The notes under the pieces: model-generated
Database searches by the model: none
Seen by the model: only the letters and a program-made list of their open reading frames with translations
What the model was told of the DNA's origin: nothing
Assembly (NCBI GenBank): GCA_902384455.1
Contig: CABMCB010000077.1
Span: 1-37,379 of the forward strand
Source: an uncultured archaeon
GTDB lineage: Archaea > Altiarchaeota > Altiarchaeia > IMC4 > SCGC-AAA252-I15
Length of the DNA stretch: 37,379 nt
Reading direction: 5' to 3'
Shown: piece after piece, positions 1 through 37,379 of the stretch
Layout: every line of letters begins with the position of its first letter
Position numbering within the stretch: the stretch's first letter is position 1
Position numbers and translations under genes: made by a program

Positions 1-167
1 CAACCACCACCACATCCCCGACCCCCCCCACAACCACCATACCCACTCCAACACCCACCACAACATCAACCCCAACTAAAACCACCACAACAACCACAAT
101 CAAACCAACAACCACCACAATAACACCAACAACTACCACCACGACAGTAATAACCCGAGCATCATAA
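1..167 (+). CDS. C-terminal Thr/Pro-rich tail of a protein (5' end outside window)
   Basis: The frame starting at base 3 stays open from the window edge to TAA at 165-167. It reads almost only Thr and Pro with a few Ile, Ser and Lys, and ends in V-I-T-R-A-S. Thr-rich stalks of this kind are common in archaeal S-layer, pilin-like and other secreted proteins, where they carry O-glycans. No membrane anchor follows the stalk, so if it is real it is either a free tail or a linker whose folded part lies upstream. The other two forward frames are also low in complexity and hit stops earlier, which weakly favours this frame. The main doubt is that the DNA itself is an A/C-only low-complexity tract, so it could be non-coding. 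Confidence 0.45.
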   Translation, partial: TTTTSPTPPTTTIPTPTPTTTSTPTKTTTTTTIKPTTTTITPTTTTTTVITRAS

Positions 168-199
168 CCTACAGCCACACACAATCCGCATCCACCACC

Positions 200-208
200 T
201 TTTTATAC
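200..208 (+). promoter_or_regulatory. TATA box of the rps15-pcc1-rps3ae operon
   Basis: The stretch tttttatac matches an archaeal TATA element. Transcription would start about 25 bases downstream, near 230, leaving roughly 70 bases of leader before the rps15 ATG at 303. That is long compared with most genes in this window, whose TATA boxes predict leaderless messages. Confidence 0.55.
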
Positions 209-244
209 CCATCTGCCGTAGTGTATTGTACGCATTGTTTCTTT

Positions 245-302
245 GGGCGGGCCGGATTCGTCTAACCCGCGCCGAACAAGAGCGCACAGTAAAAAAACTG
301 CG
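245..302 (+). promoter_or_regulatory. Putative structured 5' leader of rps15 mRNA
   Basis: Two short inverted repeats lie between the predicted transcription start and the rps15 ATG: GCGGG (247-251) with CCCGC (266-270), and CAGT (287-290) with ACTG (297-300). The second would fold immediately against the start codon. uS15 represses its own mRNA through leader structures in several bacteria. Whether this archaeal leader does the same is an inference from position only, and the stems are short. Confidence 0.25.
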
Positions 303-758
303 ATGGCTCGTATTCACGCACGCAAAAAAGGAAAATCAAAAAGCAAGCCCCCAGCTCGCTTAGAAGTACCAGAGTGGGTAGCCTACAGCCCAGAAGAAGT
401 ACAGCAACTAGTAGTAAAACTAGCCAAAGAAGGAGTATCCCCAAGCATAATCGGCCTGGTGCTCCGCGACCAATACGGAATACCAAGCGTCCAACAAGTC
501 ACAGGAAAACGCGTCACAGAAATACTAAAAACAGAAAACCTCGCGTCAGAACTCCCAGAAGACCTCATAAACATGATACGCAAGGCAGTAGCCCTAAGAA
601 AACACCTCGCAACACACAAAAAAGACCTACACAACACGCGCGGCCTGCAACTTCTCGAATCCAGAATCAGACGTTTAACAAAATACTACCGGTCGTCAGG
701 ACGCCTGCCAGCAGACTGGAGGTACGAGCCTGAGACGGCGGAGCTCATAGTAAAATGA
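303..758 (+). CDS. rps15: 30S ribosomal protein uS15 (archaeal S15)
   Basis: This 151-residue protein begins [14 protein letters not shown], the characteristic start of archaeal and eukaryotic uS15, which carry an N-terminal extension absent from the ~89-residue bacterial protein. The S15 helical core follows ([17 protein letters not shown], then the helices [19 protein letters not shown]), which binds the 16S rRNA central domain. I chose the ATG at 303; an in-frame TTG at 243 would add 20 residues without family support. Its TGA overlaps the ATG of pcc1 by four bases, so translation is probably coupled. The first two thirds of the gene is extremely A/C-rich on the coding strand. Confidence 0.97.
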
Positions 759-979
759 AGTTCACCGCCACGTTACTCACGGAATCGCACGACGCAACAT
801 CGGTTGCGAAGGCATTGTCCGCCGACAACCACGGCGTGGAAGGCCTCACAGTCGAGACTTCCGCGAAAAACGGCATGGTGCGCTCAATTGTGGCCTCTGA
901 CCGTTTGGGGACTTTGGTTTCGTCAGTCGATGATTTAATCCGCTGCCAGATGGTGGCGGAGGAGGCGTTTAGTGGCTAA
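755..979 (+). CDS. pcc1: KEOPS complex subunit Pcc1
   Basis: This 74-residue protein has the size and shape of archaeal Pcc1, the small dimerisation subunit of the KEOPS/EKC complex. KEOPS makes N6-threonylcarbamoyladenosine at position 37 of ANN-decoding tRNAs together with Kae1, Bud32 and Cgi121. The C-terminal part, [16 protein letters not shown], is the conserved helix of the family. The gene overlaps rps15 by ATGA upstream and rps3ae by eight bases downstream. The uS15 / Pcc1 / eS1 arrangement recurs in archaeal genomes and supports the call. None of the other KEOPS subunits is in this window. Confidence 0.9.
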
Positions 980-1541
980 GACCAGCAGCAAGAAGCAGAT
1001 TACTTCGTGGAAGAGGAAGAAGAATTACGACGTTGTCACTCCCGATAATTTCGAGCGCCAAGTCATAGGGACGACGATGGCTTCTGAGCCGCAGCAGCTT
1101 GCCGGAAGGACAGTTCAGGTCAACATGTCTGACGTGACCGGAGACCGGTCAAAGCAGTATGTGACACTAGCATTCGAGCTTGACGAAGTCGACGGAAACC
1201 AAGTTAAGACCAAGTTCAAGCGGTACACAATCCCCTCAAGCTACTTGCGCGGGAAAGTCCGCAAAGGAATGAGCAAAGTCGACTACATCGGAGACCCAGT
1301 CATAGGCGGACAGAAGTTCAGAGTAAAAATCATAGTGCTATCCCACTGCCACCTAAGCGAAAGCCAAAGGAAAGACGTCTTGGCGGCAATAGTCAACATC
1401 ATCCGCCAGCACAACAAGGACGAAGTGGAGCAGTTCGTGCAGTTTGCTTTGTTCGGCAAACTGGGAACTGAGATTTACCGCGTCGTCAAAAAAATTGTGC
1501 CAGTCACATGGGCTGAAGTATCCCACGTAGAACTGAAATAA
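972..1541 (+). CDS. rps3ae: 30S ribosomal protein eS1 (S3Ae)
   Basis: This 189-residue protein is a full-length archaeal eS1, a small-subunit protein near the mRNA exit channel. Family landmarks include the N-terminal KKKNYDVVTP-like segment (here RKKNYDVVTPDNF, about residues 15-27), YTIPSSYLRGKVRKG in the middle, and a C-terminal helix ending in VSHVELK. It starts with GTG at 972, inside the end of pcc1, which puts the conserved N-terminus at the right place; no ATG is available. It is the last gene of the operon and is followed by 39 bases to the converging glycosyltransferase gene. Confidence 0.95.
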   Translation: MAKTSSKKQITSWKRKKNYDVVTPDNFERQVIGTTMASEPQQLAGRTVQVNMSDVTGDRSKQYVTLAFELDEVDGNQVKTKFKRYTIPSSYLRGKVRKGMSKVDYIGDPVIGGQKFRVKIIVLSHCHLSESQRKDVLAAIVNIIRQHNKDEVEQFVQFALFGKLGTEIYRVVKKIVPVTWAEVSHVELK

Positions 1542-1580
1542 GGCCGACTCAGTTGCAGCATCTTCTGTATTCTCTGGGCG

Positions 1581-2930
1581 CTACCTCCTTACATAAGGTT
1601 CTGCCGCTGACGCCGCATACATCACAACCCAGGGGATAACTGAGAAGTGATACCTTAAGTCTCCGAAGAACACAAGACTCCAAAGCGTAAAATAAGCTAC
1701 CACGATCAACCCCAAAATCGGAAAACTACGTTTCTCACTCTCTCCCGCAAACATCCGCAAACACCAAAGAAACATCAAAACGACCGCATAGTACGCCAAA
1801 CTGGAAACAACTCCGAAAAACAAAAGAAACCCTCGAACAAAACCAGTCGGCTTCGAAACTGAAGCAAGATTCCACGTGGCACCGTCAACCTCAGACCAAT
1901 ACGAATAAAACAATTTCTTAGGCCACAACGCCAGAGTTCCAACCGGGTTATCGCGCATATAGTTGATGGCGTAATCGCGGGCTTTCACGTCCCTTTCGTA
2001 TTCTCCTGCAGTGTCCTGGACGGCTTCTTCGCAGGCGCTCTCTAATGAAGAAGCGGTGCCGTTGTCTTGTTGAATGTCTCCTGAAATCCCAATCAGCGCT
2101 TTGACTTTGTCGTCCCAAAGGTATGTTCCAGTAGCATAAGGGTTATTGCCGATCAGAAGGTTTGTGCCTCCGTCGCTTAACAAAACTACTTCATGGTTTA
2201 CAACGTAGTTTCTCGCAATCCACGGAAGAAGAACGAGGATTAAAGCTGCTGTGCCAGCGGAAAACAAAACCAAAGACCTGCGGCGGGAAACACCTGCGTC
2301 GCCCCTAATCCAAACATCAAGGAGAAACAACGCCAAAAAACCTATCGCATACGGCTTGACAAGCGTGGCAAAACCGAAGATAGCGCCGGATAGCAACCAC
2401 GCCGAAACTTGCCTCTTACGGTAAAGAAGAGGAATCATTCCCGCAAGCGACAGGAAAAGAAAAAGAATCTCGGTCGCAGTCAAAGAAACATAGGCAACGT
2501 GGTTAGGGTAAAAAGAAAGAACCAAGAAAGTAAGGCGGCCGATTGTTTCCGACTTGAACAGTTTTTTTGCGATGAAGTATGACGCAGCTATCACTCCCAG
2601 ATAGAGCAGCAGGTTCATGAGTTTGGCGGCAAGAAGCGACGGACCGAATACGGCGAATGTGAGCCCTAGTAAAATGGGGTATCCTATCGGCAGGAAGGCT
2701 GTTGGCTGGCCGGCCGTAGAGTAGCCTAGTCTGCTTGCTGCGGCGTTCAGTCCGCTTTCGTAGTAAAGTTTAAAGCAGCCGGTTGGTTGCGCGTCAACAA
2801 GCAGAATCCAAAATAGCCGGATGGTTATTGCTGCCGCCGCGCAGAAGTGGAAGAAATACTTTGAATAAATTATCTTTCCCGCAAGAGAAGATTCCTTCTT
2901 TCCGCTTCTTTTTGGCGTTTTAATTGGCAT
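1581..2930 (-). CDS. Multipass membrane glycosyltransferase, GT-C fold (PMT/ArnT-like)
   Basis: This 449-residue protein has a basic cytoplasmic N-terminus, a first membrane helix (about 28-46), a short outer loop with TGCFKLYYESG, then alternating hydrophobic segments including a TATEILFLFLSLAG helix and a cluster ending LVKPYAIGFLALFLLDVW. This is the layout of GT-C enzymes of the GT39/ArnT/PMT_2 type, which transfer sugars from polyprenyl-phosphate donors on the outer face of the membrane. The first loop carries an acidic residue where the family has its catalytic acid, but no clear DD or DE pair. The C-terminal third, with three or four more helices, ends in PYVRR. The acceptor is unknown. 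It could act in S-layer or lipid glycosylation. Confidence 0.75.
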   Translation of the reverse strand: MPIKTPKRSGKKESSLAGKIIYSKYFFHFCAAAAITIRLFWILLVDAQPTGCFKLYYESGLNAAASRLGYSTAGQPTAFLPIGYPILLGLTFAVFGPSLLAAKLMNLLLYLGVIAASYFIAKKLFKSETIGRLTFLVLSFYPNHVAYVSLTATEILFLFLSLAGMIPLLYRKRQVSAWLLSGAIFGFATLVKPYAIGFLALFLLDVWIRGDAGVSRRRSLVLFSAGTAALILVLLPWIARNYVVNHEVVLLSDGGTNLLIGNNPYATGTYLWDDKVKALIGISGDIQQDNGTASSLESACEEAVQDTAGEYERDVKARDYAINYMRDNPVGTLALWPKKLFYSYWSEVDGATWNLASVSKPTGFVRGFLLFFGVVSSLAYYAVVLMFLWCLRMFAGESEKRSFPILGLIVVAYFTLWSLVFFGDLRYHFSVIPWVVMYAASAAEPYVRR

Positions 2931-2959
2931 ACACTTTAAAATCGAGGCCTCGGGTTAAA

Positions 2960-4342
2960 TTACCAGTAGCGTCTGCATTCAGCAAGCGCTTTAGGCAGGT
3001 ACGCGGCTACGTCTGAGGCCGTAAGCATCACGTTGAGGTCTTTGTATGCGATGTCGCCTGCGAGTCCGTTTAGGAATGCGGCTGCGCAGGCGGTTTGAAA
3101 CGGGTTTTTGTTTTGGGCGAGCAGTCCTCCCGCTAGTCCCGCGAGCGTGTCGCCTGTGCCGCCTTTGGTCATCGCCGGATTTCCTGTGCGATTTAGCCGG
3201 GTTGTTTTTCCGTCGCTTATCACGTCTGTTGGCCCTTTCAAAAGTATCGTGCACCCCAGTTTCTTCGCGTATTTTTCAGTCAGCTGCTCGCGTTTTTTAG
3301 GGTCGTATTCCCCGGTGAGCATCTTGAATTCGCCTGCGTGAGGCGTCACTATTGTCTGAGGGTTTAGGCGTTTTTTATCTGCGAGCTTTATCGCGTCGGC
3401 GTCAAGAAGACGAGGCTTATTAGACTTCCTAAGAAACAAATTAAGCGCATCCCTTGTTTCGTCGGCCATTCCAAGTCCAGGGCCTATCGCTGCTGCGTCG
3501 TAGTTTAGTGCCAGTAGTTCGTCGACTGATTCAGACGTGAAAATCTCTCCTTTTATTGGGTGCACTATTGCGTCTGCGGGAAAAACTTGGTGGTCGGCGA
3601 CGTACTGGGGTACGGCTGAAGTTACAAGGTCTACTCCGCTTTTGATTGCGGCGTGGGTCATCAGCACCGGGGCTCCGCAGTATTGCCGGCTTCCGGCTAT
3701 AATCAGCAGGCGTCCGAAGTCTCCTTTGTGGGAGTCGCTTTTACGGTTGGGTAATGCGGCCCATACGTCTCCTGGTCCGCAGTATTTTTGTGCGTCTTTG
3801 GGTATTCCTATGTCTGCGGCAATCGTGTTTTTTGTTTTGGCTGTATGCAGGGCGATTGTTTTTGTCGCCTTGATTTTTCCTGCGCTTGGGACGTCGATGC
3901 TTATTATTGGTATTTTGGACGCGTTGATTTCTGTGACCAGCGTCTTTATGGGCTCTCTGAGTTCTCCTGCCGCTCCAACACCTATTAGCGCGTCAACTGC
4001 GGCATCTGATTTATTTAAGGCGGCTTTGGCCGCTTTTGATGCGTCGCGCTTATCTTTTACTTCGACAATTGGCACTCCTTTTTCAACGGCGCGCTTGAAG
4101 TTGAGTTCCGTGTCTGGTGTGCGGGTTCCGACGACTGCGACAACATGGACTTCTTTGCCTTCTTCATTTAGCAGCCGGGCAGCTGCGAATCCATCTCCGC
4201 CGTTTCCCCCTCTACCGCAGAAAACAGCAATCCTCCCGTACGGCTTTAAGTACCGGGCAACAGCTTTTCCCGCATTCTCCATAAGGGTTTCCGTTGAAAC
4301 ACCCAGGCAGCGGCTGTTTATGTCCAATACTCTGGAGTCCAC
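2960..4342 (-). CDS. nnr: Bifunctional NAD(P)H-hydrate epimerase / ADP-dependent dehydratase
   Basis: This 460-residue fusion repairs the hydrated nicotinamide cofactors NADHX and NADPHX. Residues 1 to about 200 are the YjeF_N epimerase domain with the glycine-rich loop GRGGNGGDG at 43-51 and IDVPSAGK later. Residues from about 210 are the YjeF_C/ribokinase-like dehydratase, with KGDFGRLLIIAGS, GPGLG, TPHAGEF and the nucleotide-binding TKGGTGDTLAG. All key motifs look intact. I accept GTG at 4340-4342 as start because it places SRVLDINSRCLGVSTETLMENAG as in the family, and because a TATA element (ggatattatag, minus strand) lies about 28 bases upstream, implying a leaderless transcript. Confidence 0.95.
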   Translation of the reverse strand: MDSRVLDINSRCLGVSTETLMENAGKAVARYLKPYGRIAVFCGRGGNGGDGFAAARLLNEEGKEVHVVAVVGTRTPDTELNFKRAVEKGVPIVEVKDKRDASKAAKAALNKSDAAVDALIGVGAAGELREPIKTLVTEINASKIPIISIDVPSAGKIKATKTIALHTAKTKNTIAADIGIPKDAQKYCGPGDVWAALPNRKSDSHKGDFGRLLIIAGSRQYCGAPVLMTHAAIKSGVDLVTSAVPQYVADHQVFPADAIVHPIKGEIFTSESVDELLALNYDAAAIGPGLGMADETRDALNLFLRKSNKPRLLDADAIKLADKKRLNPQTIVTPHAGEFKMLTGEYDPKKREQLTEKYAKKLGCTILLKGPTDVISDGKTTRLNRTGNPAMTKGGTGDTLAGLAGGLLAQNKNPFQTACAAAFLNGLAGDIAYKDLNVMLTASDVAAYLPKALAECRRYW

Positions 4343-4364
4343 ACTAAACCTTAAGATTAACCCG

Positions 4365-4375
4365 CTATAATATCC
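4365..4375 (-). promoter_or_regulatory. TATA box of nnr (leaderless promoter)
   Basis: On the minus strand this reads ggatattatag, centred about 28 bases upstream of the GTG start at 4342. This spacing puts the transcription start at or next to the start codon, so no ribosome binding site is expected and none is seen. Confidence 0.5.
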
Positions 4376-4386
4376 CCCGCGCGGCC

Positions 4387-6579
4387 TTAGATGTATGAGG
4401 GCTGCCGCTCCGACTTGTCGAACGCCTTCTTGTAGTAATTCAAGACGTCTCCGGTTATCGAAGGTTTGATTTCCTGCAGCGCCTTCTCAAAGTGCGCTCT
4501 GGTGACCTTCTCAGCCTTCATGTTCTCCCTCAATGCGAGTATGCCCGCTTTCTTGCATACGCCCTCAAGGTCTGCTCCGCTGTAGCTCTCTGTTTTCTGA
4601 GCCAGCTCATCCAAACTGACTCCTTCAAGAGGCATCTCTTTAGTGTGAATCTTAAGTATCTCAAGCCGCGCCTCCCTGTCGGGAGCAGGAACAACAATCA
4701 AACTGTCCAGGCGGCCAGGCCTAAGTATTCCCGGGTCAAGCATGTCGTGGCGGTTGGTGCTGCCTATGACGACGACGTTCTCCATGCTTTCTATGCCGTC
4801 AAGCTCAGTCAGCACCTGATTGACTATAGTCTCCGTGACGTGGCTTCCGCTGTACATTCCGCGGCGAGGCACAAGACTATCTATCTCATCAAACAAAATT
4901 ATCGTGGGCGCAGTCTGCCGAGCCTTCTTGAACACCTCACGCACACCCTTCTCGCTTTCACCAACCCACTTCGAAAGAAGTTCAGGACCCTTAATCGCAA
5001 TGAAATTCGCCTCAGACTCAGTAGCTACGGCCTTCGCAAGAAGCGTCTTCCCGCATCCGGGCGGCCCGTAAAGAAGCACTCCTTTAGGCGGGGTGATGCC
5101 GATCTTCTTGAACGCCTTAGGGTTCTTAAGAGGCCACTCCACCGCCTCCTTAAGTTGCTGTTTGACTTCTTTGAGGCCGCCTATGTCTGTCCATTTTACG
5201 TTTGGGACTTCGACGAGTACTTCGCGTAGTGCTGATGGTTGTATTGTTCTTAGTGCGTCTGTGAAGTCGTCTTTTGTGACTTGGAGTGTTTCGAGTACTT
5301 CGGCGGGTATGACTTCTTTTTCTAGGTCTATTTTTGGAAGTATTTTTCTGAGTGCGCTCATTGCGGATTCTCTGGCTACTGCGTATAGGTCTGCTCCTAC
5401 GAATCCGTGTGTTGTGTCTCCTATTTTCCTTAGGTCTACGTCTTGTGCGAGCGGCATGCCGCGGGTGTGTATTTGCAGTATCTCGTATCTTCCGTCTTTG
5501 TCTGGCACTCCTATCTCTATTTCGCGGTCGAATCTTCCTGGGCGTCTTAGTGCGGGGTCGATGGCGTCTTCGCGGTTTGTGGCGGCTATCACTATTACGT
5601 CTCCTCTGGATACGAGTCCGTCCATTAGCGCCAGCAGTTGCGCCACTACCCTTCGTTCGACTTCGCCTCGCGTTTCTTCCCGTTTGGGTGCGATGCTGTC
5701 TACTTCGTCTATGAATATGATTGCTGGGGCGTTTTGCTGCGCTTCCTCGAATACTTCCCTTAGGCGGCGTTCTGATTCGCCGTAGAATTTGTCTATTATT
5801 TCGGGGCCATTCAGGTGTATGAAGTACGCGTTTGTTTCGTTGGCGACGGCTTTGGCGAGAAGCGTTTTTCCTGTGCCGGGCGGGCCGTACAGCAGGACTC
5901 CTTTTGGAGGTTGTATGCCGACTTTCTCGAATAGTTCCGGGTGCTTGAGCGGGAGCTCAACCATCTCGCGGACACGCGCAACAGCGTCCTTGAGGCCTCC
6001 TACGTCTTCGTATCTGACGCCTGGCACGCCTTCGGATTGGACTGATGTTGGTTTGTCTCTTATTTCTATGTGGGTGGTTTCTGCGACTTGGATTATGCCT
6101 TTGGGTTTGCTTGAGATGAGGGTGAAGCTTATGGCTTGGCCGAGTACGCTTATGTAGAATTGGTCTCCTGCGGTGAATGCTCGTCCCATGAGTACGCGGT
6201 GTTTTACGTAGTCTGAGAAGTCGCTGCCGAAGTTTATTTCGTGGCTTGTGGGTGCGATGATTATTCTTTCGGCTGGTTTGACTTCGGCTTTGGTGACTTT
6301 GACTCTGTCGCCTAGGCTTGAGCCGCTGTTTTGGCGTATCATGCCGTCCATGCGGATTATTTCCTGGTCTTCGTCTTGGGGGTGGGCTTGCCATACTTTG
6401 GCGGTCGTCGTTTTGGAGCCTGTGATTTCTATGATGTCTCCTGTGGTGACCTGGAGCTTTCTGCATGATGCGGTGTCAAGTCTTGCGATGCCTCGGCCGA
6501 CGTCGTTTTGGAGGGCTTCGGCTACTTTAACCTCTATTTCTTTTTTTGGCGGTGTTGCCGCAGGTTTTTTCTCTTCCAT
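4387..6579 (-). CDS. cdc48: Cdc48/VAT-type AAA+ ATPase
   Basis: This 730-residue double-ring AAA+ unfoldase extracts and unfolds proteins and may feed the 20S proteasome. The N domain (to about 185) has the double-psi barrel and beta-clam typical of VAT/p97. D1 has Walker A GPPGTGKT (232-239), Walker B IIFIDE (287-292) and paired arginine fingers in [12 protein letters not shown]2 has GPPGCGKT (505-512) and IILFDE (about 560-565). The C-terminus, ending P-S-Y-I, has a penultimate Tyr that resembles but does not strictly match the HbYX proteasome-docking signal, since Ser precedes the Tyr. Synonymous codon composition switches sharply near 5165, inside the gene. Confidence 0.97.
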
Positions 6580-6587
6580 TTGTGGTC

Positions 6588-6632
6588 GTCTCCTTTTTGA
6601 GATAGTGTATTGATGCGCTTAAGTTAATAAAC
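6588..6632 (-). promoter_or_regulatory. cdc48 promoter with Shine-Dalgarno leader
   Basis: On the minus strand a TATA element (gtttattaact, plus positions 6622-6632) precedes the gene. The predicted start near 6601 leaves a leader of about 20 bases containing GGAG (6590-6593), ten bases before the ATG. This is one of the few clearly leadered, Shine-Dalgarno-dependent genes in the window, consistent with high expression. Confidence 0.55.
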
Positions 6633-6658
6633 TTGTTTTTTACAATTGGTTTGCCTGT

Positions 6659-7843
6659 TTACTGGGGCTTTTTGCCGCTCATGACCTCGCGCAAAAACAC
6701 GGTCGCATAGCAGCCCTTAGGCAGCATGAAGCGCACTGATACGCTCAAAGGATTACTACCCGTAACCTTTAAAACATCAAAATCCCTCACCTCCGCAAAA
6801 CACCTCCTCCACGCGCCTCTAGAGCCCAACTGAGGGCAATCCTTAACATAAAAGTCCTGCGTCCTAATACCGTCTTCAGCAATCACCGCCGCACTAACCT
6901 CATCCGGAGCAGTACGCCGCCCAACAAGAGGGAGCTTCTCCACTTTCTCGCCGCGCAAAACAACCTCGCTCAACGCCCTGTTGAACACATACGACTGGTA
7001 AGCGTGAACGAACATCTCCGAAAGAGTCCTGGGGAACCTCAAGAGCGCCCCGCTAAAGTCCCCCGGCTTCTCAACAAGATGATTCAACAAAATCGCCTCG
7101 TAACCAAGCCGCTTAGGCCAATACTTCAAAGCCTCCCGGTAGTCGCCTTCAGCGGCAAGCCGCCTGCGCGCAGTCACAGCATCCTCATTCTCCTGCGGAA
7201 AAACAGCAGTCAAATAAGTCAAAACCGCACCCTCAAAATCACCCTTCAAAATATGCCTCCCAACAACATGAGTAATAGGCCTTACGTCCCCGAACCTCTG
7301 GACGCCGTAAAAATTGGGGAAAACCCCGTTCAACTCCTCCCGCACCCGCGCAATCCTACTTAGCGCCTCAGACTCCTCCAAAGGCACATCCATCACAGTA
7401 ATAGTAAAACGGTTGCCCCACAAGTCGCCCAAGCCCACACGCCGTGGCGCATAACCCACACTCCTAACCGCAATGTCCTTAATTGAAACCGACTTCAATT
7501 CATCAGGAGAAACATTCCACCCGCTCATCCTCTGAGTAGTCACAGCCCGCCTGTCTTTGGTGCCTGCGAAAGAAAACCTCCCCTGACTAATCCTCAAAGA
7601 GCGGGCCAACTCTTTAATAGCCCTATGAGTATCCCAATTAACCTTCTCCAAAGTGAAATGAACAAACTTATCCGGCTCAACAGAACCCGGCTCATCCAAC
7701 CCAACCTCAAGCACCCGCCCATCAGGCAAAACCTCCTCAACAACAAAATCCTCACACTCCTGCTTCAAAAACCCGCCGATGCCAGCGCTTCCAGAAGCAA
7801 ATGACGTCACCCCTATTTCACGCCACAAAGAATCAGATTCCAT
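6659..7843 (-). CDS. truD: tRNA pseudouridine(13) synthase TruD
   Basis: This 394-residue protein converts U13 of tRNAs to pseudouridine. The catalytic segment SFAGTKDRRAVTTQRMS (91-107) contains the nucleophilic Asp97, and the N-terminal GGFLKQECEDFVVEEV and the later GNRFTITVMD and NFYGVQRFG segments are TruD hallmarks. I place the start at the ATG 7841-7843; the open frame extends 21 codons further, but that extension overlaps the upstream kinase gene and lacks family features. The start lies seven bases after the stop of the kinase-like gene, so the two are probably co-transcribed. The coding strand is G/T-rich throughout, opposite to the 5' half of cdc48, although both genes lie on the same strand. 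Confidence 0.95.
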   Translation of the reverse strand: MESDSLWREIGVTSFASGSAGIGGFLKQECEDFVVEEVLPDGRVLEVGLDEPGSVEPDKFVHFTLEKVNWDTHRAIKELARSLRISQGRFSFAGTKDRRAVTTQRMSGWNVSPDELKSVSIKDIAVRSVGYAPRRVGLGDLWGNRFTITVMDVPLEESEALSRIARVREELNGVFPNFYGVQRFGDVRPITHVVGRHILKGDFEGAVLTYLTAVFPQENEDAVTARRRLAAEGDYREALKYWPKRLGYEAILLNHLVEKPGDFSGALLRFPRTLSEMFVHAYQSYVFNRALSEVVLRGEKVEKLPLVGRRTAPDEVSAAVIAEDGIRTQDFYVKDCPQLGSRGAWRRCFAEVRDFDVLKVTGSNPLSVSVRFMLPKGCYATVFLREVMSGKKPQ

Positions 7844-7850
7844 GTTTATC

Positions 7851-9767
7851 TCAGGCCTGTTCGCCGGCAGAAAGCATCTGCTCCATAACAAGAAGCCTCT
7901 GAGCAAGAGTAATCGGAGCGCTCATCCTCTGAATGTGCTCTATTCTGGCAGCGCCGGAATCCTGACCACCCGCTACCTCAATTTTCCCGTAAACAGACTC
8001 GGCAAGACGCCCGACGACTCTCTTCGCCTCCTTTCCCACATCAGCAACACCCTGCGAACTCATAGTCTCAGTCAAAAAACCAAGAGCAACCTCGGGAGGA
8101 GTCGCGGAATCAGCAAGAAAATGAACCACCTGATAAGGAATCCTATACTGCTCCCTTTCAGTCAAACGGACGCATTCTTCGGCCATGAATTTCTCCATTT
8201 CGCCAGCGTTCATCCTCGTCGCAACCGCCTCTATAAAGCTGTTGTTGCGTTGTATCCCCGGTATGGTGGCGTGAGCGAAAGCCCACCTCTGCTCGCTTGT
8301 GGCATACTCCGGCGAACCCTGAACCTCCGCAGTCCATCCCTGCAGTATCTCATTAGCCTTGATTGCAATGGGATGCAATACTGTGGCAGTGTTCAACGGG
8401 ACGGTCGGATTCCACTCCTTAATGGCGGCGAAATCCCTCCGTAAAGAAGCATCCATGTCGTCGAAAACAAAATCATGCCTCTCCCGGAGATTAGTGTACT
8501 GGGCGGGAGTTGCGATGCCAGCGCACAAAAGGTCGTCTGGAATGTTTATGACTCCTGACTTAAGGCACCTTACAAGCTTCCCTTCATATTCCCCCTCGAC
8601 AGCAGCCGCATCAAATTCCTTAATCGCCTTCCTCCAAGCCGCATCCAACACCATGCTGGTGTATACCGCCTGGAATGCATGGCTTGTCGGTGTGCCGAAG
8701 ATAACTGTTTCATAGGAAGTTGCTCCCGTCTGCTGCATCACACTGTCTCTGAGCGCAACAAGACTTACAGCGTCAACTTCGTCTGAACCGCGAATACGCC
8801 GATAATCAGAATTAGTGCGCCACAATGCGTCGTCAATGAAACCCTCCATGGGCAGCAAAAAAATGACTTCCGTCTTAACCCCTGCCTCCCACTTCGCAGG
8901 CCTCTCGCATTCAGTCACTGTTCCTTTAGAAAGCATGTACGTTTTTCCGTCGTCCGGATTGACGCTAACGACCCTAAGGTCTCCGCCGTGCTGGCCTGCA
9001 ACCACTGCGGCGTGCGCAAGCCCCAGACCAGTTCCCTCTGTTTTTGTGGTGAAGAAAGGTTCAAGGCATCTCTCAAGGGTTTCACTCGTCATTCCGCGTC
9101 CCGTGTCAGAAACAGACAAGGCAGCATACTGCTTTTCTCCTTCGGCTTCTACGCGGGTTTCAACTCGAATAAATCCACTGCCCATGGCCTCAGAGGCGTT
9201 TTTAATCAAATTGAGTGCCACGTCCTGAATGTGCCCTGCCCTACCTTTCACGGCAGGAACGTCGGATTCAGTCCTGACAACAAGAATCTTACCTCCAGCC
9301 CTAAGGCGCTCCACCATAAGGTCACGGGTCTCAAGTACGACGTCGTTCAACCGCACATCCTGAATCTCATCGCTGAAGGCACGCTTAACAAAATTATTCG
9401 CAGCATCAAGACCTCCGCTGACAACCAGCATGGCCTGCTTAAGCTTCTGTCCCCGTTCTCCCGCGGCGGCTTCCCCTTCAGCCGCACTCCGGGATGCGGC
9501 AGCCAACTGCTCCCTAATGTGCTTAAAATCCCGTTGGGTGGCTGCAGTAAGTCCTCCGGCGAACCATAAGGCGGCGGTGTTGGCGTTTCTTATGTTATGA
9601 AAATATTCTCCCGTAACCTGTAGCGCCGCCTCTAAGTCCTTCCGTCCGCCGCCCACGTCCTCACTTACTTCCATTGGGCCGATGGTCTTTATGACTTCGC
9701 CGTCGGGGCCTAGAATCTGGACTGGTTTCTTCGGGGACTGAGGGCCCGGCAGAATAATTCCACTCAT
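7851..9767 (-). CDS. Soluble histidine-kinase-like protein with long unknown C-terminal domain
   Basis: This 638-residue protein contains a recognisable kinase core. Residues about 45-140 are helical, with a phosphoacceptor-like HNIRN (His57). The HATPase_c domain follows, with N box NLIKNASEAM (186-195), G1 box DTGRGM (221-226), FF box EPFFTTK and G2 box GTGLGLA (245-251), ending near 305. There is no transmembrane segment and no PAS or GAF domain. Residues 306-638 match nothing I recognise; they are mostly helical and polar. Asn rather than an acidic residue follows the His, which is unusual for the H box. No response regulator is in the window. A TATA element 27 bases upstream suggests a leaderless message, and truD follows in the same unit. 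Confidence 0.8.
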   Translation of the reverse strand: MSGIILPGPQSPKKPVQILGPDGEVIKTIGPMEVSEDVGGGRKDLEAALQVTGEYFHNIRNANTAALWFAGGLTAATQRDFKHIREQLAAASRSAAEGEAAAGERGQKLKQAMLVVSGGLDAANNFVKRAFSDEIQDVRLNDVVLETRDLMVERLRAGGKILVVRTESDVPAVKGRAGHIQDVALNLIKNASEAMGSGFIRVETRVEAEGEKQYAALSVSDTGRGMTSETLERCLEPFFTTKTEGTGLGLAHAAVVAGQHGGDLRVVSVNPDDGKTYMLSKGTVTECERPAKWEAGVKTEVIFLLPMEGFIDDALWRTNSDYRRIRGSDEVDAVSLVALRDSVMQQTGATSYETVIFGTPTSHAFQAVYTSMVLDAAWRKAIKEFDAAAVEGEYEGKLVRCLKSGVINIPDDLLCAGIATPAQYTNLRERHDFVFDDMDASLRRDFAAIKEWNPTVPLNTATVLHPIAIKANEILQGWTAEVQGSPEYATSEQRWAFAHATIPGIQRNNSFIEAVATRMNAGEMEKFMAEECVRLTEREQYRIPYQVVHFLADSATPPEVALGFLTETMSSQGVADVGKEAKRVVGRLAESVYGKIEVAGGQDSGAARIEHIQRMSAPITLAQRLLVMEQMLSAGEQA

Positions 9768-9790
9768 CCTTATCTATCCCGTAGAGTACC

Positions 9791-9821
9791 CTTAAATCCC
9801 CTCCAACAACCCCTATTTAAC
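9791..9821. promoter_or_regulatory. Divergent leaderless promoters of the kinase-like gene and trpS
   Basis: Two TATA elements sit back to back: atttaag on the minus strand (9791-9797), about 27 bases before the kinase-like ATG at 9767, and tatttaac on the plus strand (9814-9821), about 27 bases before the trpS GTG at 9845. Both spacings predict leaderless transcripts. Confidence 0.5.
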
Positions 9822-9844
9822 AATCTCACTCCCAATATCTTCCC

Positions 9845-10939
9845 GTGAATACGCAGGAGCGGATTGACCCGTGGGGCAGCGAAGGATTCGGCGACTACGA
9901 AAAATTGATTGCCGAATTCGGGATGGAAAGTCTCTCGCCATTCAAAAAAGACCTTTCAGACAATCTGCTCTTCCGCAGAAACATAATATTCGGCCACCGC
10001 GACTTCGGAAAAATCCTCGACGCAATCAAACACAAAAAGCCGTACGCCATGATGACGGGCCTGATGCCGTCGGGGAAATTCCATTTGGGCCACAAAATGG
10101 TGGCGGACGAAATCATCTGGCATCAGAAGAAGGGCGCAGACGTCTTCGTGTGCGCCGCAGACTTGGAAGCCTACTTGATGCGCGACATAACCCTATCGGA
10201 AGCCAAGAAAATCGCAGTCGAAGAGTACGTCGCAAACTACATAGCTCTAGGACTGGACATGCGCAAGGTGCACTTCTGGTTCCAAACTGACTACGAAACA
10301 CCCTACTACCGCTTCCGCGACACACTCTCCCACCGCACAACATTCAACGAAATGAAGGCGATATACGGCACACTAAGCCCCGAAAAAATATTTTCCGTAA
10401 TAACCCAAGCCGCAGACATACTCCACCCGCAACTCCCCGAATACGGAGGACCGCGGCCGACGGTAGTTCCCGTTGGCGCAGACCAGGACCCGCACATACG
10501 GCTGACCCGCGACATAGCAGGCCGCCATAAGGAGCATAGTTTGATTCCTCCGTCGGCGACTTACCATAAGTTTATGCCCGGTTTGTTGGGTGGGAAGATG
10601 AGCAGCAGCAACCCCAAAAGCCACATCGCATTGACGGATTCGCCTAAGGAGGCGAAGAAGAAGGTGTTGGCGGCCTTTAGCGGGGGCGGAGTGACCGTGG
10701 AGGAGCATAAAAAGAACGGCGGGAATCCCGAAGTGGATGTCGCCTGCCAGTATTTGTTTTACGGGTTTGAGGAGGATGACCGTAAAGTCATAAAGATTTT
10801 TGAGGACTACCGCGCTGGAACATTGATGACCGGCGAAGTCAAGAAGTTGCTTGCAGACAAAGTAGCCGCATTCCTTGAAGCCCACCAGGCCAAGTATCCT
10901 GAAGCGCTAAGAGAAGCGAAAGAAATAGTGAAGAAATGA
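9845..10939 (+). CDS. trpS: Tryptophanyl-tRNA synthetase, archaeal/eukaryotic type
   Basis: This 364-residue class Ic synthetase charges tRNA-Trp. The HIGH-type signature is PSGKFHLGHK (75-84) and the KMSKS loop is KMSSS (251-255). The segment GADQDPHIRLTRDIAGR is typical of the archaeal and eukaryotic branch, not the bacterial one, and matches the tryptophan-specific rather than tyrosine-specific family. The start is GTG at 9845, supported by the TATA spacing and the absence of an upstream start. Its TGA overlaps the ATG of the next gene by four bases. Synonymous composition switches from A/C-rich to G/T-rich near 10530. Confidence 0.95.
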   Translation: MNTQERIDPWGSEGFGDYEKLIAEFGMESLSPFKKDLSDNLLFRRNIIFGHRDFGKILDAIKHKKPYAMMTGLMPSGKFHLGHKMVADEIIWHQKKGADVFVCAADLEAYLMRDITLSEAKKIAVEEYVANYIALGLDMRKVHFWFQTDYETPYYRFRDTLSHRTTFNEMKAIYGTLSPEKIFSVITQAADILHPQLPEYGGPRPTVVPVGADQDPHIRLTRDIAGRHKEHSLIPPSATYHKFMPGLLGGKMSSSNPKSHIALTDSPKEAKKKVLAAFSGGGVTVEEHKKNGGNPEVDVACQYLFYGFEEDDRKVIKIFEDYRAGTLMTGEVKKLLADKVAAFLEAHQAKYPEALREAKEIVKK

Positions 10940-11544
10940 TAGACCTATTTTCAATAGTAAAAGATACGTTTGGTGACTATGGATATGCTATTCTAATCTA
11001 CTTTACCTTTCTTGGCTACATCCCCTTTATAATCAAAGTTTATTTCCGTTCACTACCGCAGTCCAAAACAAGAAAAGAATGGATAAGCACGCCTACTGAA
11101 GATAGGGTCTTATTATCCGCATTTTTTGGTTTATTCTACCTTATCCTCGCCATAGCATTCTTATTAATCCCAAGCAGCTTCAAAACGTTTGGGTTCAACG
11201 TTCGAGAATTAGAACCTAACACAAGAAGTTTACTTATAACTCTCGTGGGCATATCCCTCGGTGTTTTCCTTCCCATGAGAAAAAATGCTGCTTTGTTCAA
11301 TCTAGGAAACTTAGTGCGAGCGTGTTACCTATTCCTTGCCCTACTCTTTATCAATGCATTATCCTACCCGCAACCCCCCTCAAAATTCATTATGTCTTTT
11401 ATCGGATTGTTTATTTCTCCCCTTATTTTGCTAGTTCTTGTCTATTATGGTTATTCACCTCCTCAAGTAATCAAAAAGTATGTCGAGCTACTCTGTGCTA
11501 TACCTACATTTAAACTAAAGGTTTACAGAAAATTCATAAAATGA
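10936..11544 (+). CDS. AT-rich five-helix membrane protein of unknown function
   Basis: I do not recognise this 202-residue protein. Hydrophobic segments at about 17-37, 58-79, 98-113, 122-143 and 151-171 predict a small integral membrane protein; the loop SLPQSKTRKEWI is basic and probably cytoplasmic, as is the C-terminal KLKVYRKFIK. It overlaps trpS by ATGA at its start and the nitrilase-family gene by ATGA at its end, so it is translationally locked into the operon. A hand count of one 60-base line (10981-11040) gives 33% G+C, against 48% for a line in trpS (10381-10440), and T-ending codons are common. It therefore looks like a later arrival, despite the seamless overlaps. Confidence 0.75.
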   Translation: MIDLFSIVKDTFGDYGYAILIYFTFLGYIPFIIKVYFRSLPQSKTRKEWISTPTEDRVLLSAFFGLFYLILAIAFLLIPSSFKTFGFNVRELEPNTRSLLITLVGISLGVFLPMRKNAALFNLGNLVRACYLFLALLFINALSYPQPPSKFIMSFIGLFISPLILLVLVYYGYSPPQVIKKYVELLCAIPTFKLKVYRKFIK

Positions 11545-12323
11545 AAGTTGGTTTTGTTCAGTTGGATAGCAGGTTGTTGGACGTCAACTTTAATGTGAAG
11601 CATGCGTTGGAGTTGATGGAAGAAAGCAAAGTCAAGGCCGACTTGTGGGTTCTGCCTGAGTTGTTTAACACAGGATACAACTTCCAAAATAAGGCGGAAG
11701 TTGAGGCAGTCGCAGAGCTTGTGCCAAACGGCGCGACTACTATAGCTTTAATCGCTTTCAGCCGGAAACACAAGTGCGCCATTGTTGCGGGAGTTGCTGA
11801 GTCGGACGGCGGCAAAATCTACAATAGCGCCGTCGTCGTTGAAGACGGCGTCTACCGCGGCGTCTATCGCAAAGTCCACCTTTTCAACAGGGAAAAACTG
11901 TTTTTTTCTGCGGGCAAAGAATTCAAAGTATTCCGGTTGAAGGGAGTTCAAGTCGGCGTGATGGTCTGCTTCGACTGGTACTTCCCGGAGTCCGCGCGCA
12001 CTCTCGCCTTGAAAGGCGCTGAAGTGATAGCGCACCCAAGCAACCTTGTGCTCCCAAACTGCCCGGATTCCATGCCTGTTCGCGCCAGAGAAAACAGGGT
12101 CTATACTGTCACAGCCGACAGGGTGGGTGAAGAGCACGGGCTCAAGTACATCGGTTTAAGCGAAATTGTTGCTCCCGACGGGAAAATATTAGTTCGCGCT
12201 TCCGCAGACAAGGAGGAAGTCGGAGTCGCCGAAATAGACCCCTCTAAAGCCCGCGACAAACGCCTGAACGAATACAACGACCTGATTGCCGACAGAAAGC
12301 CGGAATCCTACAAATTGAATTAA
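11541..12323 (+). CDS. Carbon-nitrogen hydrolase (nitrilase superfamily)
   Basis: This 260-residue enzyme carries the full Glu-Lys-Cys triad of the superfamily: Glu40 in LPELFNTGY, Lys111 in YRKVHLF and Cys143 in MVCFDWYFPE. Members hydrolyse or form amide bonds by a covalent thioester. The overall sequence, with HPSNLVLPNC and RARENRVYTVTADRVG, resembles the aliphatic amidase and omega-amidase/carbamoyl-putrescine hydrolase branches, but I cannot assign a substrate. It overlaps the preceding membrane protein by ATGA, and aroA starts one base after its stop region, so all four genes from trpS to aroA are probably one transcript. Confidence 0.85.
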   Translation: MKVGFVQLDSRLLDVNFNVKHALELMEESKVKADLWVLPELFNTGYNFQNKAEVEAVAELVPNGATTIALIAFSRKHKCAIVAGVAESDGGKIYNSAVVVEDGVYRGVYRKVHLFNREKLFFSAGKEFKVFRLKGVQVGVMVCFDWYFPESARTLALKGAEVIAHPSNLVLPNCPDSMPVRARENRVYTVTADRVGEEHGLKYIGLSEIVAPDGKILVRASADKEEVGVAEIDPSKARDKRLNEYNDLIADRKPESYKLN

Positions 12324-12324
12324 A

Positions 12325-13617
12325 ATGCGTTGGACAATAGAACCCTCCAAATCCCTTGCCGGGGAAATACCAATTCCCGCAAGCAAAAGCTACACAATCC
12401 GCGCATACGTAGCTGCACTGCTGTCTAACGGCGAAGTCACCCTCAAGAATCCTCTACGAAGTTTGGACACAGACGCATGCTTAAGCGCAATCCAACGCTT
12501 AGGCGCTGAAATCGCCGAAGACAAAACTCCCAGATACATCCGGATACGGGGAACAGGCGGACTACTTTCCATTCCAGACGAAATCATTGACACCCAAAAC
12601 AGCGGAACAACAATCCGACTATTAACAGCAGTCGCCTCTCTCGCGGAAGAACCAATCACACTAACAGGCGACGCAAGCATACAAAAAAGGCCTATAGGCC
12701 CGCTGCTTTCTGCGTTAGACCAGTTGGGCGTTGTGACAGAATCCAAAAACGGTTTTCCGCCTGTAACAGTCGCAGGGCCTCTAGTCGGGGGGCTTGCTGA
12801 GATGCCAGGCGACGTAAGCAGCCAGTTTCTTTCCGCGCTTTTGATGGCGACTCCTCTTGCGCAAAAGGAAACAGCAATCCGTCTCACTTCGCCATTAAAG
12901 AGCCGCCCATACGCCGAAATGACGCTTCAGCTGATGTCGGACTTCGGAATAGCATACGCGGTCGGAGCAGACTTCGCCTCATTTGCGATAAAACCCGGGC
13001 AGACATACGAACCCCGCGAATACGTCGTCGAAGGAGACTGGAGCAGCGCAGCATTCCCCCTTTCCGCAGCGGCAGTGACCGGGGGAGAAGTGACGGTTTC
13101 AAATCTCAATCCCCGAAGCCTCCAAGCAGACAAGAAAATACTGGAAATACTTAATGACGCAGGATGCGAAGTCAAAACAAACGAAACAAAGTACACTGTG
13201 ACGGTCAAAGGCTCAAAACACCTCAAAGCATTCACCACAGACTTAAGCAACAGCCCAGACCTCGTCCCCATAGCAAGCGTTTTAGGGGCGGTCGCACAAG
13301 GAGAAACCCACCTAACAAACGTAGCCCACGCCCGACTTAAGGAATGCGACAGACTCGCCGCAATGCACAACGAACTAACCAAAATGGGCGCCAAAGTAAA
13401 GGAACTGCCAGACGGCCTCATACTCAAAGGCGGAAAACTCAAAGGCGCCAAAATAACAAGCTACCACGACCACCGCATAGTAATGGCAGCAGCGGTCGCC
13501 GCGTTGGTTGCTGAAGGGGAAACTGTCGTTGAGGACGCCGAGGTTTCTGCGGTGACTTACCCGACATTCAAGGAGCAGATGGTGAAGTTAGGCGCCAAAA
13601 TAAAGCAGACAAAATAA
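12325..13617 (+). CDS. aroA: 3-phosphoshikimate 1-carboxyvinyltransferase (EPSP synthase)
   Basis: This 430-residue enzyme joins phosphoenolpyruvate to shikimate 3-phosphate, the sixth step of the shikimate pathway. Substrate-binding motifs are intact: PASKSYTIR (18-26) with Lys21, NSGTTIRLL (92-100), the DVSSQFLSALL segment, RLKECDRLAAM and the C-terminal DHRIVMAAAVAAL. The next enzyme of the pathway, AroC, is encoded 1 kb downstream but outside this operon. The gene begins one base after the stop of the hydrolase gene. Its last 120 bases switch to G/T-rich synonymous sites. Confidence 0.97.
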   Translation: MRWTIEPSKSLAGEIPIPASKSYTIRAYVAALLSNGEVTLKNPLRSLDTDACLSAIQRLGAEIAEDKTPRYIRIRGTGGLLSIPDEIIDTQNSGTTIRLLTAVASLAEEPITLTGDASIQKRPIGPLLSALDQLGVVTESKNGFPPVTVAGPLVGGLAEMPGDVSSQFLSALLMATPLAQKETAIRLTSPLKSRPYAEMTLQLMSDFGIAYAVGADFASFAIKPGQTYEPREYVVEGDWSSAAFPLSAAAVTGGEVTVSNLNPRSLQADKKILEILNDAGCEVKTNETKYTVTVKGSKHLKAFTTDLSNSPDLVPIASVLGAVAQGETHLTNVAHARLKECDRLAAMHNELTKMGAKVKELPDGLILKGGKLKGAKITSYHDHRIVMAAAVAALVAEGETVVEDAEVSAVTYPTFKEQMVKLGAKIKQTK

Positions 13618-13664
13618 GTTTGAGCTTAAGCAGATTTTTCTTTTTACAAAACCCAAGATTTACC

Positions 13665-14156
13665 ATGGGCGGAACACGCAGCAAAGGCGGGGCATCAAAG
13701 GGCGGTAAGGCGTCGCAGTCTCAGCCGGAGTTGCCGGAGCCGGTAGAGCCTCCGAAACCAGGCGACGAAGTGCATTTGACTGGTTATGTTCTTGATGTGA
13801 CGCCCACCGGCCACTTGGATTACACTACTGCGGAAAAAACGGCGACTGTCGTGGAGCACCCTGAAACAGGCGGGCCTGCAATCAGAAGAGACGATGCGGT
13901 TGAAGTGTTAAGGGCTGCGGAAACGGCTTACGCAAGAAAGCAGGAAGCATTCGGTTTCTACGCCGATGACAAACACGCCGTGGGCCGTCCCATGCCGGAA
14001 GGTGAGCAGGAAGCCCCTTCTAAAGGCGGCGACCAAGAAAGAAGTCCGTCAAAGGGCCGTTCAGTCAGTTTTGCGACATTACCGCCTGAGAAGTGGCCTT
14101 TTCCTCCTAAAGATAAGGGCGGCGAGAAGAACGAGAAAGGCGGCAAGAAAAAATAG
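13665..14156 (+). CDS. Lys/Gly/Pro-rich small protein of unknown function
   Basis: I do not recognise this 163-residue protein. It has disordered, basic ends (GGTRSKGGASKGGKAS at the start, DKGGEKNEKGGKKK at the end) around a compact middle (about 30-105) with HLTGYVLDVTPTGHLDYTTA, a possible small beta domain. A TTG at 13620 would add 15 hydrophobic residues, but the ATG at 13665 has a T-rich element (tttttaca) just upstream and gives a protein with no odd leader. It might bind nucleic acid, judged only by charge. Its stop abuts the stop of panD with no base between. Confidence 0.6.
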   Translation: MGGTRSKGGASKGGKASQSQPELPEPVEPPKPGDEVHLTGYVLDVTPTGHLDYTTAEKTATVVEHPETGGPAIRRDDAVEVLRAAETAYARKQEAFGFYADDKHAVGRPMPEGEQEAPSKGGDQERSPSKGRSVSFATLPPEKWPFPPKDKGGEKNEKGGKKK

Positions 14157-14504
14157 TTAAATCGGCTTGTTTTTGGCGTCTACGCGGATTACTTTCGGCT
14201 TAATTGTTTTTGCTTCATCCAAAGAAGCCAAAGCGAAAGACATGATTATGACGCGGTCCTTATCCTTGACGAGGTGCGCTGCGGCCCCATTAACTACGAC
14301 GACTCCAGACCCCTTTTTCCCGGGAATAACGTAAGTTTCAAAGCGGCTGCCGCTCGTCAAATCGGAAACCAAAACCTTCTCGTGCGTGAAGAAACCCGCA
14401 GCATCCATCAAGCCCTCATCCACAGTGATGCTGCCTTCATAATCAAGGTTCCTCCCAGTCACAGTCGCACCATGAACCTTAGACTTCAAAACCGAAACAA
14501 ACAT
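14157..14504 (-). CDS. panD: Pyruvoyl-dependent aspartate 1-decarboxylase (bacterial PanD type)
   Basis: This 115-residue proenzyme makes beta-alanine for pantothenate and coenzyme A. With the start at the ATG 14502-14504, every catalytic position matches the numbering of the E. coli enzyme: Lys9, His11, Tyr22, self-cleavage site Gly24-Ser25, Arg54, Thr57, Tyr58 and Asn72. An in-frame TTG six codons upstream would break that register, which decides the start. Archaea usually make beta-alanine with the PLP enzyme MfnA instead, so this gene probably came from bacteria. No panB or panC homologue is in the window. Confidence 0.95.
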   Translation of the reverse strand: MFVSVLKSKVHGATVTGRNLDYEGSITVDEGLMDAAGFFTHEKVLVSDLTSGSRFETYVIPGKKGSGVVVVNGAAAHLVKDKDRVIIMSFALASLDEAKTIKPKVIRVDAKNKPI

Positions 14505-14554
14505 CAAACCCGCTCTCCCCAATACTTTGAAACACCCTGAATAAAAGCACTCTC

Positions 14555-14562
14555 ATTTAACT
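14555..14562 (+). promoter_or_regulatory. TATA box of aroC (leaderless promoter)
   Basis: atttaact is centred about 26 bases upstream of the aroC ATG at 14584, predicting a leaderless transcript. It lies in the 79-base divergent gap between panD and aroC. Confidence 0.45.
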
Positions 14563-14583
14563 GCTTCAACCTAATACATTTCA

Positions 14584-15687
14584 ATGTTCAACACGTTCGG
14601 CCGATTCCTCAAAGTCACAACGTGGGGTGAAAGCCACGGACCAGCGATAGGATGCGTATTAGACGGCCTCCCAAGCAACATGCCGGTTGATTTGGCTGCC
14701 GTCCAGAAGGAGTTGGATAGGCGGAAACCCGGTCAGAGCGCAGTCACCACAACCCGCAACGAATCCGACACCGTAGAATTATTGTCCGGCGTATTCAACG
14801 GGAAAACAACCGGCCACCCCATAAGCATGCTGATAAAAAACAAAGACGCCGACAGCAGCAAATACGAGGCGCTAAAAGACGTCCCTCGGCCGGGGCACGC
14901 CGACTACACTTACAAGATGAAGTACGGGGTCGTGGATTACCGCGGGGGAGGCCGCTCAAGCGCCCGCGAGACCGCAGCCAAAGTCGCGGCGGGAGCAATA
15001 GCAAAACAGCTGCTTTCGCGCTATCAAATCAAAGTCACAGCGTTCTCGCGCGAAATAGGCGGAGTAAGGACTGAAGGCCAGTTTGACCCCGCAATTCACG
15101 GCGTCGAAGAACTCATAGAATCCAACCCGGTCCGCTCTTTCGACGCGGACGCGGCAAGGAAAATGGAAGACGCCATAAATGAAGCCCGGAAAAACGGAGA
15201 CAGCGTCGGAGGAATAGTCGAAGTCTGGGCGACAGGCGTACCCGCAGGACTCGGCGAACCAGTTTACGCTAAAATAAGCGCGGACTTGGCGTGGGCGCTG
15301 ATGAGCATACCAGCAGCTAAAGGCGTCGAAATAGGGGCCGGATTCGCGTCCGCATTCATGAAAGGAGGCGAAATGAACGACGCAATCATCAAAGACAAAT
15401 CAGGAAAAATAACCACAAAACCAAACAACGCAGGAGGAATACTCGGCGGAATAACAGACGGAATGCCAATCATCCTAAGAGCCGCATTCAAGCCCACAGC
15501 AAGCATACACAAAAAACAAAAAACAATAAACCTCAAAACAGGAAAAGAAACGGAACTAACAGTCGAAGGCCGCCACGACCCGTGCGTCGTGCCGAGGGCG
15601 GTGCCTGTCGTTGAGGCTGCGGTGGCTCTTGTGTTGGCGGACCACGCGTTGATTTCAGGTTTTATTCCTCGGAAGCTGCCTGAGTAA
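14584..15687 (+). CDS. aroC: Chorismate synthase
   Basis: This 367-residue FMN-dependent lyase makes chorismate, the last step of the shikimate pathway. Signatures are complete: WGESHGPAIG near the start, RPGHADYTYKMKYG, YRGGGRSSARETAAK, the NNAGGILGGITDGMPI segment and RHDPCVVPRAVPVVEA near the end. Length and motifs are those of the standard homotetrameric enzyme. It has its own leaderless promoter. The 3' end overlaps the convergent GNAT gene by 26 bases, so the last codons are read on both strands. Confidence 0.97.
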   Translation: MFNTFGRFLKVTTWGESHGPAIGCVLDGLPSNMPVDLAAVQKELDRRKPGQSAVTTTRNESDTVELLSGVFNGKTTGHPISMLIKNKDADSSKYEALKDVPRPGHADYTYKMKYGVVDYRGGGRSSARETAAKVAAGAIAKQLLSRYQIKVTAFSREIGGVRTEGQFDPAIHGVEELIESNPVRSFDADAARKMEDAINEARKNGDSVGGIVEVWATGVPAGLGEPVYAKISADLAWALMSIPAAKGVEIGAGFASAFMKGGEMNDAIIKDKSGKITTKPNNAGGILGGITDGMPIILRAAFKPTASIHKKQKTINLKTGKETELTVEGRHDPCVVPRAVPVVEAAVALVLADHALISGFIPRKLPE

Positions 15688-16474
15688 TTTCGTTTTGCTC
15701 TGTAAGAAGTTTGGTCAAATAAGTTCTCTGCCCGCCTTTGTGCCGGACTTCATACGTCTTCTTGAAGGCTTCCATCGCCTCCTTATACTTCCTTCGTTTC
15801 CTCCGTTCTCCTCTCTCCAATCCGCCCTCTATAACAAGCCGCTTAACCTCCATGTCCGCTTGAGGCAGTAGCTCATCCTGTTCGCCGCGAACCTCAAAGC
15901 CGTCCCGGACAGTACAAGCCACAACGGCGGGCGAACCGGGAACCACGCGGACGCTTTTTTTACCGACCTTCCTTGCGGACTCGACAATCATCCTAGTCAT
16001 CAAACCGTTCAAACCCTCCCCTTGTCTGTCCGGTCTGACGTTGATTCGATCCATGTAAGCGAAATCGTCCGTCGCGTTGAGAGTGAACCTGCATCTGGCG
16101 GCTGAACCCTTAGCGTCAGAAAGGTCGTACACCACGTATCCTCCTTCCCCGTAAACACTCAGAATATGCCCTCCGAAAGTCGAGGTTAGGACCGCGTCGC
16201 TCCTACTTGATACCCTCTCAATGTTCCTGAGGAACGCAGGAAGCTCAGTTTGCTCGGATGGAATAAGCGCCACCGTACTCTCGACTGCTTCGGCTGCTTC
16301 CAGAGTATGCGGAGGATTACGCACAAGTCCGCCGTAAAGTCCCCCGCTAAGCCGGATGGTCTTGCCTGCTTCCCCCGCCTCCTTGAGGGCTGAAATAAAA
16401 TGCTCTCTAATCCTCCTATCCTCCCTCAACTGTTGTTCAGTTACGGCCTTAGGCTTCTCAGGCTCTAATATCAT
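15662..16474 (-). CDS. GNAT-family N-acetyltransferase-like protein
   Basis: This 270-residue protein has a GNAT core from about 85 to 190: a beta strand GGYVVYDLSD, a segment MDRINVRPDRQGEGLNGLMTR that matches motif A (the R/Q-x-x-G-x-G acetyl-CoA pyrophosphate loop), and VVACTVRDGFEVRGE, typical of the fourth conserved strand. The N-terminal 80 residues are helical without a known domain, and the C-terminal 60 (GGLERGERRKRRKYKEAMEAF) form a very basic helix that could bind RNA or DNA. The acceptor cannot be predicted. A TATA element lies about 29 bases upstream, inside the end of the GTPase gene. The 3' end overlaps aroC. Confidence 0.7.
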   Translation of the reverse strand: MILEPEKPKAVTEQQLREDRRIREHFISALKEAGEAGKTIRLSGGLYGGLVRNPPHTLEAAEAVESTVALIPSEQTELPAFLRNIERVSSRSDAVLTSTFGGHILSVYGEGGYVVYDLSDAKGSAARCRFTLNATDDFAYMDRINVRPDRQGEGLNGLMTRMIVESARKVGKKSVRVVPGSPAVVACTVRDGFEVRGEQDELLPQADMEVKRLVIEGGLERGERRKRRKYKEAMEAFKKTYEVRHKGGQRTYLTKLLTEQNEITQAASEE

Positions 16475-16514
16475 CCTAGTTATTCTCCTATCCTACGGCC
16501 TAAAATAAAAGTGG

Positions 16515-17465
16515 CTATTGGTTCTGGAAGATTTTCTTCAGGAGTTCGTAGCTTGCTTCCTCATCTTGAGCGCAGAACACCTCCGCGCCAGGAAACCCCT
16601 TTTTAGCTTCATCGATTCCGCCCGCACTTTTGTCGTTTATGGCCACAGTAACAGGAACGGAAAACAAAGTCCTAATCTCCTCAAGAAGACTTATCTGCGG
16701 CGCAAGCGACTGAGTCGGGTCAACAAGAAACAGTATCCTGTGAGCAAGATGCTTCAAAGCAAGAACAGCCTCCCTCTCCACCGGATTACGCCTGGAAAGC
16801 GGCCTGTCCAGAAGCCCCGGCGAATCCACAACCTGATAAGTGGCATGCCTAATCTTCCTCCTCCCAATCAGAATCTGCTGCGTAGTAAAAGGATAAGCCG
16901 CTATCTTCACCTTAGCCCCAGTCAAGGCCCGCACGAAAGTGCTTTTGCCGGCGTTAGGGTAGCCGGCGACGACCACGGTCGGCTGGTCTTTGACGCTTGG
17001 GAAATCCAACAGCGCCATCTTGATTACAATCAGCTTATCAAGGTCCTTGGAAACCCTGTTGACTATGCTTGCGCACCTGCCCTGAAAATGAACGCTTGCA
17101 GTGTCGTCTCCGTTTCTCACGTCCCTTAAGGACTCCTGCTTCACCCGTTCAATCGCGTTTGCCGCCCAGTGTATTGCGCCCAAATGTTTTTTGTAAGCGT
17201 CTTTACCGACCTTAAGCGACAGAAGCTCCTGCTCGAAAGGCGGAAGCTGCTCAAACGAAGGGAATTTGTCTACGACCTCCTCAAGCCGCGTCTGAATCAA
17301 AACAGCAGACGCCTTAATGCGCTCCTCGTCCGCGCCCCTCATCCTCTTTTCGCGCGGCTTATGCTTAGACTCGCTGCGCTTAAGGCGCGCCTTCTTAGCG
17401 CCGGATCTGAAGGCGATGCCAATCAAATCCTCGGCGGAATGAACGTAAGGAAGAGTCTCAAACAT
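16515..17465 (-). CDS. Nog1-like GTPase with atypical G4 motif
   Basis: This 316-residue protein has an N-terminal helical region (to about 160) followed by a GTPase domain of the Obg/Nog1 group: G1 GYPNAGKS (168-175), a switch I segment AAYPFTTQ, and G3 DSPGLLDRP (from 214). Nog1 proteins act in large-subunit ribosome assembly, and the N-terminal helical bundle fits that family. The G4 motif that fixes guanine specificity should read NKxD; here the corresponding region is INDKSAGG (276-283), where the order of Asn, Asp and Lys is altered. Guanine preference may be weakened. A minus-strand TATA element about 28 bases upstream predicts a leaderless message. Confidence 0.8.
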   Translation of the reverse strand: MFETLPYVHSAEDLIGIAFRSGAKKARLKRSESKHKPREKRMRGADEERIKASAVLIQTRLEEVVDKFPSFEQLPPFEQELLSLKVGKDAYKKHLGAIHWAANAIERVKQESLRDVRNGDDTASVHFQGRCASIVNRVSKDLDKLIVIKMALLDFPSVKDQPTVVVAGYPNAGKSTFVRALTGAKVKIAAYPFTTQQILIGRRKIRHATYQVVDSPGLLDRPLSRRNPVEREAVLALKHLAHRILFLVDPTQSLAPQISLLEEIRTLFSVPVTVAINDKSAGGIDEAKKGFPGAEVFCAQDEEASYELLKKIFQNQ

Positions 17466-17543
17466 GTCGCTTACTAATCAACCTGCAAGATAATAACCCC
17501 AAAACGAAGTACTCTTCATCAAAACCCTCATAGGTGCGTAAAA

Positions 17544-18011
17544 ATGCCCAACGAAACATGCTGCAAGCCGTTTGACTCGGCCAAATGGGACCAAAAGGAA
17601 ATTCTGTGGGAAAACAAACCGTTCATAAAAGACCACGTGCGAAGCCTCTTCCACATACCCCTAAACTTCGGGCAGGTCGTCACAAGAAACATGAAGAAGA
17701 TTGAGGACTCAGGCCAGAAATCTGACGACTCCATAATGCTCACTGACGAAAATTCCCTCTGGGGCGCAGACGTCTACGTATCAATCGACAAAGAAATTCC
17801 CGGCGCAAAAATCGAAAAAATATCGGGAACATTCCTAACCAAAGTCTTCGAAGGCCCATTCGGCAGCATGCGCAAATGGATTAAGGAAATGCAGGACTAC
17901 GCAAAATCAAAAGGGAAGACGCCTAAACGACTACTCTTCTACTACACGACATGCCCCAAATGCGCTAAAAAATACGGGAAAAACTACGTCGTAATACTCG
18001 CCGAAACATAA
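17544..18011 (+). CDS. Conserved small protein with C-terminal CxxC motif
   Basis: This 155-residue protein resembles a small soluble family found in bacteria and archaea whose function I do not know. It has a Cys pair near the start (TCCKPF, residues 5-10), conserved aromatic segments (SAKWDQKEILWENKPF, then HIPLNFGQVVTRNMKKI) and a terminal strand-hairpin with YYTTCPKCAKKYGKNY. The CPKC pair plus the N-terminal cysteines could bind zinc or a cluster. The middle, IMLTDENSLWGADVYVSID, is acidic and probably lines a pocket. It is flanked by its own short gaps and does not overlap neighbours. Confidence 0.7.
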   Translation: MPNETCCKPFDSAKWDQKEILWENKPFIKDHVRSLFHIPLNFGQVVTRNMKKIEDSGQKSDDSIMLTDENSLWGADVYVSIDKEIPGAKIEKISGTFLTKVFEGPFGSMRKWIKEMQDYAKSKGKTPKRLLFYYTTCPKCAKKYGKNYVVILAET

Positions 18012-18072
18012 CGGCGCCGCAAACCAATAACCCAAACCTGATTTAATCCAGCACCGCGAAAAGATAACGCCA

Positions 18073-19170
18073 ATGCCAAACCTAATCTGCATAAGCGACA
18101 GCCACCTCGGATTCCGCCACCGTCTCAAAACCCAACGCCTCAAAGACTACGCACGCTGCTTCACGGAAGCAGTGGAAAAAGGCCGCCTGCTTGACCCGGG
18201 GGTGTTTCTTTTTGGCGGAGACTTGTTCCACCACGTAAGCCCCGACCCCAAAAGCGTCGCGGTGGTATTCAAGACTCTGATGACACTCGCCGACGAATAC
18301 CCCGTCGTAGTGCTCGTCGGAAACCACGAGATAGCCGGACACCTTGGCACGTCGCTGTCGCCTGTGGCGGGACTGCTTCACGAGAACATCCACGTTCTAA
18401 CGACGGAAAACCCCCATGCAGTGATTGCAGTCGGCGGGGAAAAAGTCGGATTCCACGGATTCCAATTCATCCGCGGCAGAAAAACCGCCGAAGAGGCGCT
18501 TCTCAAAATAACCCAGGAACTGCCGAAAGCCGACAAACACATACTCGCCATACACCAGGCAGTAGAAGGATACCTCTCCCCATTCGAACTAAGCGCAAGA
18601 GCCTTACAAGAAGCCGCGTCAAACTACGACCTCATAGTGATAGGTCACGTCCACAAGCACCAGCCGATAAAAGAAGTCGACTCAACCCCATCATACTACA
18701 TCGGAAGCACTGAACGCACAAGCTTCTCTGAACACCTGAATCCGGCAGGATTCCTCGCATTCGACCTATCTGACCTAAAGAAAAAACCGAAGCACACCCC
18801 AGTTTCGGCGGCATCAATGCGCTCAATAAAAATGAAGCTCGGCCGACTAAAGCCAGATGAAATAAACAAAAAAATAGATGAAGCCATAGAAGAAAACAAT
18901 AATTGCTCTCTCCTATCAATAGACGCCGAAGCCGACGTGGACGGAGACTACATGAGCGTCCGACGCAACTGGGAAGAAACATACCCCAACTTCACAATAC
19001 TGGACGTCCGCATAACACCCCCAACAAAAGAAACAACGGAATTCACATTCGAACAATCAGAAATAAACGAAGACACCGTCCGCCAATACCTCAAAAAAAC
19101 CAAACTAGACGCAGACAAAGAACTCGCAGAACTCACAATAGAACTCTACAACAAACACGCCCGCCCATGA
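18073..19170 (+). CDS. mre11: Mre11-family DNA double-strand-break nuclease
   Basis: This 365-residue protein carries the calcineurin-like phosphoesterase motifs of Mre11/SbcD: DSHLG (9-13), GGDLFH (48-53), VGNHE (82-86), an AIHQ motif and GHVHKH near residue 190. These bind two manganese ions for exonuclease and endonuclease activity at broken DNA ends. The C-terminal 120 residues form the capping and Rad50-binding region and are more diverged. Usually rad50 is adjacent, often with herA and nurA. Here the partner is radB, joined by an ATGA overlap, so break resection and recombinase loading may be co-expressed. A TATA element (gatttaat) lies about 30 bases upstream. Confidence 0.9.
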   Translation: MPNLICISDSHLGFRHRLKTQRLKDYARCFTEAVEKGRLLDPGVFLFGGDLFHHVSPDPKSVAVVFKTLMTLADEYPVVVLVGNHEIAGHLGTSLSPVAGLLHENIHVLTTENPHAVIAVGGEKVGFHGFQFIRGRKTAEEALLKITQELPKADKHILAIHQAVEGYLSPFELSARALQEAASNYDLIVIGHVHKHQPIKEVDSTPSYYIGSTERTSFSEHLNPAGFLAFDLSDLKKKPKHTPVSAASMRSIKMKLGRLKPDEINKKIDEAIEENNNCSLLSIDAEADVDGDYMSVRRNWEETYPNFTILDVRITPPTKETTEFTFEQSEINEDTVRQYLKKTKLDADKELAELTIELYNKHARP

Positions 19171-19886
19171 CACAAGTACACCCCGTATTCGACCCACTAC
19201 TTGGCGGCCAACTACAACCCGAAGTCGTAACGCTCGTCTACGGACCCCCTGCGTCCGGCAAAACAAACTTCTCCCTAATGGCCGCAGCAAAAGCCGCGGA
19301 AAAAGGGACGGTGATATACGTTGATCCTGAAGGCGGATTCAGTCCCGAACGATTCCGGCAAATCGCGGGGAAAAAATCCGACACGCTGTCAAAAAACATA
19401 CTTCTGCGCCGCCCCCACACCTTCGAGGAGCAGACCAAAGACATAGAGAACCTCGCCGCAGAAGTCGAGAAAAGAAACATTTCGCTCGTCATAGTCGACG
19501 GCATAGCAATGCTATACCGCGTGGAAGAAGGACGCGACATAAAGGCATTGGGAAGAAACCTCGCGCACCTGCTAAGGATAGCCAGGAAATACCAGCTGCC
19601 GGTGCTCGCCACAAACCAAGTATACCAAGACCCCGAAACCAAACGCAACGTACCAGTCGGAGGCCAACTGCTTTCTTACTGGTGCAAAGTAATCGTTGAG
19701 CTCGACTTCATCGACGACATACGCGTGGCGACATTGCGCAAACACCTGCATCAGCCGGAAGGACTGTCAGTCGCCTACAGGATAACACAAGAAGGTGTTG
19801 AAGCCCTCGGAGAAATGCAGCTAAGAAGCAGCCTAAAACCGCCGTTCCTTTCAACAGCGATCCGAATGCTCAAAAGAAGGAAATAA
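19167..19886 (+). CDS. radB: RadB, RecA/RadA-family recombination mediator
   Basis: This 239-residue RecA-fold ATPase lacks the N-terminal helix-hairpin-helix of RadA, which defines RadB, a euryarchaeal paralogue that assists RadA in recombination. Walker A is GPPASGKT (26-33); Walker B is LVIVDGIAML; a conserved ATNQVYQD lies after it and the C-terminus is basic (RMLKRRK). I start at the ATG 19167 that overlaps the mre11 stop. The frame runs open further upstream inside mre11, but that part is arginine-rich noise. Its stop abuts the alaS stop directly. Confidence 0.93.
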   Translation: MTQVHPVFDPLLGGQLQPEVVTLVYGPPASGKTNFSLMAAAKAAEKGTVIYVDPEGGFSPERFRQIAGKKSDTLSKNILLRRPHTFEEQTKDIENLAAEVEKRNISLVIVDGIAMLYRVEEGRDIKALGRNLAHLLRIARKYQLPVLATNQVYQDPETKRNVPVGGQLLSYWCKVIVELDFIDDIRVATLRKHLHQPEGLSVAYRITQEGVEALGEMQLRSSLKPPFLSTAIRMLKRRK

Positions 19887-22784
19887 TCAGACCTTAAATC
19901 CGCTGAATTTCTCTTGCGCACCATCCGACTTCCCGCCGCCCAGACCCCCCCTAGCGTCGCCGCGCCCCCCGCCCCCAAGCTCCTTAGATAAACGAGCCAC
20001 GACCTCACCCGCATCCCTCTTAACGTCGCTTGAAGCAGCCACAACATTCACCTTAGGCCCGTCCACATTCAGGATAAGCAGGAAACGGCCGGGCTTTTCA
20101 GTCAGCTGCTTGGCCGTCTCAGTAAGCTGCTTGACGTTGACTGCGTGCGTCACATGCTTGACTGCTAAGGAGGAAGAAAACTTCTTTTCTATTTCCGCGG
20201 CGATATCGCCGGCAGACTTCTCCCCCTCCTTAGAAAGAATCTTCTCCGACTCCTTCCAAGCATCAAACAAAGCTACACAACTTTCAGGCAAAGTTCCGGC
20301 ACTCTTAACCGCGGCAGGCTTCAACCCAAGAGCCGCCAACTTCCCATTCCTCTCCCGCAATTCCTTAATGAAACGCTCAATTGTCGGCGGAATCTTATCC
20401 GGCTGAACCTTAAGCAGACGGCTGATAGAGGCGACATCCTCCACAGGATTAACCGGCGCAACAAACGCAAAACCCGCCTCATCAAGCAACTTCACAACCT
20501 GCTGCGCCAAACCAGACTCAACGTCAGACAACATCTTAGCGGCCTCTCCCGCCTTGAATTCTATCCGTACGACGCCGTCTTGTATGCGTTTGGCGCGAAC
20601 GATCTTTATGACTTCCGCCTCGCTCGTGTTGTTAAGGTGAGTTCCTCCGCAGGCTTCAGCGTCAACGCCTGGAATGTCTATGACTCGGAGAGTAAGGCCT
20701 GGTACTGCTCCTCCCTGGTAGAGCGTGAAACCGTATTTCCTCTCTGCTTCGTCTCGCGGCAAAATAAGCTTGTTTACGGGATGAGCTTCTTTGACTATCT
20801 TGTTCGCTTCATCCTCTATGCGCTTAAGTTCATCCGAAGAAACCGCTTTGTAATGAGTCACGTCCAATCGCGCCATGTCGACGCTCTTGTTGGCTCCCGC
20901 CTGCCATATGTGCGGCCCCAAAACCCTCTTTGCGGCGGCGTTGACTATGTGTGTTGAGGTGTGGTGCTGCATCAGCTGGCGTCTTCTGCCGCCGTCTATT
21001 TCTCCGATGACTTCGGCGCCCATCATGTACGCCATTCGCAGCGTAGTGGGGGTTTCAACGCGGTGAAGAACAACACCCTTGCCGGCTTTTTGAACGTCGA
21101 GCACTCGTACTCCGTTGAGCGTTCCAACGTCCTTCTCCTGGCCGCCTCCTTCAGGGTAAAAAAGCGTCTGGTCTAGGATTACCCAGTCGCCTAGTACGGC
21201 GAGCGCGTTGGCCGTAAACGACGTTTTTCCGTAGTATTCGGGGTCGTAGTACAACGGGTTTGTTTCCTGTATGCCTTCTGTCGGAGGAAGCTCTATCTTT
21301 ACTTCCTCCTTGCGGGCGTCTTGGTGGCGCTGCTCCACAAGCTGATAGAAATTGTCTGGCACGAGGATATCCTGCTTGATTGACTTAATCAGATCCGGGG
21401 GAATCCCCTGGCTGTCGTAGAGCTCCACAAGTCGGTCTGCGGTGAATTCAATCTTGGATTCAACCAACTTCCTGACGATGGCGTCGCCCTTCTTTCTGCC
21501 TTCTCGGTAACGCTCGTGCTCAACCGAGATGATGTCCATCAAGCTCCCAGTGTCCTTAAGATCAGTGAACCAGCTTCCGAACTCCTTAACGTGCTCCTCA
21601 AGGACATCCTCAAGCTCAACGTCAAAGCCATACTCGTCTATGAAACCCCAGCACCTGCGCAAAAGATTCCTCAAGTTATATCCGCCGCCCACGTTGCTGG
21701 GAAGCGCCCCGTCGTGAACGGCGACAAGAACATTCCTCGTATGCTCGCCGATTGCGTAAATGGCGCGCATCTTAAACACCTCCTTCTTGAGTTCCGCGAT
21801 AGGCACATCAAGGTCACCAGCAACCTGCGCCCAAACGCCACCAACGTCATCAACCTCATCAACATTAAGAAGCCCCGCATAACGCGCAAAAGGCGCCCAC
21901 AACCTCTTGTCCGGCGAAACGCCCGTTTTCCCGTACAAAAACTTCATAACCTTAGGGAAAACAGTGTCGTAACTCATAGGCACACCCTGACTAAACCAAC
22001 TCCACCGCTCAAGACCCGCGCCCATATCAATGACCCGCGTCTTCAACTCACGGTGACTCCCATCAGGCAACAACTCATACTGCATATAAACCTGATTCCC
22101 CAACTCCAAGCCCCTGCTGAAAAACTCCATACTCGGCCCGAAATTCCCGCCGCCAGCCCACACGTCCTCATGATAAACAATCTCATGCGCAGGAATACCC
22201 AGTCCCTTAGTCAAAAACTCATGCATCTGCAAGATGCCCTCATCCTTGAAATACACATACTTCTTCTCAGTGTTGAACGTATGCTGACCCACCATGATAA
22301 AACCCGTATAATGACGGCCGGTAATGCCCACCGAATCGATGTCCTGAAACCTAAGGCAAAACTGCGGCTCCAAAACAGCAGGGGCCGGAGGAGCCATCTC
22401 ACCCGCAACGACATACGGCTGGAAATCGTTGATTCCCGCGCTCACAAAATACAAATCCTCATACCACCTGCACACCACAGGATACCTCTGTATGGGAACA
22501 TAATCCCACTTCCTGAACGTGTCAACGTAAACGTCCCACGCCTCCTTATACCCAAACGGCTTCCTCGTCAGACGCTCCCCAATAAACCTGTAACCCCCAC
22601 TGCAAGAAGGCTCATCGCAGACCGTGCGGTCAGGCTGAGCAGTCCAAAAACCCCTCCCGCAACAAGAGCAAACCCTACGTTCAAAACCCACACTCCTCAA
22701 ACTCTTCACGGGATAATACTTCTCAAACTCCCTGTGGAAAACCGGCTTCATCTGCGCCTTAACAGCGCGAAAATCCATCGCCAT
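19887..22784 (-). CDS. alaS: Alanyl-tRNA synthetase, archaeal type
   Basis: This 965-residue enzyme charges tRNA-Ala and edits mischarged Ser and Gly. The N-terminal zinc-ribbon-like cysteines (39, 41, 42, 56, 61) before the class II core are typical of archaeal AlaRS. The core includes FVSAGINDFQPYVVAGE and RVIDMGAGLERW. The editing site has HHTSTH (607-612) and CGGTH (712-716). The C-terminal DHHA1 domain ends in a glycine-rich tail with GGGGRGDARGGLGGG. A second in-frame ATG lies two codons in, and either could start. The coding strand is G/T-rich in the 5' half and near the 3' end, with an A/C-leaning block between about 20560 and 21500. Confidence 0.97.
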   Translation of the reverse strand: MAMDFRAVKAQMKPVFHREFEKYYPVKSLRSVGFERRVCSCCGRGFWTAQPDRTVCDEPSCSGGYRFIGERLTRKPFGYKEAWDVYVDTFRKWDYVPIQRYPVVCRWYEDLYFVSAGINDFQPYVVAGEMAPPAPAVLEPQFCLRFQDIDSVGITGRHYTGFIMVGQHTFNTEKKYVYFKDEGILQMHEFLTKGLGIPAHEIVYHEDVWAGGGNFGPSMEFFSRGLELGNQVYMQYELLPDGSHRELKTRVIDMGAGLERWSWFSQGVPMSYDTVFPKVMKFLYGKTGVSPDKRLWAPFARYAGLLNVDEVDDVGGVWAQVAGDLDVPIAELKKEVFKMRAIYAIGEHTRNVLVAVHDGALPSNVGGGYNLRNLLRRCWGFIDEYGFDVELEDVLEEHVKEFGSWFTDLKDTGSLMDIISVEHERYREGRKKGDAIVRKLVESKIEFTADRLVELYDSQGIPPDLIKSIKQDILVPDNFYQLVEQRHQDARKEEVKIELPPTEGIQETNPLYYDPEYYGKTSFTANALAVLGDWVILDQTLFYPEGGGQEKDVGTLNGVRVLDVQKAGKGVVLHRVETPTTLRMAYMMGAEVIGEIDGGRRRQLMQHHTSTHIVNAAAKRVLGPHIWQAGANKSVDMARLDVTHYKAVSSDELKRIEDEANKIVKEAHPVNKLILPRDEAERKYGFTLYQGGAVPGLTLRVIDIPGVDAEACGGTHLNNTSEAEVIKIVRAKRIQDGVVRIEFKAGEAAKMLSDVESGLAQQVVKLLDEAGFAFVAPVNPVEDVASISRLLKVQPDKIPPTIERFIKELRERNGKLAALGLKPAAVKSAGTLPESCVALFDAWKESEKILSKEGEKSAGDIAAEIEKKFSSSLAVKHVTHAVNVKQLTETAKQLTEKPGRFLLILNVDGPKVNVVAASSDVKRDAGEVVARLSKELGGGGRGDARGGLGGGKSDGAQEKFSGFKV

Positions 22785-22895
22785 AGTACAACCAAACGCA
22801 GAATACTATTCCACACCGCCCCATAAGAATAATCCGACAACACCAAACCACAGCCACGCGTTTCTTAAATCCCACCACGTAATAACTCACCCATA

Positions 22896-23756
22896 ATGAC
22901 CCTTCGAAAAAAACTCGCAGCCCAACAATTCGTAGTCACAGCAGAACTAACACCCCCAAAAGGAACAGACATAAAACCAACACTCGAAAAACTAGAACAC
23001 CTCAAAGACGCCGACGCCATAAACATCACAGACAACAACCGCAGCATAGTAAACATGAGCGGCCTCGCATTCTCCGCGCTGCTGGTATCCCGCGGAAAAG
23101 AACCAGTGTACCAAATAACCGCCCGCGACAGAAACCGCATGGCAATACAATCCGACCTAATGGGCGCACACGCACTCGGCATACACAACATACTCGCACT
23201 ACACGGAGACGACCCCTCCAAAGGAGACAACCCGCAATCAAAAGCAGTATTCGACCTAGACACACTAGCCATACTCTCCGCGGTCTCAGCCCTAAACGAA
23301 GGATCGGACCTGGCCGGAAACAAACTAAACGCCCCAACAGACCTGTTTCCAGGCGCAGCATGCGACCCAAACAAAAAAATCGAGGAAGAGCTCGCGCGAA
23401 TGCAGGCGAAACGCAACGCAGGCGCCAGATTCTTCCAAACCCAAATATTCTACGAAGCAGACAAATTCAGTAAATTCGCAGCCGAAACATCATCGCTGGA
23501 AGTCCCCATACTCGCAGGCATAACGCCCCTCAAATCAGAGAAGATGGCAAACTTCCTAAACGAAAAAGTCAAAGGAGTCCACGTGCCAAAAGAACTAATA
23601 CAAGAAATAAAAGAAAGCGCAAACCCCGAAGAAACAGGAATAGAACAGGCGGCCCGGCTAATCAAAGACATAAAAGACGACTGCGCAGGAATACACGTTA
23701 TGACAATAGGCGGAGAGAAAAACCTGCCGAAACTCCTGAAGCTCGCAAAAATCTAA
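22896..23756 (+). CDS. metF: 5,10-methylenetetrahydrofolate reductase family protein
   Basis: This 286-residue TIM-barrel flavoprotein has the MetF signatures: FVVTAELTPPKGTD at the start of the first strand, a middle ITDNNRSIV, the FAD-contacting LALHGDDPSKGD and FFQTQIFYEADKF. MetF reduces methylene-tetrahydrofolate to methyl-tetrahydrofolate for methionine synthesis; in archaea the carrier may be a folate or a pterin analogue. No methionine synthase gene is in the window. Synonymous sites are strongly A/C throughout. The stop shares bases with the converging transporter gene (CTAA). Confidence 0.88.
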   Translation: MTLRKKLAAQQFVVTAELTPPKGTDIKPTLEKLEHLKDADAINITDNNRSIVNMSGLAFSALLVSRGKEPVYQITARDRNRMAIQSDLMGAHALGIHNILALHGDDPSKGDNPQSKAVFDLDTLAILSAVSALNEGSDLAGNKLNAPTDLFPGAACDPNKKIEEELARMQAKRNAGARFFQTQIFYEADKFSKFAAETSSLEVPILAGITPLKSEKMANFLNEKVKGVHVPKELIQEIKESANPEETGIEQAARLIKDIKDDCAGIHVMTIGGEKNLPKLLKLAKI

Positions 23757-24643
23757 TGAACGCGCCTAAGGTAAATCCTGAAGGCGATGAAAAACAACAA
23801 CTCAAAAATAGTGCCAATCGCCGCCGGAAAAGCAGCCGCCGCCCCAAACAAACCCAGCGAAATAACGGTCGCAGCACCCAGATTCTTGTAGGCCGACAAC
23901 ATAGAGTATGCGATTCTGTCGTCGGACTTCAATTTAAGGAACCCGGTCATGTGCCACACGAAGAAGCCTGAAACGAAAGTCCTCGCAAAAAGAGCCAGCG
24001 TAAGAAGAAGCATCTGAGGATTCACGGAATGCAACGCAGCGCTGTTTAAGGCGATGACAGAGTAGCTGATGACCGCAAAACAAATATTAATTACTGCCTT
24101 ATTCAACGAAAACAAACCGTCGGGAAAACGCCTCAAAACCCGCGAAACAACAAAAGGCACGATAATCATAAGGAAAAGAAGCCACAGCAGATAACCCACG
24201 TCAACGGAATTGCCCAACAAAATAACCATCAACGCCGGAGCATACAAAAGAGCCCCCGCGTAAGACAAAGCAGACGCCGAAAGAGCAGCACCCCCATTGC
24301 CGCCCAAAAGAAAAGTAAAAGGAACAACAGCCACAGCAGGAGGAACAGCGGCCATCACTGCCATACCCCTGAAATAATCTACGTTATCCCTAAGGAAAAA
24401 CCCGCACGCAAGTATGAGTCCCGAAAGAAAAACATAATTCAAAGCAAACCCTAAAAAAGCCGGTTTAATGTTAGACTGAACCTCCTTCCAACTGAAAGCA
24501 AGCTGCCTCATAGACAAACTCATAGCCAAAACCAACGCCGGAACAATAAGGCCGCTCGTGAAAGACGCCCCTGCCGGGACTACCAACGCCAAAATGATGG
24601 CCGCAGAAAAGACTAGGCTGCTGTCTTCAACGTAGCGCCGCAT
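23753..24643 (-). CDS. BASS-family (bile acid:sodium symporter-like) transporter
   Basis: This 296-residue protein consists almost entirely of nine or ten membrane helices. The internal repeats, the VPPAVAVVPFTFLLGG crossover and LSAYKNLGAATVISLG resemble the conserved helix-break motifs of the BASS/SBF and arsenite-transporter-like superfamily. Substrates in that group include bile acids, pantoate, pyruvate and arsenite, and I cannot choose between them. I use the ATG at 24641-24643; the open frame continues 21 codons upstream but would then cover the divergent rdgB start. Its stop overlaps that of metF by four bases. Confidence 0.7.
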   Translation of the reverse strand: MRRYVEDSSLVFSAAIILALVVPAGASFTSGLIVPALVLAMSLSMRQLAFSWKEVQSNIKPAFLGFALNYVFLSGLILACGFFLRDNVDYFRGMAVMAAVPPAVAVVPFTFLLGGNGGAALSASALSYAGALLYAPALMVILLGNSVDVGYLLWLLFLMIIVPFVVSRVLRRFPDGLFSLNKAVINICFAVISYSVIALNSAALHSVNPQMLLLTLALFARTFVSGFFVWHMTGFLKLKSDDRIAYSMLSAYKNLGAATVISLGLFGAAAAFPAAIGTIFELLFFIAFRIYLRRVH

Positions 24644-24683
24644 TTTTTTACCTGAAAAAGAACATACTCCTTTCAACGGAAAA

Positions 24684-25259
24684 ATGAAGACTGTGTTGTT
24701 TGCCACGGGAAACGCCCATAAAATAGAGGAAGCAAACGAGGCCGCGCAAAAGTACGGCGTAAGATTCAGGCAGGTGAAATGCGGTCACCCTGAAATAAGG
24801 GCTGACTTCGTGGACGAAGTGGCTAAGGACAGTGTTCTCGGCTGCTATGCTCAAATCAAAAAACCTTTGATAGTAGAAGACACTGGGTTGTTCATAGACT
24901 CATTAAACGGGTTTCCTGGAGTTTACAGCGCCCACATATACAGGCTGCTTGGAAACAAGGGGATACTCCGGTTGCTGTCGGACTCTAAAGACCGCCGCGC
25001 AACATTCCACTGCGCGATATCTTACGCCGACGAAAAAGGAGTCAAAACGTTCCTGGGTAGCGTACCTGGAACCATAACGACCGAAGAACGCGGCGAAGGA
25101 GGATTCGGATACGACCCCATATTCCTCCCCGCCGGATACGCTAAGACGTGGGGCGAAGACCGCTTGGCAAAAAAGAACCTAAGCCACCGAGTCAAAGCCG
25201 TAGAATCATTGTGTAAATGGCTTAACCAGCAGGCTCCTCCTGGCCGTAAACCGCAATAA
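24684..25259 (+). CDS. rdgB: XTP/dITP diphosphatase (Ham1/RdgB)
   Basis: This 191-residue pyrophosphatase removes non-canonical purine triphosphates (XTP, ITP, dITP) from nucleotide pools. Motifs are intact: FATGNAHKIEE (6-16) for the phosphate groove, VEDTGLFIDSLNGFPGVYSA with Asp66, GEGGFGYDPIF and the LSHRVKA base-recognition segment. The C-terminal tail QQAPPGRKPQ is encoded in the 38 bases that overlap the convergent surface-protein gene. Confidence 0.95.
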   Translation: MKTVLFATGNAHKIEEANEAAQKYGVRFRQVKCGHPEIRADFVDEVAKDSVLGCYAQIKKPLIVEDTGLFIDSLNGFPGVYSAHIYRLLGNKGILRLLSDSKDRRATFHCAISYADEKGVKTFLGSVPGTITTEERGEGGFGYDPIFLPAGYAKTWGEDRLAKKNLSHRVKAVESLCKWLNQQAPPGRKPQ

Positions 25260-26421
25260 GCTGATTGCCCAAATCAAACAAAGTCAAGCTGACGTTAATC
25301 TTATCGCCTGCCTTCCTGTTCAGACCCATGATAACCGGGAAAGCATCGGGACTCTGAACAACCGCACTCTTATTGTCGACAATCAACTCAGGAGCGACAT
25401 CCGCCACCCCATAACGCATGAAAGACAAATTCCCAGCCCCGGCAGAAGCAAAAACCCGCTCGGCATCGGAAATCGACACGTTCAAAGGCAAACTAGCGAC
25501 AACAACACCCCTCTCCAAGGAATAATTCAAGCCCAAACTGGAAACCCACAACTCAACAGCAGAAACATCCCCCTTATACACCGAAAGCACCGAAGAATTG
25601 CCGAACTTAGACAAAGACACATTCCCTTCGCCAAAATAAGGCGGAACACTACCATCCACAACAACACGAGGAGGCTGAGAATCAACGCTAGAACCCGGGA
25701 AAACACCCCCCACAACAGAAGCATTAAAAGAACCCTCAAAATCACCCTGAACCCTAAAGCCAGAAACATTCAATATAACCGCCGGAATAACACGGCCCTC
25801 GGCCACAGCACTCCGCTCCAAAGCTATAAACCCAAGAGAATCAGACCCCGACATCTTCTGCAAAACAAGGGCCTTAACGAGGCTTCCTGAAGAAAGGTCC
25901 ACTTCGCCAAGAAGCGTCAAAGCAGTCTGAGGGCCCCTGAAATAAGACGCCTTATACTCCTCAAGTAAAGTGTAATCGCGGATAAAACCCCGGACGCTCC
26001 TGTCCAAAGCATCCCTCACATCCCTGCCAGTTCCATTAACAGCATACCTGAAAAGAACAAAAGAATCGGAAACCTCCATCGTCGCACCCAAAACGCCGGC
26101 AGGCCTCACCTGAAGCAAAGAAACTGCGTCCTGCTGCTGCAAAGTGGAACCAAACTTGGGGAAAACAACGTAAGCGTTAGATTTACCCTCCACCCTAAGG
26201 ACGGTTTCATTGCCCAAAGGAACAGCGTCATACTGGACAAAAGAGGGGACGCCAGAAGAATTATCCGACTGAGGCACGTCCGTAGGATTCAAACCAACAT
26301 ACAAACCAGAAACGAGCATGGTAAAGCCGACCAAAAAAATAATGAACTTCTGCCGAGGCTTGATGCCCTTCTTCTCCTTAACATCATCCTGAACCCTCCT
26401 GCGCGAACCCTTCTTAGCCAT
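25222..26421 (-). CDS. Membrane-anchored extracellular protein of unknown function
   Basis: I do not recognise this 399-residue protein. From the ATG at 26419-26421 it has a basic cytoplasmic head (MAKKGSRRRVQDDVKEKKG), one membrane helix (about 29-46, FIIFLVGFTMLVSGLYVG), then an extracellular region rich in beta strands. That region contains more than ten NxS/T sequons (for example GNETV, VNGTG, LNVSG, GNVSL), consistent with N-glycosylation. It has no cysteines outside the anchor and no recognised enzymatic motif. The open frame reaches 26466 in the same frame, but the TATA element sits 25 bases upstream of 26421 and supports the shorter form. Confidence 0.7.
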   Translation of the reverse strand: MAKKGSRRRVQDDVKEKKGIKPRQKFIIFLVGFTMLVSGLYVGLNPTDVPQSDNSSGVPSFVQYDAVPLGNETVLRVEGKSNAYVVFPKFGSTLQQQDAVSLLQVRPAGVLGATMEVSDSFVLFRYAVNGTGRDVRDALDRSVRGFIRDYTLLEEYKASYFRGPQTALTLLGEVDLSSGSLVKALVLQKMSGSDSLGFIALERSAVAEGRVIPAVILNVSGFRVQGDFEGSFNASVVGGVFPGSSVDSQPPRVVVDGSVPPYFGEGNVSLSKFGNSSVLSVYKGDVSAVELWVSSLGLNYSLERGVVVASLPLNVSISDAERVFASAGAGNLSFMRYGVADVAPELIVDNKSAVVQSPDAFPVIMGLNRKAGDKINVSLTLFDLGNQLIAVYGQEEPAG

Positions 26422-26441
26422 AACAAACCTTAGACCTATGT

Positions 26442-26463
26442 ATTTTAATTCGCAAATTAAAAT
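26442..26463. promoter_or_regulatory. Symmetric divergent TATA promoter
   Basis: The arms attttaatt (26442-26450) and aattaaaat (26455-26463) are perfect reverse complements around a CGCA spacer. The left arm lies about 25 bases from the leftward surface-protein ATG (26421) and about 30 bases from the rightward FKBP ATG (26476). One symmetric element could therefore position TBP for both directions. Confidence 0.5.
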
Positions 26464-26475
26464 CAATTCCTCACG

Positions 26476-27180
26476 ATGGCCACAAGATTCCTAAAAATAG
26501 ACTACACAGCCCGCGTAAAAGACGGGAAAATATTCGACACCACACACAAAGAAGAAGCCCAAAAAGCAGGCATATACGACGAACACCACGTCTACCGCCC
26601 ACTACCAGTAATAGTAGGGCAAAAACAAGTCCCAGACGGAGTAGACGAAGCCCTAGCCGAAATACCCTCCGGCGAAACACGAACAATAAACGTGCCACCA
26701 GAAAAAGCATTCGGCGAAAGAAACCCCGCCCTAATACGCCTAATACCACTCAAACTATTCAAAGAAAGAAAAATAAACCCCGTACCAGGCCTACCCATAG
26801 AAGTAGACCGCATGCAAGGCCGCGTCCAAACCGTAAGCGGAGGCCGCGTCCGAGTCGACTTCAACCACGAGCTTGCCGGGAAAGAACTGGTTTACGACGT
26901 CACAGTCAAGGCGGAAGCGAAATCCGACCACGAGAAAGCCGACTTCCTAGTTGAAAGAAGCTTCAACGAAGCGAAAGACCTGTCGTTTACCTACGAGAAA
27001 GGAAAGCTGACGGTAACTTTGACGCCGGCCATAGCCCGCGACAGAAACATTTTGGCTAGGAAGGCGAATTTGGCGGCGGAGTCGTTCCTTTACCTTACGG
27101 CAAAAACCGTGACTTTCACCGAGAACTGGGAGAACCCAGAGGAAAAGAAGGCGGACGAAAAAGCGGAAACCAAAGAATAA
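26476..27180 (+). CDS. FKBP-type peptidyl-prolyl isomerase, long archaeal form
   Basis: This 234-residue protein combines an FKBP fold with the inserted IF flap seen in SlyD-like archaeal FKBPs, plus a C-terminal extension. N-terminal segments FLKIDYTARVKDGKIFDTT and PVIVGQKQVPDGVDEAL are typical, and VDFNHELAGKELVYDVTV closes the domain (about residues 130-147). The extension (about 150-234) ends in an acidic, lysine-rich tail, EEKKADEKAETKE. These proteins catalyse proline isomerisation and act as chaperones. dph2 follows after eight bases. The first 390 bases are extremely A/C-rich, then composition evens out near 26865. Confidence 0.92.
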   Translation: MATRFLKIDYTARVKDGKIFDTTHKEEAQKAGIYDEHHVYRPLPVIVGQKQVPDGVDEALAEIPSGETRTINVPPEKAFGERNPALIRLIPLKLFKERKINPVPGLPIEVDRMQGRVQTVSGGRVRVDFNHELAGKELVYDVTVKAEAKSDHEKADFLVERSFNEAKDLSFTYEKGKLTVTLTPAIARDRNILARKANLAAESFLYLTAKTVTFTENWENPEEKKADEKAETKE

Positions 27181-27188
27181 GGGTTCAT

Positions 27189-27848
27189 ATGAGGGTTGTA
27201 CACGTACCCTGCTACGCAAAAGAAAAGCTCACGCCATTCAACCACGCGCACATACTTGTCCTAAGGCTATACGGGAAAATAGGCGTCTTGACCACGGCTC
27301 AATATGCCAACCAGCTGAGTCAAGTAGTCGAGTACCTAAACCACTATCAGATACCTGCCGTGGAGGGCGGCGTAATACTAGGCTGCAACCAAAACTCGGC
27401 GGAAAAAATAGAACACCAAGTTGACGCCTACCTATACATAGGAACAGGCCGTTTCCATCCGCTTGGGGTAGCATTTAAAACCCGCAAGAAAGTTCTCCTA
27501 CTTAATCCTACGGCAAAAACCCTTGAGGAACTGTCTGAGGACGAAAAAAGCCTATGGGAAACTCAACGACGCCTCCGACTACAAAAAGCCGCAGCAGCAC
27601 AAACATTCGGCATAGCAGTATCAACACGCGACGGCCAGTTCAGCCTTGAAAACGCTTTGGAACTCAAAAAGAAGCTGGAAGCTAAAGGCAAAAAAGCATT
27701 CATCTTCGCAGGCGACTCATTCAACCCCGACTCAACGCTTGGAACAGAAGTGGACGCGTGGATAAACACTGCTTGCCCTAGAATCACCAATGACCACTTC
27801 GAAAAGGCAGTACTAAACCCGGAAGAAATCGACGAAATAATGGGTTAA
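27189..27848 (+). CDS. dph2: Dph2-like diphthamide synthesis protein lacking domain 1
   Basis: This 219-residue protein matches the second and third domains of archaeal Dph2, the radical enzyme that transfers a 3-amino-3-carboxypropyl group to elongation factor 2. Landmarks are KIGVLTTAQ (30-38), LGCNQNSA with Cys66, YIGTGRFHPLGVAFKTRKK, SFNPDSTLGTEVDAWIN and NTACPRI with Cys196. The full enzyme has about 330 residues and binds its 4Fe-4S cluster with one cysteine from each of three domains. Here the first domain and its cysteine are absent; the open frame starts eight bases after the FKBP stop, so no sequence for it exists upstream. Cys8 is a possible but unproven substitute. The stop is shared with the V4R gene (TTAA). 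Confidence 0.85.
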   Translation: MRVVHVPCYAKEKLTPFNHAHILVLRLYGKIGVLTTAQYANQLSQVVEYLNHYQIPAVEGGVILGCNQNSAEKIEHQVDAYLYIGTGRFHPLGVAFKTRKKVLLLNPTAKTLEELSEDEKSLWETQRRLRLQKAAAAQTFGIAVSTRDGQFSLENALELKKKLEAKGKKAFIFAGDSFNPDSTLGTEVDAWINTACPRITNDHFEKAVLNPEEIDEIMG

Positions 27849-29077
27849 TGCTCTCTTACCTTCGCTGTGAACTCGCAGCAACCGTCGCCGTTGGCAATGC
27901 ATAATTTCTCGTCCACTTGCCATCGTTCGCCTGTCGATTGAACCAGTAAACCCTCAATTATTCCTGCTATAAACAAATCAAGCTTCATGCCGATGTCGCT
28001 AACACCTGCGCTATACGCGGACTCTGTCAACTCAATGTTCACCCGTCCCTCAGAAACCTTCGTCGGCTTCTGAAGCAACCCCACCTTCTGCTGCTTAAAA
28101 ACATTGCGTGCAAAATCCCATACCTCCTCTTCTTTGTGTAGTCCTGCCTTCTGCGCTAACGTCTTACCACACTTTACGCCGCTGTACTTCTCAAGAATCC
28201 GATGACCCTCAGTAGCACGCATCATATAAAAAACCTCCACCTGTTCACCGGATATGTGGACGATGTCCTTCAGTTTCACTCTACCGCTTGGTTTGTTTTC
28301 AACTATGTCGCCCACCAATTTTTCGAATATCCTCTCATATTCGTCCTCGTCAGCTGAAGGTAAAGGATAATCTATCTCCCCCGTCTTTGGGTGCAACTGA
28401 TACTCAAAATACTTTTCATCTCCCCTCCGAACTTCAGTGCCTATGCACTTCATGTTGCATAACGCTTCCAAGTTTCCGCCAAGAATATTCAATGTCATAA
28501 AATCAGTAGCATCAGACCCAAGGTAAGCCAACTGTCCTTCGTCGACTCTGAACTTGATTTGTAGACCTCTTCTGTCTATAGAAACGAGAGAAACAACCCC
28601 TTGATGAACTTCGCCCCATCCCCGTGTGAGCATCTTATGAACTTCACTATTATCTACAACCTTCCAGAACAGTCCAGTCCTACCGACTAAATCGACGACT
28701 TTGCTCAACTTCATAGTCCTCAAAGCGTGATCTACGCTATGGTACCCTATCATCCTGTACATCTCACATAGTTCCCCTGTGCATCTCGGCTGAATAGAAG
28801 AAAGTGAAAACGTTTTTATGTTAGAAAAATGAACCCCAATAAAATCACCGAGAATAGGTCGAATTGGTTTGATTTTAGCATACGGGGCAGTACCTACGTT
28901 CTCCACTGCCTTAAACTTCTTGTAGAATACTTCTCCCCCCTTCTCAACCCACGGCTGCCGCAAACGTTCAATGCTGTATCCCCCATAAGGTCGCTTGAAC
29001 TCCTTGGCGTTGATGCCGCATTCTGGACAGAATTTCCACTTACTCTGAACCACACTCTCGCAGACAGGACACTTCAT
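27845..29077 (-). CDS. Zinc-ribbon protein with V4R (4-vinyl reductase) domain
   Basis: From the ATG at 29075-29077 this 410-residue protein starts with a zinc ribbon, MKCPVCESVVQSKWKFCPEC (Cys pairs at 3/6 and 17/20). A C-terminal V4R domain (about 260-410) is recognisable from ESAYSAGVSDIGMKL, the glycine helix LFIAGIIEGLLVQSTG, and the closing LCIANGDGCCEFTAKV. The middle (about 75-225) has a similar GGNLEALCN and IGTEVRRGDEKYFEY and may be a second, diverged V4R copy. V4R domains bind small molecules in XylR-like regulators, Bchl J and methanogen proteins. A TTG would extend it by 11 residues. It lies exactly between the two copies of the dph2 3' end. Confidence 0.75.
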   Translation of the reverse strand: MKCPVCESVVQSKWKFCPECGINAKEFKRPYGGYSIERLRQPWVEKGGEVFYKKFKAVENVGTAPYAKIKPIRPILGDFIGVHFSNIKTFSLSSIQPRCTGELCEMYRMIGYHSVDHALRTMKLSKVVDLVGRTGLFWKVVDNSEVHKMLTRGWGEVHQGVVSLVSIDRRGLQIKFRVDEGQLAYLGSDATDFMTLNILGGNLEALCNMKCIGTEVRRGDEKYFEYQLHPKTGEIDYPLPSADEDEYERIFEKLVGDIVENKPSGRVKLKDIVHISGEQVEVFYMMRATEGHRILEKYSGVKCGKTLAQKAGLHKEEEVWDFARNVFKQQKVGLLQKPTKVSEGRVNIELTESAYSAGVSDIGMKLDLFIAGIIEGLLVQSTGERWQVDEKLCIANGDGCCEFTAKVREH

Positions 29078-29140
29078 GGCACCAAACCAAGACCGGTCGA
29101 ATCCAGTCAAACTCTATTCAACTTAAGAACCAAGAAATAA

Positions 29141-29200
29141 AATCGAAAATTCCAAAAATCAGTATTAAACCCGCGGGAACTCGAAGAAATACTGGGTTAA
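29141..29200 (+). pseudogene. Displaced second copy of the dph2 3' end
   Basis: On the plus strand, codons from 29141 read NRKFQKSVLNPRELEEILG then TAA (29198-29200). The last 19 residues of Dph2 at 27789-27845 read NDHFEKAVLNPEEIDEIMG then TAA. Over the last 14 codons, 34 of 42 bases are identical by hand count, and most changes are conservative (D/E, I/L, M/L). Just upstream, ccaaga at 29130-29135 parallels cctaga of the Dph2 CPRI region, but with a one-base shift, so the copy is broken. No start or rest of the gene precedes it. It sits in the upstream region of the V4R gene. Confidence 0.7.
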
Positions 29201-29227
29201 GTCGGCAGAACCCGGATACGCAGGCGA

Positions 29228-29632
29228 TTATTGCGGCATATTTCTACCGTCTACCCACCAACTGGGCGGATTTTTAGCCTGATAAAGAAGTGTGCGCACT
29301 CCTCCGCCGGGAGCGAGCACCACATAAGGCTCCTTCCCCTCATAGAACGCTCTTGAAGCATCAGAATCCGAGTCATCGTATCTGTGGATTCTGTCTCGGC
29401 CGCTTTGAATAATGCGGACAAGTTCTACTGCGTCGCTGATGGGGAGCCTATTCTGGTGTGCCGTGTCGAAAGTTACTGCCACCAAAGTTGTGTCGCCTTT
29501 CCGCGTAACCTGAGTTTCGCCGATAGCCAGAAATCCTCCAGTGACAAGCCGGTCGACTAATGACTCGACCCTCTGCTCTATGGGTCGTCCGCCTTCTGTG
29601 CTGTCCCTAACTCTGGGCATCTGGTACACCAT
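29228..29632 (-). CDS. Hypothetical 134-residue protein
   Basis: I do not recognise this protein. It is soluble, with an amphipathic N-terminal helix (IEQRVESLVDRLVTGGFL), a beta stretch (TTLVAVTFDTAH), a helix (SDAVELVRIIQSGRDRIHRY) and a glycine-rich turn APGGGVRTLLYQ near the end. It resembles no enzyme motif. A second ATG lies four codons in. A TATA-like element (ggtatttac on the minus strand, about 29658-29668) lies about 31 bases upstream. It diverges from the metalloprotease-like gene and belongs to the accessory cluster. Confidence 0.55.
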   Translation of the reverse strand: MVYQMPRVRDSTEGGRPIEQRVESLVDRLVTGGFLAIGETQVTRKGDTTLVAVTFDTAHQNRLPISDAVELVRIIQSGRDRIHRYDDSDSDASRAFYEGKEPYVVLAPGGGVRTLLYQAKNPPSWWVDGRNMPQ

Positions 29633-29705
29633 AGAGTAAAAAAGGGGAAAGAGCCTGTAAATACCTTTGCAGCGATATTAATCCGCAGACTTCCCGGAGT
29701 AATGT

Positions 29706-31091
29706 ATGCCTGCTAATCCATCAGTCGCCCGCCGAGTGCAAGAGCACCTGCGCGATGTGGCCCTTCCTCAGCCGCAGGATTTGGCGGGCGTCGGATATGA
29801 GGCGGCTGTTCGCCCTCTTTTTGAGTTGCGTGATTGCCTGGAGGGGGAGACCGGATTAAAAGGTTATGCTGTCGTTTCCCGGCTCATTACTGCGGACGAT
29901 GAAGCCGCTACGAGGTATCAGGAGCGGCTCAAGAGGATGCGACGTAGGATGTGGTTTAACGCGGGCTTCAAGCGGGAAGAAGCTTACGACCTTGCCGACG
30001 TGGAGGAAGAAGTCGGAGCACTTGCATTAATCAAGATTTTGGCGCAGGAAGACGGAGTTGAGCCAAAGAAATTCTTGGGCTCATACCTCAAGGAACACAG
30101 GATACAAGGACCACTCAAGTTGATAAGTCCCGGCTTCTTCACGCAATACCAGCAGAAACTCATCCATGAAGAAGCCAGAAACATATCGGCTCGGCTGCTT
30201 CCAGACGAACCCATTAATGCCCAGCTGGATTTCGCAGACGAAACGCTAGAAGGATCAACTGCTGCCATGGCAAGAAACGCGTGGCTTGATTTACCCGGAG
30301 AATCCCAAACAGGAGTTATTGCAATAATCTCAGGATTCGCCTCGGCAGCAGCAGGAATAATCGCCGCAAAAAACGGGCTGGAAAAGGCCCCCCTCTCAGG
30401 TCTTACGTTTGCGGCTTGCTTCCCCGGCCTAACGGCAGCCTACATGAACTACCGTCGCTCGTTTCCCTTCTGCTACTACATAGGAAGAGACGTGACAAGA
30501 TTAGGCCGCCAAAGCCCTCATGAAATATTCCGCTTCAACGCCACCCACGAAGCTGCTCACAGACTAATAGAAGCACACCCGGAAACATACCCACACAACC
30601 AAACGCTATGGCTGCCTCAAGCCGCAGCGGCTTTACGCATGTACGAAATAAATCACGGCGCAGAAAACACGCAGCAAGCAGACGACTTACACCTTGGCAT
30701 GCTACTAACGGAAGACATACAAGACCCTCAAGAAAGAGAACAAAAAATAACAGAAGCATCCAAACAAAAAACATTCCACTGGAAAACAAAAAGCTTAAGA
30801 GAAATCCTAACCCACACAACAGCCACAACACGCGACGCAATAGGCCGCAACATAGACGCTGCAGCAGACTACTTGTCTTCTGAAACACTTCACCGCGAAG
30901 CTACTTCAACCTACCGATACGGGGCTATTATTGCCGGAGTCGCTTTGGAGGTCGGATGGCAGATTGCTGAACAAAGAGGCGGCGGGAAAAAAGAGGCCGT
31001 CGACTTGGCCTGGGAGTATGTCAGAAGGAGAGCTCAAGGAGAAGACCCAATTAACCTCGAATCAACACTTAGAAGCAGAGGGCAAATCTAA
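29706..31091 (+). CDS. Membrane protein with HExxH zinc-peptidase motif
   Basis: I recognise no family for this 461-residue protein. It has a soluble helical N-terminal part (to about 195), two adjacent hydrophobic segments (about 203-221 and 229-247), then the sequence NATHEAAHRLIEAHPE with the zinc-protease signature HEAAH (281-285). Acidic residues about 35-45 positions later (Glu320, Asp326, Asp327) could supply a third ligand. The C-terminal region is helical and ends QRGGGKKEAVDLAWEYVRRR. A GGAG lies six bases before the ATG. It may be a membrane metallopeptidase, but HExxH also occurs by chance. Its stop is shared with the converging gene (CTAA). Confidence 0.65.
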   Translation: MPANPSVARRVQEHLRDVALPQPQDLAGVGYEAAVRPLFELRDCLEGETGLKGYAVVSRLITADDEAATRYQERLKRMRRRMWFNAGFKREEAYDLADVEEEVGALALIKILAQEDGVEPKKFLGSYLKEHRIQGPLKLISPGFFTQYQQKLIHEEARNISARLLPDEPINAQLDFADETLEGSTAAMARNAWLDLPGESQTGVIAIISGFASAAAGIIAAKNGLEKAPLSGLTFAACFPGLTAAYMNYRRSFPFCYYIGRDVTRLGRQSPHEIFRFNATHEAAHRLIEAHPETYPHNQTLWLPQAAAALRMYEINHGAENTQQADDLHLGMLLTEDIQDPQEREQKITEASKQKTFHWKTKSLREILTHTTATTRDAIGRNIDAAADYLSSETLHREATSTYRYGAIIAGVALEVGWQIAEQRGGGKKEAVDLAWEYVRRRAQGEDPINLESTLRSRGQI

Positions 31092-31855
31092 CCGTATACT
31101 CCCGCTGTCGCCTTCAAGTCGTTTCTTGCTTGAAGTATAATGTGTTTTAAGCCTGTTGCTTTGAATTCCTCCAATAAGTCTCCGAAGAATCTTGAGGCTG
31201 GTTCGTCTCCTATGAAATGCCAGGGGTGCGGCTTGAAACCCAGGATGCAGCGTTGCACAAGCTCCAAGTCGTGGCGAGACTCCCAAGGGTGCGCGGGAGT
31301 CAAACACACAGGCAAATAAAGATTCACCGGTTTCCCAGCGGCCTCTGAAAGAGTTTTTCGAACGTGTGTTGTGCCGCCGCTTTTTGCGCCTGAACCGAAC
31401 AGGGGGTCGTCTGAAACCAAATCGGACTTCTCCACCCTAAGGTTCACAGGCCTGTTAACGCAAGGAATCATGTCTATGTCGCTAACTAAGCTAACGTCAA
31501 TCACCTTCTGGGGTTGGACGACGCCATACGATTTCCCAGTGAAGCTCCCAAATAAAATAAATCCGGAAAGAGCGCCTGAAACGTCAGAACCCTCGCCCTT
31601 AAGAGCCGTATAGCCCCTATGAAGCGCCTCCGCGATGCGAGCACGCTCAGAAAGCATGCCCTTAACGTCCCATTCATCCCCGTCAGAAAGCGCAACACGA
31701 CCCTTCCCGGAGACAACGCCAGATTTCCTCTCGCTCTCTTTCGCCCGCCTATATAATGCAGGCCACAAATTAGGAGGAGTATCAGCTGCCGTTTCGATGA
31801 TTTTTTCAACAGGTTCGGGTATACGCCTGCCGTTTCTCTCCTGGTGAGTGGTCAT
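31088..31855 (-). CDS. Nucleotidyltransferase-like protein
   Basis: This 255-residue protein contains a pattern resembling the nucleotidyltransferase core: FILFGSFTGKS (about 98-108) followed about 20 residues later by SDIDMI (about 129-134), i.e. GS then DxD. This is the metal-binding arrangement of the pol-beta/MNT superfamily, which includes antitoxins, CCA-adding enzymes and aminoglycoside transferases. The N-terminal 90 residues are helical and polar; the C-terminal part contains many histidines and tryptophans (FKPHPWHFIGDEP). The target is unknown, and the long loop between GS and DxD makes the assignment tentative. It converges with the HExxH gene. Confidence 0.55.
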   Translation of the reverse strand: MTTHQERNGRRIPEPVEKIIETAADTPPNLWPALYRRAKESERKSGVVSGKGRVALSDGDEWDVKGMLSERARIAEALHRGYTALKGEGSDVSGALSGFILFGSFTGKSYGVVQPQKVIDVSLVSDIDMIPCVNRPVNLRVEKSDLVSDDPLFGSGAKSGGTTHVRKTLSEAAGKPVNLYLPVCLTPAHPWESRHDLELVQRCILGFKPHPWHFIGDEPASRFFGDLLEEFKATGLKHIILQARNDLKATAGVYG

Positions 31856-31877
31856 CCGCTTGAGTGCGTTTCGCCGG

Positions 31878-32330
31878 CTATAATTCTATCCCGTGCGCGT
31901 CTTTGACTACGTTTAGGACGAGCATCGTGTATGTTCTTTTGACGTGGCGCATGCAGAGGCTTCGTTTGACGAAGTCGTTTAGGCTTTCTCTGTCCTTGAA
32001 TTTGCCGACAATAAGTGCGTCGTATTCGCCTGTGACGTCGTAGACTGTGGTGATAAGCGGTTCTTGGGCGAGCTTCTGCTCGACTTCCGGCAGATGGCCT
32101 CCCTCAACCACTACGCCTATTACCGCTACGAGGTCGTATCCTAGTTTGCTGTAGTCTATGTTGACTATGAATCCTTTGATTACGCCTTCTTCCTTCAGCT
32201 TGTTTACGCGGTTGTATACGGTGCCTTCTGCGACGTGTAGTTTGTCAGCTATTTCGCGGTAGCTTTGGCGTGAGTTCGCTTTAAGCTCCTGTAGTATGCT
32301 GATGTCGAGTTCGTCGATTTTTGAACTCAT
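31878..32330 (-). CDS. Lrp/AsnC-family transcriptional regulator
   Basis: This 150-residue protein has the standard layout: a winged helix at 1-60 (DELDISILQELKANSRQSYREIADKLHVAEGTVYNRVNKLKE), then a RAM ligand-binding domain with YDLVAVIGVVVEGG and TVYDVTGEYDALIVGKF. Such regulators bind palindromic sites as dimers or octamers and respond to amino acids. A TATA element (plus positions 32353-32360) lies 27 bases upstream. A perfect inverted repeat just beyond it, shared with nadE, is the obvious candidate operator. Confidence 0.92.
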   Translation of the reverse strand: MSSKIDELDISILQELKANSRQSYREIADKLHVAEGTVYNRVNKLKEEGVIKGFIVNIDYSKLGYDLVAVIGVVVEGGHLPEVEQKLAQEPLITTVYDVTGEYDALIVGKFKDRESLNDFVKRSLCMRHVKRTYTMLVLNVVKDAHGIEL

Positions 32331-32352
32331 GAGTACATCTTCAAAATGAAAA

Positions 32353-32360
32353 CATAAAAA
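32353..32360 (-). promoter_or_regulatory. TATA box of the lrp-like gene
   Basis: On the minus strand this reads tttttatg and is centred about 27 bases upstream of the ATG at 32330, predicting a leaderless transcript. Confidence 0.45.
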
Positions 32361-32369
32361 TGCGTAGTA

Positions 32370-32392
32370 AAATCCGCATAAACTGCGGATTT
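32370..32392. promoter_or_regulatory. Perfect inverted repeat, candidate regulator operator between lrp and nadE
   Basis: AAATCCGCA (32370-32378) and TGCGGATTT (32384-32392) are perfect 9-base inverted repeats around TAAAC. The right arm overlaps the nadE TATA element (ttatttaa, 32391-32398), and the left arm lies just upstream of the lrp TATA box. Occupancy would block nadE and could affect lrp. The binding protein is unproven. Confidence 0.6.
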
Positions 32393-32398
32393 ATTTAA
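32391..32398 (+). promoter_or_regulatory. TATA box of nadE (leaderless promoter)
   Basis: ttatttaa is centred about 28 bases upstream of the nadE ATG at 32423, predicting a leaderless transcript. It overlaps the right arm of the inverted repeat. Confidence 0.5.
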
Positions 32399-32422
32399 GC
32401 AACGACCATAACCCTTAGTTCC

Positions 32423-33265
32423 ATGAACGGTGCGTCGTTGTTTCCCCAGAAGAACATGGCTGCAGTGTCTCAAGAGTTGGCGACACAGCTTAAGGACTTC
32501 ATGAAGAAGACTGGGTCTGATGGCGCCGTCTTAAATCTCTCCGGCGGATTGGACTCTGCGGTTGTAGCGTATCTCGCAAAGAAAGCCAAGATTGACGTCC
32601 GGCTTCTTTTGCTGCCTGAAAACGGCGTGAACGACCCGAAAGACGTTGAAGACGCAGTAGCAGTCGCCAAGGCACTCAACTTCAAATACTCCATAATACC
32701 CATCAACGAAGCAGTAGAGGCGGTAAAACGCGCTTTCCCGGAAAGCGAATTCAACAGTAAAAACCCCACTATAGCATGGGCAAACGTGAAGCCGCGCATA
32801 AGGATGCTTTATGCCTACCTTACAGCCAACCTTGAGCGGCGCATAGTCCTGGGAACTGGCAACAGGACGGAGATACTATTGGGGTACGCCACAAAGTACG
32901 GGGACGCAGGCGTAGACGTGCTTCCAATAGGCTCCCTATACAAAACTGAAGTAAAGATCCTAGCCCGCCACCTTAAGGTGCCTGATTCCATAATCAAAAA
33001 AATCCCTTCAGCGGGGCTTTGGAAAGGCCAGACTGACGAAGGGGAAATCGGGGTCTCATACGACGTTATGGACTGCGTGCTGCACGCCATAGTGGACGAC
33101 GGAATGAGCATCGAAGAGGCGGCGGCTAACATCAATGTCGAACTGCCTGTCGTGGAGTCCTTATGGCGCAGGATGGTGCAAAACGCCCACAAATCGACTG
33201 CCGCTCAAGTGCTCGGCTCCCGCGGGCAGATAGGCGATAACCTCAAGAGTTCATTCAATAATTGA
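32423..33265 (+). CDS. nadE: NAD+ synthetase
   Basis: This 280-residue ATP pyrophosphatase amidates deamido-NAD to NAD. It has the P-loop SGGLDS (40-45), then GTGNRTEILLGYATKYGD, VLPIGSLYKTEV and IPSAGLWKGQTDE, all NadE signatures. It has no glutaminase domain, so it uses free ammonia, as expected for short archaeal NadE. It lies next to an Lrp-type regulator and upstream of glnA, so ammonia assimilation genes are clustered here. A later in-frame ATG at residue 12 is less well supported than the start chosen. Confidence 0.95.
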   Translation: MNGASLFPQKNMAAVSQELATQLKDFMKKTGSDGAVLNLSGGLDSAVVAYLAKKAKIDVRLLLLPENGVNDPKDVEDAVAVAKALNFKYSIIPINEAVEAVKRAFPESEFNSKNPTIAWANVKPRIRMLYAYLTANLERRIVLGTGNRTEILLGYATKYGDAGVDVLPIGSLYKTEVKILARHLKVPDSIIKKIPSAGLWKGQTDEGEIGVSYDVMDCVLHAIVDDGMSIEEAAANINVELPVVESLWRRMVQNAHKSTAAQVLGSRGQIGDNLKSSFNN

Positions 33266-33320
33266 TGAAAAAATCAAAATACAAAGAAAACATTAACGAA
33301 AACAAAAATAAAACAATAAG

Positions 33321-33370
33321 TATTTAAGCAATCATTCATTATAATAACATACTCACACTCTAACTGGTGG
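33321..33370 (+). promoter_or_regulatory. glnA promoter region with Shine-Dalgarno leader
   Basis: A TATA element (tatttaag, 33321-33328) predicts a start near 33350; attataat (33339-33346) could serve as a second, closer promoter. GGTGG at 33366-33370 lies four bases before the glnA ATG and fits a ribosome binding site, unlike most genes in this window. Two promoters would suit regulation by nitrogen supply. Confidence 0.5.
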
Positions 33371-33374
33371 AACC

Positions 33375-34844
33375 ATGACAGAAACGGAAATAACTGCGGC
33401 AAAAAAGAAACTGAAAGACAGCCAGACTAAAAACGTCATGTGCGTCTTCACGGACATAAGGGGGATACTCCAGAGCTTCACAAAGCCCGTAAGCGTCTTC
33501 ACAGAAGGCGACGCATTCTCCGACGGAATAGGATTCGACGGAAGCAGCATCAGAGGATTCAAAACAATAGAAAACAGCGACATGATATGGATGCCCGACG
33601 CAAACACTCTCCAAGTAATACCCTGGACAACAGACCCAATACAAAAATCAGCGCTACTATTCGGAAACGTACTTGAAGCATTCGCAGCAAAAGACGGAGG
33701 AGCACAAGCAACATGCGACCCCAGAGGATACGTCGCAACCCGCGCAATGGACGAAGCCAAAAAAATGGGATACACAGCAGTATTCGGCCCAGAAATAGAA
33801 TTCTTCGTATTCGAATCAGCAGACCCAAGCAAACTAAACTACGACCTATGGGTCAGCCCAAACGGCGGAGCAGGAGACAGCTGGGGACCACCACGAGTAG
33901 TCCCACAATCACCAGAAATACGCCCCGGAGGATACGTACTACGCCCCAAAGAAGCATACTTCCGCGCACCACCAGAAGACCCCACAAACGAATTCAGAAA
34001 CGAACTAGCACACAACCTAAACGAAATGGGCGTACCCGTAGAATGCCACCACCACGAAGTAGCAACATGCGGCCAAGTAGAATTCCCCTACAAAGCAGCC
34101 GAACTAACAGCCTCGGCAGACCGCTTCTACAAATACAAATTCACGGCACGAAACATAGCAAAGAAATACGGCTGGATGGCGGTATTCATGCCAAAACCCA
34201 TATACCTAGACAACGCAAGCGGAATGCACACGCACCAAAGCCTATGGGAAGGAGAGCCCTTCAAAGGCAAAGCAGCATTCTCAGACCCAAACGACGAATG
34301 GGGACTATCACAGACCGCCAGATACTACATCGGCGGACTACTCGAGCACGCACGCGCATTAACCGCAGTCACATGCCCCACAGTCAACAGCTACAAGAGA
34401 CTCGTCCCAGGATTCGAGGCGCCAGTAAACATATGCTGGAGCCCACGCAACAGAAGCGCACTAATCCGCGTACCAGCATACCACAAAAACCCGAAGGCAA
34501 CAAGAGCCGAATACAGAGGATGCGACCCAAGCTGCAACCCCTACCTCGCATTCAGCGTAATGCTCGCGGCAGGACTCGACGGAATCAAAAAGAAAATCGA
34601 CCCCGGCGACCCGCTGTTGCACGACGTCTACGAGATGAGCGCCCGCGAAAAGCACGAGCACGGCGTAGGAGAACTACCGACGACACTGCGCGACGCACTC
34701 GAAGCCCTCGCAAGCGACGAAGTCCTACAGGACGCACTTGGCAGCCACGTATTCGACAAATTCATAGAATACAAAATGGACGACTGGAACCAATTCTGCC
34801 TATACGTAACTCCATGGGAGTACATGAAATACCTCGACTACTAA
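33375..34844 (+). CDS. glnA: Glutamine synthetase, type I
   Basis: This 489-residue enzyme makes glutamine from glutamate, ammonia and ATP as a dodecamer. Motifs are complete: GFDGSSIRGF (52-61), PEIEFFVF, the metal-binding AHNLNEMGVPVECHHHEV, NASGMHTHQSLW, TCPTVNSYKRLVPGFEAPVNICWS and NRSALIRVPAY. A Tyr in DVYEMSARE occupies the region that is adenylylated in some bacterial enzymes, but archaeal type I enzymes are normally controlled otherwise. A small gene follows 37 bases downstream. Synonymous sites are heavily A/C-biased over the whole gene, which leaves a long stop-free frame in another reading register. Confidence 0.98.
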   Translation: MTETEITAAKKKLKDSQTKNVMCVFTDIRGILQSFTKPVSVFTEGDAFSDGIGFDGSSIRGFKTIENSDMIWMPDANTLQVIPWTTDPIQKSALLFGNVLEAFAAKDGGAQATCDPRGYVATRAMDEAKKMGYTAVFGPEIEFFVFESADPSKLNYDLWVSPNGGAGDSWGPPRVVPQSPEIRPGGYVLRPKEAYFRAPPEDPTNEFRNELAHNLNEMGVPVECHHHEVATCGQVEFPYKAAELTASADRFYKYKFTARNIAKKYGWMAVFMPKPIYLDNASGMHTHQSLWEGEPFKGKAAFSDPNDEWGLSQTARYYIGGLLEHARALTAVTCPTVNSYKRLVPGFEAPVNICWSPRNRSALIRVPAYHKNPKATRAEYRGCDPSCNPYLAFSVMLAAGLDGIKKKIDPGDPLLHDVYEMSAREKHEHGVGELPTTLRDALEALASDEVLQDALGSHVFDKFIEYKMDDWNQFCLYVTPWEYMKYLDY

Positions 34845-34881
34845 AAAAGAGGAAAACGATAATCAAACAGAGGAAACAAAA

Positions 34882-35196
34882 ATGGGAGTACACCTAGTAA
34901 CAAGCGACGCGGCAAAAGCGTTCGCAGCACGAGAAAAAGTCATGGGACGAGGCATAAGCCTCCTTGGAATCGCATCATCAAAAGTCAAAACCCTAGACAA
35001 AGCAACGCTAGAACAACTAGGCGACGTATCAGCAGAACTCGTCCCCCACGCACTCGGCACAACAGGAAAACTATTCCACGTCACAGCCCGACTACTATGG
35101 GCCACAGCAGGAGTAAAAGAAAAAGAAGCCAAGTTCGTGGACATACTTGAGCTCGACAAAAAAATTGAAAAGCTCGAAAAGAAGGTCGTAGGATAA
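34882..35196 (+). CDS. Small protein downstream of glnA, function unknown
   Basis: This 104-residue protein is not one I recognise, and it is neither PII/GlnK nor an amidotransferase. It is helical, with a possible helix-rich core (LDKATLEQLGDVSAELVPHALG, about 38-59), a hydrophobic segment (FHVTARLLWATAGV) and a C-terminal heptad-like coiled coil (KFVDILELDKKIEKLEKKVV). A GAGG lies about ten bases before the ATG. It shares the glnA transcript: the gap is 37 bases, no promoter is visible and the terminator comes after it. This location suggests a partner or regulator of GlnA, but that is inference. Confidence 0.75.
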   Translation: MGVHLVTSDAAKAFAAREKVMGRGISLLGIASSKVKTLDKATLEQLGDVSAELVPHALGTTGKLFHVTARLLWATAGVKEKEAKFVDILELDKKIEKLEKKVVG

Positions 35197-35207
35197 AATC
35201 GGCCTTC

Positions 35208-35232
35208 AACCCCTTATTTTTCTTTTATTTTT
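35208..35232 (+). terminator. Poly-T terminator of the glnA transcript
   Basis: Three T-tracts (ttatttt, tcttttattt and ttccctt, 35214-35236) follow the small gene with no clear hairpin, as is usual for archaeal terminators. They separate glnA and its partner from hisC. Confidence 0.55.
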
Positions 35233-35256
35233 CCCTTATCTTCTATTGGTCTTTGT

Positions 35257-36339
35257 ATGATCCGCCCGGTATTAAATTATCTCACGCCTTATGATGCGGG
35301 GCTTTTCGCAGAGGACTTGCTTGATTACGGCGTAAAAGAAGAAGATGTTGTTAACCTGCAAAGCAACGAAAACCCCTATCCTCTCCCAAAGACGGTTCGC
35401 GACGCCATAACAAAAGCGTCCGCTTCAATAAACCGTTACCCCAAGCCGAATTACCAGAGGCTTAAGACGGCGCTCTCCAAGTACACCAGCGCCCCCGAAG
35501 AAACTATTGCAGTAGGAAACGGCGCAAGCGACCTACTCGACGGATGCTGCAAGATATTCCTAAACCCCTACGACGCCGTCGTACTACCTGTACCTGGATT
35601 CAGCATGTACTTCATGCTCGCCATGCTAAGAGACGCAAGCCTAAGGCAAATACTATGCGGCCCACCGGACTTTAAAGTGACTGCAGAAAAACTCCTGTCG
35701 GAAGCAGACGACGCAACCAAAATGTTCATCATACCCTCCCCAAACAACCCCACCGGCAAAGCAATGCCAAAAAACGAAGTCGTCAAACTACTTAAGGCGA
35801 CCGAGGCGGCCGTAGTCGTGGACGAAGCATACGCGGAATTCCACAAAGAAACATTGATTCCCCTCGTTCCGAAATACAACAATCTGATTGTGGTGCGCAG
35901 CATGAGCAAATTCTTCGGTCTCGCCGGGTTGCGCATAGGATACGCGGTGGCGCAGAAGGATGTTGCCCGGTCTCTTGAAAGCGCAAGGTTACCCTTCACG
36001 TTGAATAATATCGCGCAGGAGGCGGCTATTGCCACGGTCGGGGAACGCAAATATTTCGAAGGAGTCCGCGACAAAATCATTAAGGAGCGCGAACGCCTGA
36101 TGAAGAACGTGGGGCAGCTGCCAGGCTGGACTGCTTACCAGTCTGACGCCAATTTTTTCCTTGCGCGCCCGCCTAAAGGAAAGACGTCTGAATGGCTTCT
36201 TGACAAACTGAACCACAAAGGAATACTCATACGCGACGTAACCGGCATACCCGGCCTTGAGACGCCTCACGTAAGAATCACAGCGGGACTCCCCAAGGAA
36301 GGAGACAAACTCGTTGAGGCGCTCAAGGAACTATCGTAA
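35257..36339 (+). CDS. hisC: Histidinol-phosphate aminotransferase
   Basis: This 360-residue PLP enzyme of the class II aminotransferase group converts imidazole acetol-phosphate to histidinol-phosphate. Typical segments are LQSNENPYPLPKTVRDAI (34-51), SINRYPKPNYQRL, NGASDLLDGC, IIPSPNNPTGKAM, VVDEAYAEFH and the PLP lysine in RSMSKFFGLAGLRIGYA. The C-terminus has VRITAGLPKEGDKLVEAL. Threonine-phosphate decarboxylase (CobD) is the closest alternative, but length and motifs favour HisC. No other his gene is in the window. The T-rich terminator of glnA also supplies TATA-like sequence about 30 bases before the start. Confidence 0.88.
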   Translation: MIRPVLNYLTPYDAGLFAEDLLDYGVKEEDVVNLQSNENPYPLPKTVRDAITKASASINRYPKPNYQRLKTALSKYTSAPEETIAVGNGASDLLDGCCKIFLNPYDAVVLPVPGFSMYFMLAMLRDASLRQILCGPPDFKVTAEKLLSEADDATKMFIIPSPNNPTGKAMPKNEVVKLLKATEAAVVVDEAYAEFHKETLIPLVPKYNNLIVVRSMSKFFGLAGLRIGYAVAQKDVARSLESARLPFTLNNIAQEAAIATVGERKYFEGVRDKIIKERERLMKNVGQLPGWTAYQSDANFFLARPPKGKTSEWLLDKLNHKGILIRDVTGIPGLETPHVRITAGLPKEGDKLVEALKELS

Positions 36340-36343
36340 ACAA

Positions 36344-36685
36344 TTATTTTCTTCCGTAGTCGTCTTCTACCCGAACCACGTCGTCTAGTTCCGGCGTGCT
36401 TGCTTCAAGCACCTTAAGGTCGGTGAGCGCTTTAATCCGGTGTTTTACTCCCGGCAAAATAGTCACCGATTCTCCTTCAGCAACCTCATAGTCTTTCCCG
36501 TCCGCCGAAAGAAGCATACTCCCGGAAAGCACGTACATAGTCTCCTTCTTCTTCCTATGGTACTGGAGACTCAATCTAAACCCCTTCTTCACCTCAAGAA
36601 CCTTCGCCGCGTACTCACCCTCAAAAGCCCACCAAACCTCGCGCCCCCAAGGCTTATCCACAACGCGCACGTCATTCACACGCAT
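36344..36685 (-). CDS. Cupin-domain protein, mannose-6-phosphate isomerase-like
   Basis: This 113-residue single-domain cupin has KPWGREVWWAFE at the start, LSLQYHRKKKETMYVLSGSMLL with histidine and glutamate ligands, GESVTILPGVKHRI and a terminal STPELDDVVRVEDDYGR. These match the type II mannose-6-phosphate isomerase cupin at the C-terminus of GDP-mannose pyrophosphorylases and free-standing relatives. It probably interconverts or binds phosphosugars. It diverges from the UDP-sugar dehydrogenase gene and converges on hisC with a four-base gap. Together with the dehydrogenase it suggests a surface-sugar locus continuing past the window. Confidence 0.8.
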   Translation of the reverse strand: MRVNDVRVVDKPWGREVWWAFEGEYAAKVLEVKKGFRLSLQYHRKKKETMYVLSGSMLLSADGKDYEVAEGESVTILPGVKHRIKALTDLKVLEASTPELDDVVRVEDDYGRK

Positions 36686-36738
36686 TTTTAATTTCCCTAT
36701 ACCACACTTTACTCGTTACCCGTTTTAATACTTGCACG

Positions 36739-37379
36739 ATGCGCATATCCATAGTCGGAACCGGATACGTAGGACTAATATCCGCAGCAGGATTCTCCGA
36801 GAAAGGCCACACAGTCATATGCGTCGACGTAGACCAAAAGAAGGTTGCCGCCATAAACAACAAGACTCCGCCCATATACGAGGAGGGGCTTGAAGAAGTA
36901 CTGCGCGAAAAAGTGCCTTCACACCTTACAGCAACAACCGATTTGAATAAGGCAATACTGGAAACGGAAATCACATTCATCTGCGTTGGCACACCCAGCA
37001 GCGACGACGGAGAAATAGACCTGACTTACGTAAAAAACGTCGCTGAATCCATCGGAAAAATACTTAAGACAAAGAAAGAATATCACACAGTAGTCGTCAA
37101 AAGCACGGTAACCCCCGGCACCACAAACGACGTGGTCAAACCCCTGCTGGAGAAGCACAGCGGAAAAAAAGCAGGCGCAGGATTCGGATTAGCCATAAAC
37201 CCCGAATTCCTTAGGGAAGGAGTGGCACTACACGACTTCATGAACCCCGACCGCATAGTAGTGGGCGCAGACGACGGAAAAGCAGGAGACACAGTCGAAC
37301 ACCTATACCACGACTTCACGGCGCCAATACTACGCGTCAACACAGCAACCGCAGAAATGATAAAATACACAAGCAACGC
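36739..37379 (+). CDS. UDP-glucose/UDP-ManNAc 6-dehydrogenase family (partial, 3' end missing)
   Basis: The frame from the ATG at 36739 runs open to the window edge (213 codons). It starts with a Rossmann motif MRISIVGTGYVGL (Gly7, Gly9, Gly12) and continues with ICVGTPSSDDGEIDLTYV, VVKSTVTPGTT and NPEFLREGVALHDFMNPDRIVVG, signatures of nucleotide-sugar 6-dehydrogenases. The family oxidises UDP-glucose, UDP-ManNAc or GDP-mannose to the uronic acid. The segment with the catalytic cysteine lies beyond the window, so the substrate cannot be judged. It probably continues the surface-polysaccharide theme of the neighbouring cupin. Confidence 0.92.
   Translation, partial: MRISIVGTGYVGLISAAGFSEKGHTVICVDVDQKKVAAINNKTPPIYEEGLEEVLREKVPSHLTATTDLNKAILETEITFICVGTPSSDDGEIDLTYVKNVAESIGKILKTKKEYHTVVVKSTVTPGTTNDVVKPLLEKHSGKKAGAGFGLAINPEFLREGVALHDFMNPDRIVVGADDGKAGDTVEHLYHDFTAPILRVNTATAEMIKYTSN

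Follow-up and report, generated by a model that had tools for sequence, protein, structure and literature searches.

The window analysed here, a stretch of 37,379 nucleotides from an uncultured archaeon, carries a dph2 gene separated from a convergent lrp gene by a slot of 4.0 kb, which holds a zinc-ribbon and V4R-domain gene, a second dph2 3' end, and three open reading frames (ORFs) of 134, 461, and 255 aa. The features of this region are the following:

27189..27848, plus strand: C-terminal part of dph2 (Dph2 domains 2 and 3; Pfam PF01866, profile positions 66-289 of 302, E = 1.5e-41)
27798..27848, plus strand: repeat copy A, the functional dph2 3' end (41/51 identity with copy B)
27845..29077, minus strand: zinc-ribbon and V4R-domain gene with an MsvR-like C-terminus, convergent with dph2 (profile matches)
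29111..29149, minus strand: probable V4R promoter beside copy B, with a TATA-like ATTTTATTTC at about 29134-29143, as read from the sequence
29150..29200, plus strand: repeat copy B, an orphan dph2 3' end outside any ORF (41/51 identity with copy A)
29228..29632, minus strand: 134-aa ORF without relatives or family match, convergent towards copy B
29706..31091, plus strand: 461-aa ORF without relatives, with a HEAAH (HExxH) motif, read from the sequence, and a hydrophobic segment
31088..31855, minus strand: 255-aa ORF for which no relative was found
31878..32330, minus strand: lrp/AsnC regulator, ancestrally the gene that converges on dph2 in this family (adjoining dph2 in G001, G002, G004, and G007)

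Domain 1 of Dph2 is encoded by a separate gene on another contig of the same genome (G000:C19:5469-5735, minus strand), whose product of 88 aa contains YGACD and which lies beside an aIF2/5B-like gene. The short Dph2 form comprising domains 2-3 occurs throughout the class, and several DPANN groups as well as Altiarchaeota are reported to have a split Dph1/2 (PMC6349945).

The V4R gene starts at an ATG (29077) or a TTG (29110) and stops at 27847-27845; together with its probable promoter it occupies the whole interval between the two copies (27849-29149). As an earlier note on this DNA had described, it lies exactly between them, its stop codon overlapping that of dph2 within TTAA, and no spare base separates the gene from copy A. 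The V4R domain (E = 6e-7) falls just under the Pfam cut-off, and the zinc ribbon is matched at E = 1e-4. Similar to MsvR-type V4R-domain proteins of archaea, the protein has a C-terminal V4R region, which matches MsvR weakly (E = 5e-9), but it differs from them in its N-terminal zinc ribbon and in that the match is limited to residues 293-404, with a score of 36 against an NCBIfam cut-off of 220. The C-terminus is complete as judged against relatives. These relatives occur in other families of the order, together with one paralogue in this genome (contig C71, 33%); none were identified in the other family members examined, in viral contigs and plasmids, or among solved structures. The V4R tree groups the window's gene with its own paralogue, at moderate support and on a very long branch, and so points to no donor.

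The three remaining ORFs of the slot have no relatives in 30 genomes and could be assigned to no family; that of 134 aa has no match in Pfam, NCBIfam, PHROGs, or PADLOC. The HEAAH motif and hydrophobic segment of the 461-aa ORF possibly mark a membrane metallopeptidase.

A repeated dph2 3' end on both sides of the V4R gene

The final 51 bases of dph2 (copy A) recur on the same strand as copy B, with 41 of 51 positions identical in a gapless alignment, and both copies end at the stop codon, finishing with GGGTTAA. The plus strand at 29141-29200 encodes NRKFQKSVLNPRELEEILG-stop, and the C-terminal end of dph2 is NDHFEKAVLNPEEIDEIMG-stop. The duplication proposed in the earlier note is thus real: the local alignment of the copies scores 31, where 300 dinucleotide-shuffled 4-kb sequences gave no more than 16 and the next best site for the dph2 tail in the window 17, and self-BLAST of the whole window recovers the match at E = 1.1e-6. 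The chance similarity that was to be checked for, or an unrelated conserved element near the V4R promoter, is refuted by these scores; we regard such a reading, in favour of which only the small size of the repeat can be cited, as hardly credible, since both copies also share the same frame and the same stop, no further dph2-tail copy was found elsewhere in the genome, and 15 other V4R genes have no flanking direct repeats above shuffles.

The similarity has sharp limits: its left edge is a Phe codon and its right edge the TAA. Similarity in the three codons to the left of the match (NDH versus NRK) is not above chance, and the strongly conserved NTACPR motif lying just upstream in dph2 is missing from copy B, which indicates that the left edge is a real breakpoint. 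The longest exact run common to both copies is about 8 nt in the alignment, which makes an assembly join through the repeat unlikely; the lack of an identical core could be the result of erosion. Copy A completes dph2. Copy B, which on checking proved to lie outside any ORF, is preceded directly by an in-frame TAA (29138-29140, before the AAT at 29141) and has no start codon, and is therefore a remnant and not a gene. The V4R insert is thus flanked by direct repeats.

The copies differ in 6 of 16 residues, and only two of their ten nucleotide differences are synonymous, the other eight changing the protein. The family-usual residue is found in copy A at the two sites with Q and R in copy B, and in copy B at two sites with I and M in copy A, so that simple decay of one from the other does not account for the pair. 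The conservative character of the substitutions, remarked on earlier, was borne out: against both copy A and the family profile, copy B does better than mutants of A with 10 random substitutions (P ~0.007-0.018), which suggests some coding history for copy B. The divergence between the copies equals that between dph2 tails of different genera; for instance, the orthologous tails of G017 and G018 show the same 78.6% identity across 42 nt, and their differences fall on the codon positions in the same way. The two copies are nevertheless closer to each other than to any relative examined, and 76% of third positions are A or C in both, above the tails of all 24 relatives (maximum 71%). This common A/C-ending codon style agrees with an odd style of the genome at large and suggests that both copies stem from it or from a donor very near to it. 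A related species as the source of the incoming copy, as proposed earlier, is not established: the inter-genus divergence agrees with it but the codon style points closer to home; the evidence on copy origin points two ways, and 51 bases are too few to settle it.

The dph2-lrp slot in related genomes

Members of the family generally present the order FKBP, dph2, and then convergent lrp and nadE. In four of seven family relatives (G001, G002, G004, and G007) dph2 directly faces lrp, with anything from a slight overlap to a gap of about 120-130 bases; none of these four is of the same genus as the window, and the genes at 29228-31855 are absent there too. Elsewhere in the family, G006 has no lrp beside dph2 and keeps nadE, G003 has a different neighbour, and in G005 an unrelated 1.2-kb gene fills the slot, which suggests that the dph2-lrp junction is a favoured insertion site. 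The G005 gene (L040 5042-6220, in the orientation of plus-strand dph2) has a twin-arginine-like start and a thioredoxin-like CGPCK near its C-terminus.

Neither a V4R gene nor a second dph2 end was present in this slot among the relatives examined, and no tail duplication stood out downstream of dph2 in 24 related loci (scores 9-15). Because V4R is missing from the family relatives and dph2 faces lrp in four of the seven, the V4R gene and the three relative-less genes appear as additions to the slot, and since copy B lies in the middle of it, away from lrp, two insertions or more are required. Joint arrival of V4R and the 29228-31855 ORFs was rejected for the same reason. An insertion at the dph2 3' end, as the earlier note had it, is well supported by this sequence comparison, in which relatives without V4R, the four dph2-lrp junctions, a repeat that ends at the stop, and an intact dph2 agree. 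The empty site that had been predicted, with dph2 next to a homologue of 29228-29632, was not found; that ORF has no homologue in the 30 genomes, and the ancestral neighbour is lrp.

Third-position A+C is 42-52% in V4R and in two of the three other inserted ORFs and 64% in the 461-aa ORF, compared with 70-87% in fkbp, dph2, lrp, and glnA. In the order, a convergent neighbour often overlaps the end of dph2 (as in G004, G012, G018, G019, and G022), which makes plausible a donor whose dph2 and V4R genes had overlapping stops. None of the 30 related genomes has dph2 and V4R side by side, which counts against it.

Origin of the repeat

One-sided homologous capture of V4R is tentatively taken as the best explanation, ahead of a local duplication and of an eroded integrase-type element. 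The V4R gene and its promoter would have been inserted at the dph2 3' end by recombination using dph2 homology. On the incoming DNA, dph2 and V4R would have faced each other with their stops overlapping; a crossover inside dph2 would have been followed by illegitimate joining just left of the old dph2 tail. The outcome would be one complete dph2 ending in copy A, with the other 51-base end, copy B, moved to the far side of the insert and non-coding. Directly seen in the comparison are the repeat with its two edges, the lack of V4R from the other family members examined, and the dph2-lrp junction; from these we infer the donor, direction, and recombination route. The left junction lies within dph2, and the right junction (29149/29150) is abrupt within the former dph2. 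Capture is favoured by an insert of one gene only, with no integrase, and by stop codons that abut; the conservative substitutions, the inter-genus divergence, and the balanced third positions of V4R beside its more A/C-rich neighbours speak for it; the codon style common to the copies and a synonymous share like that of drift after local duplication speak against it.

Those opposing points are accommodated by a local duplication, in which the V4R insertion would have duplicated the last 51 bases of the genome's own dph2 through break repair or template switching, the outer copy having drifted since. The common codon style favours either this or a very near donor, the copies are mutually closer than either is to any relative examined, and eight protein-changing differences in ten is the neutral proportion. 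We consider this reading somewhat unlikely, because a right edge exactly at the stop codon would then be a coincidence, whereas it is expected under capture or an attachment-site route, where the two copies once preceded different intergenic DNA. In addition, the substitutions are more conservative than random (P ~0.01-0.02), and 20% divergence without an indel would mean long survival of useless DNA in a compact genome. The earlier note had instead likened the arrangement to elements that integrate into gene ends. In an eroded form of such an origin, a mobile element would have used an attachment site within the 3' end of dph2, restored the gene (A as attL, B as attR), and since lost everything except V4R. 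E. coli e14, which replaces the end of icd with conservative change (PMC6379469), is a precedent, and five phage-integrase-domain proteins are encoded elsewhere in the genome. This origin is nonetheless unlikely: the 37-kb contig has no integrase, as the note itself had observed, and none was matched among the ORFs of 27849-31877; the genome's integrase-domain genes are on other contigs, and the loci around them have no dph2-tail-like sequence; no terminal inverted repeats were found at the insert ends; a single 1.3-kb gene is left, abutting copy A; and the lack of flanking repeats at the 15 other V4R genes also counts against it. A transposon insertion with target-site duplication was likewise rejected, given a 51-nt repeat without inverted repeats at the insert ends. 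Usual transposon target-site duplications are far shorter than 51 nt.

Mobile elements are known to occupy the 3' ends of protein-coding genes, among them thaumarchaeal elements whose targets include an archaeal diphthamide biosynthesis gene (PMC6563490). The dph2 locus resembles these elements and e14 in that the gene end is restored at the junction and the old end lies on the far side, in a repeat within the usual length range, and in a 3'-distal target of a kind on the published list; it differs from them in having no integrase, a one-gene insert, copies 20% diverged, and no empty site found in a near relative. Homology-facilitated illegitimate recombination has been documented in bacteria (PMC3240628), namely Acinetobacter, Streptococcus, and Pseudomonas, and capture with old genes displaced downstream has been proposed for immunity genes in the gene arrays of V. 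cholerae (PMC5361080). Capture at dph2 would share with it a one-sided homology anchor, an old gene part left downstream, and no need for an integrase, but the dph2 case is archaeal and its donor hypothetical. We found no literature report of one-sided capture in archaea, the process being described mainly in bacteria; integrase-free capture, if true, would provide an archaeal case.

As the evidence stands, the dph2 scar is one modest, well-preserved new case of a familiar scar kind and not a new kind of element. It still lets the acquisition of a gene be read in an uncultured archaeal lineage, at a convergent dph2/lrp junction that takes up foreign genes. A broader generalization, that genes like the V4R regulators enter housekeeping-gene ends in this archaeal class singly, as minimal homology-anchored cassettes, from promoter to stop codon, using no dedicated recombinase and leaving displaced ends, is very doubtful.

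The genome also displays a strong local A+C versus G+T strand asymmetry in tracts that switch sign, sometimes within a gene (window 1-37379, L077, and L096), while GC content stays at about 50% throughout. Third positions of fkbp are A56 C40 G4 T0 in the first half and A24 C34 G32 T10 in the second, the change of sign falling near 26845; T makes up 1% of third positions in mthfr and glnA, and genes that look lineage-specific are near balance. The per-gene third-position A+C fraction has an SD of 0.158 (41 genes), compared with 0.069 for 101 genes of relatives, and the asymmetry looks like the product of a strand-specific mutational process. At the start of the contig (1-142) lies a tandem-like A/C-rich repeat (2-64 and 80-142, 73% identical), which is likely the reason for the assembly break.
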